NCBI GenBank assembly: GCA_947494325.1
Contig: CANLUS010000001.1
Coordinates: 930,001-994,000 of the forward strand
Length of the DNA: 64,000 nucleotides
Direction: 5' to 3'
Origin: an uncultured Flavobacteriaceae bacterium
GTDB lineage: Bacteria > Bacteroidota > Bacteroidia > Flavobacteriales > Flavobacteriaceae
Both the position numbers and the translations under genes were made by a program. A model generated the notes under the pieces. The model had not been told where the DNA came from and did no database searches. It saw only the letters and a program-made list of their open reading frames with translations. Positions 1 through 64,000 of the stretch are shown here, piece by piece; the stretch's first letter is position 1; every line of letters starts with the position of its first letter.

Positions 1-3000
1 AATTAAATTGAACAAATTTTAAAACGTTGGTAAACGTTGTTGTTTGATAGAAGGCCGATTGTTGATCAGAAACAAAATAGCCAATCATTTTATCTCTTTT
101 TAAGATCAATCGTTCTAAACCAAGACTTTTTGCTAGCCATTTTAAACGAACACTATTTAATAAGTCTAATGCTTGAACAGGTAGTTCGCCAAAACGATCA
201 ACTAGATTTGCTTCATAAACAGAGAGCCCTTCTTCTGTGTGGATAGAACTAAGCTCGTTATATAAATTCAAGCGCTCAGTAACCTTATTGATATAGTCAT
301 CTGGAAATAAAATTTCAAAATCGGTATCTATCTGAATTTCTTTTACATATTCTTTGGGGCCACTATCACTATCCTTATATAAAGTGGCGAACTCATTTTC
401 TTTCAATTCTTCGATAGCTTCATTCAATATTTTTTGATAGGTATCGAAACCTATGTCATTGATAAATCCGCTTTGTTCACCTCCTAATAAATCTCCTGCA
501 CCACGTATTTCGAGATCTTTCATCGCAATGTTGAGTCCACTACCCAACTCTGAGAACATTTCAAGTGCTTGAATACGCTTACGTGCTTCATCGGTCATCA
601 TATGATAAGGTGGCGTAATGAAATAACAAAAGGCTTTTTTATTTGATCTACCCACACGTCCCCGCATCTGATGTAGATCAGATAAGCCAAAATTGTTAGC
701 ATTATTGATAAAAATAGTATTGGCATTAGGAACATCTAAACCACTTTCCACGATAGTGGTAGAAACCAAGACATCAAATTCGTTATTCATAAAAGATAAC
801 ATGAGTTGTTCTAACTTTTTGCCTTCCATTTGGCCATGACCAATCCCTATTTTTGCACTCGGCAGTAAGCGCTGCAAAAGACCCGCTACTTCCTTGATAT
901 TTTCTATGCGATTATGAATGAAAAAAACTTGTCCACCACGAGAAATTTCGTACTGAATGGCATCCCGTATTGTTTCTTCGTTAAAACGAATCACGTTTGT
1001 TTCGATAGGATGACGATTTGGAGGTGCCGTTTTAATAACAGATAAATCACGTGCCGCCATTAAGGAGAATTGCAGCGTTCTTGGAATCGGTGTTGCAGTT
1101 AATGTCAAAGTGTCGACATTTTCCTTAATTGTTTTGAGTTTATCCTTCACGGAAACGCCAAATTTTTGCTCTTCATCTACAATTAAAAGTCCCAGATCTT
1201 TAAACTGCACACTTTTATTCACTAATTGATGTGTGCCAATAACAATATCTACTGACCCATCTTTCAATCCATCTATGACTGTATTACGTTGTTTGGTTGT
1301 TCTAAATCTATTAAGATAATCTACCGTTACTGGAAAATTCTTTAACCGCTCGCTAAACGTTTTGAAATGTTGAAAAGCTAAAATGGTGGTAGGTACGAGA
1401 ATAGCAACTTGTTTGCCATTATCTACTGCTTTAAATGCAGCACGAATAGCCACTTCCGTTTTACCAAAACCAACATCACCACAAACCAAGCGATCCATGG
1501 GTCGTTCATTTTCCATGTCGCTTTTTACATCTTGCGTTGCTGTCGATTGATCAGGAGTATCTTCATAGATAAAACTCGATTCTAATTCTAACTGCATATG
1601 ACTATCTGGATTAAAAGCAAAGCCCTTCTGTAGTTTGCGTTTTGCATAGAGTTGTATTAAATCATATGCTATCTGTTTAACTCGTGTTTTGGTTTTTTGC
1701 TTCAATTTTTTCCAAGCACCCGACCCTAACTTAAATATCTTAGGTGCTTTACCATCCTTGCCATTAAATTTGGTAATTTTATGTAGTGAATGAATACTTA
1801 TATAGAGTACATCTCGGTCTCCATACACCAATTTAATAGCCTCTTGTTTTTTACCTTCAACATCTATTTTTTGAAGACCACCAAATTTTCCAATACCGTG
1901 ATCAATATGGGTTACATAATCACCAATAGAAAGATTGGTCAGTTCTTTTAGTGTAATGGCCTGCTTTTTAGCAAAGCCACTTTTTAATCTGAATTTATGA
2001 TAACGTTCAAAGATTTGATGATCGGTATAGCAGGCTACTTTATGTTCTTGATCTATAAATCCTTGATATAAAGGAAATACCAATGTTTTATAGGAGACAT
2101 TCTCATCAATATCCTTAAAAATATCATGAAATCGCTCCTCTTGTTTTTCATTGGCGCAAAATAAATAGTTATCAATACCTTTTCTGGTGTTTTCATTGAG
2201 ATTTTCGATTAATAAATCGAATTGTTTGTTAAACGAAGGTTGGGGTAATGTTTGAAAAGCGATGGTTTCATTAGAATGGCGATTGCCCCCCATTTCAACC
2301 GATGTAAAAGAGTTTAATTGTTCTTTTATAAGTGTTCCATCACAAAATAACTCATTCGGTTCAGCTAGTTTTAGTTCACCTTTTGTTTCCGCGAAAGCGG
2401 TCTTCGCTTTTTCAAAAAGACTATCTAGCCGTCCAAATAGTAGAGAAGAGTTCTTTGAAAAAATAACAGTTTTATTAGAAATGTATTTTAAAAAACTTTC
2501 TCGTTTTTCTTCTAAATGTTTATTCTCAACATTTGGTAAAATGCTGATTTTATTTTCTTTTTCAGTAGATAGTTGGGTTTCGACATCAAAGGTTCGAATA
2601 CTATCTATTTCATCACCGAAGAACTCAATTCTGTAGGGTTGATCATTTGAAAAAGAGAACACATCGATAATACCGCCACGAAGCGCAAATTCTCCTGGTT
2701 CAGTTACAAAGTCTACACGGTTGAAGTTGTATTCGAATAACACCTCATTCACGAAGTCTAGGGAGATATGTTCTCCAACTTTTAACTTAAGTGTATTTTT
2801 TTCAAGTTCACGTTTTGTGACTACCTTTTCAAATAATGCATCAGGATAAGTCACAATAACAGCAGGTTTTTTACGTGAATTTATCCTATTTAGAACTTCA
2901 GAACGCAACAAGATATTCGCATTATCTGTTTCTTCTATTTGATAAGGTCTGCGATAAGAACCTGGATAAAATAGTACGTTTTTATCACCCAACAGCTGTT

Positions 3001-3217
3001 CTAAATCATTTAAATGATATGCGGCTTCTTCCTTGTCATTGAAAACTAACAAATAAGGTTTTTCAACCTTTTTAAAGGTGCTTGAGATTGCAAAAGACAA
3101 TGAAGATCCTGCCAAATGCTGTATGTTAAGCTTTTGGTTTTCTTGTTGAAGCTGTTGAGAAATCTTCTTTATGGTAGGCGATTGCTCGTATAGAGAAACA
3201 ATGGTTTGTTTGCTCAA
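1..3217 (-). CDS. mfd: Transcription-repair coupling factor Mfd (3' end outside window)
   Basis: ATP-dependent translocase that removes RNA polymerase stalled at DNA lesions and recruits the UvrA excision machinery. About 1072 codons are visible and read through in one frame; the last few dozen residues lie beyond base 1. In order I see the N-terminal UvrB-like part, the RNA-polymerase-interacting CarD-like domain (GDYVTHIDHGIGKFGG), the helicase core with Walker A (GDVGFGKTE) and DEEQ box, TATPIPRTLQ, and the start of the C-terminal domain. No ATG is available at the 5' end: a stop lies upstream in frame, so TTG at 3217 (LSKQTIVSLYEQ) is the start. A -7-like box at 3234-3241 would give a leader of only about 10 bases, which agrees with this start. 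Confidence 0.95.
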   Translation of the reverse strand, partial: MSKQTIVSLYEQSPTIKKISQQLQQENQKLNIQHLAGSSLSFAISSTFKKVEKPYLLVFNDKEEAAYHLNDLEQLLGDKNVLFYPGSYRRPYQIEETDNANILLRSEVLNRINSRKKPAVIVTYPDALFEKVVTKRELEKNTLKLKVGEHISLDFVNEVLFEYNFNRVDFVTEPGEFALRGGIIDVFSFSNDQPYRIEFFGDEIDSIRTFDVETQLSTEKENKISILPNVENKHLEEKRESFLKYISNKTVIFSKNSSLLFGRLDSLFEKAKTAFAETKGELKLAEPNELFCDGTLIKEQLNSFTSVEMGGNRHSNETIAFQTLPQPSFNKQFDLLIENLNENTRKGIDNYLFCANEKQEERFHDIFKDIDENVSYKTLVFPLYQGFIDQEHKVACYTDHQIFERYHKFRLKSGFAKKQAITLKELTNLSIGDYVTHIDHGIGKFGGLQKIDVEGKKQEAIKLVYGDRDVLYISIHSLHKITKFNGKDGKAPKIFKLGSGAWKKLKQKTKTRVKQIAYDLIQLYAKRKLQKGFAFNPDSHMQLELESSFIYEDTPDQSTATQDVKSDMENERPMDRLVCGDVGFGKTEVAIRAAFKAVDNGKQVAILVPTTILAFQHFKTFSERLKNFPVTVDYLNRFRTTKQRNTVIDGLKDGSVDIVIGTHQLVNKSVQFKDLGLLIVDEEQKFGVSVKDKLKTIKENVDTLTLTATPIPRTLQFSLMAARDLSVIKTAPPNRHPIETNVIRFNEETIRDAIQYEISRGGQVFFIHNRIENIKEVAGLLQRLLPSAKIGIGHGQMEGKKLEQLMLSFMNNEFDVLVSTTIVESGLDVPNANTIFINNANNFGLSDLHQMRGRVGRSNKKAFCYFITPPYHMMTDEARKRIQALEMFSELGSGLNIAMKDLEIRGAGDLLGGEQSGFINDIGFDTYQKILNEAIEELKENEFATLYKDSDSGPKEYVKEIQIDTDFEILFPDDYINKVTERLNLYNELSSIHTEEGLSVYEANLVDRFGELPVQALDLLNSVRLKWLAKSLGLERLILKRDKMIGYFVSDQQSAFYQTTTFTNVLKFVQFN

Positions 3218-3233
3218 TTGTTTAAATTTTGGG

Positions 3234-3241
3234 CAAATATA
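3234..3241 (-). promoter_or_regulatory. Candidate -7 box of mfd promoter
   Basis: TATATTTG on the minus strand matches the Bacteroidota -7 consensus TAnnTTTG and lies about 17 bases before the TTG start of mfd. No convincing -33 element was seen. Confidence 0.45.
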
Positions 3242-3309
3242 TTATTTATTGATTGAATATGTAACCAGAATGAAATTTTCTATGTCAAAGACAAGAACTT
3301 ATTATTTTT

Positions 3310-4365
3310 ATGATGCGACTTTTTAAGAGAATTTTAAAATGGATAGGATACTTGTTGCTAACTGTAATTTTCATTTTTACGTTGTTTGTGGTGATCCCAG
3401 AGAAAGAAACTGTCAAACCAATAAAGCCTAGAAAGGATACGAGGTATTGGGCAATGAGTGGTGGCTTTAACATAGCTTATACGCATCTCAAGAGTACTGC
3501 AGATTCGATAAAATCACCAATCATATTTTGCCATGGCGGCCCTGGAGGATATATTCACTCTAGTATTATACATACACTAGATGAGATGACTAATTTAGGA
3601 CATGATGTCTATCTCTATGATCAAAGAGGGTCTGGGTTATCTGATAGATTAGAGAAATATTCAGATATTTCTTTTGATGCTCATATTAAAGATCTTGATG
3701 AGATAATTTCTCAAAAAATAAAAAGGAAAAAGGTTATTCTTATGGGGCAATCTTTTGGTAGTGAGCTTATTGCACATTATTCAGCATATTACCCTGATGC
3801 TATAGAAAAGATGATTTTTTCGTCACCAGGAGGATTGACACCAAACAGAATGAAAAATGAGCAATATGTAGATTTAGACTCACTTTTTAGAATACCAGAT
3901 TCGTTGAAATTTATAGAACCCTACAGTTTTGTGAAAGATGTTGATAGAGTCGCGCGCAAGCCTAAGGCTATTACGCTCATTACAGGAGCCATGTTGTTAG
4001 ATAAAAAGCTAATCTCCGATAAGCAAGCCGACAGAATATTAAATACGTTGGCTTCAAAGTTTACACGAGGTATGGTCTGCGATGAAAAGAATGTTTTACC
4101 CGAAGAAGGAGGAGGGGGTTTATATGCTTTTATTGCAACGAATCAGGGTGATATTCCAGATGTGAGAGATAAGATTAGACAGCTCGAAATTCCTATTATT
4201 GTCATTCAAGGTCAATGCGATTATATACCTTTTAGTTTGGCATATGAATATGTAGATTTATATAAAAATAGCGCCTACAAATTCATTGAAAATGCTGGTC
4301 ATGAAATTTGGTGGGAACAAAAGGAAAGATACCTTGATGTGATCAAGAATTTTTTAAGCAATTGA
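3310..4365 (+). CDS. Membrane-anchored alpha/beta hydrolase, proline iminopeptidase-like
   Basis: A serine hydrolase of the alpha/beta fold. Residues about 8-30 form one hydrophobic segment that probably anchors the protein in the inner membrane or serves as an uncleaved signal. The oxyanion-hole motif HGGPGG (residues 75-80), DQRGSG (104-109) and the nucleophile elbow GQSFGS (Ser148) are typical of the proline iminopeptidase (S33) group; Asp near 303 (GQCDYIPF) and His near 331 (NAGHEIWW) complete the triad. The natural substrate cannot be read from sequence. The 3' end overlaps the convergent aminotransferase gene by 12 bases. ATG ATG start at 3310; the second Met would also work. Confidence 0.85.
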   Translation: MMRLFKRILKWIGYLLLTVIFIFTLFVVIPEKETVKPIKPRKDTRYWAMSGGFNIAYTHLKSTADSIKSPIIFCHGGPGGYIHSSIIHTLDEMTNLGHDVYLYDQRGSGLSDRLEKYSDISFDAHIKDLDEIISQKIKRKKVILMGQSFGSELIAHYSAYYPDAIEKMIFSSPGGLTPNRMKNEQYVDLDSLFRIPDSLKFIEPYSFVKDVDRVARKPKAITLITGAMLLDKKLISDKQADRILNTLASKFTRGMVCDEKNVLPEEGGGGLYAFIATNQGDIPDVRDKIRQLEIPIIVIQGQCDYIPFSLAYEYVDLYKNSAYKFIENAGHEIWWEQKERYLDVIKNFLSN

Positions 4366-5508
4366 TTTAAAGCATGCTATTAATTTCTCAAAATCGCTGG
4401 CATCGTTGTAAACATTACAGGAAACGCGAATGGCTTCTCCTCGAAATGAAACATAAATGTTTTCTTCTTTAAATTTAGCCTTTAATTTATCTAAGTTTAT
4501 ATGTTTCGGTAAATAAACACCAAACAAATGTTTTGCACGATAGTTGGCTTCTTCAATAAAACATCCCAATTCTCGTAATTCTTGGATGGCATTTCTCGAA
4601 ATTTCATGACAATAGTGCTGAATGTTTTCAGGTTTCCATTGCATGAGTTGCTCCATACTTTTTGCTAACATGGGCGTATTCACAAAATTTGAGTATTCCC
4701 CCATATTATAGCGACCAGCTTTGGGCTGATATCTATTTTCATAGTTGACGAGGCCAGAAAAATCCTCACTATTATATCTATTAATCCAACTATCTTCTAT
4801 GGGGTCTCCTTCGTTAAAATAATCAGAATAATAGGCCATTCCGAAAGAATATGGGCCCATCAACCACTTATAAGCAACGGTTACGAGTGCATCCGCTTGA
4901 ATTTCGGTGAGTGAAAACGGTAATGCTCCTATACTTTGAGAACCATCAATGACCAATAGCGCATTATGAGTATTCGTTTTGTTGCGGATTGCCTTTAAAT
5001 CAAACAAGGTGCCATCAGCCCAATGTAAAGGACCCAATGTCACCACTGCGGTAGTGTCATTAATGGCATCAAGGATCTTTTCATTCCAGATTTTACCACG
5101 GTTTTCAAACGAGGAAGGAGGGGTTATCATCTTGAGGGTCGCGTCATTTTTATCAGCAACTTTCTGCCAAGGGTAAATATTACTCGGAAACTGCTCATCT
5201 GCAACGATAATTTCTTCTCCAGACTTTAATTTGATATTGTTTGCGACATTCGCCAAGGCATACGAAGCTGACGGAATAATTGCTGTGTTTTGATAATCCA
5301 AAGCACCTATGAATGCAGCGAATTGTTTTCTAAGATTTTCGGAATGCACAAAAAAATCTTTCGCAGCAATTTCATAAGGGAAACATTTTTGAGTAATAGC
5401 CTCATGTCCTACTTTCTCTACACTTTTTAAAGAGGGAGACATATAGGCACCATTTAAATAAGTGACGTTTGAAGGAATTCTAAACTTACCTTTTTGATTT
5501 AATAACAT
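4354..5508 (-). CDS. Class V aminotransferase family protein (PLP-dependent)
   Basis: A 384-residue fold-type I PLP enzyme of the class V (cysteine desulfurase / isopenicillin-N epimerase-like) family. The Schiff-base lysine is visible as VAYKWLMGPY (Lys214) and the PLP-ring aspartate as VIDGSQS (Asp188). It lacks the conserved active-site Cys loop expected of a housekeeping IscS, so it is more likely an uncharacterised aminotransferase or lyase than an Fe-S cluster enzyme. It is transcribed divergently from the metal-uptake operon, with a 97-bp gap to the preferred start of the regulator, and has its own promoter-like box. Substrate unknown. Confidence 0.85.
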   Translation of the reverse strand: MLLNQKGKFRIPSNVTYLNGAYMSPSLKSVEKVGHEAITQKCFPYEIAAKDFFVHSENLRKQFAAFIGALDYQNTAIIPSASYALANVANNIKLKSGEEIIVADEQFPSNIYPWQKVADKNDATLKMITPPSSFENRGKIWNEKILDAINDTTAVVTLGPLHWADGTLFDLKAIRNKTNTHNALLVIDGSQSIGALPFSLTEIQADALVTVAYKWLMGPYSFGMAYYSDYFNEGDPIEDSWINRYNSEDFSGLVNYENRYQPKAGRYNMGEYSNFVNTPMLAKSMEQLMQWKPENIQHYCHEISRNAIQELRELGCFIEEANYRAKHLFGVYLPKHINLDKLKAKFKEENIYVSFRGEAIRVSCNVYNDASDFEKLIACFKSIA

Positions 5509-5527
5509 GCAAGAATAATTTGAAGTT

Positions 5528-5535
5528 CAAATATA
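5528..5535 (-). promoter_or_regulatory. Candidate -7 box of the aminotransferase gene
   Basis: TATATTTG on the minus strand, 19 bases before the ATG at 5508, fits TAnnTTTG. It is back to back with the metal operon promoter, about 20 bases from the edge of the operator palindrome. Confidence 0.45.
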
Positions 5536-5556
5536 ACATTTAAAGTTTATAATTTA

Positions 5557-5578
5557 ATTTTTAGACATGTCTAAAAAT
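5557..5578. promoter_or_regulatory. Operator palindrome for the DtxR/MntR-type repressor
   Basis: A perfect 22-base inverted repeat with core TTTAGACATGTCTAAA. It lies immediately upstream of the -7 box of the regulator gene, i.e. in the -33/-7 spacer, where a bound repressor would block RNA polymerase. Size, symmetry and position are those expected of a DtxR/MntR-family operator. That it binds the adjacent gene's product is inference. Confidence 0.7.
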
Positions 5579-5583
5579 ATTTT

Positions 5584-5591
5584 TATATTTG
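5584..5591 (+). promoter_or_regulatory. -7 box of the metal-uptake operon promoter
   Basis: TATATTTG matches TAnnTTTG. Transcription would start near 5597, leaving about 10 bases before the preferred ATG at 5606. This argues against the upstream in-frame ATG at 5567, which lies inside the operator. Confidence 0.6.
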
Positions 5592-5605
5592 TCAAAAATA
5601 AGAAT

Positions 5606-6274
5606 ATGCTTTCTCAGGCAGAAGAAAATTATTTAAAGGCCATTTATTCGCTAGAATCAGATTTAGCGAAAGCTATTAGCACGAATTTGATTGCTAAAAA
5701 AATGCAAACAAAAGCTTCTTCCGTTACTGATATGATCAAAAAACTGTCTGATAAAGAATTAGTTAATTATAAAAAGTATCAAGGAGTACAATTGTCTGAA
5801 GAAGGAAAAAAAATAGCTATTTCTATTGTAAGAAAACATCGTCTTTGGGAATGTTTTCTGGTCGATAAACTAAACTTCTCTTGGGATGAAGTACATGATA
5901 TTGCAGAACAATTAGAGCATATACAATCAGAAACTTTAGTAGACAATCTAGATGCCTTTTTAGAGTTTCCGTCACATGATCCACATGGAGATCCCATTCC
6001 AGATAAGAATGGATATATGTACAAGAGAAAGAAAGTTGCTTTGTCAACGTTGAACCCTCAAGACGAAACTGTATTGCTTGGTGTTAAAGATTCATCAGAT
6101 GCTTTTTTAAAATATCTAAACAAAAAAAATATCGCCATTGGAAATACCATCAAAGTGCAAAGCATAGAGTTATTTGATAAATCAATGGAAATAACAATTA
6201 ACAATCACCTAATTTCAATTACCAACCAAGTAGCTGAAAATTTGATGGTAAAAGAACTAGAATTTAAATATTAA
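5606..6274 (+). CDS. DtxR/MntR-family metal-dependent transcriptional repressor
   Basis: A 222-residue metal-sensing repressor that presumably shuts off the downstream transporter operon when manganese (or iron/zinc) is plentiful. The N-terminal winged helix (LIAKKMQTKASSVTDMIKKL), the metal-binding/dimerisation domain (VRKHRLWECFLVDKL, FPSHDPHGDPIP) and a C-terminal FeoA/SH3-like part are all present, as in long DtxR-type proteins. I chose ATG 5606 (MLSQAEENYLKAIYSL) because it aligns with the usual family start and because the alternative ATG at 5567 sits inside the operator and upstream of the predicted transcription start. It is followed one base later by the barrel protein gene, so it is the first gene of the operon and is probably autoregulated. 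Mn as the co-repressor is inferred from the transporter, not proven. Confidence 0.88.
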   Translation: MLSQAEENYLKAIYSLESDLAKAISTNLIAKKMQTKASSVTDMIKKLSDKELVNYKKYQGVQLSEEGKKIAISIVRKHRLWECFLVDKLNFSWDEVHDIAEQLEHIQSETLVDNLDAFLEFPSHDPHGDPIPDKNGYMYKRKKVALSTLNPQDETVLLGVKDSSDAFLKYLNKKNIAIGNTIKVQSIELFDKSMEITINNHLISITNQVAENLMVKELEFKY

Positions 6275-6275
6275 G

Positions 6276-7073
6276 ATGATAAAGAAAAGTTTATTCATTT
6301 TTTCCTTGGTATTTGTACTAGGTATAAATGCGCAAGAACAACTAAGAGAAAAGGATTATGGAACTATTAATACCGATAGACCCGACCAAACAGAAGCTTC
6401 GAGCTTGGTTCCTAAGAGTTTTTTACAAATAGAGACGGGTGCTTTTTATGAAAGCTTAGAAGTTAATGAATTAAAGACTAAAGCAACGACGTATAATACA
6501 ACTTTGCTTAGATATGGCTTGTTGGAGAATTTAGAGCTGAGGTTAGGCTTCGATTTTACAGACGTTAAAGGTGAATTTAGAGGAATTGAATTAAGTGATA
6601 AATTGAGTGGGTTTTCACCCTTATTGCTAGGGGTGAAAATAGGAATTTCCGAAGAAAATGGAGCATTGCCAGAAATTGCCTTTATTGGGCATGTGAACCT
6701 CCCTGGATTCGCTTCAAATGATTTTAAAACGAAAAGTACAGGTACCGATTTTAGGTTTTCCTTAGCACACACATTAAGTGAAAAGTCTAGTTTAGGTTAT
6801 AATATTGGCATGGCTTGGGATGGAGATATCACTACAGCTAGTTATTTATATACGTTTGCTTATGGGTATAGTATTTCTGATAAAGTAGGAACTTATATTG
6901 AATTGTATGGAGATATTCCGGAAAACAGTAGCTTCAAACATCTATGGGATGCTGGTTTTACATATTTAGTCAATGATAATATTCAGTTAGATATCTCAGG
7001 AGGAACTGGGATTACTAAGAACGTCCAAGATCTTTTTTTAAGTGCCGGAATAAGTGTTAGAATACCAGAATAA
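6276..7073 (+). CDS. Outer-membrane beta-barrel protein of the MetA-pathway/transporter (PF13557-like) type
   Basis: A 265-residue protein with a cleavable signal peptide (first ~20 residues, ending near INAQ) and then alternating amphipathic strands throughout, finishing SAGISVRIPE. The stretch TDRPDQTEASSLVP is typical of Bacteroidota proteins annotated as transporter or putative MetA-pathway barrel. It lies one base after the repressor and just before the lipoprotein of a metal ABC transporter, so it may be the outer-membrane pore by which the metal reaches the periplasm. That role is inferred from position only. Its 3' end slightly precedes the lipoprotein start. Confidence 0.7.
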   Translation: MIKKSLFIFSLVFVLGINAQEQLREKDYGTINTDRPDQTEASSLVPKSFLQIETGAFYESLEVNELKTKATTYNTTLLRYGLLENLELRLGFDFTDVKGEFRGIELSDKLSGFSPLLLGVKIGISEENGALPEIAFIGHVNLPGFASNDFKTKSTGTDFRFSLAHTLSEKSSLGYNIGMAWDGDITTASYLYTFAYGYSISDKVGTYIELYGDIPENSSFKHLWDAGFTYLVNDNIQLDISGGTGITKNVQDLFLSAGISVRIPE

Positions 7074-7077
7074 TAAA

Positions 7078-7998
7078 ATGAATGACATGAAAAAATATAT
7101 ACTGATTTTAATTACGCTAGCGATTGTTAGTTGTAAACCATCGCAAAAAGAAGAAAATCAAAAATTACAAGTAGTTACTACAACAACTATGATTACAGAC
7201 TTACTTCGAAACATTGGTGGAGATAAAATTGATGTAAAGGGTTTAATGGGTACCGGTGTGGACCCTCATTTGTATAAGGCAAGCGAAGGAGATGTTAGCA
7301 AATTATTCAATGCCGATGTTATTGTATATAATGGGTTACATCTAGAAGGTAAGTTGGAAGACGTTTTTGAAAAAATGCGTGGGCAAAACAAAAAAACGAT
7401 AGCAGTATCTGATGTAATAGATAAAAGTACGCTCATAGGATCAGAATATTTTGCTTCAAATTACGATCCGCATATATGGTTCGATATATCAAACTGGAAA
7501 CAGATTACATCGTATGTTGTTGAAAAATTATCAGAGCTTGATGTTGAAAATGCCGACACATTTGAAACAAATGGAAAAGCATATTTAGAAAAATTATCTA
7601 GTTTACAAAGAACAATTGAGTCGAGTGTAGCAAAGTTACCAATAGAACAGAGGATTTTAGTGACTGCTCATGATGCTTTTAATTATTTTGGAAAAGCTTT
7701 TGAATTTGAAGTGGTAGGTTTACAAGGTTTATCTACAGCAACAGAAGCAGGTGTTAAAGATGTTCAAAAGATGGCGGGCTTTATTATTGAAAAAGATATC
7801 AAAGCAATTTTTGTTGAGAGTTCTGTCCCGAAACGTACGATTGAAGCGCTGGTTGAAGCGGTAAAATCAAAAGGTCATGATGTTGAAATTGGCGGTACGT
7901 TATATTCGGACGCTCTTGGGAGTGATGGTACCAAAGAAGGGACCTATTTGGGAATGTACCAATACAACGTGCAAACTATTGTAAATTCATTGAGGTAG
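7078..7998 (+). CDS. Metal ABC transporter substrate-binding lipoprotein (TroA/ZnuA family)
   Basis: Periplasmic metal-capture protein of a manganese/zinc ABC transporter. The signal peptide ends in the lipobox AIVSC, so it is a lipoprotein. The likely metal ligands are the His in GVDPHLY, the His in DPHIWFD, the His in TAHDAFNYF and the Asp in LYSDALG; this His3-Asp set resembles TroA (Zn/Mn) rather than the His2-Glu-Asp of MntA/PsaA, and there is no His-rich loop as in ZnuA. I chose ATG 7078 (MNDMKKYIL); ATG 7087 is equally good, while an in-frame ATG at 7054 lies inside the previous gene. Confidence 0.92.
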
Positions 7999-8000
7999 TT

Positions 8001-8741
8001 ATGGAAAACAAAAAACTTGCAGTATCTGTCGATGATTTAACAGTGGCTTATAATTATAAACCTGTATTATGGGATATAGATTTGGCGATACCTGAGGGCG
8101 TTTTAATGGCAATTGTTGGTCCTAATGGAGCTGGTAAATCAACTTTGATAAAGTCAATATTAGGAATTATTAATCCAATTGCAGGAAGTATTTCAATTTA
8201 TGGGAAGCCTTATGACGAACAACGTAAATTAGTTGCATATGTTCCTCAAAAAGGAAGTGTTGATTGGGATTTTCCAACAACCGCATTAGACGTCGTGAAG
8301 ATGGGTACCTATGGAAGTCTAGGTTGGATTAAGAGACCAAGACAAAAGGAGAAAAAAGCGGCGTTGGAAGCATTAGAAAAAGTAGGGATGTTAGCTTTTA
8401 AAGACCGCCAAATAAGTCAGCTATCAGGAGGGCAGCAACAACGTATTTTTTTGGCGAGAGCGCTTGTTCAAAATGCCTCTATATATTTCATGGATGAGCC
8501 ATTTCAAGGGGTAGATGCAACGACCGAAATTGCGATTATAAATATTTTAAAAGAGTTAAGAAAATCCGGTAAAACAGTTATCGTAGTGCATCATGATTTA
8601 CAAACAGTGCCTGAGTATTTTGATTGGGTTACTTTTTTAAATGTAAAAAAGATTGCAACGGGCCCTGTGAAAGATATTTTTAATGACGATAACTTAACTA
8701 AAACATACGGAATCAATTATAAAGTGAGTGTTCAACAGTAA
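8001..8741 (+). CDS. Metal ABC transporter ATP-binding protein
   Basis: The 246-residue ATPase of the Mn/Zn ABC importer. Walker A (GPNGAGKST), the Q-loop (YVPQKG), the ABC signature (LSGGQQQR), Walker B (IYFMDEP) and the H-loop (VVHHD) are all intact. It begins two bases after the lipoprotein stop, and its stop codon shares one base with the start of the first permease (TAATG), which indicates translational coupling. Confidence 0.95.
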
Positions 8742-9871
8742 TGGAATTACAGGAATATTTTAGACTAGTTTTTACCGATTACACGCTTCGTACAATCACC
8801 TTAGGAACGGCGATTTTGGGTGCAATTTGTGGTATGCTCGGTAGTTTTGCAGTACTGCGGAAACAGAGTTTACTTGGTGATGCCATTTCTCATGCCGCTT
8901 TGCCCGGAATTGCTATAGCTTTTTTAATTACTGGAACAAAAGAAACGAATGTGTTACTATTAGGAGCATTAATTAGTGGACTTATTGGTGCTTTTTGGAT
9001 TCGTGGAATTACTAGAAATACACATCTAAAGTCGGATACGGCGCTGGGGTTGATTCTGTCGCTATTTTTTGGCTTTGGAATGCTGCTTTTAACCTTTATA
9101 CAAAAGCAACCGAACGCAAATCAATCAGGTCTAGATAAATTTTTATTTGGACAGGCAGCAACTTTATTGGCAAGAGATGTTTGGTTCATGGCAATCGTAA
9201 CAGGTGTTTGTCTCATTATTTTAATTCTCTTTTGGAAAGAGTTCAAACTATTATTATTTGATGCCGACTATACCAAAACATTAGGTTTTAATACGAAGTT
9301 TATAGATATTTTAATCACATCATTTATTGTATTGGCAATTGTTTTAGGACTCCAAACAGTGGGCGTAGTATTAATGAGTGCCATGTTATTAGCTCCGGCT
9401 GCTGCTGCGAGGCAATGGACCAATAGTTTAAGTGTCATGGTAATTTTAGCAGCCATTTTTGGCGCCTTAGCTGGTGTAGTTGGAACTGGTATAAGCGCAA
9501 GTCAAGATAATTTGTCAACTGGACCAGTGATTGTGCTCGTAGCGGCCGTTTTTGTTGTTGTTTCCTTCATATTCTCTCCATCGAGAGGCTTATTATTTCG
9601 CCAAATTCGATTCATTCAAAACCGAAAAGATTTACAGTTACATAAAACTTTGGCATTTATGTATGACATAGCAAAAACACATGAAGATAAATCACATCCT
9701 CACGCTATTAAAATATTGAATAATTTTCATGGATTTACTAGAAAATCACTACAAAAATTAGAGTCAAAAAATTATATCGAGCTTGATGGTCAAATGTGGT
9801 CGATGACCCAAAACGGATATCATTTTGCAGCAAATTTATACAATCAACAACTAAGTACAAACAATGACTAG
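8741..9871 (+). CDS. Metal ABC transporter permease 1 with C-terminal winged-helix-like tail
   Basis: Inner-membrane permease of the ABC-3 family with about eight hydrophobic segments in residues 1-285, including the conserved GDAISHAALPGIAIAF region. At 376 residues it is roughly 90 longer than a plain MntC/ZnuB-type permease. The extra part (from about 284; LHKTLAFMYDIAKTH ... FTRKSLQKLESKNYIEL ... WSMTQNGYHFA) has the helix-turn-helix plus wing pattern of a DtxR-type winged helix and should lie in the cytoplasm. The gene overlaps the next permease by 8 bases. Confidence 0.92.
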   Translation: MELQEYFRLVFTDYTLRTITLGTAILGAICGMLGSFAVLRKQSLLGDAISHAALPGIAIAFLITGTKETNVLLLGALISGLIGAFWIRGITRNTHLKSDTALGLILSLFFGFGMLLLTFIQKQPNANQSGLDKFLFGQAATLLARDVWFMAIVTGVCLIILILFWKEFKLLLFDADYTKTLGFNTKFIDILITSFIVLAIVLGLQTVGVVLMSAMLLAPAAAARQWTNSLSVMVILAAIFGALAGVVGTGISASQDNLSTGPVIVLVAAVFVVVSFIFSPSRGLLFRQIRFIQNRKDLQLHKTLAFMYDIAKTHEDKSHPHAIKILNNFHGFTRKSLQKLESKNYIELDGQMWSMTQNGYHFAANLYNQQLSTNND

Positions 9872-11024
9872 CGCTCAAATAGAAATACAACTTATTGCCA
9901 GTGTGGTCGCTGTTGCATGTGCCATTCCTGGTACTTTTTTAGTACTCAGAAAAATGGCTCTAATTAGTGACGCTATTAGTCACTCCATATTGCCAGGATT
10001 GGTAATTGGATTTTTTATTACACATGATTTAAGTTCTCCTTTGCTAATTATTTTAGCTGCTTTATCTGGTTTAGTTACTGTTATTTTAGTTGAGTTTATT
10101 CAAAAAACTGGACTCGTAAAGGAAGATACTGCAATAGGTTTGGTATTTCCAGCTTTGTTCAGTATTGGTATTATATTAATTGCCAAAAACGCAAATGATG
10201 TGCATCTAGATGTCGATGCTGTATTATTGGGAGAATTGGCTTTTGCACCATTCGATAGGTTGCTTGTAGATGGTATTGATTTTGGACCAAAGTCTTTATG
10301 GATTATTGGAAGTATTTTAACAATAACAGTGGTCTTATTAATGGCTTTTTTTAAAGAATTAAAGGTAAGTACCTTTGATGCTGGCTTGGCTACTGCTTTA
10401 GGTTTTTCTCCAGCAGTATTGCATTATGGATTGATGAGTGTGGCTTCGGTAACAACTGTTGGCGCCTTTGATGCAGTCGGTGCTATTTTGGTGGTTGCTT
10501 TAATGATTGCGCCAGCTGCGACGGCATATCTTCTAACAAATGATTTAAAGAAAATGTTGTTCTTATCTATTGGTTTTGGCGTTTTATCGGCTATAAGTGG
10601 GTATTGGTTAGCACATTGGTTAGATGCTTCTATATCGGGTTCTATGACCACTGTTTTAGGGGTATTGTTTTTATTGGTGTATTTGTTTGCTCCCAATAGA
10701 GGATTATTATCAGTTTTATATCGTAATAAACAGCAAAGACTAGAAGTTTCTTTACTTACTTTTTTATTACATCTAAACAATCATTCTGAAGTAGAAGAGC
10801 GTCATATCAATCACCTAAATGAACATATAAACTGGCAAAAGGTTCGTTCAAAATCGGTAGTAGATTTAGCCTTGAAAAATAATATGATTACCATAGATGA
10901 TAGTATTATTTCTTTGACCGAAAAAGGAACTTCTTTTACAAATAAGGCGATCGATTATATTATTACGAATGATGATACAGGAATAGAATCTATGAAAGAA
11001 GATTTCTTCTTATTTCGAGGATAG
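9864..11024 (+). CDS. Metal ABC transporter permease 2 with C-terminal tail
   Basis: Second ABC-3 family permease, 386 residues, pairing with the first to form a heterodimeric channel as in TroCD. The core has the conserved SDAISHSILPGLVIGF segment and about eight membrane spans. After about residue 280 there is a soluble region of about 105 residues (LEVSLLTFLLHLNNH ... VVDLALKNNMITID ... SLTEKGTSFT) that again resembles a winged helix, though more diverged than in permease 1. It is the last gene of the metal operon; the next gene has its own promoter-like box in the 38-bp gap. Confidence 0.92.
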   Translation: MTSAQIEIQLIASVVAVACAIPGTFLVLRKMALISDAISHSILPGLVIGFFITHDLSSPLLIILAALSGLVTVILVEFIQKTGLVKEDTAIGLVFPALFSIGIILIAKNANDVHLDVDAVLLGELAFAPFDRLLVDGIDFGPKSLWIIGSILTITVVLLMAFFKELKVSTFDAGLATALGFSPAVLHYGLMSVASVTTVGAFDAVGAILVVALMIAPAATAYLLTNDLKKMLFLSIGFGVLSAISGYWLAHWLDASISGSMTTVLGVLFLLVYLFAPNRGLLSVLYRNKQQRLEVSLLTFLLHLNNHSEVEERHINHLNEHINWQKVRSKSVVDLALKNNMITIDDSIISLTEKGTSFTNKAIDYIITNDDTGIESMKEDFFLFRG

Positions 11025-11033
11025 CTTATCGCA

Positions 11034-11041
11034 TAGTTTTG
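11034..11041 (+). promoter_or_regulatory. Candidate -7 box upstream of the helicase-nuclease gene
   Basis: TAGTTTTG fits TAnnTTTG and lies 21 bases before the GTG start at 11063. Weak evidence on its own. Confidence 0.35.
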
Positions 11042-11062
11042 TATTTTGCATAAAATTATAAG

Positions 11063-14000
11063 GTGCAACATCAGTCGACATTTCAGGTTTATAATGCTTC
11101 CGCTGGAAGTGGTAAAACATTTACGCTTGTCAAGGAATACTTGAAAATTTTACTACAAACGTCAGACGTTCATCGCTTTCAAAATATTTTAGCCATTACT
11201 TTTACTAATAAAGCTGCTGCTGAGATGAAAGAACGCGTGATTCAGAATTTACGTGATTTCGCGTCTTCTGAAATTTTGAAAGAAAAGAATGATATGTTCG
11301 AGCAAATTGAACGAGAAACTGGCATTGAAGACACGCTACTTCATCGCCGTTCAATTCGCATATTACAAAGTATCCTAAACAATTATTCAGCTTTTAACAT
11401 TACCACAATCGATAGTTTTACACATCGATTGATTCGAAGTTTTGCCTTCGATCTAGGTTTATCACTCAATTTCGAAGTAGAAATGGATGCTAAAAACTTA
11501 TTGAACGAAGCGGTCGATGTGCTGATATCTAACATTGGTGAAGACAAAGAACTTACCAAGATATTGATTGACTTTTCGTTGCAAAAAGCGAATGAAGATA
11601 AGGCGTGGGACATTTCTTACGAATTGAAAGAAATGGCGAGTATTCTTTTGAATGAAAACGATATTCGGGAAGTCCAAAAAATAAAGGAAAAGCCGCTTGA
11701 AGATTTTGTTGCTTTAAAAAAGCAACTTCAAGTGAGACAGCAAGAACTTGAAGAGAAGTTTAAGGTCTTAGGTACCGAAGGCTTGAAAATTATTCAGAAT
11801 TTTGAAATAGATCATAAAGATTTCTATTATTCTCAGTTCCCAAAACATTTTTTACACTTAACAGATGACGTGTCCAAAGTAAGTTTTGATACATCTAAGG
11901 GTCTTGCAAAAAGTATTCAACAGAACTTGTTTTATAGAAAAGGAAAGCCTGAAGAAGTTAAGACTTCCATTGATAGTATTATCAATCCGTTACTAGAATT
12001 ATATAAAAAGTCTGAGACTATTTATCAAGAATATGCGCTCAATAAATTACTTGCGCAAAGTTTGATTCCGCTCGCCGTTTTGAGTAAAATCAACACAGCC
12101 TTAGAAACATTAAAAGATGAGAAGAACGTTCGTTTGAATGCCGAATTCAATCAGTTAATCAGTAAAAACTTAAGAGAGCAACCAGCGGCCTTTATTTATG
12201 AGCGTATCGGTGAAAAATTAAAGCATTATTTCATCGATGAGATGCAAGACACTTCTGGCTTACAATGGGAAAACTTAATTCCATTGATTGATAACGCACT
12301 TTCTCAAGAACATGCCAGTTTGTTACTAGTTGGTGATGCGAAACAAGCGATCTACAGATGGCGTGGAGGAGAGGCAGATCAATTTATAAATTTGGCTTCT
12401 AGTGGTGAAAGTAATGATACAAACAACCCGTTCTTTATTCCAAAAAAAAATAACTTATTAGATACCAATTACAGAAGCTACGATGAAATTATTCATTTCA
12501 ACAATGATTTTTTTCAGTCATTGTCAAAACGATTTCAAAAGTTGGTGTATGCCGATATTTATAAAAATGAAAATCAACAGCTTACAAACGCAAAAAAAGG
12601 AGGTTATGTTGAAATATCATTCTTAGAAGAAGGTTTAAAAGCAGCCGAGAGAGACGAAGCCTATCCTCAAAAAGTGTTAGAAATTATTAATGATGTGCAG
12701 CCCGACTTTGATAAAAGCGATATTTGTGTGTTAACGCGTACGCGCAAACAAGGTGTCACAATTGCTAGTTACTTATCTGAAAATGGGGTAGAAATTATAA
12801 GCTCTGAGACTTTATTATTACAAAATTCTGCGAAGGTTAATTTCATTATTGATTTATTGTCGTATTTCCAGCAACAAACAAATAAAGAAGCTAAGATAGA
12901 TGTGCTGTATTTTTTGTTTGAACACCTAAACATTGCTATTGCTAAACATGATTTTTTTAAAAACATGATTGACGAATCTATTCATGAATTGAATAAGAAA
13001 CTAGAGGGCTATGGCATTTATTTTGACTACTTAAGCTTTATCCAATTGCCATTTTATGAAAGTATTGAACAGATAATTAGAAGTTTTAAATTAGCAGATA
13101 CTTCAGATGCATATCTACAGTTCTTTTTAGATGAAGTATTGAAATATTCGCAAAAATCTTCTGACGGAATTCAAGGATTCTTAGAGTTATGGGATCAGAA
13201 AAAGGACAGTTTAAGTATTATTGCTCCAGACGGGAAAGATGCCGTTCGAATAATGACCATTCATAAGTCGAAAGGGTTGGAGTTTCCAATCGTTATTTTT
13301 CCATACGATTTGGATATTTATAGAGAACAAAACCCTAAAGTTTGGTATCCGATCCCTGAAAAGGAAAACTATAATGACTTTAACTCCTTACTAATTAACT
13401 ATAATAAATCATTAGAACAAACCGGAGCTATCGGAACGAAAATATATCAAGCCAAGAAGGATGAATTAGAATTAGATAATTTTAATCTTCTCTATGTGAC
13501 TTTGACCAGGGCAATTGAGCAATTATATATTATAAAAGAGACGAAAAAAGAAGGTGATGATCTGAAATTTTATTCAGACTTTTTTAGAGATTATTTACGA
13601 GCTAAGGGTCTTTTTAACGCAGAGGAAACGACCTACTCTTTTGGTGCAAAAAAACGGGTTTCTGAGAAAAATTCTAAACGTGAAAGTAGTTACGAATTAC
13701 AAGAATTTATAAGTTCACCGTGGCAAGAACACAATATTAATGTAGCTGTAAATGCTCAATTATTTTGGGATGAAAGTAAGCAGGAGGCCATCGCTTTTGG
13801 TAATTTAATGCATGAGATATTAGCAAAAATTAAAACTAAAAATGACCTTAGAGAAGCTATAGAACATTATCAACTACTTGGAGTTGTTCAAGGGCCTACG
13901 CTAATACATATAGAAAAAATGTTAATTGATGTTATTACGCATTCAACCTTGAAACCTTATTTTGAACAAAATAATACTGTATACAATGAGCGTGAGATTT

Positions 14001-14212
14001 TAACGAAATTGGGAGAAATTATTATACCTGATCGATTGGTAATTAATTCATTAAATGAAGTGGTTATTATTGATTATAAGACAGGTAAATCTGATAGAAA
14101 ATACCATCAGCAATTAGAAAAATATGCAGAGGTGATGGTGCAACTTGGATTTAAAGTTGAAAAAAAGTTACTTGTGTATCTTGGAGATACTATTGTAGTA
14201 GAAGAAGTCTAG
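11063..14212 (+). CDS. UvrD-family helicase with C-terminal PD-(D/E)XK nuclease (AddA-like)
   Basis: A 1049-residue DNA helicase-nuclease of the type used in double-strand break end resection. Walker A (NASAGSGKTF) is at the very N-terminus; motif II (FIDEMQDTS), motif III (VGDAKQAIYRWRGG), motif IV (DTNYRS), motif V (MTIHKSKGLEFPIV) and motif VI (LYVTLTRA) follow. The C-terminus carries a RecB-type nuclease: GNLMHEIL, IIPDRLV and VIIDYKTGK supply the His, Asp and Asp-x-Lys residues, so both activities look intact. GTG at 11063 is the start because TAA at 11051-11053 is in frame upstream and no ATG is available. No AddB-like partner is adjacent. Confidence 0.9.
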   Translation: MQHQSTFQVYNASAGSGKTFTLVKEYLKILLQTSDVHRFQNILAITFTNKAAAEMKERVIQNLRDFASSEILKEKNDMFEQIERETGIEDTLLHRRSIRILQSILNNYSAFNITTIDSFTHRLIRSFAFDLGLSLNFEVEMDAKNLLNEAVDVLISNIGEDKELTKILIDFSLQKANEDKAWDISYELKEMASILLNENDIREVQKIKEKPLEDFVALKKQLQVRQQELEEKFKVLGTEGLKIIQNFEIDHKDFYYSQFPKHFLHLTDDVSKVSFDTSKGLAKSIQQNLFYRKGKPEEVKTSIDSIINPLLELYKKSETIYQEYALNKLLAQSLIPLAVLSKINTALETLKDEKNVRLNAEFNQLISKNLREQPAAFIYERIGEKLKHYFIDEMQDTSGLQWENLIPLIDNALSQEHASLLLVGDAKQAIYRWRGGEADQFINLASSGESNDTNNPFFIPKKNNLLDTNYRSYDEIIHFNNDFFQSLSKRFQKLVYADIYKNENQQLTNAKKGGYVEISFLEEGLKAAERDEAYPQKVLEIINDVQPDFDKSDICVLTRTRKQGVTIASYLSENGVEIISSETLLLQNSAKVNFIIDLLSYFQQQTNKEAKIDVLYFLFEHLNIAIAKHDFFKNMIDESIHELNKKLEGYGIYFDYLSFIQLPFYESIEQIIRSFKLADTSDAYLQFFLDEVLKYSQKSSDGIQGFLELWDQKKDSLSIIAPDGKDAVRIMTIHKSKGLEFPIVIFPYDLDIYREQNPKVWYPIPEKENYNDFNSLLINYNKSLEQTGAIGTKIYQAKKDELELDNFNLLYVTLTRAIEQLYIIKETKKEGDDLKFYSDFFRDYLRAKGLFNAEETTYSFGAKKRVSEKNSKRESSYELQEFISSPWQEHNINVAVNAQLFWDESKQEAIAFGNLMHEILAKIKTKNDLREAIEHYQLLGVVQGPTLIHIEKMLIDVITHSTLKPYFEQNNTVYNEREILTKLGEIIIPDRLVINSLNEVVIIDYKTGKSDRKYHQQLEKYAEVMVQLGFKVEKKLLVYLGDTIVVEEV

Positions 14213-14222
14213 TTAAAAATAA

Positions 14223-14230
14223 TATCTTTG
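14223..14230 (+). promoter_or_regulatory. Candidate -7 box of cvpA-panB
   Basis: TATCTTTG fits TAnnTTTG, 15 bases before the ATG at 14245 and just after the helicase stop. Confidence 0.4.
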
Positions 14231-14244
14231 ACAAAAATATAATA

Positions 14245-14757
14245 ATGGGAATACTTGACATCATTTTATTAGTAATCTTACTTTTTGGCGCTGTACGAGG
14301 CTTTATGAATGGTTTTTTTGTAGAAATAGCATCGTTAGTAAGTTTGGCGCTGGGTCTATATGGCGCCATTCATTTCTCTTATTTTGTGGCTGATTTTTTA
14401 AAAGATAAGTTCGAATGGTCTGAAAAGACAATACAAATAGTTGCTTTTGCGATTACCTTTGTGATTATAGTGACAATTATTTCCTTGTCGGGAAAATTAC
14501 TAACAAAAATTGCCGATAAAATTGCGCTTGGAGCACTGAACAAAATTTTAGGAGCTGTATTCGGAGTCATGAAATTAGGATTGATTTTGAGTGTTGTTTT
14601 GATCGTATTCGATAGATTCAATAGCTCAATTTTACCTTTAGTAGAGAAAGAAAAATTAGAAAATTCAACGTTATATACACCGGTTAAAAATCTAGCACCC
14701 TTATTGTTTCCTTCCATTTTAGAGAGAGAATGGGAAGCAGTCGAGAAGGAGTCTTAA
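14245..14757 (+). CDS. CvpA family inner-membrane protein
   Basis: A 170-residue protein with four predicted membrane spans. The opening [22 protein letters not shown] and the following A/G-rich helix are characteristic of the CvpA (colicin V production) family, whose role in most bacteria is unknown but linked to envelope integrity. The stop codon lies 12 bases before the chosen start of panB, so the two are likely co-transcribed. Confidence 0.85.
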
Positions 14758-14768
14758 AAACTACACTA

Positions 14769-15587
14769 ATGTCAACAGCAAAAAAAGAATATAAAAGAAT
14801 TACAGTCAAATCATTGATTGAAATGAAAAAGAATGGTGAAAAAATCGCCATGCTAACTGCCTACGATTACAGTATGGCCAAAATTGTTGATCATGCAGGG
14901 ATTGATGTTATTTTAGTTGGTGACTCGGCATCCAATGTTATGGCAGGTCATGAAACAACCTTACCTATTACCTTAGATCAAATGATCTATCATGCATCTT
15001 CAGTTGTAAGAGCAATCGAGCGTTGTTTGGTACTTGTAGATCTACCGTTTGGAACCTATCAAGGTAATTCTAGAAAAGCCTTAGAATCGGCCATTAAAAT
15101 TATGAAAGAATCGGGGGCTCATGCTGTAAAATTAGAAGGGGGGGCAGAAATTTCAGAATCTATTTCTCGCATCCTCACCGCGGGTATTCCGGTGATGGGT
15201 CATTTAGGTCTAACGCCTCAGTCTATTTATAAGTTTGGCACCTATACCGTACGAGCAAAGGAAGAAGAGGAGGCCGAAAAATTAAAGAAAGATGCAAAGC
15301 TGCTTGAAGAACTAGGCTGTTTTGGTCTGGTATTAGAAAAAGTCCCAGCTGCCTTGGCGAAAGAAGTTGCAGAGAGTATTTCGATTCCTGTGATCGGCAT
15401 TGGTGCTGGTAACGGGGTTGACGGTCAGGTATTAGTCATACACGATATGCTAGGAATGACACATGAATTTAATCCACGTTTCTTGCGTCGTTATTTAGAT
15501 TTATATACGGAGATGAATAGTGCTTTTAAACAGTATATCGATGATGTAAAGAGTAGGGATTTTCCTAGTGATAAAGAACAATATTAA
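14769..15587 (+). CDS. panB: 3-methyl-2-oxobutanoate hydroxymethyltransferase
   Basis: First committed step of pantothenate synthesis: transfers a hydroxymethyl group from 5,10-methylenetetrahydrofolate to 2-oxoisovalerate, giving ketopantoate. The 272-residue protein shows the family signatures [53 protein letters not shown] and [24 protein letters not shown] 14769 ([12 protein letters not shown]) is preferred; an in-frame ATG at 14730 lies within cvpA. A strong terminator follows the stop. The substrate is the same oxo acid that the ilvE product elsewhere in the window can make. Confidence 0.97.
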
Positions 15588-15591
15588 AAAT

Positions 15592-15622
15592 AAAAAACCT
15601 CGTCATTATGACGAGGTTTTTT
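15592..15622. terminator. Bidirectional intrinsic terminator between panB and the susD-like gene
   Basis: Perfect inverted repeat with arms CCTCGTCAT/ATGACGAGG around a single T, flanked by A6 and T6, so a U-tract follows the stem on either strand. It sits 5 bases after panB and 20 bases from the end of the convergent susD-like gene. Confidence 0.92.
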
Positions 15623-15641
15623 ATTTTTAAATTCGCTGTTA

Positions 15642-16976
15642 TTAGTTTTGTGTATCTACTAATGGTACAGGGAAGACATTATAAACCACATCACCTGTTC
15701 TATCAATAGGTAACGTATTTGATAAATTATATCTTCTTAAGTCAAACATTCTATGGTTTTCAGACCATAAAGAATATCTTCTTTGGTTCAGCATTTCTGT
15801 AACTAAAGCTGCGTCATCAGTAGCACCTCCATAATTTGGTAATCCTGCAGCATTTCTCACAACGTTTAGCGCAGCAACTGCCTCAGTATTATCATTACCA
15901 ATTTGCGCCTCAGCATATACTAAAATTAGCTCTTCGTTTCTCAACATATCAATTGGAGAAACATTCGTAGCATATAACCTTGTTTCATGAGTACCATTCA
16001 AACCATCTTGCGATGTTGGGTTAGGTCTCACTGCTGCTTTCGAAGTAACTCTAGTATCGCCTGCTTCCGCATCAGTGATCCAACTATTTTGTACAATAAT
16101 TTGATCCCCATTATTTGGTACTGCAACTGTAGAAGGGCCCTTGAAAACAGGATTAGTTAGATCCCCAGCACTTTGACTAAATACGTGTGTTGGGCCATTC
16201 TTTAGATCTCCTGCAAGATCAAAATGAGAAGCTGTTAATGCCGTTCGAGCACCCGCTTTATCACCTGCGTACAACGCTGCAACAGCAGCCGTACCTCTGT
16301 TAAATTCTGCAAAAGTAGCAGGTGTATCAAAACCATTAAACCCAGCTAAATCAAAAATAAAACTAGCACCGGCTGCGTTTAAATCCGTCAAACCATCATC
16401 TAACATGTTTCTTACCTGAGCTAAAGCATCTGCAAACTCTAGGATAGGACCTAAATTTGTATCATCGCTTACATCCACTCTTGCACGATCGTACGATTTA
16501 AGTACTTCAATTAATTCAAAAGCGATAACAGTCTTTGCAAAACCAATATAACCAGCTTTTTGAGCATCAGTGATAGCACCCGTATTGTTCGCAGATTGAA
16601 TTAAAATATTTGCATTTTTGATAGCTCTATATCTTCCTGCCCAAGCAGCTGTTGAATAAAAATCACTATTCTCAAGCGTTGAACCATTCTTTCCTAAGAT
16701 ATTCGCTGTATTTCTCGGATCAGCATCAAATAAATATAATTCTCTAGCGGCAGTACCACTAGCTGTTGTTTGAATACCAAGTGAATTTCTCATAGTGGAT
16801 TCTATACCAACCACAAGATTGTTTAACTGATTTATAGATGCGCCAGTTAAAACACCTTCTAGACTTGGGCCATTGGGATCTGTTTGTTCATCGAAAGTAC
16901 AAGATGTTACTCCTACTAACAGCATCGTAAAGAGAAGCACATGAACTTTAATTGTGTTTATTTTAAATATTTTCAT
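15642..16976 (-). CDS. SusD/RagB-like nutrient-binding outer-membrane lipoprotein
   Basis: Surface lipoprotein that forms the lid of a SusC-type TonB-dependent importer. The signal peptide ends in the lipobox LVGVTSC. The N-terminal TPR-like region (YRAIKNANILIQ, IGFAKTVIAFELIEVLKSY), the motif MLRNEELILVYAEAQ and the C-terminal NQRRYSLWSENHRMFDLRRY are typical of SusD/RagB. At 444 residues it is on the short side. ATG 16976 (MKIFKINTIK) is the start; a longer form starting at 17000 would run into susC. It follows the susC-like gene by 10 bases, so they form one operon. The ligand cannot be deduced. Confidence 0.92.
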   Translation of the reverse strand: MKIFKINTIKVHVLLFTMLLVGVTSCTFDEQTDPNGPSLEGVLTGASINQLNNLVVGIESTMRNSLGIQTTASGTAARELYLFDADPRNTANILGKNGSTLENSDFYSTAAWAGRYRAIKNANILIQSANNTGAITDAQKAGYIGFAKTVIAFELIEVLKSYDRARVDVSDDTNLGPILEFADALAQVRNMLDDGLTDLNAAGASFIFDLAGFNGFDTPATFAEFNRGTAAVAALYAGDKAGARTALTASHFDLAGDLKNGPTHVFSQSAGDLTNPVFKGPSTVAVPNNGDQIIVQNSWITDAEAGDTRVTSKAAVRPNPTSQDGLNGTHETRLYATNVSPIDMLRNEELILVYAEAQIGNDNTEAVAALNVVRNAAGLPNYGGATDDAALVTEMLNQRRYSLWSENHRMFDLRRYNLSNTLPIDRTGDVVYNVFPVPLVDTQN

Positions 16977-16986
16977 TGTTTTTCTT

Positions 16987-19905
16987 TTAAAAATTAACAT
17001 TTAAGTGGAAATAAAATTGCTTCGTACTCGGAAAAGGAGTAACGTCGATACCACTTGAAAGTCCCGCACTACCATTAGTCGATACTTCAGGATCATAACC
17101 TGTATAATCAGTGATGGTGAACAAGTTTCTCGCAGAAACACCAAATTTAAGATTACTAAGTCCAAAAGATTTCAAGGCACTTGATGGTACTCTGTAGTAA
17201 AGTGCAACTTCTCTTAATCGAACATAACCTGCAGGCTCAATAAAACGAGTAGCCACAAAACCTGAAGCAGCTCTTGCTTGTCCAGCAGGAGTATCTAAAT
17301 CAGTAGTGGTACCACCTAAATCAGTTAATAGCTTCGTTAAATTAATATTGTCTCCACCTTCTTTCCAATGTAATAAAAATGAAAAATCAAATTGTTTCAA
17401 GAATGTGATGTTATTATTAAATGACATTTGAAAATCTGGTTCTGAATCTCCAATTTGAGTAGGCACTCCATTTACAGTACCAGCAAGCTGAGTAACTGGC
17501 TTTCCTTCTTCAATATAATAGGTTCCTAAACCAAGACCAAATCCGGCTCCTGGTTGAGCAAAAGCAGGAACTTCTAATCTTGTTATTTCTGAGTTATTGA
17601 ACCAAAAACGTACGCCAGAATTCCAACTAAAGTTATCTGTTTCAAATGCGTTAACATCTAATGCCAATTCTAAACCAGTATTCTGTAAATCAGCCAAGTT
17701 TGTTGTTTCGGTAGAAAAACCAGAAGATGTAGGCAATCCTCTACTTAAAATAAGATCGTTTACGTTTCTGTTATAGTATGTAGCTTCAAAAGTCACTCTA
17801 TCAAAAAATCTCGCATCCAAACCTATTTCAAATTCAGAAGAAGTTTCAGGCTCAATGTTTGGATCTCCTTTTGCTGGATTTATGGTAGAACCACCGTTAC
17901 CTCCAATAGAAGTTGCATTTAAACTAGTAAATAAAGAACCAAATCCAGCTGAAGCACCTGTTTCTCCATAAGCTGCTCTCAATTTAAATTGACCAATTGA
18001 TTCAGATTTCCAAAAATCAAAATTGTTTAAATTGATCGCCATAGAAGCTTTAGGGAAGCCATATAACTTATTAGGATCTCCGTTTAAAGTTGATTTATCA
18101 AGCCTATATCCTAATGTTCCTATGAATTGATCTTTATAGTTACCTTCAAATTGTGCGAAATATCCAAATTCTCTAACCGAAAAGGTATTTTGAGTTACAC
18201 TTTGATTATTCCCTTGATTTAAATTTGTTTGGTTAGGGATTAAATCTGATGCGGTGCTCAGCACTAAATCAGCAACCTGATCTAAATAAGAAATACCAGC
18301 CTGTGTAGTTAAGGCTAAGTCTCCCTCCATTGCATCGTGATTCCAAACACCAATAATCTGAGCATTAAAGTTGGTAAATCCATTTTTACCAACACCTATA
18401 AATCCGTTTTGACCACTGGCAATAGTACCTTGATGTGTTTCAGGCACATACACATTTGTTTGATTTGATAAATAATCTAAACCAAAATTAGAAACCAATT
18501 TAACACGGTTTTTATCATCGGTAAACAACTTTGTGTTAATTTTCATTCCTTGAATAAAACGGTTATTTAAATCCGTATTTGAAGCTTGATCGCGAACAAA
18601 AATAGGGTTACCAGTATAGTTCGGGTTATTAGGGTAATTACCTTGCTCGTCTGGAAATAAATTAATCCATGGTCTTGTAAAAGCCAAAGTGTAACCATAA
18701 CTTAAACCACCTTCATTTTCATTACCAGTAAAACTTCTGCTCGATTCACTTCGAACATAATTTGAACTTAGAGAGAAATCGAAAACATCTGATATTTTAT
18801 GATCTACATTCGCTTTAATAGATAAACGTTCATAACCAGTGTTTTTAATAATACCTTCTTCATCTCTATAGGAAGCCCCTACATAAAACTTTGTTTTTTC
18901 GTTACCACCATCGGCACTTATTTTTGTCTCCGTAATAAATCCTTTTTCTCCATAGATTTCATCTTCATAATCGATCAAACCTCCATTGGCAATGGCGTCA
19001 TTAAAAAGTACAACTTCAGCAGCGTTGAATGTAGATTCAACATTGGCAGCAGTCCAATTTCTTAATCCTAATGGATTTTGTATTTCATTAAATCCAATGT
19101 CTTGTCCAAATCTGAATCTTGTTTTTCCGCTTTTACCTCGTTTTGTTGTTATAATTACAACACCGGCATTTGCTCGTGTTCCATATATCGCAGCTGCAGA
19201 TGCACCTTTTAACACTTCAATATTTTCAATATCATTTGGATCAATATCTGCTATTCTATTTGCAGAATTTTCTTCATTACCTCTATTCGCACCAGAAGCG
19301 AATCTAAGACCTGATGGAATCTCCACATTATTAATGTATACACCATCAACGATAAATAAAGGTTGATTGTTTCCATTAATAGAAGAAATACCACGCAATC
19401 TTAATGCGATACCTCCTCCTGGAGCACCAGAACCTGCAACGATATTTACACCTGTTAACTTACCATATAAGGCGCCGTCAACTGTTGATTGTCCAGTATT
19501 TCCAACAAGCTCTTCTGCAGAAACTGTAGCAACTGCGTTGGCAAGATTGGTTCTTTTAACAGAGGATGCAAGACCCGTTACTACCACTTCATCTAAGCCA
19601 ACAGCATCTTCTGCAAGCGTAATGTTGACAGCGGCACTAGCATCTGTAATTTCTTGTTCTTTCGTAGCGTATCCTATAGAAGATACAACGATTGTAGCTG
19701 GAAGCGTCGTTAGATTCAATGAAAAATTTCCATCTCCATCTGCGGTAGTTCCATTTGAAGTTCCTTTTTGAATAATTGTTGCGAAGGGAATACCTTCTCC
19801 CGAAGCATCACTAATCTTACCCGTGATTGTTTGCGCTAACATTCCTAAAGGAAGCAAAAACAAGGCAAGAAACATGACGCTTTTACTAAGTAGCGTTTGT
19901 TTCAT
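16987..19905 (-). CDS. SusC/RagA-family TonB-linked outer-membrane receptor
   Basis: A 972-residue TonB-dependent importer. It has a signal peptide (to LAQ, residue ~25), a carboxypeptidase-like regulatory (beta-sandwich) domain (TGKISDASGEGIPFATI), the TonB-box/plug junction DEVVVTGLASS, the plug motif GVNIVAGSGAPGGG...LRLRGISSINGNNQPLFIVDGV, NIEVLKGASAAAIYGTRANAGVVIITTK, and a barrel ending in FYFHLNVNF. There is no N-terminal STN domain, so it does not look like the signalling type that works with an anti-sigma factor. No glycoside hydrolase, protease or sigma/anti-sigma genes flank it; the SusD-like gene is the only partner. Confidence 0.95.
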   Translation of the reverse strand: MKQTLLSKSVMFLALFLLPLGMLAQTITGKISDASGEGIPFATIIQKGTSNGTTADGDGNFSLNLTTLPATIVVSSIGYATKEQEITDASAAVNITLAEDAVGLDEVVVTGLASSVKRTNLANAVATVSAEELVGNTGQSTVDGALYGKLTGVNIVAGSGAPGGGIALRLRGISSINGNNQPLFIVDGVYINNVEIPSGLRFASGANRGNEENSANRIADIDPNDIENIEVLKGASAAAIYGTRANAGVVIITTKRGKSGKTRFRFGQDIGFNEIQNPLGLRNWTAANVESTFNAAEVVLFNDAIANGGLIDYEDEIYGEKGFITETKISADGGNEKTKFYVGASYRDEEGIIKNTGYERLSIKANVDHKISDVFDFSLSSNYVRSESSRSFTGNENEGGLSYGYTLAFTRPWINLFPDEQGNYPNNPNYTGNPIFVRDQASNTDLNNRFIQGMKINTKLFTDDKNRVKLVSNFGLDYLSNQTNVYVPETHQGTIASGQNGFIGVGKNGFTNFNAQIIGVWNHDAMEGDLALTTQAGISYLDQVADLVLSTASDLIPNQTNLNQGNNQSVTQNTFSVREFGYFAQFEGNYKDQFIGTLGYRLDKSTLNGDPNKLYGFPKASMAINLNNFDFWKSESIGQFKLRAAYGETGASAGFGSLFTSLNATSIGGNGGSTINPAKGDPNIEPETSSEFEIGLDARFFDRVTFEATYYNRNVNDLILSRGLPTSSGFSTETTNLADLQNTGLELALDVNAFETDNFSWNSGVRFWFNNSEITRLEVPAFAQPGAGFGLGLGTYYIEEGKPVTQLAGTVNGVPTQIGDSEPDFQMSFNNNITFLKQFDFSFLLHWKEGGDNINLTKLLTDLGGTTTDLDTPAGQARAASGFVATRFIEPAGYVRLREVALYYRVPSSALKSFGLSNLKFGVSARNLFTITDYTGYDPEVSTNGSAGLSSGIDVTPFPSTKQFYFHLNVNF

Positions 19906-20164
19906 TTATTTGAATTAATTAGTTTATATATAACAAATATTGGGTTTTTTTTTAGATTTCACAATTATATTCTATTTAATTAACAGATTCATTAACTTTT
20001 TTTTAACATCTTTCAATTGAAAAAATGAAAGTAAAAACGACAAATTTCGACAAATTTAAGAGACTTACATTTAACCAAATTTTAACAGCAAAACCCTGTG
20101 TTTAGTACTAAGTTTGTTTTCCTAAAAAAATAATGTAGTATTGCAATAAATTTTTAAAAGATAT
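19906..20164. promoter_or_regulatory. Divergent intergenic region between susC-like gene and moxR
   Basis: A 259-bp AT-rich region with no coding sequence. It holds a 12-bp palindrome TTTCAATTGAAA at 20011-20022, an exact 10-bp tandem repeat CGACAAATTT at 20038-20057, and a promoter-like box for moxR at 20109. I found no clear TAnnTTTG box for the susC-like gene. Confidence 0.5.
20109..20116 (+). promoter_or_regulatory. Candidate -7 box of the moxR-bat operon
   Basis: TAAGTTTG fits TAnnTTTG. Transcription would begin near 20122, giving a leader of about 43 bases before the ATG at 20165. Confidence 0.45.
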
Positions 20165-21169
20165 ATGGAAGAAATAACTACTAGTGTTGATATTAGAGCA
20201 ATTAATGAGAAGATAGAAAGAGAAAGTGCTTTTGTAGATTTATTAAATCTTGAAATGAACAAAGTAATCGTTGGTCAAAAATATATGATCGAACGTTTGC
20301 TAATCGGACTATTAGGAAATGGTCATATTCTGTTAGAAGGTGTTCCAGGATTGGCAAAGACCTTATCGATAAATACGCTTTCACAGGCTGTTAAAGGTTC
20401 TTTTAGTAGAATTCAATTTACACCAGATTTATTGCCGGCAGATGTTATTGGTACAATGATCTATAATATGAAAGAAAATGATTTTTCAATCAAAAAAGGT
20501 CCGATATTTGCCAATTTTGTATTGGCCGATGAAATTAATAGAGCTCCAGCAAAGGTGCAGTCAGCTTTACTAGAAGCAATGCAAGAGCATCAAGTGACGA
20601 TTGGTGATACATCTTTTAAATTAGGGGCACCTTTTTTAGTAATGGCAACTCAAAATCCAATTGAACAAGAAGGAACATATCCTTTGCCAGAAGCACAAGT
20701 CGATCGTTTTATGTTGAAAACGGTGATTGACTATCCAAAGCAAGCTGAAGAACAGCTTATTATGCGCAACAATTTAAAAGGTGCTTTCGAAAAGGTAAAT
20801 GCTGTAGTTGATTTAAAGCAAATTTTGAAAGCGCGTGAAGCGGTGAAAGAAGTATATATGGACGAAAAGATTGAAAAGTATATACTTGACATTATTTTTG
20901 CTACTCGTTATCCTGAAGAATATAGGTTACCAGAATTAAAGCCACTCATTAGCTTTGGTGCTTCACCTAGAGGGAGTATCAATTTAGCGATGGCAGCCAA
21001 ATGTCATGCTTTTATAAAGCGAAGAGGGTACGTGATTCCAGAAGATGTAAGAGCAGTAGTACACGACGTATTGCGCCATAGAGTGGGAATAACATATGAA
21101 GCAGAGGCTGAAAATATAACATCTGTTGAAATAATAGATAAGATTGTAAATCAGGTAGAAGTACCTTAG
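20165..21169 (+). CDS. MoxR-family AAA+ ATPase
   Basis: A 334-residue AAA+ chaperone-like ATPase that in Bacteroidota heads the Bat operon and is thought to assist maturation of von Willebrand A (VWA) proteins. Walker A is GVPGLAKT, Walker B VLADEINRAP, sensor 1 MATQNPIEQEGTYPLPEAQVDRF (the LPEAQ.DRF stretch is a MoxR hallmark), and the C-terminal lid contains SFGASPRGSINL. It is the first of nine genes in the same direction; the gap to the DUF58 gene is 73 bases with no terminator seen. Confidence 0.95.
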   Translation: MEEITTSVDIRAINEKIERESAFVDLLNLEMNKVIVGQKYMIERLLIGLLGNGHILLEGVPGLAKTLSINTLSQAVKGSFSRIQFTPDLLPADVIGTMIYNMKENDFSIKKGPIFANFVLADEINRAPAKVQSALLEAMQEHQVTIGDTSFKLGAPFLVMATQNPIEQEGTYPLPEAQVDRFMLKTVIDYPKQAEEQLIMRNNLKGAFEKVNAVVDLKQILKAREAVKEVYMDEKIEKYILDIIFATRYPEEYRLPELKPLISFGASPRGSINLAMAAKCHAFIKRRGYVIPEDVRAVVHDVLRHRVGITYEAEAENITSVEIIDKIVNQVEVP

Positions 21170-21242
21170 AATTTTTGATTTAAAGAGCGCGATTTATAAA
21201 CAAAATTAGCTGTAAATCCCAAACCTACAACCTGAATCGAAA

Positions 21243-22112
21243 ATGGATACGAAAGAAATACTTAAGAAAGTACGGAAAATAGAGATCAAGACACGCCGTT
21301 TGTCTGATCACATATTTTCTGGTGAATACCATAGTTCTTTTAAAGGACGAGGAATGACTTTTTCTGAAGTGCGTCAGTATCAGTTTGGAGATGATATACG
21401 AAGTATTGATTGGAATGTAACTGCAAGATATAACGAACCTTTTGTAAAAGTTTTTGAAGAAGAACGAGAACTGACCATGATGCTCATGGTAGATGTGAGT
21501 AGCTCAGAATTATTTGGTACCACGCAGCAATTTAAAAGAGAAACATTAACAGAAATAAGCGCAACGTTGGCGTTTTCGGCAATTCAAAATAATGATAAAG
21601 TAGGGCTGCTACTTTTTTCAGATGAAATTGAACTATTTATTCCTCCTAAGAAAGGAAAAACCCATGTACTTCGTATTATTAGAGAGTTGATTGAGTTTCA
21701 ACCAATGAGTAAAAAAACTAATATTGAGCATGCATTGCGTTACCTTTCAAATGTTATGAAAAAGAAAGCAATTGTTTTTATTCTCTCTGATTTTATGGAT
21801 GAAAATTATGACAATGCTTTAAAGATTGTTGGAAGAAAACATGATGTTACCGGGATTCGCATTTTTGATAAATATGAAGAAGAAATACCATCTCTAGGAA
21901 TGGTTCCTATGACGGATGCAGAATCAGGCAAGACGATTTTAGTAAATACAAATTCAAAGAAAACACGTGCAAATTATAGAGCACATTATTTAAAAACTGT
22001 TGATTATTTTGAGAATACTTTTAAAAGAAGTGGTTCAGGAACAATCAGTACCAGAATAGATGAGAGCTATGTTAAAAAATTACTCGGATATTTTAAACGT
22101 AAAGGGGCCTAA
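21243..22112 (+). CDS. DUF58 domain protein
   Basis: A 289-residue soluble protein with the DUF58 signature SSFKGRGMTFSEVRQYQFGDDIRSIDWNVTAR followed by a VWA-like fold in which the metal-site motif is DVSSSE. DUF58 proteins always accompany MoxR ATPases and are the presumed first partner of the ATPase. Its stop (22112) lies 29 bases before the preferred start of the next gene. No membrane segment is seen. Confidence 0.9.
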   Translation: MDTKEILKKVRKIEIKTRRLSDHIFSGEYHSSFKGRGMTFSEVRQYQFGDDIRSIDWNVTARYNEPFVKVFEEERELTMMLMVDVSSSELFGTTQQFKRETLTEISATLAFSAIQNNDKVGLLLFSDEIELFIPPKKGKTHVLRIIRELIEFQPMSKKTNIEHALRYLSNVMKKKAIVFILSDFMDENYDNALKIVGRKHDVTGIRIFDKYEEEIPSLGMVPMTDAESGKTILVNTNSKKTRANYRAHYLKTVDYFENTFKRSGSGTISTRIDESYVKKLLGYFKRKGA

Positions 22113-22141
22113 TGACTAGATTGAAGTTGGTGAAGTTTAAA

Positions 22142-23272
22142 ATGAAAAGATTTGTAATACATATCATGTTAATAATTGGTTTTGTGGGTTTTTCACAAAG
22201 TCAGCCGAAGGTTTCTGTAAAGGCGGATACAACGAAAATTCGAATTGGTGAAACGATCAATTATGAAATCATTGTTGACAATGCCGATACGGGTGTAAAT
22301 TTTTCTGAAATTAAATTAGATAGTTTTGGTCGTGTCGAATTGATTGAATCTTTTGATATCGATACGCTAAAAAACAGACTCGTAAAAAAATACACGCTTA
22401 CAAGCTGGGATAGTGGACGATACGTTATTCCGCGCCAACGTGTATACGTATGGAGTCAAGAGTATTTAACGGATTCATTAATGATAGATGTGAATACAGT
22501 TGCAGTAGATACTTTGAAGCAACAGCTTTATACCATTAAAGCAATTCAAAATGAACCATATACCTTTGATGATTTTAAGAACTACCTACTTTGGATTTTA
22601 GGTATTTTATTAGTTCTAGGGTTAATATTATACTTTTTATTTAAAAGGAAAAAAACTGAATATGATGCTATGGGGCAACCTATTTTGGCACCATATCAAG
22701 AAGCGATACTACATTTGAAACAATTAGATAAAAAACAGCTTTGGCAAAACAATCAAGTCAAAGAATATTATAGTGAATTAACAAGTATTGTTAGATATTA
22801 TATCGAAAGGGAGTTGAAAATTCCGGCACTTGAAAGAACAACTGATGGTTTAATTGATACGTTGACCGATTTTAGTGAAGCCGAATCAATTGTGACCACT
22901 CCTGAGACTATTAAAAAACTAAAAGGACTCTTACAAGAAGCTGATCTGGTAAAATTTGCAAAGTCAAAACCGGTCGCTTCAGAAATTGAAAATGATCGAG
23001 AAAACGCCGAAGAAATTATCAATACCTTACAGCCAACGGCGGTCATGAATACCATGCAAGATGTTGAAAGTGAATTGCCCATTATTTTGGTTCAAAAACC
23101 GACTTATAAGAAACCCACTCTTCTAAGTAAAGTACTGATTATTACAGGTCTGCTATTGCTGATTTCAATAATAGCGTACGGTGTTAGTACTGCCTTAAGA
23201 ATGCAAGGAGTCTCTCAAGAAGCTATGCAAGTTGAGCAACAATTAAATCAAAATGCAGATGAAGTGGAGTAA
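22142..23272 (+). CDS. BatD-like membrane protein of the Bat operon
   Basis: A 376-residue protein with a signal peptide (ending near GFSQS), an Ig-like periplasmic region (VKADTTKIRIGETINYEIIVD), a membrane span at about 145-165 (LLWILGILLVLGLILYFLF), a cytoplasmic part with YYSELTSIVRYYIERELKIPALE (a motif also seen in BatD C-termini) and a second span near residue 340. It is the usual gene between DUF58 and batA in this family. ATG 22142 gives a proper signal peptide; an ATG at 22112 would overlap the upstream stop. The function is unknown beyond membership in the Bat complex. Confidence 0.8.
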   Translation: MKRFVIHIMLIIGFVGFSQSQPKVSVKADTTKIRIGETINYEIIVDNADTGVNFSEIKLDSFGRVELIESFDIDTLKNRLVKKYTLTSWDSGRYVIPRQRVYVWSQEYLTDSLMIDVNTVAVDTLKQQLYTIKAIQNEPYTFDDFKNYLLWILGILLVLGLILYFLFKRKKTEYDAMGQPILAPYQEAILHLKQLDKKQLWQNNQVKEYYSELTSIVRYYIERELKIPALERTTDGLIDTLTDFSEAESIVTTPETIKKLKGLLQEADLVKFAKSKPVASEIENDRENAEEIINTLQPTAVMNTMQDVESELPIILVQKPTYKKPTLLSKVLIITGLLLLISIIAYGVSTALRMQGVSQEAMQVEQQLNQNADEVE

Positions 23273-24260
23273 CCTTGAATTTCATAGTCCAGAGTTTTTA
23301 TGGTTGCTACTGCTCATTCCGTTGTTAGCGATATGGTTCTTTTTTATCCGTAAAAAAGATACGGCTACTTTAAAGATGGCTAGTACAAAAGGTTTTGCAG
23401 AGCAATCTATTATAGCGAAACTTAAACCTTTTTTATATGTGCTAAGATTGGTTGCTTTTATGTCATTAATTGTTGCTTTGGCGCGCCCTCAAAGTGTAGA
23501 AGTAAGTAAAAAGACAAAAACTACAAGAGGTATCGATATTGTAATGGCCATTGATGTGTCAGCGAGTATGCTCGCAAAGGATTTGAAACCAAATCGTTTG
23601 GAAGCATTAAAAGACGTAGCGACTAAATTTGTTACAAAAAGACCCAACGATAGAATAGGCATTGTTGTCTATGCAGGTGAGAGTTTTACACAAACTCCTA
23701 TTACAAGCGATAAGCGTATTGTTAAGAATACTATTTTTAAATTACGATGGGGTGATTTAGAAGGAGGAACAGCTATTGGTATGGGATTAGGTTCGGCAGT
23801 GAATAGATTAAAAGAAAGTAAAGCGAAGAGTAAAGTTATCATACTTTTAACTGATGGAGTAAATAACTCAGGGTTTGTTGATCCGAAAACAGCAACCGAA
23901 TTAGCGAAAGAATTGGGTATTAAGGTATACACTATTGGTTTAGGAACAAATGGTACGGCGTTATTTCCTTATGCTAAAGATGCCAACGGTAACTTGTTAT
24001 TCAGAAATGCTCCAGTTGAGATCGATGAGAAGTTACTAAAATTTATTGCTGAAGAAACTGCCGGTCAATATTTTAGAGCAACAGACAATGAGAAGTTAGC
24101 TTCTATTTATGATGAAATAAATAAATTAGAAAAGACCGAAATAGAAGAGTTTAAATATACAAATTACGACGAGGAATATAGACCCTTGGTTTTATTGGCA
24201 GGATTCTTAATTTTGCTCGAAATGACCTTAAGATTTACTGTATTTCGCAGTTTTATATAA
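23253..24260 (+). CDS. batA: BatA, VWA-domain membrane protein
   Basis: A 335-residue protein of the Bacteroides aerotolerance operon. Two N-terminal membrane spans (LWLLLLIPLLAIWFFFI and VLRLVAFMSLIVALARP) are followed by a VWA domain with an intact MIDAS motif DVSASM, and a last span (VLLAGFLILLEMTLRF) at the C-terminus. The start overlaps the preceding gene by 20 bases; Met3 (23259) is an alternative. Works with batB as a paired VWA protein facing the periplasm. Confidence 0.92.
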   Translation: MQMKWSNLEFHSPEFLWLLLLIPLLAIWFFFIRKKDTATLKMASTKGFAEQSIIAKLKPFLYVLRLVAFMSLIVALARPQSVEVSKKTKTTRGIDIVMAIDVSASMLAKDLKPNRLEALKDVATKFVTKRPNDRIGIVVYAGESFTQTPITSDKRIVKNTIFKLRWGDLEGGTAIGMGLGSAVNRLKESKAKSKVIILLTDGVNNSGFVDPKTATELAKELGIKVYTIGLGTNGTALFPYAKDANGNLLFRNAPVEIDEKLLKFIAEETAGQYFRATDNEKLASIYDEINKLEKTEIEEFKYTNYDEEYRPLVLLAGFLILLEMTLRFTVFRSFI

Positions 24261-24271
24261 ATGAATTTGAA

Positions 24272-25315
24272 ATGTATCAATTAGAGGAACAACACTATTT
24301 TTATTATTTCATCGCAGTCGCGGTGCTCTTAATAGCGTTCTTATTAGTTTCTCTTTGGAAAAAAAGGAAACAAAAATCGTTTGCAGATGCTGATTTATTA
24401 GAAAAATTGAGCCCTGACGCTTCTCCATTTAAATCTGTTTTAAAGGTTGTTGTTATTGCCGTTGGGTTATCTTTATTAATTATTGCGTTGGTAAATCCGA
24501 AAATGGGTACAAAATTAAAAACAATAAAGCGTCAAGGAGTTGATGTCGTTTTTGCCTTAGATGTTTCTAAAAGTATGCTTGCCGAAGATATTGTTCCTAA
24601 TAGGTTAGACAAGTCAAAGCAGATTATTTCGAAAATAATAGATAAATTAGGTAGTGACAGAGTTGGAATTATCATTTATGCGGGTAATGCATATCCATTA
24701 TTACCAATTACTACTGATCATGCTGCAGCTAAAATGTTTTTACAGAACGCTGATCCGAATATGGTTTCTTCGCAGGGTACTGCAATTAATGAGGCTTTGA
24801 AATTAGCCAAGAGTTTTTATGATGATGATGATCAGACGAATCGTTATTTATTTGTAATATCAGATGGGGAAGATCATGAAGAAAATGTGAGTTATATCGC
24901 CGAAGATGCTACAAAAGAAGGGATTAAAATATACAGTATTGGTATTGGAACGGCAAAAGGCAGTCCTATTCCCTTAAAGCGAGATGGAACATTAGTTGGA
25001 TATAAGAAAGATCGAAAAGGAGAGGTGGTGATTACCCAATTAAACGACAAAACATTAAAGTCTATTGCTTCCGATGGTAAGGGAGAGTATTTATACGGTA
25101 ACAATACCGCCAAGACTGTTGAATACATTGATGAATTGTTATTAGCTGCTGATAAAAAAGAATTTGAAACCAAACAATTTGCCGATTATAAAGATCAATT
25201 TCAGTGGTTTGTTGCTTTTGGGTTGTTGTTTCTTATTTTTGACACCTTGATGTTAAATAAAAAAACTACATGGATTCAGCGACTAAATTTATTTAACGAA
25301 AAAAAGAAAGAATAA
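24272..25315 (+). CDS. batB: BatB, VWA-domain membrane protein
   Basis: A 347-residue paralogue of BatA. Membrane spans at about 8-29 and 53-73, VWA domain with MIDAS motif DVSKSM and the TNRYLFVISDGEDHEE segment, and a C-terminal span (WFVAFGLLFLIFDTLML). The gene begins 11 bases after batA and ends one base before batC. Confidence 0.92.
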   Translation: MYQLEEQHYFYYFIAVAVLLIAFLLVSLWKKRKQKSFADADLLEKLSPDASPFKSVLKVVVIAVGLSLLIIALVNPKMGTKLKTIKRQGVDVVFALDVSKSMLAEDIVPNRLDKSKQIISKIIDKLGSDRVGIIIYAGNAYPLLPITTDHAAAKMFLQNADPNMVSSQGTAINEALKLAKSFYDDDDQTNRYLFVISDGEDHEENVSYIAEDATKEGIKIYSIGIGTAKGSPIPLKRDGTLVGYKKDRKGEVVITQLNDKTLKSIASDGKGEYLYGNNTAKTVEYIDELLLAADKKEFETKQFADYKDQFQWFVAFGLLFLIFDTLMLNKKTTWIQRLNLFNEKKKE

Positions 25316-25316
25316 A

Positions 25317-26129
25317 ATGAAACATCTATTTTTCATATTAGTGTTCATATCATCTGTCTCATTTGCTCAAAAAACGAATGAGAAGGTGAAAGTGAAAAAG
25401 GTTGAAAAGCAAATTATTCGTGACGGAAATGATTTGTATAAACAGAATAATTTTACAGATGCTGAAGTACAGTATAAAAAGGCCTTAGAAGTGAACCCCA
25501 ATTATGAAAAGGCAAATTATAATTTAGGAAATGCTATTTACCAACAAAATAGGTTTAAGGAAGCATTACCAATGTATGATTTAGTGACAAAGACTTCTGA
25601 GAATAAATTAACAAAGGCAGAGAATTTCCATAACATAGGAAATGTGCATATGAAAGGGAAGGAGTATGCCAAAGCTGTTGAGGCCTATAAAAATGCTTTA
25701 CGAAATAATTCTAAAGATGATGAGACAAGGTACAATTTAGCGCTAGCTCAAAAATTGTTAAAGAATCAAGCTGACAACAAAAAGAAGGATAAGAATAATA
25801 AAGATAAGAACGACGATAAAAAAGATCAGAAGAAGGAAAATAAAGATCAAAATAAGGACAAGAAAGATCAGAATAAGGATAAGAAAGAAGGCGATAAAGG
25901 CGATAAGGATAAGGATAAAAAAGGCGATAATAAAAATGACAAGAATAAAGACAAGCAGGGTGAAAATGAAAAGAAAAAGAAAAACCCTCAGCCTAAAAAG
26001 AATCAACTTTCTAAAGAACAGATAAAACAACTGCTAGAGGCAATGAATAATGAGGAGAATAAAACGCAGAAAAAAGTGAATGCAAAAAAAGCAAGAGGAA
26101 GAAAAGTAAAACAAGAGAAAGATTGGTAG
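25317..26129 (+). CDS. batC: BatC, TPR protein with long charged tail
   Basis: A 270-residue periplasmic protein: signal peptide to SFAQ, then three TPR-like repeats (DLYKQNNFTDAEVQYKKALE, ANYNLGNAIYQQNRFKEALP, HNIGNVHMKGKEYAKAVEAY). Residues about 152-225 form a low-complexity Lys/Asp/Asn/Gln tail built from KDKN- and KDQ-like repeats, followed by a short conserved-looking segment KNQLSKEQIKQLLEAMNNEE. TPR domains mediate protein contacts, here presumably with BatA/BatB/BatD. The tail coding strand is almost entirely purine. Confidence 0.88.
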   Translation: MKHLFFILVFISSVSFAQKTNEKVKVKKVEKQIIRDGNDLYKQNNFTDAEVQYKKALEVNPNYEKANYNLGNAIYQQNRFKEALPMYDLVTKTSENKLTKAENFHNIGNVHMKGKEYAKAVEAYKNALRNNSKDDETRYNLALAQKLLKNQADNKKKDKNNKDKNDDKKDQKKENKDQNKDKKDQNKDKKEGDKGDKDKDKKGDNKNDKNKDKQGENEKKKKNPQPKKNQLSKEQIKQLLEAMNNEENKTQKKVNAKKARGRKVKQEKDW

Positions 26130-26133
26130 TAAA

Positions 26134-26514
26134 ATGAATTTAAATCAGGTAACGATTCCGTCAGTTGATGTGTATAAGGCTACTGAGTTTTATAAAAAGC
26201 TTGGTTTGAAGCTTATTGTGAATGCATTACCTAGATATGTTAGATTTGAATGCCCAGATGGTGATGCTACTTTTTCAATACATTTAGTAGATGAATTACC
26301 AAAAGGTGAGGGCATAACCTTGTATTTCGAGAATGAAAAGTTAGATCAAGTAGTGAATGAAATAGTTCATCAAGGAATACAGTTTGATGAACTACCGAAT
26401 GATAAATCTTGGGGTTGGCGTGAAGCTCGTTTACAAGATTTGGATAAAAATAAAATTATTATTTTTCACGGTGGAATGTATAGAAAAAATCCGCCATGGA
26501 GAGTTGAAGATTGA
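26134..26514 (+). CDS. VOC (glyoxalase/bleomycin-resistance fold) family protein
   Basis: A 126-residue single-domain member of the vicinal-oxygen-chelate superfamily: VTIPSVDVYKATEFYKKLGLKLI at the N-terminus, ARLQDLDKNKIIIFHGG at the C-terminus. The candidate metal ligands (Gln5 or nearby, His in FSIHLVDE, Glu in REARLQDLD, His in FHGG) are plausible but not proven. It sits inside the Bat operon, 4 bases after batC and 2 bases before the chosen batD start, so it is certainly co-transcribed. Its substrate is unknown. Confidence 0.85.
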   Translation: MNLNQVTIPSVDVYKATEFYKKLGLKLIVNALPRYVRFECPDGDATFSIHLVDELPKGEGITLYFENEKLDQVVNEIVHQGIQFDELPNDKSWGWREARLQDLDKNKIIIFHGGMYRKNPPWRVED

Positions 26515-26516
26515 AC

Positions 26517-28283
26517 ATGATTAAAAGAATTGGAATAGTACTATTGTTGATTTTTTGTTCTCAAGAATTATGGGCTCAAGAATTATCGTTCAAAACAGTC
26601 GTTAGTAAAAATAGACTTGGTTCGAACGAGCGCCTGAGAATTACATTTTCAATAAATAAGCAGGGTGCCGATAATTTTACACCTCCTAATTTTAAGAATT
26701 TCAAATTGTTGGCTGGACCTATGCAGGCAACGAACTTTTCTTATACCAATGGTAAAAGATCTTTCGAACAATCATATACATACACCATTCAGCCTATAAA
26801 AAAAGGGGTATTCACCATTACGTCAGCAACTATAGAATATGAGGGTAATGTCATCAAAACGAATACTGTAAAAGTAACTGTTACAGGGGCTGTTGAAATC
26901 CCGAAGGATCCGAATGACCCAAGTTATATTGCCTCGCAAAATGTACATTTAGTAGCAGAAATATCAAATACGAAACCGTATGTTGGTGAAAGTATATCTG
27001 TTGTCTATAAATTGTATGTTGATGTTAATAATGTATCTGTTAGAAACACAAGAGAGTTAGAGGCTCCTGCTTTTAATGGATTTTGGAATCAAAATATTAA
27101 TGTGAATCAATGGGAGCCGAAGATGAGTGAGTTTAGAGGAAAACCACATCGGTATGTTGTTGTAAAAAAAGCTGTTTTGATTCCGCAAAAATCAGGGAAA
27201 CTTACAATCGACCCTATGAGTATTGAGGTTGCTGCAGGTGTACCAATTGGTCGAACAGATTTATTCGGAAATAGAATGTCTAAAAATACCAATTTGACGG
27301 TGACAACAGGCAGAAGAACGGTGAATGTAAAATCTCTTCCAGAAGAGAATAAACCGGTGAATTTTTCAGGAGCTGTTGGAGAATTGAATTTTAGCGTTAC
27401 ATCGAGCAAAGCACAATTAGAAGCAAACGAATCAGCTCAAATTAAAGTTGAGGTTACAGGAAAAGGTAACCTGAAATTAATAGAATTACCAGGAATAGAA
27501 ACACCGAACGGATTAGAAAAATATGAGCCTGAACACAAAGAAAGTATTCGAACAAATTTGAGTGGTTTGAATGGAAAAGTATATGATCAATATACCGTGG
27601 TGCCACAGTACAAAGGAAAGTATAAAATTCCGTCAGTATCTTTCTCCTATTTTAACTTAAAAGAGAAGGCATATAAAACGATAACAACAAAGCCTATTTT
27701 TATAAATGCTCCGCATGGTGCAACGCCATCTAATGGTGATGATTCTGTTGTTGCCAAAAGGGATGTTGTAAGCTCAGGTGCTACCATTCGTTATATTAGC
27801 AATCGCACGAACCTAAAACCAATTGGTAAGACCAAAGATTTTTTAAATTCTAATGCATTTTATGCTTTGCTTGCGTTACCATTACTTGCGATTCCTTTAG
27901 GTATTTTTATTGGAAGACAAAAACGAGCGAGAGATAGTGATGTTGTTGGTAACAAACGACGAAAAGCAGATCGTTTAGCAAAGAAATATTTATCAGAAGC
28001 TCAAAAGCAGTTAGGAAATAAAGAGCCGTTTTATATAGCCTTAGAACGCGCATTGCACAATTATTTGAAAGCAAAATTACAAATTGAAACTTCCGATATC
28101 AGCAAAGAGAAAATTGCTATTATTTTAAAAGATAAAGGGGTCGACGAATTAACGATATCAACTTTTATTAAAGTATTAAATGACAGTGATTTTGCGAGAT
28201 ATGCCCCAAGTACCGATGGTATGATGCAACAGGAATATGAAAACGCAAAACAAGTAATCACCAAAATTGATAAACAGTTATAA
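26517..28283 (+). CDS. batD: BatD, oxygen-tolerance family protein
   Basis: A 588-residue envelope protein with a signal peptide (to ELWAQ), several Ig-like beta-sandwich repeats (e.g. FKTVVSKNRLGSNERLRITFSI, VAEISNTKPYVGESISVVYKLYVD), a membrane span at about 450-467 (FYALLALPLLAIPLGIFIG) and a cytoplasmic helical domain (LERALHNYLKAKLQIETSDISKEKI). This is the BatD/oxygen-tolerance domain order. ATG 26517 (MIKRIG) is preferred over the in-frame TTG at 26511 that overlaps the VOC gene. Confidence 0.92.
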   Translation: MIKRIGIVLLLIFCSQELWAQELSFKTVVSKNRLGSNERLRITFSINKQGADNFTPPNFKNFKLLAGPMQATNFSYTNGKRSFEQSYTYTIQPIKKGVFTITSATIEYEGNVIKTNTVKVTVTGAVEIPKDPNDPSYIASQNVHLVAEISNTKPYVGESISVVYKLYVDVNNVSVRNTRELEAPAFNGFWNQNINVNQWEPKMSEFRGKPHRYVVVKKAVLIPQKSGKLTIDPMSIEVAAGVPIGRTDLFGNRMSKNTNLTVTTGRRTVNVKSLPEENKPVNFSGAVGELNFSVTSSKAQLEANESAQIKVEVTGKGNLKLIELPGIETPNGLEKYEPEHKESIRTNLSGLNGKVYDQYTVVPQYKGKYKIPSVSFSYFNLKEKAYKTITTKPIFINAPHGATPSNGDDSVVAKRDVVSSGATIRYISNRTNLKPIGKTKDFLNSNAFYALLALPLLAIPLGIFIGRQKRARDSDVVGNKRRKADRLAKKYLSEAQKQLGNKEPFYIALERALHNYLKAKLQIETSDISKEKIAIILKDKGVDELTISTFIKVLNDSDFARYAPSTDGMMQQEYENAKQVITKIDKQL

Positions 28284-28319
28284 TCTTATGGTCTTTCCAA
28301 CAAAAGTAGGAGCCTAGAA

Positions 28320-29078
28320 ATGATGAAAAGAATCTTTAGTATATTATTATTTTTAGCGGCTAATTTAATATTGGCGCAATCTGCAGATAGTTTATTTGTC
28401 GAAGCGAATAAGCTATATCAACAAGAGAACTATGTAGAATCTTTAACATTGTACGAGCAGATCGAGGCTGGTAACTTAGCATCTGACGATTTGTATTTTA
28501 ACATGGCAAATGCCTACTATAAAACTAATAAAGTCGCTCCTTCAGTTTATTATTATGAAAAGGCGCTATTATTGAATCCTAATCATGCCGATGCGGCTTA
28601 CAATTTGACTTTTGCGCGACGAATGGGAATTGATAATATTGAAGCCCTTCCCAAGAGTATTGGACAAAAATTTACAGATTCGATAATCTTAAAACTTTCG
28701 TATAATGCTTGGGCATATGTTGCAGTTATATGTTCTTTTTTATTCGCTTTGCTATTTTTATTATATCACTTTGCCTATAGTTCTGGGCGTAAACGAGTTT
28801 ATTTTATCACCAGTATTTTGAGTGCTATTTTGATTATAGTGACTGTGTTATTCGCATATAGTAATTATGAACACGTTAGAAATTATAAAACAGCGATTGT
28901 TTTTGCTGAAGTCAGCGATGTTAAAAGTGCTCCATCAAGTTCTGGTGAAATTGATTTCGAATTGCATGAAGGCACAAAAGTGCAGTTGCTAGAAAGCTTG
29001 GACGATTGGAGAAAAATTAAAATTGCCGATGGCAAAATAGGTTGGATTGCTGCTGCAGATATCAAAGAGTTACAGTAA
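28320..29078 (+). CDS. batE: BatE, TPR and SH3b protein
   Basis: A 252-residue membrane protein and the last gene of the Bat operon. It has a signal peptide (to LILAQS), TPR repeats (ANKLYQQENYVESLTLYEQIE, NMANAYYKTNKVAPSVYYYEKALLLNP), two membrane spans at about 135-150 and 160-182, and a C-terminal bacterial SH3 domain (VFAEVSDVKSAPSSSGEIDFELHEGTKV, DGKIGWIAAADIKEL). Domain order is that of BatE. Confidence 0.9.
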   Translation: MMKRIFSILLFLAANLILAQSADSLFVEANKLYQQENYVESLTLYEQIEAGNLASDDLYFNMANAYYKTNKVAPSVYYYEKALLLNPNHADAAYNLTFARRMGIDNIEALPKSIGQKFTDSIILKLSYNAWAYVAVICSFLFALLFLLYHFAYSSGRKRVYFITSILSAILIIVTVLFAYSNYEHVRNYKTAIVFAEVSDVKSAPSSSGEIDFELHEGTKVQLLESLDDWRKIKIADGKIGWIAAADIKELQ

Positions 29079-29121
29079 GCTAGTGTTTGTATCTCTGGAT
29101 GAGGTTCTGAAAATATTTGTT

Positions 29122-29889
29122 TTACTTAAAACAGACAGGCAAGATTTCATTTTCCATTAGTCGATAACGATCAATTTCTTTTTTAGAAAGTTGTTGAGAG
29201 TAATCCACTTCATCAACGTTAAAACCAACAGCTCTTAATCTGTCAAAATAATCACTGCCATAGACTCGCACATGATCATATTGTCCAAAATGTTTCGCTC
29301 GTTCTTCAGGTGAGGTAATGCTAAAATCTTCGTAGGTGCTTACTCTCGAATAATCTTGAGGTATTTGTAATATTGCCATGCCTCCTTTTTTTAGGACTCT
29401 ATAGAGTTCTTGCATTGCTTTCTTATCATCAGTTATATGCTCTAAGACATGATTACATAAGATAATGTCAAAACTATCATCGTCGAAAGGAAGATCGCAA
29501 ATATCAGCTTTCACGTCTACAATAGGAGAGTAAAGATCGGCAGTCACTAACTCTATATGGCTTAGTTTTTGAAAACGTCTCAAAAAACACTGCTCTGGCG
29601 CCATGTGCAGTACTTTTTTTGGCTTTGATACCTCAAAAAAATCGGTATCATTTTTTAGATATAACCATAATAAGCGATGACGTTCTAATGATAAGGTACT
29701 TGGAGACAAAACATTTGGTCTTTGTTTGCCATAACCATAGGGCAAGAACTTTCGAAAACTTTTACCATCAATAGGGTCTGTATATTTTGAACCCTTGAGA
29801 TATAAAGCAAACAGAGGACGCACCCAATAGCTTACTTTTATCAACCAAGGCCTTGGAATTGTATTAAGGATATATTTAAAAAATTTCAA
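29122..29889 (-). CDS. Class I SAM-dependent methyltransferase
   Basis: A 255-residue methyltransferase of the Methyltransf_11 type. The SAM-binding region is KKVLHMAPEQCFLRRF (an unusual motif I without the normal GxGxG), then DVKADICDLPFDDDSFDIILCNHVLEHI (motifs II-III), which is well conserved. The substrate is unknown. It is the last gene of an operon with the cupin, map and HAD genes, starting 6 bases after the cupin stop. Confidence 0.82.
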   Translation of the reverse strand: MKFFKYILNTIPRPWLIKVSYWVRPLFALYLKGSKYTDPIDGKSFRKFLPYGYGKQRPNVLSPSTLSLERHRLLWLYLKNDTDFFEVSKPKKVLHMAPEQCFLRRFQKLSHIELVTADLYSPIVDVKADICDLPFDDDSFDIILCNHVLEHITDDKKAMQELYRVLKKGGMAILQIPQDYSRVSTYEDFSITSPEERAKHFGQYDHVRVYGSDYFDRLRAVGFNVDEVDYSQQLSKKEIDRYRLMENEILPVCFK

Positions 29890-29895
29890 AACGAC

Positions 29896-30213
29896 TTATT
29901 TATAATCCTCTCTTACTGGACAAAAAGTGTCAATAACTTTACAATCGGTAAGTGCTTTGGCACTATGCTTTATATTGGATGGTATGATGGCCGACATGCC
30001 AGGTTTGAGTATACTTGGTTGACCATCAATAATCATTTCTAATTCTCCAGCAACAACATGAGTGATCTGTTCATGAACATGAGAATGCTCTGGAAGTGCT
30101 GCATCCTTATCAATTGAAACATGTCCAATGGTTACATTTTCTGTATGGATAAAACGTGCTCGGAGACCTTTGAAGAGCTCTTTCTCGGGAATATTTGAAA
30201 CTGATTGTATCAT
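29896..30213 (-). CDS. Small cupin-domain protein
   Basis: A 105-residue single cupin. The metal-binding motif 1 is LPEHSHVHEQITHVVAGELEM (His, His, Glu) and motif 2 is PSNIKHSAKAL. Such proteins act as small dioxygenases, isomerases or sugar-acid binders; nothing here identifies the substrate. It begins one base before the end of map, fully coupled to it. Confidence 0.85.
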   Translation of the reverse strand: MIQSVSNIPEKELFKGLRARFIHTENVTIGHVSIDKDAALPEHSHVHEQITHVVAGELEMIIDGQPSILKPGMSAIIPSNIKHSAKALTDCKVIDTFCPVREDYK

Positions 30214-31032
30214 TTAGTTAGCAAGTTCGGTTTGACGAAATTCATTTTCTTCATCACTTTCAATACCTAAAGCATCATAGATATATTTAAAGGTTGAAAG
30301 TAACTCTGGTTTGCCATTTACAATTGCCACGTCATGCTCAAAATGAGCAGAAGGTTTGCCGTCAGCAGTTAAAATAGTCCAACCGTCTTTTAAATGTTTT
30401 GTTTTATGTGTTCCCAAATTGATCATAGGTTCAATAGCAACCACCATACCTTCCTTAAACTTCTTACCTCTGCCACGCTTGCCGTAATTCGGCATTTCGG
30501 GATCTTCATGCATTTTTCTACCTAAACCATGGCCTACCAATTCGCGAACGACACCATAACCATGAGATTCGCAATAATCCTGAATAGCGAAACCAACATC
30601 GCCAACTCTATTGCCTGCTTTAAATTCGCGAATACCTGCATACAGACTTTCTTTAGTTACTTGTAACAATTTCTTAGTCTCCTCAGCAACTTCACCAACT
30701 TGAAAGGTATACGCATGATCTCCATAAAATCCGTTTTTCAACGCCCCACAATCAATAGAAATAATATCACCATTTTCTAAAGGCGTGTTATTTGGAATTC
30801 CATGCACAACTTGCGCGTTCGGACTCATACATAAAGTGTTAGGAAAGTCATAAAGCCCTAAAAACCCAGGAATCGCTTGCTGATCTCTAATAAATTCTTC
30901 AGCTATTTTGTCGAGTTGAAGCGTCGTAACACCAGGTTTGACGGCACTTGCCAGCACCCCTAACGTCTTCGAAACAATTAGGGCACTTTCGCGCATTAAT
31001 TCTATTTCTTCTTTCGATTTAATCTTAATCAT
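30214..31032 (-). CDS. map: Type I methionine aminopeptidase
   Basis: Removes the N-terminal Met from new proteins. The five metal ligands are visible in ISIDCGALKNGFYGDHAY (two Asp), LVGHGLGRKMHEDPEMPNYG (His), VAIEPMI (Glu) and AHFEHDVAI (Glu). Residue length (272) is normal for the type I enzyme. It lies 9 bases after the HAD gene in a four-gene operon. Confidence 0.97.
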   Translation of the reverse strand: MIKIKSKEEIELMRESALIVSKTLGVLASAVKPGVTTLQLDKIAEEFIRDQQAIPGFLGLYDFPNTLCMSPNAQVVHGIPNNTPLENGDIISIDCGALKNGFYGDHAYTFQVGEVAEETKKLLQVTKESLYAGIREFKAGNRVGDVGFAIQDYCESHGYGVVRELVGHGLGRKMHEDPEMPNYGKRGRGKKFKEGMVVAIEPMINLGTHKTKHLKDGWTILTADGKPSAHFEHDVAIVNGKPELLSTFKYIYDALGIESDEENEFRQTELAN

Positions 31033-31041
31033 AGTACTAAT

Positions 31042-31443
31042 TTAAAAGCGCCAAAAACTTCTTTTCTTTTTAGGAACTTTGGCCGTAGGATCGTTGGTGA
31101 TTTTTCGATAAATTTCTCCCCAGCCTAACATGCCTCCAATATTTCTATCATCTATAAAAAGATCCGCATTAATTTTTCGACTTACTTTTCCTTCAAAAAT
31201 TTCTTCAGGATAATTTTTATTGACTGCATAAAACTCGATGCCATTTTTTTTGCAAAAAGCAACTGCTTCATCCAATTTACGACCATTTCTATAGGTCCAA
31301 AGAATTAATCGATGTCCGTCATTTTGAAGTTGTTTGAGGGTCTCAAAAGCGAAAATTTTAGCATTTCCAATTTGAGGATATCCATCTTCAACAATAGTTC
31401 CGTCAAAATCTACGGCGATGATTAAGTGGTTCTTAGGTAACAT
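31042..31443 (-). CDS. BT0820-type HAD phosphatase
   Basis: A 133-residue small HAD-superfamily hydrolase. Motif I is VDFDGTIVEDGYP (nucleophile and acid/base Asp), motif II LILWTYRNG (Thr) and motif IV FIDDRNIGG (Asp pair). The short form with a basic C-terminal tail (PKKKRSFWRF) matches the Bacteroidota BT0820-like group of unknown substrate. First gene of the HAD-map-cupin-methyltransferase operon with its own promoter-like box. Confidence 0.85.
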   Translation of the reverse strand: MLPKNHLIIAVDFDGTIVEDGYPQIGNAKIFAFETLKQLQNDGHRLILWTYRNGRKLDEAVAFCKKNGIEFYAVNKNYPEEIFEGKVSRKINADLFIDDRNIGGMLGWGEIYRKITNDPTAKVPKKKRSFWRF

Positions 31444-31463
31444 TTGTGTTTTTTGATTTTTTG

Positions 31464-31471
31464 CAAATTTA
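31464..31471 (-). promoter_or_regulatory. Candidate -7 box of the HAD-map-cupin-methyltransferase operon
   Basis: TAAATTTG on the minus strand, 20 bases before the ATG at 31443. A TTTG lies 24 bases further upstream, slightly too far for the usual -33 spacing. Confidence 0.5.
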
Positions 31472-31537
31472 GTGTATTATACAATAATTCTACTACAAAG
31501 AGTTAAAAATCCATTAATATAGAATAAGGTATTTAAA

Positions 31538-32074
31538 TTACTTTTTATGAGCGTCGAAATATGTATGTTTATAATGCTTACCTGTTATAATTCTCAGCAA
31601 ATCTTTTTCTAAACTTCTTCTTGGTTGCTCAACAAAACGATTGATTTCTTTGCCATTTTTATAGAAAATGAGTGTTGGAGTTCGTCGGATATCAAAACCT
31701 TCTTGTAAATTATTGGGTGTTTTTTTTGCTCTATTCAGTGCTATAATTTCTAAATGTTGAAAATTAAAATCGATAGCTTCTAAAATTTTTGACAACCTTG
31801 GTATTTCTCTATGACTATCATGACACCAAACCGACATAAATACCTTAATTCGTATTCCGTCAAGGTGATGTTTCAATTTTTTTATAGTCTTTTTATCTAA
31901 TTCATAGTTGTCATAACTTTCATAAAACCATTTCGCATGTGGTGGTTGTTTAAAAAAACTCATTGATTTTTGACCGACATAATTAGCTCGGTTCTGATCA
32001 ATAGTTTCCTTTTTTTGCGCTTTCGCGGAAAGTGTTGATAACAAGATAGCTATGATAAAAATATACTGTTTCAT
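31538..32074 (-). CDS. Exported thioredoxin-like protein with single active-site cysteine
   Basis: A 178-residue protein with a signal peptide (ending near LSAKA), so likely periplasmic. The thioredoxin fold is recognised from VFMSVWCHDSHREIPRLSKIL, TPTLIFYKNGKEINRFVEQP. The active-site position reads CHDS in place of CxxC, so the second cysteine is replaced by serine and the protein cannot work as an ordinary dithiol reductase; it may act as a monothiol or chaperone-like protein. It lies 8 bases after gpmI and is probably co-transcribed. Confidence 0.82.
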   Translation of the reverse strand: MKQYIFIIAILLSTLSAKAQKKETIDQNRANYVGQKSMSFFKQPPHAKWFYESYDNYELDKKTIKKLKHHLDGIRIKVFMSVWCHDSHREIPRLSKILEAIDFNFQHLEIIALNRAKKTPNNLQEGFDIRRTPTLIFYKNGKEINRFVEQPRRSLEKDLLRIITGKHYKHTYFDAHKK

Positions 32075-32082
32075 ATAGTTTA

Positions 32083-33597
32083 TTAAAGCAATGAATCTTC
32101 TGTCATAATTGACGGTTTTGGAATGCCAATAAGATCTAGTACCGTAGGTGCAATATTGGCCAAAATACCATCTTTAATTGTTTGTAAATCATGATCCACT
32201 AATATTATAGGAACAGGATTTGTGGTATGTGCGGTATTTGGAGATCCATCTTCGTTCATCATTGTTTCACTATTACCATGATCGGCAATAATGATGCCAG
32301 TATAGTTATTTTTAAGAGCTACTGCTATGATTTCTTGTGTACATTGATCAACCTTTTCAGCAGCTTTTATTGCTGCCTCGAATACACCTGTATGTCCTAC
32401 CATATCTGTATTGGCAAAATTTAAACAAATAAAATCGGCGTCCTGAGCTTGCAATTCTGGTATGATGGCATCCGTAATTTCTTGAGCGCTCATTTCAGGC
32501 TGTAAGTCATAGGTGGCTACTTTTGGTGAAGGGCACATGAGTCGTTTCTCACCTTTAAATTTTTGTTCTCGACCTCCTGAAAAGAAAAAAGTAACATGCG
32601 GATACTTTTCCGTTTCGGCAATTCTTATTTGTTTTTTACCGTTTTTTTCTAAAATTTCGCCAAGTGTTTGAGTAAGATCTTCTTTAGGATAAATGACATG
32701 TACATTTTTGTAGGTGTCGTCATAATTAGTCATTGTAACATAGTGCAAATTCAATTTATGCATATTGTATTCATGAAAATCATCTTGCGATAAAGCCTGT
32801 GTTAATTGTCGACCTCTATCGGTCCTAAAATTGAAGAATATTACAACATCGTCTTCCTCAATAGTGGCTATCGGTGCTGACTCCTCATCAACAAGCACAA
32901 TAGGTTTAATGAATTCATCAGTAATATCTTCGTCATAACTATCTTGAATAGCTCTTTTCGCATTTGTAGCTTTTGAACCAATACCATTTACCAATAAATC
33001 GTATGCTAGTTTAACACGTTCCCAGCGTTTATCTCTATCCATGGCATAATACCGACCAATAATTGTTGCCAATTGACTATTGTGTTTTGGTAAAAATTCT
33101 TGTAAATCAGCAATGAAATCAATTCCAGACGTTGGATCTACGTCCCTACCATCTGTAAACGCATGAAGATAACTCGGCACACCTATTGCGCCAGCAGCCT
33201 TCACCAAACCTTTAATATGATTCATATGAGAATGTACACCACCATCAGAAACTAGTCCTAAAAAATGTACCTTTTTGGTGTGTTCTTTTGCATACTCAAG
33301 CGCATTTTTTAATACTTGCTCTTGAGCTAATTCATCATTTTCTACTGCTAAATTAATTTTTGCTAAATCTTGATATACAATTCTACCGGCCCCCAAATTC
33401 ATATGTCCGACCTCACTGTTACCCATTTGACCTTCTGGTAAACCAACATGTAAACCATCTGTTCTCAAGGTAGCATTCGGGTATTTTTTATATAGTGAAT
33501 CTATAAAGGGCGTCTGTGCCTTTACAATAGCTGAAACCTTAGGGTTTTCAGAAATTCCCCATCCATCAAGAATTATTAAAATGACTTTTTTATTCAT
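32083..33597 (-). CDS. gpmI: 2,3-bisphosphoglycerate-independent phosphoglycerate mutase
   Basis: Interconverts 3- and 2-phosphoglycerate in glycolysis using two Mn ions. The alkaline-phosphatase-fold motifs are intact: ILDGWGISEN (Asp11), the catalytic serine in GQMGNSEVGHMNLGAGR (Ser61), HAFTDGRDVDP, FNFRTDRGRQ, CLNFANTDMVGHTG and IIIADHGNSETM. 504 residues is the normal length. Its Mn dependence connects it loosely to the metal importer in this window. Confidence 0.97.
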   Translation of the reverse strand: MNKKVILIILDGWGISENPKVSAIVKAQTPFIDSLYKKYPNATLRTDGLHVGLPEGQMGNSEVGHMNLGAGRIVYQDLAKINLAVENDELAQEQVLKNALEYAKEHTKKVHFLGLVSDGGVHSHMNHIKGLVKAAGAIGVPSYLHAFTDGRDVDPTSGIDFIADLQEFLPKHNSQLATIIGRYYAMDRDKRWERVKLAYDLLVNGIGSKATNAKRAIQDSYDEDITDEFIKPIVLVDEESAPIATIEEDDVVIFFNFRTDRGRQLTQALSQDDFHEYNMHKLNLHYVTMTNYDDTYKNVHVIYPKEDLTQTLGEILEKNGKKQIRIAETEKYPHVTFFFSGGREQKFKGEKRLMCPSPKVATYDLQPEMSAQEITDAIIPELQAQDADFICLNFANTDMVGHTGVFEAAIKAAEKVDQCTQEIIAVALKNNYTGIIIADHGNSETMMNEDGSPNTAHTTNPVPIILVDHDLQTIKDGILANIAPTVLDLIGIPKPSIMTEDSLL

Positions 33598-33626
33598 AAT
33601 ACTATATGTTCGTAGTTGGTATCCTA

Positions 33627-33634
33627 CAAAAATA
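33627..33634 (-). promoter_or_regulatory. Candidate -7 box of gpmI
   Basis: TATTTTTG on the minus strand, 29 bases before the ATG at 33597, fits TAnnTTTG. Confidence 0.45.
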
Positions 33635-33814
33635 CATAATTAATATACCAAGTTTTAAGTTTAATGAAGTTTTACCACTTCCGTAAATTTCGTCTATAAA
33701 AATTCACAAATTAACATTATTTAAGAGGTCTTTAACTTTATTAATATTTGGGGTTAAACTTGCGTTAATCAGTGTTAAACCGTACAACTTGATCCATAAT
33801 ATTTCCGTCCTTTA

Positions 33815-33832
33815 GTTTATAATCTTATAAAC
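33815..33832. promoter_or_regulatory. Inverted repeat in the leader of the ankyrin gene
   Basis: GTTTATAA-TC-TTATAAAC is a perfect inverted repeat ending 10 bases before the ATG at 33842. It could be an operator or a weak hairpin. The rest of the 244-bp gap back to gpmI shows only the gpmI box. Confidence 0.35.
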
Positions 33833-33841
33833 CTCATTATT

Positions 33842-34264
33842 ATGAAAAAATTATTCTTATCCATGGCATTGGTTTTAGGGTTTGCTTTTACAGCAAGTTC
33901 TTTGACGATAAACGATTCGTATGAATCTATTAATTACGAAAATAGTGTTTTACTAAATACTGAAGTAAGTACTTTTTGTAAGCTGATTGCAAAAGGGGAT
34001 ATAGCAGGTGTTAAAAGCATGATTGCGGCAGGGACGGACATTAACAAAAAGTCCGTTGGAATGACGCCCCTAATGTATGCGGCAAGGCACAATCGAGTAG
34101 AAATTGTGAATCTATTAATTACGAGAGGAGCCGACTTGAAAATAAAATCAAATCGCGGTTACTCAGCATTAGATTACGCCGAAATGTCAAAAGCTGTAGA
34201 TGCTTACAAAGTAATCTCTGATGTGTTATATTCGAAAATTAAAAAGAAAAAGTCGACGCTTTAA
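33842..34264 (+). CDS. Exported ankyrin-repeat protein
   Basis: A 140-residue protein with a signal peptide (MKKLFLSMALVLGFAFTASS) and about two and a half ankyrin repeats (FCKLIAKGDIAGVKSMIAAGTDINKK, GMTPLMYAARHNRVEIVNLLITRGADLKIK, GYSALDYAEMSKAVDAYKVI), ending in a Lys-rich tail. Ankyrin repeats bind other proteins; the partner is unknown. It stands alone between gpmI (divergent) and ppa (convergent). Confidence 0.85.
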   Translation: MKKLFLSMALVLGFAFTASSLTINDSYESINYENSVLLNTEVSTFCKLIAKGDIAGVKSMIAAGTDINKKSVGMTPLMYAARHNRVEIVNLLITRGADLKIKSNRGYSALDYAEMSKAVDAYKVISDVLYSKIKKKKSTL

Positions 34265-34270
34265 AAAGTA

Positions 34271-34298
34271 AAAAAGAGAAGTGTTAACTTCTCTTTTT
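34271..34298. terminator. Bidirectional terminator between ankyrin gene and ppa
   Basis: Perfect 12-bp stem AAAAAGAGAAGT/ACTTCTCTTTTT with a GTTA loop, followed by a T-run on the plus strand and an A-run before it. It serves the ankyrin gene and probably the convergent ppa. Confidence 0.9.
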
Positions 34299-34302
34299 TT
34301 AT

Positions 34303-34836
34303 TTATTTTTTGAATTTTTCTTTATAATCTAATATACTCTGTCTTACAATTTGAAGGGCAGTTTCTTTGTTTTGAAAATCCTCGACAATCACTGTTTTGT
34401 TCTCGAGTTTTTTATAATCTTCGAAGAAGTTCTTTAATTCTCTAAAGAAATGACGCGGTAATTCATCAATTGAATCAATGTGGTTCACACTCATGTCATT
34501 AGCGGCAACAGCAATAATTTTATCGTCCATTTCACCTCCATCTAACATACGCATAACACCAATGACCTTTGCATTCACCAAACACATAGGTTGAATATCA
34601 ATTTGCGACAATACCACAATATCTAGCGGATCGTCATCATCACAATACGTTTGCGGAATAAAACCGTAATTCGCGGGATAATACATTGCAGAATATAAAA
34701 CTCTATCGAGTTTTAACATGCCACTCTCTTTATCTAATTCGTATTTTGCTCGAGTATTCTTTGGAATTTCAATAATACCAGTAACAATTTCAGGAACATC
34801 AACTCCTACACTTACATCGTGCCAAGGATTCGTCAT
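34303..34836 (-). CDS. ppa: Inorganic pyrophosphatase, family I
   Basis: Hydrolyses pyrophosphate and drives biosynthetic reactions. The signature [11 protein letters not shown] carries the acidic Mg ligands; [30 protein letters not shown] and [19 protein letters not shown] are conserved family segments. 177 residues fits the bacterial enzyme. It lies 15 bases after the small membrane protein gene. Confidence 0.96.
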
Positions 34837-34851
34837 ATATAATGTCTTTTT

Positions 34852-35118
34852 TTAAACTGGTGCAAATTTAAAGAGAATAAACAAGATTATAATGACAACA
34901 ATAGTATAAAAGATAGTTTTTTTAAAGTTTTCTTTTTTTTCTTTTCGTATTTGATTTCGGATCTGTTGCAGTTGACCTAGAGTAGCTTCTTTGTCAATTC
35001 GAACAGGATCTTTAGACGTTTTTACGTAACGATCTAATGTGTCGAACAATCTTTTTTTCTTTCTGCGATTGTTTTTCAGTGATGATTGCGCAAGTGACAT
35101 AAAACCTCCTCCTCCCAT
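34852..35118 (-). CDS. Small membrane protein of unknown function
   Basis: An 88-residue protein: a basic N-terminal half (LKNNRRKKKRLFDTLDRYVK), a likely coiled-coil stretch (LGQLQQIRNQIRKEKKENFKK) and one C-terminal membrane span (TIFYTIVVIIILFILFKFA), so probably a tail-anchored inner-membrane protein. Two starts are possible: ATG 35118 (MGGGGFMSLAQ) or ATG 35100 (MSLAQ). The Gly-rich codons of the longer form read GGAGGAGGAGG, which would act as a strong Shine-Dalgarno for the shorter one, although SD use is rare in this phylum. I do not recognise the family with certainty. Confidence 0.65.
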   Translation of the reverse strand: MGGGGFMSLAQSSLKNNRRKKKRLFDTLDRYVKTSKDPVRIDKEATLGQLQQIRNQIRKEKKENFKKTIFYTIVVIIILFILFKFAPV

Positions 35119-35141
35119 ACTATTTATTTTTGATGAATAAA

Positions 35142-35171
35142 TAAAGAGTGATGTGATTTACATACTCTTTA
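35142..35171 (-). terminator. Hairpin downstream of the M48 protease gene
   Basis: Stem TAAAGAGT/ACTCTTTA continued by ATGT/ACAT across a single bulged base, with a 5-base loop. On the minus strand it is followed by a T-rich stretch and lies 50 bases after the M48 stop, before the small membrane gene. Confidence 0.55.
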
Positions 35172-35220
35172 ATTATGAGTAGTAAAAACATAAAAAATGT
35201 TACGGTTATGCAATAGAGAG

Positions 35221-35997
35221 TTATTGATTTCTATACTTTTCTATGGCTTCTTTGATCTTTTCAATTCGATTTTCAGGATCAGGATGTGTACTCTGCATTT
35301 CAGGAACTCGGTTCGGCCCTGCGGCGGCCTTAAGAATTTTCATAACTCCTATCATTTCTTCGGGTTGGTACCCTGCATCTAGCATAAATCGAACACCAAG
35401 TTCATCACTCTCTAGTTCATCACCACGCCCGTATTTCATATTGATTACATTTCCTATCATGGCTGCCATCTGTCCAGCACCCCCATCACCTCCTACCATC
35501 ACGCCAGAGATAATACCTTGTGTTAATCCTTGCTTGGCCATTCGTTCTGCAGAATGTCGTCCAATAACATGACCAATTTCATGTCCTAAAACACCTGCTA
35601 ATTGATCGTGATTTTCTAGTTTAGAGAATAAAGCATAGGTTATGAATATTTGCCCTCCGGGTAATGCAAAAGCATTAATAGCTTTTGGATCTCTTAACAA
35701 ATGAAACTCATATTTGTATGGTGTTTCTCGAGCAATACTATTATTAACAAGTTTTGCTCCTATATTATCAACTAATTCTTGTGCCTGTTGGTCTGGATGC
35801 AAGCCTCCGTGTTGCGCTGCCATTTGAGGTGCACTTTGAATTCCTAATGCAATTTCTTGCTCAACCGTTAAGTCGACACTCTGTGATTTACCAGTATACT
35901 CATTCGTCTCTCTCTTTGCATAGTACTTAAACAAAGAAAATAGAATGATACCTGCACCTATCAATAATCGAATTTTTAAGCCACCTCTTCCTCTCAT
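35221..35997 (-). CDS. M48-family zinc metalloprotease
   Basis: A 258-residue membrane-anchored protease. One N-terminal span (LLIGAGIILFSLFKYYA) is followed by the zinc motif LGHEIGHVIGRHSAERM (HExxH), with the third ligand Glu in GDELESDELGVRFML. The ending STHPDPENRIEKIKEAI is typical of M48 BepA/LoiP-like quality-control proteases that cleave misassembled outer-membrane proteins. ATG 35997 (MRGRGGLKIR) is chosen as the natural start before the membrane anchor; an upstream in-frame ATG at 36039 adds 14 residues without family features. Confidence 0.9.
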   Translation of the reverse strand: MRGRGGLKIRLLIGAGIILFSLFKYYAKRETNEYTGKSQSVDLTVEQEIALGIQSAPQMAAQHGGLHPDQQAQELVDNIGAKLVNNSIARETPYKYEFHLLRDPKAINAFALPGGQIFITYALFSKLENHDQLAGVLGHEIGHVIGRHSAERMAKQGLTQGIISGVMVGGDGGAGQMAAMIGNVINMKYGRGDELESDELGVRFMLDAGYQPEEMIGVMKILKAAAGPNRVPEMQSTHPDPENRIEKIKEAIEKYRNQ

Positions 35998-36061
35998 AAT
36001 GTTAATTTTTGGAGGTATAAAGATACGGTATTCTAACAATAATGATAAAAATTTCTTATTT

Positions 36062-36205
36062 CTACATACTGTACTTTTCTAAATTAATAGCTTGTTCATT
36101 TGTAATAACGTGGTTGTTGCCTTCTTTTTTTAATTTTTGCACGAGTAAAAAAGTGATAGTCCGAAGCTTGGAAAGAGGAAGTGTTTTTTTATTTCTCTTC
36201 TTTTA
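36062..36205 (-). pseudogene. Possible gene remnant without a start codon
   Basis: Between the M48 gene and the nitrilase homologue the minus strand has a stop-free stretch of 46 codons that reads like protein (LPLSKLRTITFLLVQKL, VITNEQAINLEKYSM) and ends in a TAG. There is no ATG, GTG or TTG near its beginning, which overlaps the 3' end of the nitrilase gene in another frame. It may be the tail of a lost gene. It could also be chance; I do not recognise the family. Confidence 0.3.
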
Positions 36206-37112
36206 ATTTGGGTTGATCAATCACTTTAAAATCGAAAATATCGGGTCTAGCATAATGACCGTTCACATCGAAATCTAGTTTGCTTCGCGAAATTTCGCTC
36301 ATGTCTAGTTCGGCGATTAGAGCATCAGCTTTTTCAAATAAAGGTCCGGCTATTACCTTACCCATCGGCGACACAATAATGCTTCCTCCTGGGCAAATTT
36401 CCTCTAATTCAGTTTCTAATTGTTCCTGATATTTTTTAGGATACATTGACTTTTTAAAATATTGATTACATCCTAATACAAAACAACGACCTTCTAATGC
36501 AATATGCTGCATGGTAGCTGTCCATTCTTCTCTAGAATCTGCTGTTGGTGCTATATATATCTCTACGCCTTTTTGATACATCGCCATTCTTGCCAATGGC
36601 ATGTAATTTTCCCAACATATCAAACCTCCTAATTTCCCTATTTCTGTTTTAAAGGTGACTAACGAATCTCCAGATGCCTCTCCCCAAATTATACGTTCAC
36701 TTGCGGTAGGTTTTATTTTTCTATGTGTTCCCAGTAAACCATTAGATGGTGAAATATAAACCATCGAGCAGAATAGACTGCCGTTGGATTCTTGCTTTTC
36801 AGTAATTCCGATGACGATATAAACATTTTGAGATTTTGCTAGATCTTCTAACCTTTTTAAATCGGTACTTTCTAAAGAAATGCTATTCTCATAATATTCA
36901 GCATATAATTCGCGTCCTTGCAATGTTCTATTTCCAATGGTAGCTCCAAAGGACAATCCTCTTGGATACCCTGGAATAAAAGACTCAGGAAAGACAATTA
37001 ATTGACAACCTTCTTTTGCGTATTGGGATACTAATTTTTCTACTTTAATAAGTGTCTTTTCCTTATCAAAAAAAACAGGACTATCTTGAATTAAACATAC
37101 TTTTACTTTCAT
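36189..37112 (-). CDS. Carbon-nitrogen hydrolase (nitrilase-type)
   Basis: A 307-residue member of the nitrilase superfamily, which hydrolyses nitriles or amides through a Glu-Lys-Cys triad. Glu43 (VFPESFIPGYPRG), Lys132 or 134 (GTHRKIKPTASER) and Cys166 (GGLICWENYMPLAR) are present. CWEN with the HRK.KPT stretch is closest to true nitrilases rather than amidases or NAD synthetase domains. The substrate is unknown; an arylacetonitrile is one possibility given the phenylacetate cluster, but that is only a guess. It starts 19 bases after the Tiki/TraB-like gene, so the two are probably one transcript. Confidence 0.85.
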   Translation of the reverse strand: MKVKVCLIQDSPVFFDKEKTLIKVEKLVSQYAKEGCQLIVFPESFIPGYPRGLSFGATIGNRTLQGRELYAEYYENSISLESTDLKRLEDLAKSQNVYIVIGITEKQESNGSLFCSMVYISPSNGLLGTHRKIKPTASERIIWGEASGDSLVTFKTEIGKLGGLICWENYMPLARMAMYQKGVEIYIAPTADSREEWTATMQHIALEGRCFVLGCNQYFKKSMYPKKYQEQLETELEEICPGGSIIVSPMGKVIAGPLFEKADALIAELDMSEISRSKLDFDVNGHYARPDIFDFKVIDQPKLKEEK

Positions 37113-37131
37113 ACTTTTACTTTGAAGGATG

Positions 37132-37944
37132 TTATTCTATGGCATTTAAAAACGGTGTCATTTCCAATAGTTTAATGTCATCGCGTTTGCGGAGTTCTCT
37201 TAAAAACCAACCTTTATGGCCTGCACCGTAAATAATCAGAAACCTTTTGCCTTGATATCGATATTTCTCAAGTGCTTTTTCAATATTCCAATAATGAGCA
37301 ATATTAATATTCTCCCAACCGCCTAGCCCCAACTCTACGTTAAAAAGCGTATTGTACACCTGTAAGGAGATATCTTGAATGCTATCGTAACTATTGGTAT
37401 GTATAAAGTAAGGATCATTTACTTTACCAGTAGCTCTATAAATTGAGTCGGTACGCTTGTTAGCAGTTACATAAGCTGTCCAATCAGCAATTCTTGAAGA
37501 ATCGCTACTGATGGCTCTTAATTTTTGACTTCTTTCTTGTGCCATTGAAAATGTCCATCCCGCAGTAGGAATTATTTCAAAATCTAATTCTTTCGTCAAC
37601 GGAAAAACAACATCAACGTATTCAGGAAAACGCAAAACCCTTGGTTCAGAAATACTGTCGTCTCGTTGAAAACCTTGCCAAGCATTTTCAAAACGATCGG
37701 GTGGAATTTCGGCTAAGATATAGTCAGGATTTATTTGTCGTATTAATTTATATAGGTAGGAAATATTATAGACACTATGAATTTTGTGTCCACTATGTAT
37801 GGTGCCTAAAACTAATACCTCATTTAATAACTTCTCAGAATCAGGCTGCTTTTGCTTAAAAACTTCACAACTTATAGATGAAACAGAAATGGTTAATAGA
37901 AGTATGAGACTCGATAGTTTTGATGAAGTATGAACGTTTCTCAT
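37132..37944 (-). CDS. Tiki/TraB-like (DUF5694-type) lipoprotein
   Basis: A 270-residue exported protein; signal peptide with a lipobox-like SSISC. The N-terminal VLVLGTIHSGHKIHSV, the mid-protein PDYILAEIPPDRFENAW and the C-terminal FLIIYGAGHKGWFLRELRKRDDIKLLE give the His/Glu/His pattern of the Tiki/TraB/ChaN clan, members of which include metal-dependent proteases. I assign it to a DUF5694-like family from memory; no biochemical role can be stated. Confidence 0.6.
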   Translation of the reverse strand: MRNVHTSSKLSSLILLLTISVSSISCEVFKQKQPDSEKLLNEVLVLGTIHSGHKIHSVYNISYLYKLIRQINPDYILAEIPPDRFENAWQGFQRDDSISEPRVLRFPEYVDVVFPLTKELDFEIIPTAGWTFSMAQERSQKLRAISSDSSRIADWTAYVTANKRTDSIYRATGKVNDPYFIHTNSYDSIQDISLQVYNTLFNVELGLGGWENINIAHYWNIEKALEKYRYQGKRFLIIYGAGHKGWFLRELRKRDDIKLLEMTPFLNAIE

Positions 37945-38084
37945 TAAACTTTACAAGGTAATTATTTGTATAAAGATATTGAAAGTTTTAAGTATGCACA
38001 AAATATCATCAAATCCTAATTTTTATGAAAACTAACTTGGATATCATGACTCTAATTAAATAATGAGTTTCATTAAAGAGTATT

Positions 38085-39488
38085 CTATTTTTTAATGATT
38101 TTTTTTACAAATTGCCTTCGGGCATCCAAATCATCAATTGTTAAAATATAAATACCCTTACTGAAGTTACTACAATTGATTTTTACATTTGAATTGATGA
38201 AGTTCATAAATATAATTTTACCAGTTAAGTCATATATCGATATTCGATAATTACCTCCTTCAATAGTTATATTTAACTCATTTTTTACAGGATTGGGATA
38301 GACAGAAGTACTTTTTTGAAAAATATGCTCTTCTGAGGCTAAGGTATTCCCGACAAGGTTAATGCTACCGTTTTCTCCAAAAGGATTTGACCACTTTTCA
38401 TTAATGTATACATCGGTACCTGTCAGAGTTTTTAGAAAAGAAACCAGAGCATTTTTTTCTGGTTCAGTTAAGTTTAAAGATTGCGGCACTCCATCTGAAT
38501 CAGAGAGAAACCTATCTAAATTGGTATTTAAAGGATTGTTAGGTATTGCATTATAGTGTTCTATTACTTCATCTAACGACGCCTTGCTGCCGTCATGCAT
38601 TAACGGACCGTTCAATTGACCATTAGGATTTACCAAATCACGTAATGAAGGTGCTCTTGTATTTGTTAAATCAATATCTATATCGCTACCTGCAACAGAA
38701 ATAATACCATTGTTTAAACTTTGCGGATGAATATCAAATTCAGGTGCAAGATGGCAAGTAATACATCCAGCTCCACCTGAATTGGGAGAACTTAGGAATA
38801 ATTTTTTTCCTAAATTTTCTTCATCGGTAAAATTAGGAAAATCATGATTTATTTGATTTACCTGCACCAAACCTTCATCAAATTTAGAGTCAAAAGATTG
38901 AATACTTCTAACAAATTGTGCCAAAGCAAATTGAATTCTTTCTTCTGTCACAGTAGCATCTCCAAAGGCAAAAGTAAATAGACGTTGATAATAGTCAACG
39001 TCATTTAAGATTTCGCACAAATCGTGAATGTCAGGATCGCCATCGTTTCCACTAAACCCCATTTCAATATGATCTTTAATAGGTGCAATTACCTGATCTT
39101 CTAATGTGGTTGCACGTTCATCCCAAAAGAATTTATTTTCCTCAGAAAAGCGAGCATTAATCAGGCGCATAGAGTGTCTTCCTGTTAGACCATTATTCAA
39201 TCCTATACTTTGAACATTTGAATCACTAAATGCCATTTCCTGTTTATGACAGCTTGCGCATGATACTTGATTGTTAGCTGATAACTTCTTATCGTAGAAC
39301 AATACGCGCCCTAAAGTAGCAACTTCATCTGTTATAACGTTTGTCGTCGTATTATCTTTCGTAATATATTCAGGTATCGTTTGATTTGCATAATTAAACA
39401 AGTTGTCTAAATCAACGTTACCGGCGATAAAAATAAAGCCGCTAATAGTGCCAATAACAAGTGTTAGTAGTCTTTTCCCCATAGCCAT
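38085..39488 (-). CDS. Dihaem cytochrome c peroxidase (MauG/CcpA type) with T9SS sorting domain
   Basis: A 467-residue protein. After an N-terminal signal/anchor (LLTLVIGTISGFIFIAG) come two c-type haem sites, CASCH (77-81) and CITCH (242-246), within the bacterial cytochrome c peroxidase fold (LGRVLFYDKKLSANNQVSCASCHK, TLEDQVIAPIKDHIEMG, APSLRDLVNPNGQLNGPLMHDG). Residues about 395-467 are a type A C-terminal sorting domain (VYPNPVKNELNITIE, ISIYDLTGKIIF, FSKGIYILTI, RRQFVKKIIKK), so the peroxidase should be secreted by the type IX system and attached to or released from the cell surface. ATG 39482 is an alternative start. No neighbour gene suggests a partner. Confidence 0.9.
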   Translation of the reverse strand: MAMGKRLLTLVIGTISGFIFIAGNVDLDNLFNYANQTIPEYITKDNTTTNVITDEVATLGRVLFYDKKLSANNQVSCASCHKQEMAFSDSNVQSIGLNNGLTGRHSMRLINARFSEENKFFWDERATTLEDQVIAPIKDHIEMGFSGNDGDPDIHDLCEILNDVDYYQRLFTFAFGDATVTEERIQFALAQFVRSIQSFDSKFDEGLVQVNQINHDFPNFTDEENLGKKLFLSSPNSGGAGCITCHLAPEFDIHPQSLNNGIISVAGSDIDIDLTNTRAPSLRDLVNPNGQLNGPLMHDGSKASLDEVIEHYNAIPNNPLNTNLDRFLSDSDGVPQSLNLTEPEKNALVSFLKTLTGTDVYINEKWSNPFGENGSINLVGNTLASEEHIFQKSTSVYPNPVKNELNITIEGGNYRISIYDLTGKIIFMNFINSNVKINCSNFSKGIYILTIDDLDARRQFVKKIIKK

Positions 39489-39541
39489 GAAACAAAACTT
39501 TTCTGAAAATAAATTGTAGCCCTTAATTTTTCACAAAGAAA

Positions 39542-41593
39542 CTAATAATTAAACAACTCATCGATTTTTTTTCCTACCTTTTGTACAGAAGGTATCATTG
39601 TTTCTTCCAGGGTTGAATTTAATGGAATCGCTGGCATATTTTCACTTCCTATAGTCATCACTGGTGCGTCTAAATGTTGAAAGCACTCTTCTTGGATTTT
39701 TCCTGCTAACGCCCTTGCAAAACTATTGTTCGAAGGTTCTTCGGTAATAACTAAACATTTTCCTGTCTTTTTTACAGATTTCATAACGGTTTCTTCGTCA
39801 AGCGGAAACAAGGTTCTCAAATCAATAATTTCAATCTGATCTTTCATTCCAAGATTGGCAGAAGCGTTCATTGCCCAATGTACACCCATGCCATACGTTA
39901 CAATGGTCATGGTTTCAACACTTTCCTGTTGCCATATTTCCTGCAAGACCCATGCTTTCCCTAAAGGCAATACATAGTCTTCACTTGGTTCTAAGGAGGT
40001 GGCGCCTTGTGTGCCTTTTACCTTACTCCAGTAGAGTCCTTTATGTTCTAAAATAACCACTGGATTAGGATCGTAATATGCGGCCTTCATCAACCCTTTT
40101 AAATCGGCACCATTACTAGGATAAGCTATTTTGATGCCTCGAATATTAGTAATAACACTTTCTACTGAAGATGAATGATAGGGGCCGCCACTTCCATAAG
40201 CACCAATGGGTACTCGAAGAATCATACTAACGGGCCATTTGCCATTAGACAAATAACAACTTCGGCTTACTTCGGTGAATAGCTGATTCAATCCTGGCCA
40301 AATATAATCTGCAAACTGGACTTCTACAATTGGTTTTAAACCAACAGCACTCATTCCTACGGTTGAACCTACAATAAATGCTTCTTGAATAGGTGTATTA
40401 AAAACCCGGTCATCACCAAATTTTTGCGCTAGGGTAGCTGCTTCTCTAAATACCCCTCCGAGTCGACCACCAACATCTTGACCATAGAGTAAACATTCTT
40501 TATGCTTTCTCATAAGTTCCTCTACAGCGAATAGTGCACAATCTACCATTACAACTTTTTCAGCACCTTCTGGAGATCGAATACCTTTTTCTTCTGTAAT
40601 TGGAGTTGGAACAAAATCATTTGTGAATAAATCTTTTGGCGTAGGATCTTCAGCTTTCAAGGCTTTGGCAAAATCTGCTTCTACGATCTCTTTTGCGGAA
40701 ACTTCTATTTTAGTTATTTCGTTTTCTGAAAATCCTGCATCTGATAGTTGTTTTTTATAAACTGGATACGGATCACGTGAACGTGCTTCTTCGAGGTCAT
40801 CACGATACCATTCCATGCGTACCCCCGAAGTGTGATGATTTAATAAAGGAACTTTTGCATGCACCAAAAAAGGGCGACGTTCTGTTCTAATAGTTTTGAT
40901 AGCTTCTTCAATCGCTTTATAGCTTTCTGTAAAGTTAGCGCCATCAATAGAAATGGCATCTAATCCATGAAAGCCGTGCGCATATTCATATGCATTTTGA
41001 GCTCTAGTCTCGGCTGCATTCGCCGAAATATCCCATCCATTATCTTGTACGAGGTAGAGGATTGGCATCTGTTTTAAAGCGGCCATTTGAAAGGCTTCAG
41101 CAATTTCTCCTTCAGTCACAGACGCATCACCTAAAGAACAGACCACTAAAGGTAAATTTGTTATGGATACATCTTGTAACCCTTGTAATTCTTTGTACTG
41201 CATTCCCATTGCTACTCCGGTTGCAGGAATAGCTTGCATGCCAGTTGCAGAAGATTGATGCGGAATTTTTGGTTTGTCATCATCCTTCAAACTTGGATGA
41301 GAATAATAGGTGCGTCCTCCAGAAAATGGATCTTCTTTTTTAGCTAGTAATTGTAGCATCAAATCATAGGGCTCTAGACCAAATGATAATAACATAGCAT
41401 CATCGCGGTAATATGGAAAGGCATAATCTTGTGGTAATAATTGTAAGCCAAGTGCTATTTGAACGGCTTCATGACCACGTGAAGTGGCATGTACATATTT
41501 TGAAACTTGCTTGAAATTTGCTTCATACAATTCGGTCATAGCTTTCGCCATGCAGAGCTTCAAAAACCCTTTTTCTAGTACTTCTTTCTTCAT
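39542..41593 (-). CDS. 2-oxo-acid dehydrogenase E1, fused alpha and beta subunits
   Basis: A 683-residue fusion of the ThDP-dependent E1 alpha (1-~330) and E1 beta (~345-683) subunits of a branched-chain-type 2-oxo-acid dehydrogenase. It decarboxylates an oxo acid and passes the acyl group to the lipoyl arm of E2. The ThDP motif runs from LGDASVTEGE (about 155) to LVQDNGWDIS; the beta part shows LYGQDVGGRLGGVF, NTPIQEAFIVG, VEVQFADYIWPGLNQ and VITEEP. The alpha-beta fusion is common in Bacteroidota. Its ATG shares one base with the stop of the aminotransferase. Branched-chain oxo acids are the default substrate; position suggests phenylpyruvate as another. Confidence 0.92.
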   Translation of the reverse strand: MKKEVLEKGFLKLCMAKAMTELYEANFKQVSKYVHATSRGHEAVQIALGLQLLPQDYAFPYYRDDAMLLSFGLEPYDLMLQLLAKKEDPFSGGRTYYSHPSLKDDDKPKIPHQSSATGMQAIPATGVAMGMQYKELQGLQDVSITNLPLVVCSLGDASVTEGEIAEAFQMAALKQMPILYLVQDNGWDISANAAETRAQNAYEYAHGFHGLDAISIDGANFTESYKAIEEAIKTIRTERRPFLVHAKVPLLNHHTSGVRMEWYRDDLEEARSRDPYPVYKKQLSDAGFSENEITKIEVSAKEIVEADFAKALKAEDPTPKDLFTNDFVPTPITEEKGIRSPEGAEKVVMVDCALFAVEELMRKHKECLLYGQDVGGRLGGVFREAATLAQKFGDDRVFNTPIQEAFIVGSTVGMSAVGLKPIVEVQFADYIWPGLNQLFTEVSRSCYLSNGKWPVSMILRVPIGAYGSGGPYHSSSVESVITNIRGIKIAYPSNGADLKGLMKAAYYDPNPVVILEHKGLYWSKVKGTQGATSLEPSEDYVLPLGKAWVLQEIWQQESVETMTIVTYGMGVHWAMNASANLGMKDQIEIIDLRTLFPLDEETVMKSVKKTGKCLVITEEPSNNSFARALAGKIQEECFQHLDAPVMTIGSENMPAIPLNSTLEETMIPSVQKVGKKIDELFNY

Positions 41594-42660
41594 TAAACCG
41601 TTTCTTTTTCGATTTTAGTCATCCAACCAAACGTATCTTGTCGTTTACCTGTTTTGATATCGTTTAAGGTATCATTAATTTCACGGCCAACTGGGCTTTC
41701 ATTAGAGACATGAATGATTTCATTGTGCAATCCAATTTCTTGAATATAGGCAATTCCAACAGCAGTTCCAGTACCGAAGGCTTCCTCTAAGGTGCCGTTT
41801 GAAGAGGCTTCTTTTATTTCATCTATCGTGATGGCTCGTTCAATCACTTCATAACCTTGCGACCTTAAAATATCAATAACGCTTATTCGGGTAATACCAT
41901 CTAGAATGGCACCATCTCGTTTAGGGGTGATCATTTTTCCATCTATTTTGAAGAAAATGTTCATGGTTCCCACTTCCTGGATATATTTATGTTCAATAGC
42001 ATCTAACCATAAAACCTGATCATATCCTTTAGCTTTCGCTAACTCAGTAGGGCGAATGGCCGCAGCATAGTTACCGGCTGCCTTAGCCTCCCCTGTACCG
42101 CCTTCAGCTGCTCTAATATATTTTGTCTCTGCATAGAGTTTGATTCTTTTTGTGAAAAATGGACCTGAAGGAGAAGCCATAATAATAAACTTATAGTGTG
42201 TAGCCGCACGCATCCCGATGAAAGGTTCATCGGCATACATAAAGGGGCGTAAGTATAGTGCACTTCCTTCTTGCGGAGGAATCCAATTTCTTTCCAAATC
42301 GACCAATTGTTTTAATCCTTCGACAAATAAATTTTCAGGAAAGCTAGGCATACCCATTCTTTCGGCACTAAAATTTAAACGAGCAGCGTTTTTAGTTGGA
42401 CGAAATAACATGGGATTTCCATCACTATCAGCGGTAGCTTTCATACCTTCAAAAATCGCTTGTCCGTAATGTAAAGCCATGGCCGCTGGATGTGTCGGAA
42501 TTAATGCCAAGGGCTCAATTCTGGGATTTGTCCATGTACCATTTTCGTAATCACATATAAACATATGATCTGTAAAGGTTGTTCCTAATGGGATATTATC
42601 AAAATCTAATGTTTCTGACTTCGATTTGATGACTTTCGTTATTTCTATCGTATATGACAT
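41593..42660 (-). CDS. ilvE: Branched-chain amino acid aminotransferase (class IV)
   Basis: A 355-residue PLP enzyme of fold type IV that interconverts branched-chain (and often aromatic) amino acids and their 2-oxo acids. The Schiff-base Lys lies in GEAKAAGNYAAAI; the EVGTMNIFF, RDGAILDGITR and FGTGTAVGI segments match the long, eukaryote-like BCAT group. It sits between E2 and E1 of an oxo-acid dehydrogenase, 15 bases after E2 and sharing one base with E1, so the three work together: amino acid to oxo acid to acyl-CoA. Confidence 0.93.
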   Translation of the reverse strand: MSYTIEITKVIKSKSETLDFDNIPLGTTFTDHMFICDYENGTWTNPRIEPLALIPTHPAAMALHYGQAIFEGMKATADSDGNPMLFRPTKNAARLNFSAERMGMPSFPENLFVEGLKQLVDLERNWIPPQEGSALYLRPFMYADEPFIGMRAATHYKFIIMASPSGPFFTKRIKLYAETKYIRAAEGGTGEAKAAGNYAAAIRPTELAKAKGYDQVLWLDAIEHKYIQEVGTMNIFFKIDGKMITPKRDGAILDGITRISVIDILRSQGYEVIERAITIDEIKEASSNGTLEEAFGTGTAVGIAYIQEIGLHNEIIHVSNESPVGREINDTLNDIKTGKRQDTFGWMTKIEKETV

Positions 42661-42675
42661 ATGAGTTGTCTGTTC

Positions 42676-43959
42676 TTATATTTTTCTGTTAGTATCAAAT
42701 TGTTCTAAGTAATCAGCGACGCGACGTACAAATGAGCCTCCTAAAAATCCATCAACCACTCTATGGTCGAACGATAAAGAGAGATACATCATACTCCGAA
42801 TTGCAATTTCGTCTCCGCTTTCAGTTTCTATTACCTCTGGTCTTTTTTTGATAATCCCTAAGGCTAAAATGGCTACTTCTGGTTGATTTATAATAGGAGT
42901 TCCCATGAGGCTACCAAACGTGCCTACATTAGAAATTGTAAACGTACTGTCTTTAATATCGTCACCAGATAATTTATTCTCTTTTGCTTTGATAGACAAC
43001 TTATTGACATCGGCCGCTAACGCTTTCAAATTTTTGGTGTTGGCATCTTTTACTACGGGAACGATCAAGTTTCCGCTCGGTAGCGCAGTAGCCATACCTA
43101 TGTTGATAGCATCTTTTATAATGATATTATCACCGTCAATGGAAGCGTTTATATGTGGAAAATCTTGAATAGCTTTTGCAACAGCCTCAACAAACAATGG
43201 AGTAAAGGTCAATCGTTCCCCATGCGTTTTTTGGAAGGCTACTTTCTTGGAGTTACGCCAATGAACCATATTGGTTAAATCAGCTTCTACATATGCTGTA
43301 ACATGCGGTGAAGTATGTTTCGAATAAACCATATGGTCGGCAATCATCTGCCGCATTCGATCCATTTTTACGATTTTTCCAATTCCTTTGTCTAATTTTA
43401 ATTGAGGGATTCTATAGGCCGTTGGATCTTGCGTTGCCATGTGTTGGGCAAATTTATAAGGTCGCCCATCGTCTATATATTTAAAGACATCACTCTTTCG
43501 CAGTCTTCCTTGATTTCCAGTTGCCGGAATTCGGGCCAGTTCTTCAAAACTAATATGATGTTCTTTGGCGATTTTTATAATTAAAGGTGAAAAAAAAGTA
43601 TTAGAATTTGCAACACTATAGGTGTTGTTCGGTTTTGTCTTAGCGGGATGTGATTTTTTTCGAGCCTTTGACTTTTCTAAATTAACTTCAGAAGTGTTGG
43701 CCTTTGGAATATTCAATTTTTCAGAAACTTCTAAAATCGCCATGACCTCTCCAACGGGTACAACTTCTTTCGCTTTAGTAAGTATTTTTATCAATGTACC
43801 TGATCCTGGAGCTGGAACCTCATTGTCAACTTTATCAGTTGCCACCTCTAAAATAGTATCACCTTCTTCAAATGAATCACCTTCAGCGAACACCCAATTG
43901 ATGATCGTTCCTTCTGTAATACTTTCGCCCATTTTAGGCATTTTCAATTCGAATTCCAT
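42676..43959 (-). CDS. 2-oxo-acid dehydrogenase E2 (dihydrolipoyl acyltransferase)
   Basis: A 427-residue E2 core with one N-terminal lipoyl domain (lipoyl Lys in LEVATDKVDNEVPAP), a subunit-binding domain (FFSPLIIKIAKEHHISFEELARI, NQGRLRKSDVFKYI) and a catalytic domain ending in SFDHRVVDGFLGGSF (His and Asp of HRxxxDG). Transfers the acyl group made by E1 to CoA. No E3 gene is in the window, so dihydrolipoamide dehydrogenase must be shared. It follows paaY by 27 bases, in a gap that holds a copy of the paa-type palindrome. Confidence 0.93.
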   Translation of the reverse strand: MEFELKMPKMGESITEGTIINWVFAEGDSFEEGDTILEVATDKVDNEVPAPGSGTLIKILTKAKEVVPVGEVMAILEVSEKLNIPKANTSEVNLEKSKARKKSHPAKTKPNNTYSVANSNTFFSPLIIKIAKEHHISFEELARIPATGNQGRLRKSDVFKYIDDGRPYKFAQHMATQDPTAYRIPQLKLDKGIGKIVKMDRMRQMIADHMVYSKHTSPHVTAYVEADLTNMVHWRNSKKVAFQKTHGERLTFTPLFVEAVAKAIQDFPHINASIDGDNIIIKDAINIGMATALPSGNLIVPVVKDANTKNLKALAADVNKLSIKAKENKLSGDDIKDSTFTISNVGTFGSLMGTPIINQPEVAILALGIIKKRPEVIETESGDEIAIRSMMYLSLSFDHRVVDGFLGGSFVRRVADYLEQFDTNRKI

Positions 43960-43969
43960 TCTTTAAATA

Positions 43970-43985
43970 ACTAATGTTTGTTAGT
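43970..43985. promoter_or_regulatory. Degenerate copy of the paa operator before the E2 gene
   Basis: ACTAATGTTTGTTAGT carries the right half-site TGTTAGT intact and 5 of 7 bases of the left half ACTAACA of the palindrome found upstream of paaE. It fills the gap between paaY and the E2 gene. A plausible but unproven binding site for the TetR-type regulator. Confidence 0.4.
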
Positions 43986-43986
43986 T

Positions 43987-44586
43987 TTAGTATTGTTGCA
44001 TAAAATCTTGCAGCGTTTTATACTCGTTCTTTTGTATTTTACGCTCTTTAGGTATTTCCCTTAAAGGTTCTACTGTTCTCAAACTTTCGTGACATTCGGC
44101 AGGTAATTGTTGATATAATTGGGTTCCTTTTGTTTTCCAAGCGATCATTTCGTCACTAACTTGTTTAATAACTTTTGCTGGATTGCCTACCACTAAACTT
44201 CGTCTAGGAATTTTAGTCTCCGCTTTCACAAATGACATTGCTCCTACAATACACTCATCACCAATTTCAGCATCGTCCATGATAACCGTATTCATCCCGA
44301 TAAGGCAATTTATCCCCAGGTTAGCTCCATGAATAATAGCGCCATGACCAACATGCGCACTTTCTTTTAAAACAATTGATTTTCCAGGAAACATATGCAC
44401 CGTGCAGTTCTCTTGTATATTGACGCCATCTTCTAAAATAATTTGTCCCCAATCGCCACGAATAGCAGCACCGGGTCCTACATAACAGTTTTTACCAATA
44501 ATAACGTTACCAGTAACAGCTGCTAACGGATGTACGAAACTGGTTTCATGCACAACAGGGATATATCCTTTAAAAGCGTAAATCAT
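43987..44586 (-). CDS. paaY: PaaY-like gamma-carbonic-anhydrase-fold protein
   Basis: A 199-residue left-handed beta-helix protein built from hexapeptide repeats (e.g. AAVTGNVIIGKNCYVGPGAAIRGDWGQIILEDGVNIQENCTVH). The His ligands of the metal site are in NCTVHMF, AHVGHGAIIHG. In phenylacetate clusters PaaY is reported to be a thioesterase that rescues stalled CoA intermediates. It lies one base after the hydratase gene and is the last classical paa gene of the operon. Confidence 0.85.
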   Translation of the reverse strand: MIYAFKGYIPVVHETSFVHPLAAVTGNVIIGKNCYVGPGAAIRGDWGQIILEDGVNIQENCTVHMFPGKSIVLKESAHVGHGAIIHGANLGINCLIGMNTVIMDDAEIGDECIVGAMSFVKAETKIPRRSLVVGNPAKVIKQVSDEMIAWKTKGTQLYQQLPAECHESLRTVEPLREIPKERKIQKNEYKTLQDFMQQY

Positions 44587-44587
44587 T

Positions 44588-45340
44588 TTATTTAAATCCT
44601 TTTAATTTTTCTTTGGTAAACTCGCTCAATACTAAGCGACCACTAATTTGAGCCCGTTCGGCTAATAAAGTATCCCAATGATCTGTGCCTTGCCAAAATA
44701 TTTTTTTCATTTCTAACATGGCTTCTACATTGTACGTGCATAGGTGTTCGGCTGTATTTTTAACGGCTTCATCTAGCTCTTCATTACTTTCGTAAACATG
44801 TGTGAACAATCCTTTTTGTCTTGCCCATTCAGCAGGGTAAAAGCTGTTCGCATCAATAGCTATTTGAGACATTCCAGTTAATCCTATTTTGCGCTCAATT
44901 GCTGGCCCAACAACAAATGGTCCGATCCCAATATTTAATTCACTCAATTTGATGGCGGCATATTTTGAAGCCATACAATAATCTGTTGACGCTGCTAATC
45001 CAACACCACCTCCGACGGTTTTCCCTTGGATACGTCCAATTATAAACTTCGGACATTTGCGCATGGCATTAATTACATTAGCAAATCCAGAAAAGAACAC
45101 TTTTCCTGTCTCTTCATCATTGATATTTATCAGTTCTTTAAAACTCGCACCCGCACAAAAAGTTCTGTCTTTACCACTTTTCAACACAATCACTTTAATG
45201 GCATCGTTAGTGCCAGCCTTTGTGATGGTTTGTGCTAATTCAGCTAATAAATTGCCGGGTAATGAATTGTGAGCAGGATGAAAAAATTCGATGTATCCTA
45301 CTTCATTTACAATATCTATTTTAACGTATGGTTCGCTCAT
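44588..45340 (-). CDS. Enoyl-CoA hydratase/isomerase family protein (PaaF position)
   Basis: A 250-residue crotonase-fold protein. The oxyanion-hole segments FCAGASFKEL and GKTVGGGVGLA are present. Compared with true hydratases, the first catalytic Glu (GGGCELA in standard enzymes) is Gly114 here, while the second acidic residue is kept (LSELNIG, Glu134). In E. coli the gene at this pathway step is paaF, 2,3-dehydroadipyl-CoA hydratase. The missing Glu makes simple hydration doubtful, so I give no symbol; isomerase or other crotonase chemistry is possible. It starts 10 bases after paaZ. Confidence 0.8.
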   Translation of the reverse strand: MSEPYVKIDIVNEVGYIEFFHPAHNSLPGNLLAELAQTITKAGTNDAIKVIVLKSGKDRTFCAGASFKELININDEETGKVFFSGFANVINAMRKCPKFIIGRIQGKTVGGGVGLAASTDYCMASKYAAIKLSELNIGIGPFVVGPAIERKIGLTGMSQIAIDANSFYPAEWARQKGLFTHVYESNEELDEAVKNTAEHLCTYNVEAMLEMKKIFWQGTDHWDTLLAERAQISGRLVLSEFTKEKLKGFK

Positions 45341-45350
45341 TTTAATTTTT

Positions 45351-47849
45351 CTAAATCAATCCGAATTGCTCGAAGTGATGGTTTAAATGTTTTCTTTCTA
45401 GTAGATAAGATTCATACCTATTTAATTCTCCAAAAACAAGGTTTTTTAAGATTGCTTCGGGGTTTTCTTTGAAAAAGGTTAGATACTTTTCTCTTTGTTC
45501 CTTAAATTTATCAATTGCCGTTGCTAAATCGGGATGTTTTAGACTGTCTAGCGTATCTTTTTCTAATAATGGGAAGTTAGAGTTCATCGGAAATGGGTTA
45601 TAATTATAAAGACTATGATGAACTTTCTCTAAGATTTTTTCGGGAGTTGCAATTTCAAAATCTTGAATTTCACCTGACGCAATCTTATAAGTATATTCTA
45701 AATGTTCGAGCATATGTTGTGGTGTCATTATACCCCACTTAGGTTGCATATCTGCAGTTAATTTTTGCAGGCATTCTTCAATCTTTTCTTCAGTCATTTC
45801 TACTAAAGTTTCTTGCTTCTTCTGTACCATCGTTAGTATGGTTGCAATTGCAACTAACTCGTCTTCGGCATCAAAGACTTCAACAAACCATTTTACGATA
45901 CCACTTGGATGCTCGGCAGAAGCAACATCTCGATCCACTTTTTGTTTACATGTTAATCGCACATACACGGTGTCGTTGTGATATAATGGACGTAAAAAGC
46001 GACATTCTTCGAGTCCATAATTCGCAGATACTGGCCCTTTATTTGGATGTACAAATAATCCCGCAGCAGCGGAAATGATAAAATAACCATGCGCTGTTCT
46101 TTTTTCGAAAATACTCCCATCTAATGATGTGATATCTGTATGTGCATAAAAATGGTCCCATGTAACATTGGCGAAATTGATAATGTCGGTATCAGTAAAC
46201 GTTCGTTTATGTGTTTTTAATGAGATTCCTGGCTGAATATCTTCCCAATGATATTTAAAAGGGTGTTGTTCGGCATCTTTATAGGCCGCATTGGGTTGAT
46301 AAATGCCCGTTATTTCTGTTAAAGTAGTAGGAGAGCCTTGGATAGCAGTACGTTGTAGATAATGTTTGATGCCTCGCATACCACCCATTTCTTCACCACC
46401 ACCAGCACGACCTGGGCCACCGTGGACCAAACTTGGCAGGGGAGAACCATGACCTGTACTTTCTTTCGCGCTTTCTCTATTTAAGACTAATATTCTTCCA
46501 TGATGACTAGCAGCATTCACAACATATTCTTTTGCAATTGCATCATCGTTTGTGGCTATCGAAGAAACCAAAGAACCTTTGCCCATTTGAGCAAGAGTGA
46601 TCGCTTCATCTAAATTTTTATACGGCATAATGGTGCTTACAGGGCCAAATGCTTCGCGTTCGTGGATGACTGTACTGTTGAGTGGACGATCAGCTCGTAA
46701 TAAAATAGGACTTATAAACGCACCTTTGTTAGCGTCAGCCCCAATAGTTTTGACTTGATCTATATTTCCGTACACAATCTGAGCTTCTTCTGCTAAATCT
46801 TTAATAGAATCTTTGACAGCCTCTACTTGTTGCCTACTCACTAAAGACCCCATTCTTACTTCTTTTAAACGTGGATCTCCGATAGTGATTTTATCCAACG
46901 ATTTACATAGTGCAATTTGAACATCTTCTACTAGTTTTTCAGGGACAATGATTCGTCTAATTGCAGTACACTTCTGGCCTGCTTTGACAGTCATTTCTTT
47001 TCTAACTTCCTTAATGAATAAGTCAAATTCTGGAGTGCCAGGAACAGCATCTTCTCCAAGAATAGAGGCGTTTAATGAATCGGCTTCCATCGTAAATGGC
47101 ACGGCTTCTTGTATAATTCTTGGGTGTGCTTTCAACAACCTTCCAGTCGAAGCAGAGCCTGTGAAAGTTACTACATCTTGAGATTCGACAGTGTCTAAAA
47201 TTGAACGAACGGTTCCATTAATGATCTGCAGGGCACCTTCTGGTAAAATACCTGAAGCAATAATTTCTCTTGCCACTACTTCAGCTAGATACGACGAAGA
47301 AGGAGCGGGCAAAACGACTGCTGGTACTCCAGCCATCCAATTGACTGCACATTTTTCTAACATTCCCCATACTGGAAAATTGAAAGCATTGATATGAACG
47401 GCAACACCTTTTTTAGGTACCATAATATGATGTGCCATAAATCGGCCACCTCGGGATAAATCGATTGGGTCGCCTTCAACATGATACGGTTGATTCGGAA
47501 ATAGTTTTCTCAAAGATGCATTTGCGAATAAGTTTCCAAAACCGCCTTCAATATCTATCCAACTATCAATCTTGGTAGCTCCTGTTCGATAGCTTAATTC
47601 ATAAAAATCATTTTTTCGTTTGGTTAGATGTAAGGCCAATTTTTTAAGCATATTCCCACGTTCTTGAAAAGTCATTTTTCGAAGAATTTCTCCACCTTTT
47701 GTTCTTCCATAGTGAAGAATTTCAGGAATGTCAAGACCTTCGATAGCAACGCTTGTAAAAGCTTCGCCAGTAATGGCATCAAGTATCGGAGTTCCCTCTT
47801 CTTTGCCTGTTGTCCAATTTCCTTGAACGTAATGTTGAATCTTGTTCAT
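45351..47849 (-). CDS. paaZ: PaaZ ring-opening enzyme with extra C-terminal DinB-like domain
   Basis: Bifunctional oxepin-CoA hydrolase/3-oxo-5,6-dehydrosuberyl-CoA semialdehyde dehydrogenase. The aldehyde dehydrogenase half (1-~520) has Glu256 and the catalytic Cys294 (AGQKCTAIRR); the MaoC-type hydratase half has WDHFYAHTD (Asp565, His570) and the RTAHGYF stretch. The E. coli protein ends near residue 681; here a further 150 residues follow (from ~680), with MTPQHMLEHLEYTYKIASG and ERKHLNHHFEQF, which look like a DUF1569/DinB-like four-helix domain with a possible three-His metal site. Total 832 residues. A 51-bp gap separates it from the thiolase. Confidence 0.93.
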   Translation of the reverse strand: MNKIQHYVQGNWTTGKEEGTPILDAITGEAFTSVAIEGLDIPEILHYGRTKGGEILRKMTFQERGNMLKKLALHLTKRKNDFYELSYRTGATKIDSWIDIEGGFGNLFANASLRKLFPNQPYHVEGDPIDLSRGGRFMAHHIMVPKKGVAVHINAFNFPVWGMLEKCAVNWMAGVPAVVLPAPSSSYLAEVVAREIIASGILPEGALQIINGTVRSILDTVESQDVVTFTGSASTGRLLKAHPRIIQEAVPFTMEADSLNASILGEDAVPGTPEFDLFIKEVRKEMTVKAGQKCTAIRRIIVPEKLVEDVQIALCKSLDKITIGDPRLKEVRMGSLVSRQQVEAVKDSIKDLAEEAQIVYGNIDQVKTIGADANKGAFISPILLRADRPLNSTVIHEREAFGPVSTIMPYKNLDEAITLAQMGKGSLVSSIATNDDAIAKEYVVNAASHHGRILVLNRESAKESTGHGSPLPSLVHGGPGRAGGGEEMGGMRGIKHYLQRTAIQGSPTTLTEITGIYQPNAAYKDAEQHPFKYHWEDIQPGISLKTHKRTFTDTDIINFANVTWDHFYAHTDITSLDGSIFEKRTAHGYFIISAAAGLFVHPNKGPVSANYGLEECRFLRPLYHNDTVYVRLTCKQKVDRDVASAEHPSGIVKWFVEVFDAEDELVAIATILTMVQKKQETLVEMTEEKIEECLQKLTADMQPKWGIMTPQHMLEHLEYTYKIASGEIQDFEIATPEKILEKVHHSLYNYNPFPMNSNFPLLEKDTLDSLKHPDLATAIDKFKEQREKYLTFFKENPEAILKNLVFGELNRYESYLLERKHLNHHFEQFGLI

Positions 47850-47900
47850 ACGTGTTTTACTTTATAATAAATTCCGCATCAATCGCAGAGTTACAAATCC

Positions 47901-49115
47901 TTATAAATTTACATTTTCAATTATGGCAGCATATCCTTGTCCAACTCCTATGCACATCGTTACTAAGGCATATTTTTTGTTTTGCTCTTGTAACTCTAAG
48001 GCTGCGGAGTAAGCAATTCTTGTTCCTGTTACGCCTAGTGGGTGTCCTATTGCAATAGAACCTCCATTTGGATTTAGTCTCGGGTCATTGTCCTTCAATC
48101 CCCATGCACGTGTACATGCCAAGGCTTGGGCTGCGAATGCTTCATTAAGCTCAATAACATCCATATCCTCCATCGATAATCCAACTTTTTTTAATGCTTT
48201 ATTTGAGGCCTGTACAGGACCAATTCCCATAATTCTTGGCTCTACACCAACCACGGCAGAACTTACAATTCTTGCCAACGGTTTTAACTTATATTTTTTA
48301 ACAGCTTCTTCTGAAGCAATAATTGTTGCTGCCGCTCCATCATTTAATCCTGAAGAATTTCCTGCTGTTACGCTTCCTCCTTCTTTTTTAAAAGCTGCTC
48401 TTAATTTTCCTAAAACCTCTAATGATGTATTTGGTTTTACAAACTCATCTTTTGAAAATTGAATTGGGTCTTTTTTACGTTGTGGAATTTCAACAGTAAC
48501 AATTTCTTTCGATAAGCGCCCGTTTTCTTGAGCTTTTGTCGCTTTCATTTGGCTCCAGTAAGCAAATTTATCTTGATCCTCTCGAGAGATATTATATTTC
48601 TCAACAAGATTTTCTGCAGTATTCCCCATTCCATCCGTTCCATACAATTGATGCATTTTAGGATTGATAAAACGCCATCCAAAAGTGGAGTCATATAGTT
48701 TAGAATCGCCTCCAAATGCTGTTGAAGGTTTGGCCATGACGTAAGGCCCACGCGTCATATTTTCAACTCCTCCTGAAATGAATATATCTCCGTCACCAGC
48801 TTTGATTGCTCGATTGGCATGAATGATAGCAGACAATCCTGAGCTACATAATCTGTTCACGGTCTCTCCTGGCACTGTAAAGGGTAAGCCTGCTAATAAC
48901 AATGACATTCTAGCAACATTGCGATTATCTTCACCTGCCTGATTCGCACATCCCATAATGATATCATCATATGCGTCTTTAGGAATTGACGGATTTCGCG
49001 CTACAATTTCTTTAATTACTAAAGCGCCTAAATCATCTGTTCGAACAGCTGATAATGTGCCTTTATAATTTCCTATGGGTGTTCGAACACCATCTATGAT
49101 ATATGCTTCTTTCAT
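47901..49115 (-). CDS. pcaF: 3-oxoadipyl-CoA/3-oxo-5,6-dehydrosuberyl-CoA thiolase
   Basis: Cleaves the beta-oxoacyl-CoA products of the phenylacetate pathway to acetyl-CoA and succinyl-CoA (the paaJ/pcaF reaction). The nucleophilic Cys is in VNRLCSSGLSAI; NEAFAAQALA, NPNGGSIAIGHPLGVTGTR (His) and MCIGVGQGYAAI (Cys) complete the site. ATG 49115 (MKEAYIIDGVRTPIG) is the start; the longer reading from 49157 would overlap paaI. 404 residues, normal. Confidence 0.94.
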   Translation of the reverse strand: MKEAYIIDGVRTPIGNYKGTLSAVRTDDLGALVIKEIVARNPSIPKDAYDDIIMGCANQAGEDNRNVARMSLLLAGLPFTVPGETVNRLCSSGLSAIIHANRAIKAGDGDIFISGGVENMTRGPYVMAKPSTAFGGDSKLYDSTFGWRFINPKMHQLYGTDGMGNTAENLVEKYNISREDQDKFAYWSQMKATKAQENGRLSKEIVTVEIPQRKKDPIQFSKDEFVKPNTSLEVLGKLRAAFKKEGGSVTAGNSSGLNDGAAATIIASEEAVKKYKLKPLARIVSSAVVGVEPRIMGIGPVQASNKALKKVGLSMEDMDVIELNEAFAAQALACTRAWGLKDNDPRLNPNGGSIAIGHPLGVTGTRIAYSAALELQEQNKKYALVTMCIGVGQGYAAIIENVNL

Positions 49116-49119
49116 AATT

Positions 49120-49527
49120 TTATTCTTGCCAGTATTTTTGTGTTCGATATACAACACCTTTAAAAAGTGCTACTAATTCATCACCACGTTTTACCTTGAT
49201 GATATTAAATCCTAATTTGGTATTCACTTTTTCAATCACAGATTCAGCCACCAAATAATCACCTTCATCTAAAGCTTCGATATGATTGATACTTGTTTCG
49301 ATAGAAACCGCATATTTACCATGGGTATTTGCAGCAAAGCCGAACGCTGTATCAGCCAAAGAATAACTAATGCCACCATGTGCTTTGTTCATGCTATTAA
49401 GCATCTCTTTTCTAACGGTCATTGCGACTTTACATCTGCCAATTTCACATTCTAAAATCTCAATACCTAACCATTGGCTATAAGCATCTTGACTTAACAT
49501 TTTATATGGAATTGCTTCTCCTTTCAT
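49120..49527 (-). CDS. paaI: PaaI hydroxyphenylacetyl-CoA thioesterase
   Basis: A 135-residue hotdog-fold thioesterase that releases CoA from dead-end phenylacetyl-CoA-type intermediates. The active-site segment is NKAHGGISYSLADTAFGFAANTHG with the conserved His-Gly-Gly and Asp. It directly abuts paaH (no gap) and ends 4 bases before the thiolase start. Confidence 0.92.
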   Translation of the reverse strand: MKGEAIPYKMLSQDAYSQWLGIEILECEIGRCKVAMTVRKEMLNSMNKAHGGISYSLADTAFGFAANTHGKYAVSIETSINHIEALDEGDYLVAESVIEKVNTKLGFNIIKVKRGDELVALFKGVVYRTQKYWQE

Positions 49528-50682
49528 CTAAAAGAAGGTTTTATGTTCTCTATCCATTTTTCGTAATAATGGGCTACATCTATACCTGTCTTCATGATAT
49601 TCGTTATACAATCTATCTAATGCTGCAACGCATTTATCAATACCGATCTCATCTGCCCAAGCTAATAAGCCTTTTGGATAATTGACACCTTTAGCCATGG
49701 CATTATCGATATCTTCTGCTGAGGCAATATTCAAAAACAGCGCATCGGCGGCTTCATTGATTAGCATTATCAACACACGATTAAATATTTTTTCAGCCAA
49801 TACGCTATCTTCCTTTGGAGTTGGTTTTGTGGCGCCTTCGGTATAGTCATAATATCCTTTGCCAGTTTTGCGTCCTAAATAACCCGCTTCAGAAAAACGT
49901 TTTTGTGTGAACGCAGGTTTGTATCTCGGGTCGAAATAGAACGCCGAAAAAACTGTTTCTGTAACAGTATAATTCACATCATTTCCTATAAAATCCATTA
50001 GTTCGAAAGGTCCCATTCTAAAGCCCCCTAGTGTTTTTAAACTCCAATCTATTGTTGCAAAATCGGCAATTCCTTCTTCATAAATACGCAAAGATTCTCC
50101 ATAAAATGGCCTTGCTACACGGTTGACGATAAATCCAGGAGTATCTTTGGCAACGGCCACTATTTTTTTCCAGTCAGAAATAATTTGAATAGATTTTTCT
50201 AATACTTTTTCGGATGTTTGGATGGCCGGAACTACTTCAACCAATTTCATTAACGGAGCTGGATTAAAAAAATGAATCCCCACACAGCGCTCAGAATTTT
50301 TTAGTGAGGCGGCTATTGATGCTATCGACAAACTTGATGTATTTGAAGCTATGATACAATCATTTGAAACATAACTTTCTAATTCTGAAAACACCTTTTT
50401 CTTGATCTCAAGATTTTCGATAATGGCTTCAATCGTCAAATTAGAATCTGATAAGTCTTTTAGACTATCAACATATGTGATATTAGACTGAATTCTATTT
50501 TTCTCCTCAACATTAATTCGACCTTTTTCAATTAGACGGTTTAATATTTTTTCTAATGTTACTTTTGCTTTGTTTAAAGCGGTCTGATTGGTGTCGTATA
50601 ATTTTACGTGACAATCGGCAGTTGCAGCAACTTGTGCAATACCACTTCCCATTGTTCCAGAACCGATAATTCCTACGTTCAT
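49528..50682 (-). CDS. paaH: 3-hydroxyadipyl-CoA dehydrogenase
   Basis: NAD-dependent 3-hydroxyacyl-CoA dehydrogenase of the phenylacetate pathway. Rossmann motif GSGTMGSGIAQVAA at the N-terminus, catalytic His/Glu region VGIHFFNPAPLMKLVEVV, and a C-terminal helical domain (GGFRMGPFELMDFIGNDVN, YLGRKTGKGYYDY). At 384 residues it is shorter than the 475-residue E. coli protein, because it has one rather than a partly doubled C-terminal domain. One base separates it from paaG. Confidence 0.92.
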   Translation of the reverse strand: MNVGIIGSGTMGSGIAQVAATADCHVKLYDTNQTALNKAKVTLEKILNRLIEKGRINVEEKNRIQSNITYVDSLKDLSDSNLTIEAIIENLEIKKKVFSELESYVSNDCIIASNTSSLSIASIAASLKNSERCVGIHFFNPAPLMKLVEVVPAIQTSEKVLEKSIQIISDWKKIVAVAKDTPGFIVNRVARPFYGESLRIYEEGIADFATIDWSLKTLGGFRMGPFELMDFIGNDVNYTVTETVFSAFYFDPRYKPAFTQKRFSEAGYLGRKTGKGYYDYTEGATKPTPKEDSVLAEKIFNRVLIMLINEAADALFLNIASAEDIDNAMAKGVNYPKGLLAWADEIGIDKCVAALDRLYNEYHEDRYRCSPLLRKMDREHKTFF

Positions 50683-50683
50683 A

Positions 50684-51469
50684 TTATTTTCCTTTAAACT
50701 CTGGTTTTCGTTTTTCTATAAAAGCAGCTACACCTTCTTTATAATCTTCACTTTCTGCAGCTTTGATTTGCAATTCGGATTCAAGTGCTAATTGCTCATC
50801 GAGTGTGTTTGTCATAGATTGGTTAAATAATTCTTTTATAAACCCTAAAGCTTTGGTTGGCATATTGGCCAACTTTAAAGCTAAGTTATTGATAGTTTCA
50901 TCGAATTCTTCCACCGTGACCGATTTATAAATCATGCCCATTTTCTCTGCTTCTTCGGCACCAATTTTGTCACCTAACATGGCCAAAGCAGAAGCCTTTT
51001 GAAAACCAATTAAACGCGGTAGGAAAAACGTTCCTGCGCTATCAGGTATGAGACCAATGAGACTAAATGCTTGAATAAAGCTAACTTTCTGATGCGCTAC
51101 AACGATGTCACAGGCTAATGCAATATTAGCTCCGGCTCCAGCTGCCACCCCATTAACAGCCGCTACGATCGGCTTTTTAATAGCACGTATTCTTGTAATG
51201 ATTGGGTTATAATGTTCCTCGAGAATTTTTTTAAACCCAGGATTTAATCGTGGATCTGTAACTTCTTTTAAATCTTGACCAGCACAAAATGCTTTTCCGT
51301 TTCCGGTTAAAACGATGGCTCTAACGACGTCATTAGTTTCACAATCATCAAGTATAGATTGCAGACTTAATGCCATTTCTCGATTGAAGCTATTAAACCC
51401 TTCTGGTCTATTGAGCGTTATGTACGCTACTTTGTTTTCAATTTTTAAAAGAATTGAATTACTACTCAT
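50684..51469 (-). CDS. paaG: Ring 1,2-epoxyphenylacetyl-CoA isomerase
   Basis: Crotonase-family isomerase that converts the ring epoxide to oxepin-CoA and later shifts a double bond. The key Asp is in GLIPDSAGTFFLPR, in the place of the usual second Glu, as in known PaaG; FCAGQDLKEV and GVAAGAGANIALACD form the oxyanion hole. 261 residues. It lies 17 bases after paaD. Confidence 0.92.
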   Translation of the reverse strand: MSSNSILLKIENKVAYITLNRPEGFNSFNREMALSLQSILDDCETNDVVRAIVLTGNGKAFCAGQDLKEVTDPRLNPGFKKILEEHYNPIITRIRAIKKPIVAAVNGVAAGAGANIALACDIVVAHQKVSFIQAFSLIGLIPDSAGTFFLPRLIGFQKASALAMLGDKIGAEEAEKMGMIYKSVTVEEFDETINNLALKLANMPTKALGFIKELFNQSMTNTLDEQLALESELQIKAAESEDYKEGVAAFIEKRKPEFKGK

Positions 51470-51486
51470 ACCTAAGTTTTTATTGT

Positions 51487-51987
51487 CTATTTAAGACATT
51501 TAAAATAGTCGAATGGTTCTTGGCAATCAACACATTGAAACTGTGCTTTACATGCCGTTGAACCAAACTGACTGACTAATCGTGTGTTTTGCGAACCGCA
51601 GTTGGTACACTTTACTAATCGCTTTCCATTTAATAATACATCTTTATCTGCCTCAGTTTCTAAAGGTGCTGCTATACCATAATTTTCTAACGCCTTTCGA
51701 CCTCTTGGTGTAATCCAATCGGTTGTCCAAGCTGGATGCAAAATCAAATCAATTTCAGATATATAACCTGCATCTTTTAATGCCTTTTTTATATCGTCTC
51801 CAATAACATCCATAGCTGGACAACCACTATAGGTTGGTGTAATTTCTACTTTAACGATATCATTACTAATAGTTGCAGAACGCACAACCCCCATATCCAT
51901 GATCGATAATACTGGAATTTCAGGATCTGAAACTTGTTCTAGAATTGACCACAATTTCGGATCTATATGTTGTTCTGTTGTTATCAT
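51487..51987 (-). CDS. paaD: PaaD, MIP18/DUF59-type maturation factor of the epoxidase
   Basis: A 166-residue protein needed for phenylacetyl-CoA epoxidase activity, probably for metal or Fe-S assembly. The DUF59 part holds DPEIPVLSIMDMGVVR and TPTYSGCPAMDVIGDDI; the C-terminus is a zinc ribbon with two Cys pairs (CTNCGSQNT, CVDCQEPFDYFKC). ATG 51987 (MITTEQHIDPKLW) is chosen; the longer frame from 52035 lies inside paaC. One base separates it from paaC. Confidence 0.92.
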   Translation of the reverse strand: MITTEQHIDPKLWSILEQVSDPEIPVLSIMDMGVVRSATISNDIVKVEITPTYSGCPAMDVIGDDIKKALKDAGYISEIDLILHPAWTTDWITPRGRKALENYGIAAPLETEADKDVLLNGKRLVKCTNCGSQNTRLVSQFGSTACKAQFQCVDCQEPFDYFKCLK

Positions 51988-51988
51988 G

Positions 51989-52741
51989 TTACCACTCCAT
52001 ATTGGGATATGTTCTCTGCATATATTGCAGATCACTTAATAAATATCCTAAATGTTCTGTATGCACACCTTCTTTCCCTCCTTTTTGAAACCATTTAGAT
52101 TCTGGAATTTCGAGTGTTGCTTCTTCTAAAAGTTGACCAACTTGCATGTAATATGACTCTTTTAGTTTGGTTACATCTACGCCAATACCTTGTTCAACCA
52201 TGGCTATATCCGCCTTAGTTTGATGAAATAATTCATCAGTATACGTCCATAAACTATTGATGGCCTCTTGTATCTTCTGATTGCTTTCATTGGTTCCATC
52301 TCCTAAGCGTCTTACCCAATCTGAAGAAAAACGTTCATGATAACTTACCTCTTTAATACACTTATTCGCGATTGCAGATAATGTTAAATCTGTACTTTTT
52401 TGTAATTCTGAAAGAAATGCCAAATGATAGACGTCGAATAAAAATTGACGTCCGAGTGTAAAAGCAAAATCGATGTTAGGTTGCTCAACTAATAATACAT
52501 TTTTATATTCACGTTCTTTACGAAGCATGGCAATATCATCTTCAGTTCTTCCATCTCCTGCGATTTTTGCAGCGTATTGAAAATAGCTACGTACTTGACC
52601 AAATAAGTCTAAAGATATGTTGGTACAGGCAATATCTGTTTCTAAACTTGGACCATGCCCACAAAGTTCACCCATTCTTTGACCTAAGATGAGACTGTTG
52701 TCCGCAATCCCTAGAATAAAATTATATAAATTTTCTTTCAT
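51989..52741 (-). CDS. paaC: Phenylacetyl-CoA epoxidase subunit C
   Basis: Structural (inactive ferritin-like) subunit that pairs with PaaA. 250 residues with LYNFILGIADNSLILGQRMGELCGHGP near the start, ICYHERFS-like EVSYHERFSSDWVRRLGDG and a C-terminal GKEGVHTEHLGYLLSDLQYMQ, as in the family. Its start shares one base with the stop of paaB. Confidence 0.93.
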   Translation of the reverse strand: MKENLYNFILGIADNSLILGQRMGELCGHGPSLETDIACTNISLDLFGQVRSYFQYAAKIAGDGRTEDDIAMLRKEREYKNVLLVEQPNIDFAFTLGRQFLFDVYHLAFLSELQKSTDLTLSAIANKCIKEVSYHERFSSDWVRRLGDGTNESNQKIQEAINSLWTYTDELFHQTKADIAMVEQGIGVDVTKLKESYYMQVGQLLEEATLEIPESKWFQKGGKEGVHTEHLGYLLSDLQYMQRTYPNMEW

Positions 52742-53028
52742 TACATGTGTTTTACTTCATCTGGCAAATCGTAAAATGTTGGGTGACGATATACTTTATC
52801 ATGCGCAGGCTCAAATAATTCGCCATTATTTTCTGGATTAGAAGCTGTAATATTTTTAGATTCTACAACCCAAATACTTACACCTTCACTTCTTCTTGTA
52901 TAGACATCTCTTGCATTTTCAAGAGCCATATCTGCATCTGCAGCGTGTAAGCTGCCGCAATGTCTGTGCTCTAATCCGTTTTTACTTCTTACGAAGATTT
53001 CCCAAAGTGGCCAGTTTTTTGTTGACAT
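52741..53028 (-). CDS. paaB: Phenylacetyl-CoA epoxidase subunit B
   Basis: Small 95-residue subunit that joins PaaAC dimers in the epoxidase. MSTKNWPLWEIFVRSKNGLEHRHCGSLHAADADMAL and the later DVYTRRSEGVSIWVV are diagnostic. The start is ATG 53028; the longer open frame to 53124 overlaps paaA and lacks family sequence. The gap to paaA is 11 bases. Confidence 0.94.
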   Translation of the reverse strand: MSTKNWPLWEIFVRSKNGLEHRHCGSLHAADADMALENARDVYTRRSEGVSIWVVESKNITASNPENNGELFEPAHDKVYRHPTFYDLPDEVKHM

Positions 53029-53039
53029 AACTTTATATT

Positions 53040-53996
53040 TTAACCTGCTTGTTTTTGTTTTCTTTCTTGTTTCTTTTCGGCATGTGCCATTGCTGCATCT
53101 CGAACCCATTCGCCACGTTCCCACGCACCAACTCTTGCTTTCATTCGTTCTTTGTTCATTGGACCGTGACCTTTAACTACCTGCCAAAATTCATCCCAAT
53201 CAATCTCCCCAAAATCGTAGCTACCACGAGTCTCATTCCATTTCAAATCCGCATCTGGAATTGTGAGTCCAATTAATTCAGCCTGTGGTACCGTTTGATC
53301 AATAAATTGCTGACGCAAATCATCATTTGATTTACGTTTCAGTTTCCATTTCATCGATTGAGCAGTGTGCACCGATACATCATCGGTTGGACCTAACATC
53401 ATTAAGCTTGGCCACCACCATCTATTTAAGGCATCTTGAGCCATATCTTTTTGTTCTGGTGTACCATTTGCTAACTTCATCATGATTTCGAATCCCTGAC
53501 GTTGATGAAAACTTTCTTCTTTACAAACACGAATCATCGCTCTTGCGTAGGGCCCATAAGATGTATTACATAAAGGAACTTGATTAATGATTGCTGCGCC
53601 ATCTACCAGCCAGCCAATAGCTCCCATATCTGCCCAAGTGATTGTTGGGTAATTAAAAATACTTGAATATTTGGCTTTTCCTGAATGTAATTGTTCATAC
53701 ATCTCGTCTCGTGAAATACCTAAGGTTTCAGTTGCTGAATACAAATACAATCCATGTCCAGCTTCATCTTGCACTTTCGCCAACAGAGCAACCTTTCGTC
53801 TTAACGAGGGCGCTCTTGTAATCCAATTTCCTTCCGGTAACATTCCAACAATTTCAGAATGAGCATGTTGTGACATTTGTCGAATATGTGTTTTACGATA
53901 CTTTTCGGGCATCCAATCTTTAGGTTCAATTTTCTCGTCACGTGCAATACGCGCCTCAAATTGTTCTTCTAAATTTTTAATTTGTTCTTCACTCAT
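53040..53996 (-). CDS. paaA: Phenylacetyl-CoA epoxidase catalytic subunit A
   Basis: Di-iron monooxygenase subunit that epoxidises the ring of phenylacetyl-CoA using O2. The iron-ligand helices are recognisable as [17 protein letters not shown] and [15 protein letters not shown], with [16 protein letters not shown] ahead of them. 318 residues, normal. Electrons come from PaaE, whose gene is 43 bases upstream. Confidence 0.95.
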
Positions 53997-54039
53997 AGTT
54001 CTAACTTTTAGTGATACAATTTTTAAATTTCAGTATTTC

Positions 54040-55113
54040 TTAAACATCAAAATCGACTACAACTTTATCTGTTGTGGGTACAGCTTGACAGCTTAATACT
54101 AGATTCTGACTCACTTCATTATCGTCTAAAGCATAGTTAATTTTCATTTCAACTTTTCCTTCTTTTACTTGGCATTTACATGTGCTGCAAACACCACCTT
54201 TACACGCAAAAGGTAAATCAGCTCCGGCACCTAAGGCCGCATCTAAAATATTATCATATGCTTTAGTCATAGTAAATGCGAATTCTTTTCCCCCATCTAC
54301 AATAGTCACTTCAACACCTTCAATGTTTTGTTTTGCAAGACGTTCAGCACGCTTTATATCTTCTTCTGACAACCCAGTAATAAATAATTCATAATGAATT
54401 AAATCTTTGGATAATCCAGCATTTATAAGATAATCACTTACAAAGTTCACCATCTTTTCTGGCCCACATAAAAACACTTCGTCTGTATCTGGAATATCAA
54501 TAAATGTTGTTGTTAACACTTGCATTTTTTCAAGATCAAAACGTCCATTGAACAATTCTATATCACGACGTTCTTTGGTCAAGAAATAATAGATCTCTAA
54601 CCTCCCAAAATATGCATTACGCAATTGTTCAAGAGCTTCTTTAAAGATAATGGATTTTGCCGTTTTATTTACATAAAATAATTTACACGTAGCGTTAGGC
54701 TCAGTTTTTAAATGCGTTTTAATCATTGACAACACAGGGGTGATTCCACTTCCCGCAGCAAAGAATATATAATTTTTTGACTTTTGAGGGCTTATATCAA
54801 CCCCAAAATTACCACTAGGTGCCATTACATCGATTACATCACCACTGGTGACATTATTATTAATATAGGTCGAAAATTTGCCTCCTGGAATTTGTTTAAC
54901 AGCAACTTGCCAATTATTGTCTGTGGGCGCTGAACATAGTGAATACGATCGCCTAACATCTTCACCATTAATATCGGCCTTTAAGGTTAAATGCTGGCCT
55001 TGACTAAATTTAAAGATATCTTCTAATTCTAAGGGAACCTCAAAAGTGACTACTGAAGTATCTTCTGTTTCCTTATAAATATCTGCAACTTTTAAGCTGT
55101 AGAACTCTGTCAT
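54040..55113 (-). CDS. paaE: Phenylacetyl-CoA epoxidase reductase subunit E
   Basis: A 357-residue reductase that passes electrons from NADPH to PaaA. FAD-binding domain with RRSYSLCSAP, NAD-binding domain with FFAAGSGITPVLSMI and VFLCGPEKMV, and a C-terminal plant-type [2Fe-2S] domain with CKGGVCSTCKCQVKEG and a final LSCQ cysteine. ATG 55113 (MTEFYSLKVADIY) is preferred over 55140, since the latter lies inside the operator and near the predicted transcription start. First gene of the paa operon. Confidence 0.94.
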   Translation of the reverse strand: MTEFYSLKVADIYKETEDTSVVTFEVPLELEDIFKFSQGQHLTLKADINGEDVRRSYSLCSAPTDNNWQVAVKQIPGGKFSTYINNNVTSGDVIDVMAPSGNFGVDISPQKSKNYIFFAAGSGITPVLSMIKTHLKTEPNATCKLFYVNKTAKSIIFKEALEQLRNAYFGRLEIYYFLTKERRDIELFNGRFDLEKMQVLTTTFIDIPDTDEVFLCGPEKMVNFVSDYLINAGLSKDLIHYELFITGLSEEDIKRAERLAKQNIEGVEVTIVDGGKEFAFTMTKAYDNILDAALGAGADLPFACKGGVCSTCKCQVKEGKVEMKINYALDDNEVSQNLVLSCQAVPTTDKVVVDFDV

Positions 55114-55132
55114 ACTTGATTGTCTTTTGTAA

Positions 55133-55148
55133 ACTAACAACTGTTAGT
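55133..55148. promoter_or_regulatory. Operator palindrome of the paa operon
   Basis: ACTAACA-AC-TGTTAGT, an inverted repeat with 7-bp arms. On the minus strand it begins about 9 bases after the -7 box, overlapping or just behind the predicted transcription start of paaE. A good candidate for binding by the adjacent TetR protein. Confidence 0.7.
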
Positions 55149-55156
55149 CTATGTTA

Positions 55157-55164
55157 CAAATTTA
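55157..55164 (-). promoter_or_regulatory. -7 box of the paa operon promoter
   Basis: TAAATTTG on the minus strand fits TAnnTTTG. Transcription would begin close to 55150, about 37 bases before the paaE ATG. Confidence 0.55.
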
Positions 55165-55180
55165 CAAAATAAAATGATAA

Positions 55181-55750
55181 CTATTTGTTAATTCCGTTAA
55201 TTAGGATATGGCTAAGGTTTTTAGTCAATTCTTCGGTGTTCAAATCTTCTTTTTTTGGAATCCAAAGATAAAGTGAGCGTAAAGTTGAGAGCATTGAAAA
55301 CAGCATAATTTCAAGGTTTGAGTTAATTATTTCATTGTTTTGAACACCTTCTTGGAGGATGTTTCTAAAATTATTCTCATATGACCCTCGTAGTTCTAAA
55401 TAATATTCTAGTTGTTCTTCTAAATGCATCCAATCATTATTTAACGAGGCCATTCCATGTGTATTCGTAGCTGTTATGTTTACGTGAAGGGCTACAATTA
55501 GCTCGAGTTTTTCAATATTTGAAACATTAGATAAGAGAACAGTCTTCATGCCATTGGTGAACTCTTCGGCTAAAGAAATAATTATATTCGTAAGAATATC
55601 TTGCTTTGAGTTAATGTGGTTGTATAGGCTAGCCGCCTTGATGCCCATCGCTTTGGCTATATCACGCATGGTAACAGCACTATAGCCTTTTTCTTTGAAA
55701 AGTATCGTCGCTGTTTTTATAATTTCTTCCTTACGCGTTTCGAGTTTCAT
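55181..55750 (-). CDS. TetR/AcrR-family regulator, likely repressor of the paa operon
   Basis: A 189-residue TetR protein: N-terminal helix-turn-helix ATILFKEKGYSAVTMRDIAKAMGIKAASLYNHINSKQDIL and a variable ligand-binding domain. It lies immediately upstream of paaE on the same strand, separated by a gap that holds a promoter and palindrome. By analogy with PaaR proteins, phenylacetyl-CoA is the likely inducer. A PaaX-type (GntR-like) regulator is absent. Confidence 0.85.
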   Translation of the reverse strand: MKLETRKEEIIKTATILFKEKGYSAVTMRDIAKAMGIKAASLYNHINSKQDILTNIIISLAEEFTNGMKTVLLSNVSNIEKLELIVALHVNITATNTHGMASLNNDWMHLEEQLEYYLELRGSYENNFRNILQEGVQNNEIINSNLEIMLFSMLSTLRSLYLWIPKKEDLNTEELTKNLSHILINGINK

Positions 55751-55774
55751 AGAATCTAAGATAAATATTTATGA

Positions 55775-55786
55775 TAGTTTAAACTA
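55775..55786. promoter_or_regulatory. Palindrome in the promoter of the aromatic amino acid hydroxylase gene
   Basis: TAGTTTAAACTA is a perfect 12-bp palindrome ending 10 bases upstream of the -7 box of the hydroxylase gene and 25 bases upstream of the divergent TetR gene start. It is not the same motif as the paa operator. Confidence 0.4.
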
Positions 55787-55795
55787 AGATATTTT

Positions 55796-55803
55796 TAAAT
55801 TTG
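55796..55803 (+). promoter_or_regulatory. -7 box of the aromatic amino acid hydroxylase gene
   Basis: TAAATTTG fits TAnnTTTG, 15 bases before the ATG at 55818. Confidence 0.5.
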
Positions 55804-55817
55804 AAAAAAAAACTTCC

Positions 55818-57563
55818 ATGGAGCATATCGAAAGTAATCCATTAATAGATAGATTACCACCGCATCTGAAACAATTTATAAAACCTCAGAATTATGTTGA
55901 TTATTCGCCGATAGATCAAGCCGTTTGGAGATATGTGATGCGAAAAAACGTGTCTTATTTAAGTTCGGTAGCACATTCACTATATAACGAAGGTCTCGAA
56001 AAAACTGGTATTTCAATTGATTGTATTCCTAATATGTATGGAATGAATCGAATTTTAAAACAAATAGGCTGGGCTGCTGTGGCAGTTGATGGCTTTATTC
56101 CACCAAATGCTTTTATGGAGTTTCAAGCATATAAAGTATTAGTTATAGCATCCGACATTCGTCAATTGGAAAATATAGAATATACACCTGCACCTGATAT
56201 TATTCATGAGGCTGCTGGACATGCTCCTATAATTGCTAGTCCTGACTATGCTGAATACCTAAGACGATTTGGCGAAATTGGAGCGAAGGCAATTTTATCA
56301 TCACATGATAACGATATGTACAATGCTGTACGTAAATTATCTATTTTAAAAGAGGCTTCAGGAACTTCTAAAGAAAATTTAGAGGCCGCCGAAAAAGCGG
56401 TAGAAATGTTACAGAATAAAGAAGTTGAATTGTCGGAAATGGCAATGATTCGAAACTTGCACTGGTGGACCGTTGAGTATGGATTGATTGGCACAATCGA
56501 TTCTCCTAAAATTTATGGTGCTGGCCTTTTATCGTCGATAGGAGAAAGTAAATGGTGTATGACCGATGAAGTTAAAAAGGTCGACTATTCTATTCAAGCT
56601 GCGACAAAATCTTTTGATATTACGAAACCACAACCTCAATTATTTGTAACGCCAGATTTTGCATATTTAATGGAGGTTTTAGAAGAATTTGCTGCGACTA
56701 TGGCCCTGAGAAAAGGAGGTTTTAGGGGGCTTCAAAAATTAATCGATTCACAAAAAGTGGGCACGATTGAACTCAATACGGGATTGCAAGTTTCGGGAAT
56801 GTTTACCAGAATGATTACCGATGAAGATAACCATGTTGTATATTTTGAAACCACGGGTAAAACGGCGCTTGCTTATAGAGAAAAAGAATTAATTGGTCAT
56901 GGGGTTGAAATTCATAAAAGTGGATTTCGATCTCCAATTGGTAAGTTAAAAGGAATCAATTTGGCCATCGAAAATATGGGCCCCAGAGACCTTAAGGCAT
57001 ATGACTTTTATGACGGAAAACCTATATCATTTGAGTACGAAAGTGGAGTAGTGGTAGAAGGTCTTAATATTACTGGAATAAGAAATATAAATGGAAAGTT
57101 GCTATTAATTCAATTTAAAGATTGCACTATAACCTATAATGATGAGGTGTTGTTTAAACCTAAAGATGGAATTTTTGATCTTGTGGTTGGTTCTGAAATT
57201 GTTTCAGCTTTTGCAGGAAGTGCCGATTTTAGATCCTTTCATAACCTATATCATATTCCTGAAACGAGAACTATCCAAGCGAAAAAAACACAGGAAAGTT
57301 TAGCTCTTGAAAGACTCTATCAAAAAACACGAGAATATAGAGACCATAAAGTAGAATCATTTTCAAAAATTGAAATTTTAGATTCTCTTGAGAAAAATTA
57401 CCCCCAGGACTGGCTATTACCCTTAGAATTATACGAAATTTCATATTTAGATAAGGACGAATCGTTTTGTGAAAGAGTCATATTACATCTGGAAAAAGTT
57501 AAAAAAATGAGACCAGAAATTAAACACCTGGTTGATGATGGTCTTACAAGGTTAAAAGAATAA
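55818..57563 (+). CDS. Aromatic amino acid hydroxylase, long form with unknown C-terminal domain
   Basis: Pterin-dependent, non-haem iron monooxygenase related to phenylalanine 4-hydroxylase (phenylalanine to tyrosine). The iron ligands are His130 and His135 (DIIHEAAGHAP) and Glu220 (HWWTVEYGL), matching the HELLGH...WFTVEFG pattern of animal enzymes. The His-Glu distance is 85 residues against about 40 in the human enzyme, so there is an insertion. After the catalytic domain (to ~340) come about 240 residues with no recognisable motif. Total 581, compared with about 260-300 for bacterial PhhA. It is divergent from the TetR-paa operon. No pterin dehydratase (phhB) is in the window. Confidence 0.9.
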   Translation: MEHIESNPLIDRLPPHLKQFIKPQNYVDYSPIDQAVWRYVMRKNVSYLSSVAHSLYNEGLEKTGISIDCIPNMYGMNRILKQIGWAAVAVDGFIPPNAFMEFQAYKVLVIASDIRQLENIEYTPAPDIIHEAAGHAPIIASPDYAEYLRRFGEIGAKAILSSHDNDMYNAVRKLSILKEASGTSKENLEAAEKAVEMLQNKEVELSEMAMIRNLHWWTVEYGLIGTIDSPKIYGAGLLSSIGESKWCMTDEVKKVDYSIQAATKSFDITKPQPQLFVTPDFAYLMEVLEEFAATMALRKGGFRGLQKLIDSQKVGTIELNTGLQVSGMFTRMITDEDNHVVYFETTGKTALAYREKELIGHGVEIHKSGFRSPIGKLKGINLAIENMGPRDLKAYDFYDGKPISFEYESGVVVEGLNITGIRNINGKLLLIQFKDCTITYNDEVLFKPKDGIFDLVVGSEIVSAFAGSADFRSFHNLYHIPETRTIQAKKTQESLALERLYQKTREYRDHKVESFSKIEILDSLEKNYPQDWLLPLELYEISYLDKDESFCERVILHLEKVKKMRPEIKHLVDDGLTRLKE

Positions 57564-57592
57564 GAGATGTATAGTTAAGTATACACCTCTTA
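57561..57592. terminator. Terminator between the hydroxylase gene and pyk
   Basis: Thirteen-pair stem with one A-C mismatch (TAAGAG-A-TGTATA / TATACA-C-CTCTTA), loop GTTAAG, followed by TTTATTTTGTT on the plus strand. It overlaps the stop codon of the hydroxylase and also faces the end of pyk. Confidence 0.75.
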
Positions 57593-57614
57593 TTTATTTT
57601 GTTGGAATCTTTAA

Positions 57615-59042
57615 TTAATCAATTTGACAAACACGCAATGTGTTTACCATTCCTTTTGCTTGCACAGGCATCGAAGTTAAATTAATTACAAAATCACCTG
57701 ATTTCGCATAACCTTTTTCAACTGCAATAGTATTAATATCCTCAACTGTATCATCAGTACTTGAGAGTTTGTCATAATACTGCGCTTTTACTCCCCAAAG
57801 TAAATTAAGCATAGCTAGTATTCTTGGATTATCGGAGAAAGCTAAAATATGTGTTTTCGGACGCCAAGCTGAAATTTGGAACGCTGTGTAGCCACTATTT
57901 GTTAATGTTGAAATTACGGTTGCACCAATTTCGTCAGCCATATCGGCAGCTTGATGACATACTGTTTTTGAAATAAAACGTTCATTAATACTTTGAATAG
58001 AGTTGTTCGGCTTTATTATTAATGGTGAATCTTCAACACTTTCAATAATATCACGCATTTTCTGAATTACCTCAACTGGGTATTTTCCAACAGACGTTTC
58101 TCCAGAAAGCATAACAGCGTCCGCTCCATCCATAATTGAATTGGCAACGTCATTCACTTCCGCTCGTGTTGGTACTTGATTGGTAATCATTGTTTCCATC
58201 ATTTGTGTTGCTATAATCACCGGAATTCTAGCTTTTTTAGCTTGTAAAACGAGTCTCTTTTGAAGAAGTGGAACTCTTTCCATGGGCACTTCAACACCAA
58301 GATCACCACGGGCCACCATCAATGCATCACAATAAGCTGTAATTCTACTTATATTTTGAATAGCTTCTGGTTTTTCAATTTTGGCTACAATCGGTATTTT
58401 ATAACTCGAATTGTCTTGAATAAGTTGTTGCAATTTCATTAGATCCTCTGGCGTTCTCACAAAAGACAAAGCAATCCAATCTACTTCCATTTTAATAGCA
58501 AACAGGGCATCATTCACATCTTTTTCAGTTAGTGCTGGTAAAGAAATATCCGTATTGGGCAAATTCACACCTTTTTTGGATGTCAAAGGCCCGCCTCTTA
58601 AAACTTTGGTGGTCACTAAGGAATCCCCATCCGTCTCTATAACTTCGAAAAGTAGTTTTCCATCATCGACTAAGATTTGCTCCCCTTTTTTTACATCTTT
58701 AGGAAAGTTTGTATACGTCATAAATGCTTTTTCTGCCGTTCCTTCACACTCTTCTGTAGTAAACGAGAACGTATCTCCTTTCTTAAGAATTATGCCACTT
58801 CCCATAACACCAACTCTTAATTTGGGCCCTTGCAAATCTGCTAAAACGGCTACGTTGTATCCTTTCTTTTTGTTAATTGCCCGTATTTGCTTTATTTTTT
58901 CTTCAACATTTTTGTAGTTGGCATGAGAAAAATTCACTCTGAACACATTAACGCCAGTAGTCATCATTTTTTCTAAAATTTCTGGAGTATCACATGCCGG
59001 GCCAAGGGTAGCTACTATTTTGGTTTTTTTACGATTACGCAT
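57615..59042 (-). CDS. pyk: Pyruvate kinase
   Basis: Final step of glycolysis: phosphoenolpyruvate plus ADP to pyruvate plus ATP. 475 residues. RKKTKIVATLGPACDTPEIL, VFRVNFSHANY, the catalytic Lys in PIVAKIEKPEAIQNI, MVARGDLGVEVP and MLSGETSVGKYPVEVI are all intact. It begins 2 bases after the IPExxxVDY gene, which is a conserved pairing in this phylum. Confidence 0.97.
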   Translation of the reverse strand: MRNRKKTKIVATLGPACDTPEILEKMMTTGVNVFRVNFSHANYKNVEEKIKQIRAINKKKGYNVAVLADLQGPKLRVGVMGSGIILKKGDTFSFTTEECEGTAEKAFMTYTNFPKDVKKGEQILVDDGKLLFEVIETDGDSLVTTKVLRGGPLTSKKGVNLPNTDISLPALTEKDVNDALFAIKMEVDWIALSFVRTPEDLMKLQQLIQDNSSYKIPIVAKIEKPEAIQNISRITAYCDALMVARGDLGVEVPMERVPLLQKRLVLQAKKARIPVIIATQMMETMITNQVPTRAEVNDVANSIMDGADAVMLSGETSVGKYPVEVIQKMRDIIESVEDSPLIIKPNNSIQSINERFISKTVCHQAADMADEIGATVISTLTNSGYTAFQISAWRPKTHILAFSDNPRILAMLNLLWGVKAQYYDKLSSTDDTVEDINTIAVEKGYAKSGDFVINLTSMPVQAKGMVNTLRVCQID

Positions 59043-59044
59043 AG

Positions 59045-59509
59045 TTAAAAAATTAAAAAATCTTTCGATTTCAATGTTCGAGGGTTTATATTGTAAGATG
59101 TGATTACATTTTTGATTGTATTCACATTCTTGATAATTTCATTTATTTCATTGTTATCAAAATCACTCTCAATTTTCAAAAAAAAATCAACTTGTTTTTT
59201 TTCATGAATTAAATGATTTATTTGATAATCTTCTTTGAAAAGATAGTTATCCTTTGTGTTATGGGCATCGAATAAATATTTATTGTTTATTAATGACCAC
59301 TTAGAAAAGGTACGACTACAATCATACCCATACAAAGAAAAAGAACTATTATCTGTACTAAAATCTAAATCCTGAGATTCACGCTTTAGATGAATATTAA
59401 GCGCTTTATTTAGTTCGAAAGCCAATCTATAATCCTCTAAAGTAGCATGAATACCAATTAGTATATACTCATGCTCATTTTCATAATCTAGGGTAAGTAC
59501 TTTAGACAT
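59045..59509 (-). CDS. IPExxxVDY family protein
   Basis: A 154-residue protein of a family found almost only in Bacteroidota between rnc and pyk. The N-terminus (LTLDYENEHEYILIGIHATLEDYRLAFELNKALNI) and the position identify it, although the IPExxxVDY motif itself is degenerate here (HLIHEKKQVDFFLKI region). Function unknown. Start 59509 (MSKVLTLDY) is preferred; ATG 59515 adds two residues. A 73-bp gap to rnc contains a LacI-like palindrome. Confidence 0.8.
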   Translation of the reverse strand: MSKVLTLDYENEHEYILIGIHATLEDYRLAFELNKALNIHLKRESQDLDFSTDNSSFSLYGYDCSRTFSKWSLINNKYLFDAHNTKDNYLFKEDYQINHLIHEKKQVDFFLKIESDFDNNEINEIIKNVNTIKNVITSYNINPRTLKSKDFLIF

Positions 59510-59565
59510 ATGCACAAATATTTAGGCTAAAATAGGTATAGTTTTAGGAATATAAGAGGATTAAT

Positions 59566-59583
59566 TACGAAAACGTTATCGTA
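59566..59583. promoter_or_regulatory. LacI-type operator-like palindrome before the IPExxxVDY-pyk pair
   Basis: TACGAAAACGTTATCGTA: 8 of 9 base pairs symmetric around a central CG, the form typical of LacI/CcpA-family operators. It lies in the short gap after rnc, 57 bases upstream of the IPExxxVDY start. Confidence 0.5.
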
Positions 59584-59588
59584 TATCC

Positions 59589-60323
59589 TTACATAGAAAT
59601 CTTGTCCTGAAGCTTATAATATGAGCGTTTTGAAGCTATTTCTTCGGCTTTTTTCTTAGAAGTTGCTCTTCCTTTAGAAATTACAACTTCATCAATATAA
59701 AGCTTTACACTAAAATGTTTTAACGAATCATTACCAGTATCTTCGTAAACATCATATTTTATTTTTTTCTTTTGTTTTTGACACCATTCAATGAGTAAAC
59801 TTTTATAACTCGTAATCTTACCTTCCAGACGTTCAATATCTACATAGGGTTCAATAACAACGCGATAAATAAAGCGTTCACAATAACGGTAGCCTTTGTC
59901 TAAAAAAACGGCACCTACAAGGGCTTCAAAAATATTACCATGGATATTGTCTCCAAAGTTCTGTTCTGGAACATTACTAATTACAAATCGTATTAAATCT
60001 AAATCACGACCTATTTCATTTAAATGTTCTCTACTTACTATTTTTGATCTCATTTGAGTCAAATAGCCTTCCGTCCCTAATGGAATTTTTTTGAATAGAT
60101 AGTAAGCAATAACTGCACTTAAAATAGCATCGCCTAAATATTCTAAGCGCTCATAATTTAAAGGTTTTCCTGTGGACGTTGTTTTCTTTATTGAACTATG
60201 AGTAAAAGCCTTTTTGTAATTCCTTAATTTAGATGGTCTAAAACCAATAATTTTTTGAATTTCACCAAAAAAAATCTCGTCTTGTTTAGAGCGAGATTTT
60301 ATTATTTTTTTGAATAGACCCAT
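59589..60323 (-). CDS. rnc: Ribonuclease III
   Basis: Cuts double-stranded RNA in rRNA and mRNA maturation. The catalytic signature ERLEYLGDAILSAV and the second acidic cluster NIFEALVGAVFLDKGY form the RNase III domain, and a C-terminal dsRNA-binding domain (TSYKSLLIEWCQKQ, GRATSKKKAEEIASKRSYYKL) follows. 244 residues. It starts 3 bases after fabF. Confidence 0.95.
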   Translation of the reverse strand: MGLFKKIIKSRSKQDEIFFGEIQKIIGFRPSKLRNYKKAFTHSSIKKTTSTGKPLNYERLEYLGDAILSAVIAYYLFKKIPLGTEGYLTQMRSKIVSREHLNEIGRDLDLIRFVISNVPEQNFGDNIHGNIFEALVGAVFLDKGYRYCERFIYRVVIEPYVDIERLEGKITSYKSLLIEWCQKQKKKIKYDVYEDTGNDSLKHFSVKLYIDEVVISKGRATSKKKAEEIASKRSYYKLQDKISM

Positions 60324-60326
60324 ATA

Positions 60327-61580
60327 TTATTCATCTAACTTTTTGAATAAAACACAGGCATTATGACCTCCAAAGCCGAATGTGTTACTCATCGCTATTT
60401 TCACATCTCTTTTTTGAGCTTTGTTTAATGTTAGATTTAACTCAGGATCAATATTTTCATCAACAGTTGAATGATTTATAGTTGGAGGAACTACTCCATT
60501 TTCTATGGATAAAATAGCAGCAATTGCTTCAATTGCCCCGGCAGCACCTAAAAGGTGTCCGGTCATAGATTTGGTAGAGTTAATATTGATATTTTTAGCG
60601 TGATCGCCAAATACTTCTTTAATTGCTTTTAATTCAGCTACGTCACCTAGAGGGGTCGAAGTACCGTGGGTATTAATGTGGTCAACTTCCTCAGGTTGAA
60701 TTCCTGCATTATTCAAACAATTTTTCATGACTGCAATAACTCCAATACCATCTGGATGAGGTGCTGTCATATGATAAGCATCAGAAGATAATCCACCACC
60801 TATAACCTCGGCATATATTTTAGCGCCTCTAGCTTTAGCATGTTCATATTCTTCTAAAATTATTGCCCCACCACCTTCACCAAGTACGAAGCCATCTCTA
60901 TTGGCATCAAAAGGTCTTGAAGCGGTTTCTGGACTTTCATTTCTTGTAGACATTGCGTGCATGGCGTTAAAACCTCCCATACCAGCTATCGTTACGGCGG
61001 CTTCACTACCTCCTGTAATGACTACGTCACAGTGATTTAAGCGAATATTATTCAAAGCATCAATCATTGAATTTGCCGAGGAAGCACAAGCAGAAACAGT
61101 TGTGTAATTAGGTCCCATAAACCCATGCTTGATTGAAATATTACCAGGGGCAATATCAGCAATCATTTTAGGAATAAAGAAAGGGTTAAATCTTGGAGTT
61201 CCATCTCCAGAAGCAAAATTTAAAACTTCTTGTTGGAAAGTTTCTAAACCGCCAATTCCTGCGCCCCAAATAACACCGACTCTTAATTTATCAATGCTGT
61301 CTAAATCTAATTTAGAATCCGCGATAGCCTCATCTGAAGCTACCATTGCATATTGAGAAAACTTATCCATTTTACGAGCAAGTTTTCTATCAATATAATC
61401 AGTTACATTAAAGTTCTTTACTTCGCATGCGAATTTCGTTTTGAACTTCTCAGGATCAAAATGTGTGACAGGAGCTGCACCACTTTTACCTGATAATAGG
61501 GCATTCCAATATTCATCTTTGGTATTGCCTATAGGTGTAAGTGCGCCTAGACCGGTTACAACTACTCGTTTTAATTCCAT
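60327..61580 (-). CDS. fabF: 3-oxoacyl-[acyl-carrier-protein] synthase II
   Basis: Elongating condensing enzyme of fatty acid synthesis. Cys165 (VSACASSANSM), His (NTHGTSTPLGD), Lys and His (STKSMTGHLLGAAGA) give the Cys-His-His site. 417 residues. It uses the acyl carrier protein encoded just upstream, from which it is separated by an 83-bp gap with a terminator-like hairpin. Confidence 0.96.
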   Translation of the reverse strand: MELKRVVVTGLGALTPIGNTKDEYWNALLSGKSGAAPVTHFDPEKFKTKFACEVKNFNVTDYIDRKLARKMDKFSQYAMVASDEAIADSKLDLDSIDKLRVGVIWGAGIGGLETFQQEVLNFASGDGTPRFNPFFIPKMIADIAPGNISIKHGFMGPNYTTVSACASSANSMIDALNNIRLNHCDVVITGGSEAAVTIAGMGGFNAMHAMSTRNESPETASRPFDANRDGFVLGEGGGAIILEEYEHAKARGAKIYAEVIGGGLSSDAYHMTAPHPDGIGVIAVMKNCLNNAGIQPEEVDHINTHGTSTPLGDVAELKAIKEVFGDHAKNININSTKSMTGHLLGAAGAIEAIAAILSIENGVVPPTINHSTVDENIDPELNLTLNKAQKRDVKIAMSNTFGFGGHNACVLFKKLDE

Positions 61581-61610
61581 GTAAATGAGATTGGTTATTA
61601 AATTATAAAA

Positions 61611-61644
61611 ACTACGAGCAAATCACCGAAGTGCTGCTCGTAGT
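61611..61644 (-). terminator. Terminator/attenuator between acpP and fabF
   Basis: On the minus strand: stem ACTACGAGCA/TGCTCGTAGT (10 bp), then a small internal loop, and a CAC-TTCG-GTG tip, i.e. a cUUCGg tetraloop, followed by TTTTTATAATTT. It lies 20 bases after the acpP stop. It looks like an intrinsic terminator that may be partly read through. Confidence 0.8.
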
Positions 61645-61663
61645 ATAATAAAGTATCGTTAGA

Positions 61664-61900
61664 TTACTTTTTAGCTTCTTCTATATAGCTGATTGCTTGA
61701 CCAACAGTTCCAATATTTTCCGCTTGATCGTCTGGTATCTGAATATCAAATTCTTTTTCAAATTCCATAATCAATTCAACAGTATCTAATGAATCTGCTC
61801 CTAAATCGTTCGTAAAGTTAGCTTCGGTAGTTACTTCATTTTCGTCAACGCCTAATTTGTCAACGATGATAGCCTTTACTCTTGATGCAATGTCTGACAT
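61664..61900 (-). CDS. acpP: Acyl carrier protein
   Basis: A 78-residue carrier protein for fatty acid synthesis. The phosphopantetheine attachment serine is in [16 protein letters not shown] (Ser37). Strongly acidic, normal length. First gene of the acpP-fabF-rnc-IPExxxVDY-pyk unit. Confidence 0.97.
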
Positions 61901-61931
61901 AATTTTCTAATTTTTAAATTTAAAATCGAGG

Positions 61932-61960
61932 CAAAAATAAAAAACTTTATTTTAAAACAA
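61932..61960 (-). promoter_or_regulatory. Promoter of acpP
   Basis: On the minus strand TTG (61960-61958), an 18-base spacer, then TATTTTTG (61939-61932): both halves of the Bacteroidota promoter with good spacing. The start of transcription would be near 61926, about 25 bases before the ATG. Confidence 0.65.
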
Positions 61961-62076
61961 CGTATTACCTCGAAAATGTGTGGTCTAAGTTAAAAAAAAT
62001 AGTTCAATTTTTAATTTAATAGACTCCATTTGTTAATAATAATTCTTTTTTTTGTGAAAACAATTTTAGGCACTTT

Positions 62077-62649
62077 ATGAAACGTATTGTAATTTTTGCT
62101 TCTGGTTCTGGAACGAATGCCGAGAACATCATAAAGTATTTTAATCATAGTGCTGTTGCCACCGTTGTTCAAGTGCTTACTAACAATCAACATGCCAAAG
62201 TTATAGACAGATCTAAAAACTTGAAAATAAGATCATTAACTTTTGATAAAAAAGCATTTGTCGAGGATGACATTATCTTAAATTTATTAATTAAGGAAGC
62301 TGATTTCATCATTCTAGCCGGATTTTTATGGCGTGTTCCAGCCAAAATAGTAGCCGCTTTTCCAAATAGAATTATAAATATTCATCCGGCGTTGCTACCG
62401 AAGTATGGAGGTAAAGGAATGTATGGAATGAATGTTCATAAAGCGGTGGTGGAAAATAAGGAAAAGGAAACGGGAATTACGATACATTTTGTGAATGAAA
62501 ACTATGATGAAGGAGCCATCATTTTTCAAGAAAAAGTGTTAGTTGAATTGGATGATACTCCTGAAAAAGTAGCGTCAAAAATTCACGTGCTAGAATACGA
62601 ACATTTTCCAAGAGTTATTGAACAAGTTATACGCGAATCAAATGACTAA
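62077..62649 (+). CDS. purN: Phosphoribosylglycinamide formyltransferase
   Basis: Transfers a formyl group to GAR in purine synthesis. N-terminal FASGSGTNAENI, the folate site FLWRVPAKIVAAF, NIHPALLPKYGGKGMYG (catalytic Asn, His) and VNENYDEGAIIFQ (Asp) are all present. 190 residues. The 176-bp gap to the divergent acpP holds the acpP promoter; I see no clear TAnnTTTG for purN. Confidence 0.95.
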   Translation: MKRIVIFASGSGTNAENIIKYFNHSAVATVVQVLTNNQHAKVIDRSKNLKIRSLTFDKKAFVEDDIILNLLIKEADFIILAGFLWRVPAKIVAAFPNRIINIHPALLPKYGGKGMYGMNVHKAVVENKEKETGITIHFVNENYDEGAIIFQEKVLVELDDTPEKVASKIHVLEYEHFPRVIEQVIRESND

Positions 62650-63271
62650 AAGAAAGTTTTACGTCATATGGAGAGGTCATAAAACAGGTGTTTTTAAAAC
62701 TTGGGATGAGTGTAAGCGCCATATTAACGGCTTTACGGGAGCAGAATATAAGTCCTTTTTAAATGAAAAAGAAGCCAAAATTGCCTTCACAAAAACATAT
62801 GAAGAGTATAAAGGTAAAAATACAAAGAAGCCAAAATTAACCGCTGCTGAGTTAAAAACTATTGGAAAACCAATATTAAATAGTATTGCAGTAGATGGAG
62901 CATGTAATAATAAAGGAGATGCCGAATATAAGGGTGTTTATACGGATACAAGAACGGAACTTTTTTTGGAAGGACCTTTTAAGGAAGGAACGAATAATAT
63001 CATGGAATTTTTAGCCTTAGTGCATGCCTTAGCATTTTGTAAAAAACATAAAATTGATTTACCTATCTATTCAGATAGTAGAATTGCTATTAATTGGGTA
63101 CAAAAAAAATACATTAATACAAAGGTCAAAAAGAGTGCAGCAAATCGTAAGTTATTTGAGCTTATGGATAGAGCATTGAAATGGCTCAAAACCAACACAT
63201 ATAACAACAAGATTCTGAAATGGGAAACCAAAGCTTGGGGAGAAATTCCCGCAGATTTCGGGCGTAAATAA
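62642..63271 (+). CDS. Ribonuclease H1 with N-terminal hybrid-binding (viroplasmin) domain
   Basis: A 209-residue enzyme that removes RNA from RNA-DNA hybrids. The N-terminal KFYVIWRGHKTGVFKTWDECKRHINGFTGAEYKSF is the viroplasmin/hybrid-binding domain. The catalytic domain shows the first Asp (NSIAVDGACNNKG), Glu (NNIMEFLALVHAL), Asp (LPIYSDSRIAINWVQKK) and a later acidic position. The start ATG 62642 overlaps the purN stop by 8 bases; a longer form from 62618 would extend inside purN. Confidence 0.9.
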   Translation: MTKRKFYVIWRGHKTGVFKTWDECKRHINGFTGAEYKSFLNEKEAKIAFTKTYEEYKGKNTKKPKLTAAELKTIGKPILNSIAVDGACNNKGDAEYKGVYTDTRTELFLEGPFKEGTNNIMEFLALVHALAFCKKHKIDLPIYSDSRIAINWVQKKYINTKVKKSAANRKLFELMDRALKWLKTNTYNNKILKWETKAWGEIPADFGRK

Positions 63272-63273
63272 AT

Positions 63274-63924
63274 TTAGTCTTCTAGTTTAGAACAACTCAT
63301 TAATTCATCACCATTAGCATCATATATAGTAAGCGTATCTGTTAGTTTATATGACTTAGCTTTTGATAAACAACTAACAAACGCTTTTTCAATTTTCATG
63401 TTTGCGCAAGACATTTTGGTAGAGTTTACCATGCCAAATGATATTTCGTTCCCCGAAAGGGTATACGTAGTTCCGTAATTATTACATCCGGCATTTCCTG
63501 ATATTTTGCCATCATTGAAATTCAGGGTAGGCTGTACAGCTAAATCATCTAAGCCGTTGATTGCGTTAATCTTCCATTTTCCATTATAATTGCTGTCTAA
63601 CGTTGACTTGGCAGCTACTTCTAATTCCTGCTCAAAAATTAACTTAATAAATTTATAATTGAATACAGCACCATCAGAAGTTGGATTTTTAATTTTGCTA
63701 ATCTTGACTTCAATTTTTTGTAAAAAGCCAGCTTTATGCTCAAAACCTTCGATATCATTATTTAGTACAGTCCATTCATCTTCTTGGTTTTCTTTAACCT
63801 GTAAGCATTTTTTGGAAGTATTGTTTTCGCAATTAGCCAGCGAACTTGCGACGTAAATAGTTTTATTTTTATCACAAGAACTAGTGAGCACTAAAATAAC
63901 GATAAGGGAGAGGATTCTTGACAT
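63274..63924 (-). CDS. META/DUF4377 domain lipoprotein
   Basis: A 216-residue lipoprotein: signal peptide ending in LTSSC, then a DUF4377-like N-terminal domain (IYVASSLANCENNTSKKCLQVKENQEDEW) and a C-terminal META (HslJ-like) domain (GKWKINAINGLDD, LNFNDGKISGNAGCNNYGTTYTLSGNEISFG, TKMSCANMKIEKAFVSCL). META proteins are linked to heat and antibiotic stress; the precise role is unknown. It converges on the RNase H gene with a gap of only 2 bases. Confidence 0.88.
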   Translation of the reverse strand: MSRILSLIVILVLTSSCDKNKTIYVASSLANCENNTSKKCLQVKENQEDEWTVLNNDIEGFEHKAGFLQKIEVKISKIKNPTSDGAVFNYKFIKLIFEQELEVAAKSTLDSNYNGKWKINAINGLDDLAVQPTLNFNDGKISGNAGCNNYGTTYTLSGNEISFGMVNSTKMSCANMKIEKAFVSCLSKAKSYKLTDTLTIYDANGDELMSCSKLED

Positions 63925-63936
63925 AACATATTGGTT

Positions 63937-64000
63937 TTAAGAGAGCATTTGTTGTGCGCGTTTTACCGCTTCTGCTAATTTAACAATTTCTTCTTTAGTA
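63937..64000 (-). CDS. 3' end of an unidentified gene
   Basis: At the window edge the minus strand reads a protein tail TKEEIVKLAEAVKRAQQMLS followed by TAA at 63939-63937, 12 bases upstream of the META lipoprotein gene. The helical, charged character is typical of a real C-terminus, but the product cannot be named from 20 residues. Confidence 0.55.
   Translation of the reverse strand, partial: TKEEIVKLAEAVKRAQQMLS

Follow-up and report, generated by a model that had tools for sequence, protein, structure and literature searches.

Paired winged-helix tails on the two permeases of a flavobacterial ABC-3 metal importer: apparent DtxR descent and a possible role in regulating transport

The locus described here raises the question of what the long C-terminal tails of two neighboring ABC-3 metal permeases are, where they came from, and what they may do for the importer. 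It lies in a stretch of 64,000 nucleotides, referred to as the window, from an uncultured Flavobacteriaceae bacterium with a 3.64-Mb genome, the named relatives of which are Flavobacteriaceae such as Tenacibaculum, Polaribacter, and Aquimarina. From position 5567 to position 11024, the forward strand carries, in this order, the genes for a DtxR-type repressor, a Phenol_MetA_deg-type protein, a ZnuA-type binding protein, an ABC ATPase, and two ABC-3 permeases (P1 and P2), the start of the P2 gene overlapping the end of the P1 gene (Table 1). The repressor is the only PF02742 match found in the genome. The Phenol_MetA_deg-type protein (PF13557, 6276–7073), the gene for which follows that of the repressor and precedes that of the binding protein, may serve the importer as its port in the outer membrane. 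A FeoB-like protein and Nramp matches were found elsewhere in the genome, so that the importer is one of several metal routes, and a third, weak ABC-3 match was noted outside the window (G000:C4:118634-119284; 29.9 bits; frame of 346 aa). In the ATPase (246 aa), the ABC_tran match spans residues 25–168 and no regulatory domain was found among the Pfam matches; the added domains sit on the permeases. Both permeases extend by ~95–110 residues beyond the ABC-3 domain, in agreement with the preliminary description, which had taken them to be longer than standard, the tails comprising 94 and 107 residues past the core; the range given there for them, 9590–11021, does hold the tails but also spans the membrane part of P2. 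By the positive-inside rule, a juxtamembrane stretch rich in Arg and Lys marks the cytoplasmic side of a membrane protein, and, since both permeases have such a stretch, we infer from the sequence a cytoplasmic location of the tails.

Table 1. Positions of the importer genes, the permease tails, and their conserved His residues in the window
Feature	Positions	Strand	Evidence
Free DtxR/MntR-type repressor (HTH, metal/dimer domain, FeoA)	5567..6274	+	PF01325, PF02742, PF04023 above cut-off
ZnuA-type metal-binding protein	7054..7998	+	PF01297, E 7.5e-78
ABC ATPase	8001..8741	+	PF00005, E 4.5e-31
Permease 1 (P1), 376 aa, ABC-3 core residues 15-278 and tail	8741..9871	+	PF00950, E 7.9e-74
P1 tail, predicted winged helix, residues 283-376 (94 residues)	9587..9868	+	AlphaFold2, VIA-align, hhalign to DtxR
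P1 His314, just after helix 1	9680..9682	+	H in 43/43 aligned tails
P1 His321 (last His of HPH), just before helix 2	9701..9703	+	H in 43/43
Permease 2 (P2), 386 aa, ABC-3 core residues 10-275 and tail	9864..11024	+	PF00950, E 5.7e-50
P2 tail, predicted winged helix, residues 280-386 (107 residues)	10701..11021	+	AlphaFold2, VIA-align
P2 HxxxH pair, His303 and His307, end of helix 1	10770..10784	+	H in 32/32 and 32/32
P2 HxxxH pair, His317 and His321, helix 2	10812..10826	+	H in 29/32 and 30/32

From alignments of 43 (P1 tail) and 32 (P2 tail) rows, the window included, AlphaFold2 folded both tails in the order helix-helix-helix-strand-strand-helix, the two strands forming the wing, with a mean pLDDT of 87.3 and a pTM of 0.73 for the P1 tail, and a mean pLDDT of 83.5 and a pTM of 0.76 for the P2 tail. 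The winged-helix tails of the preliminary description were, thus, reproduced by the predictions, which are of ordered winged helices for both and speak against unrelated or disordered tails. In VIA-align, winged-helix regulators predominated among the rows listed, with Z of 8.6–10.4 for the P1 tail and 9.4–10.8 for the P2 tail, values of a size that can be common for helical models. E. coli MntR (2h09) was aligned at Z 9.4 (P1 tail) and 10.2 (P2 tail), and Mn-bound B. subtilis MntR (2f5c) was aligned with the P1 tail at Z 9.1; MarR-type chains equaled MntR in these rows. With Foldseek, neither model had a match at E ≤ 0.001, the top ranks (E > 0.001) being MarR, CggR, and other winged helices. 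Because the winged-helix fold is common to many families, the assignment to DtxR rests on profiles and intermediates and not on the fold alone. The P2 tail has an extra C-terminal helix (10974–11021), which ends in FFLFRG and is present in 8 of the 32 aligned rows, including that of the window; the FFLFRG ending is confined to close relatives and is missing from the 24 more distant aligned P2 tails.

The bare tails gave nothing above the curated cut-offs of Pfam and NCBIfam, and phmmer against PDB gave sub-threshold matches or none for them. Neither PF01325 nor PF02742 was matched in either tail, PF02742 being sought at E up to 1, and the sequence of P1 stops after the wing and one helix. The search of PDB with a P1-tail profile, in which ribosomal protein S19e came first (E 0.0048), followed by ScaR (0.028) and SloR (0.17), does not settle the family. 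Intermediates were provided by permeases of other Bacteroidota with a complete DtxR tail (winged helix and metal/dimer domain; full tail), which is borne by P1 alone or, in regions with a single ABC-3 permease, by that one. In hhalign comparisons, run with 14 juxtamembrane residues trimmed because their likeness stems from that of the permeases, and with 60 column shuffles each as nulls, the P1 tail scored 37.1 (shuffle maximum 14.6) and the P2 tail 24.9 (shuffle maximum 12.8) against the N-terminal domains of 25 free DtxR proteins, the repressor of the window included. Against the profile of full permease tails, which has only 6 rows, the scores were 64.5 (shuffle maximum 20.5) and 39.3 (shuffle maximum 16.5), respectively, and the two tails scored 37.7 (shuffle maximum 17.7) against each other. 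These values uphold the earlier view of the P1 tail as akin to the DtxR N-terminal domain and of the P2 tail as a diverged version. The hhalign probability of the P2 tail was 39% against free DtxR alone versus 93% against full tails, which suggests that it is tied to the DtxR N-terminal domain mainly through relatives and more weakly than the P1 tail. By these comparisons, the tails appear to go back to a metalloregulator of the DtxR family that became fused to an ABC-3 metal permease. As the P1 tail is nearer to the full permease tails (64.5) than to free DtxR (37.1), its inheritance within the permease is more likely than a fresh copying from the neighboring repressor; of the proposal that the tails came from a duplicated repressor, the repressor origin is, therefore, supported and a fresh copy is the less likely route.

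To describe the spread of the tails, 296 genomes were searched with P1- and P2-tail profiles, which were built partly from the genomes then searched, so that the E-values are flattering for known members. Strong matches to both tails were found in the same 29 genomes, at E 6.5e-13 or better for the P1 tail, where they were read as P1 tails, and at E 1.9e-25 or better for the P2 tail; at least 28 of these 29 genomes also match a DtxR-FeoA query somewhere at E 2e-15 or better. The next tier of the P1-tail search consisted of 9 full-tail permeases (439–516 aa) and 21 frames of 215–238 aa, at least 11 of which are at places also matched by the DtxR-FeoA query, and the remaining weak rows were P2 tails of one family (f14), a contig-end fragment, and a one-helix DtxR-FeoA protein. 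Among the 120 genomes of the family, a P1 match was present in 52 and reached the tail in 51, and the second permease match was also tailed in 50 of these 51, that of the exception (G041) being broken by a stop; the remaining one of the 52 genomes (G022) has a tail-less permease. Another genome of the same genus as the window (G119) has no P1 match and has a membrane DtxR-FeoA protein and a FeoB-like GTPase. In the named family loci, taken as the best 80 of 537 from a scan by peptide patterns, two of them derived from the P1 tail, a scan that, hence, favors tailed permeases and is blind to the frequency of absence, both permeases were found in 77 of 80 and both frames were of tail length in all 77; a DtxR gene lies beside the operon in 48 of 78 such loci.

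A phylum survey of 35 fetched regions gave the layout of the window in 16, one of them (L147) with a tail-less P1, a full tail on P1 together with a tail-less P2 in 10, a single ABC-3 permease with a full tail in 8, and a lone tail-less permease in 1. For two of the eight lone full-tail regions (L163 and L164), a second permease match is present elsewhere in the genome. A DtxR frame was found beside the operon in 4 of the 16 window-type regions, 9 of the 10 with a full-tail P1, and 3 of the 8 with a lone full-tail permease. Partial versions were seen on plasmids, the best tailed records of which are from Deinococcus, Halomonas, and Paracoccus. In a tree of the permease cores, made by a quick method from 79 rows (77 different), with long branches flagged and mixed support of the forks, the short P1 tails and three tail-less rows formed one set (SH-aLRT 99) among the full-tail P1 rows, and 25 short-tailed P2 rows formed a set (support 86) beside 10 tail-less P2 rows. 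The four tail states required 7 changes on this tree versus a mean of 29 in shuffles, and this pattern indicates that the loss of the metal/dimer domain from P1 and the presence of a tail on P2 go together. Because full tails are found on both sides of the P1/P2 split, copying of the P2 tail from P1 and its retention from a common ancestor are both compatible with the tree.

The full tails of the relatives suggest which function the ancestral fusion may have had. PF02742 was above the cut-off in all four full-tail permeases scanned, and PF01325 was not listed for the same four at E up to 0.1. At the ligand positions, in SloR numbering, H76, E80, H95, E102, and H103 are each kept in 18 of 18 full tails and E99 in 16 (D in 2); at a further ligand position, D7, the full tails have Asn in 11 and Asp in 5, and free DtxR proteins are similar, with Asn in 15 of 25 and Asp in 10 of 25. 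The signature of the free DtxR proteins (25 representatives), namely Ala28 (25/25), Thr or Ser39 (24/25), Met41 (25/25), and the wing Tyr56 (25/25), is in contrast lost from the full tails, in which the Ala is present in 3 of 18 and the recognition-helix Met and the wing Tyr in none of the 18. We read the full tails as having kept metal sensing and given up DNA reading, and, with six ligands kept and the DNA-recognition signature lost, the full tail most likely senses metal and acts on the transporter. In two regions (L161:5307-6791 and L162:5139-6626), the only ABC-3 permease (494–495 aa) has a tail that is a complete DtxR including FeoA, as assigned by Pfam for the former and by length and sequence for the latter. 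If such a lone full-tail pump is a homodimer, its tails could pair as DtxR does.

The same data bear on the possibility that the window tails are clipped off as transcription factors or hold DNA near the membrane. The C-terminal DtxR-like domain of Chlamydia YtgC, as far as its published descriptions go, is cleaved and represses DNA (PMC5599777, PMC6504234, PMC7755916), the fold of the tails is that of DNA-binding proteins, and no DtxR lies alongside 12 of the 16 fetched window-type operons. A complete DtxR is, however, present in the operon of the window, the tails there are devoid of the metal/dimer domain, so that a dimeric repressor would be hard to build from such pieces, and the recognition signature is missing even from the 18 full tails. 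Moreover, the only columns conserved at 75% or more on the third helix of the window-type tails are L55 and L58 in the P1 tail and A50 and A57 in the P2 tail, none of them polar. This kind of action is, in our view, decidedly unlikely, and DNA tethering by the tails appears disfavored.

Conservation within the window-type tails was examined in alignments that took only frames of at least 335 aa with a score above 250, tail-less permeases being left out thereby; tail numbering is converted by adding 282 for P1 and 279 for P2. Columns conserved at 90% or more were G1, R8, L22, H32, P38, H39, L44, L55, L58, W71, T74, and G77 in the P1 tail, and G1, Q12, H24, L25, H28, E33, H38, L39, H42, W45, L72, T73, and G76 in the P2 tail. 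His accounts for 4.6% of the residues of P1 tails and 6.4% of those of P2 tails, the His counts being of representatives picked by length and score. The two exceptions at P2 His321 (H42) are D and E, and Asp and Glu are also able to bind metals. In the models, the conserved His are found where helix 1 ends or beyond that point, and where helix 2 begins, and they would be close in space, judging from this hairpin. The conserved His clusters in the tails, which are probably cytoplasmic, might also be thought to take the ion leaving the channel and pass it to the cytoplasm; the origin of the winged helix from a sensor fits regulation better, and we regard such a relay as improbable. Outside the Bacteroidota, the motif is broken. 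Thus, in the Deinococcus operons (L175, L176, and L179, on plasmids), the P1 tail is a stub and the P2 tail has few or no such His, and in Halomonas, the P1 tail is without HPH and the P2 tail is absent, the P2 frame being broken; in Paracoccus, the motif is kept in part. A short free DtxR follows P2 in two of the Deinococcus operons (L175 and L176).

Both tails are under purifying selection, as indicated by a median dN/dS of 0.049 (40 pairs) for the P1 tail and 0.065 (59 pairs) for the P2 tail, calculated from non-independent pairs within set dS limits; the medians for the membrane parts were 0.031 (P1) and 0.043 (P2), so that the tails are somewhat higher. It is conceivable that the tails are remnants of a DtxR fusion in the course of being lost, the metal/dimer domain being already gone, P1 of Deinococcus being reduced to a stub, and the P1 tail being lost in L147, but the low dN/dS (0.05–0.07) and the invariant residues across the tail alignments make this very improbable. 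The strongest rival to a regulatory role is a purely structural one, in which the tails would only hold P1 together with P2 or with the ATPase, and neither a metal nor a signal would be involved. It would account for the co-occurrence of the tails in the same 29 of 296 genomes, the purifying selection, and the invariant tryptophans (P1 W353 and P2 W324), and would leave unexplained why His is conserved at the corresponding hairpin of the two tails and why the tails of relatives have an intact metal site. ABC-3 permeases, furthermore, exist without tails, as demonstrated by 10 P2 and 1 lone permease in the 35 fetched regions. We consider a merely structural function somewhat unlikely.

The reading that we prefer, although we see the chances for it as evenly balanced, is that the tails are a matched pair of DtxR-derived cytoplasmic winged helices that regulates the pump, probably in response to metal. 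A DtxR-family metalloregulator would have been fused to an ABC-3 metal permease in an ancestor, and the lineage of the window would then have lost the metal/dimer domain; in this lineage, with exceptions, each permease has a tail, and each tail has conserved His around the turn between helices 1 and 2. The two tails would sit together at the cytoplasmic face of the P1–P2 pair, and their binding of intracellular metal would change the activity of the pump as a feedback brake at the protein level, transcription being left to the free DtxR of the operon. This brake is suggested because the sensor is intact in relatives, the window tails have the His, the tails come as a pair, and the operon has a separate DtxR. 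The predicted fold, the homology, the co-occurrence, the selection, and the conservation are results of computation, whereas metal binding by the tails, tail–tail contact, and inhibition of transport are what we infer. Since the window tails are without the DtxR metal/dimer domain, they cannot sense metal in the DtxR way, and the conserved His may give them another metal site, for which the putative motifs are two HxxxH in P2 and H-x6-H in P1. Against the brake, only two His are invariant in P1, which are few for a standalone site, the conserved His could be structural instead, the motif is broken in the relatives outside the Bacteroidota mentioned above, P1 of one window-type operon (L147) is tail-less, and the presence of DtxR beside only 4 of 16 window-type operons and 48 of 78 family loci argues against a simple division of labor, although almost all genomes with both short tails match the DtxR-FeoA query somewhere. 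It also has to be considered that the trans-inhibition domains of ABC transporters named in the review consulted sit on the ATPase and not on the permease (PMC10710835).

A second case of a DtxR domain at the membrane came from the weak rows of the P2-tail search, 7 of 15 of which were read and all proved to be a membrane DtxR-FeoA protein (L186–L192; for example, L188:1850-2875 and L190:1684-2718). In the seven genomes read, this protein has ~340 aa and consists of one N-terminal membrane helix, indicated by hydropathy, a DtxR domain, and two FeoA domains, the latter being assigned by Pfam on three of the seven. The six metal ligands are kept in all seven and the recognition Met and wing Tyr in none, and a FeoB-like GTPase frame adjoins the gene in 7 of 7 stretches, as recognized by eye and, for L190, by Pfam; some of the stretches also hold a free DtxR. 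The DtxR-FeoA query gave matches at E < 1e-60 in at least 33 of the 296 genomes. The membrane helix and the residues following it resemble, by eye, the last helix of the full-tail permeases, and the protein has the appearance of a full-tail permease end that was transferred to the Feo system. P. gingivalis PgMntR, which has twin FeoA domains, is described in the published account as a soluble DNA-binding regulator (PMC4805248). More tentatively than the regulatory reading itself, we suggest that the tail pair of the window could be a new metal-responsive gate, which would have abandoned DNA binding and the DtxR metal site, possess its own His site, and throttle the pump directly, as part of a wider habit of Bacteroidota of placing DtxR sensors on metal transporters. 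If the tails do regulate the pump, they would represent a transcription factor converted into a built-in regulator of a transporter, a conversion whose intermediate stages still exist in related bacteria, and would offer a direct test of the post-translational shut-off of transition-metal importers.

The precedent for the fusion is YtgCR of Chlamydia trachomatis, a metal permease with a C-terminal DtxR-type domain, encoded in an operon with a binding protein, an ATPase, and a second permease; according to the published descriptions, the residues by which DtxR coordinates metal are present in its YtgR part, which is released by cleavage and binds DNA (PMC5599777, PMC6504234, PMC7755916). The permease-DtxR fusion as such is, thus, already known. 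Among the open papers of PubMed Central, as judged by titles and abstracts, none was found on short tails on both permeases or on an ABC-3/DtxR fusion outside Chlamydia. P1 and P2 of the window share with YtgCR the N-terminal ABC-3 permease (PF00950 in both) and differ from it, by its published descriptions, in that their tails are short and without the metal/dimer domain, are present on both permeases, and are accompanied by a separate DtxR. If the window tails regulate the pump, YtgCR might belong with other permease-DtxR fusions in a larger set, part of which may act mainly at the membrane. The full-tail ABC-3 permeases (for example, L153, L158, and L161) are closer in that the type of importer is the same and both permease and tail are homologous, whereas they have kept PF02742 (in the four scanned) and bear the tail on P1 and not on P2, or on a permease that is alone in its region. 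With the DtxR/MntR repressors, the window tails share the N-terminal winged helix, by profile and predicted fold, but they are membrane-bound and without a PF01325 or PF02742 match, and the full-tail relatives have lost the DNA-recognition signature of the repressors. Transporters to which regulatory domains are fused are already known, and the trans-inhibited importers MetNI and ModABC carry theirs, of other folds, on the ATPase (PMC10710835). The importer of the window resembles these systems in having a fused cytoplasmic domain that could sense the substrate, and differs from them in that its added domains are on the permeases, not the ATPase.
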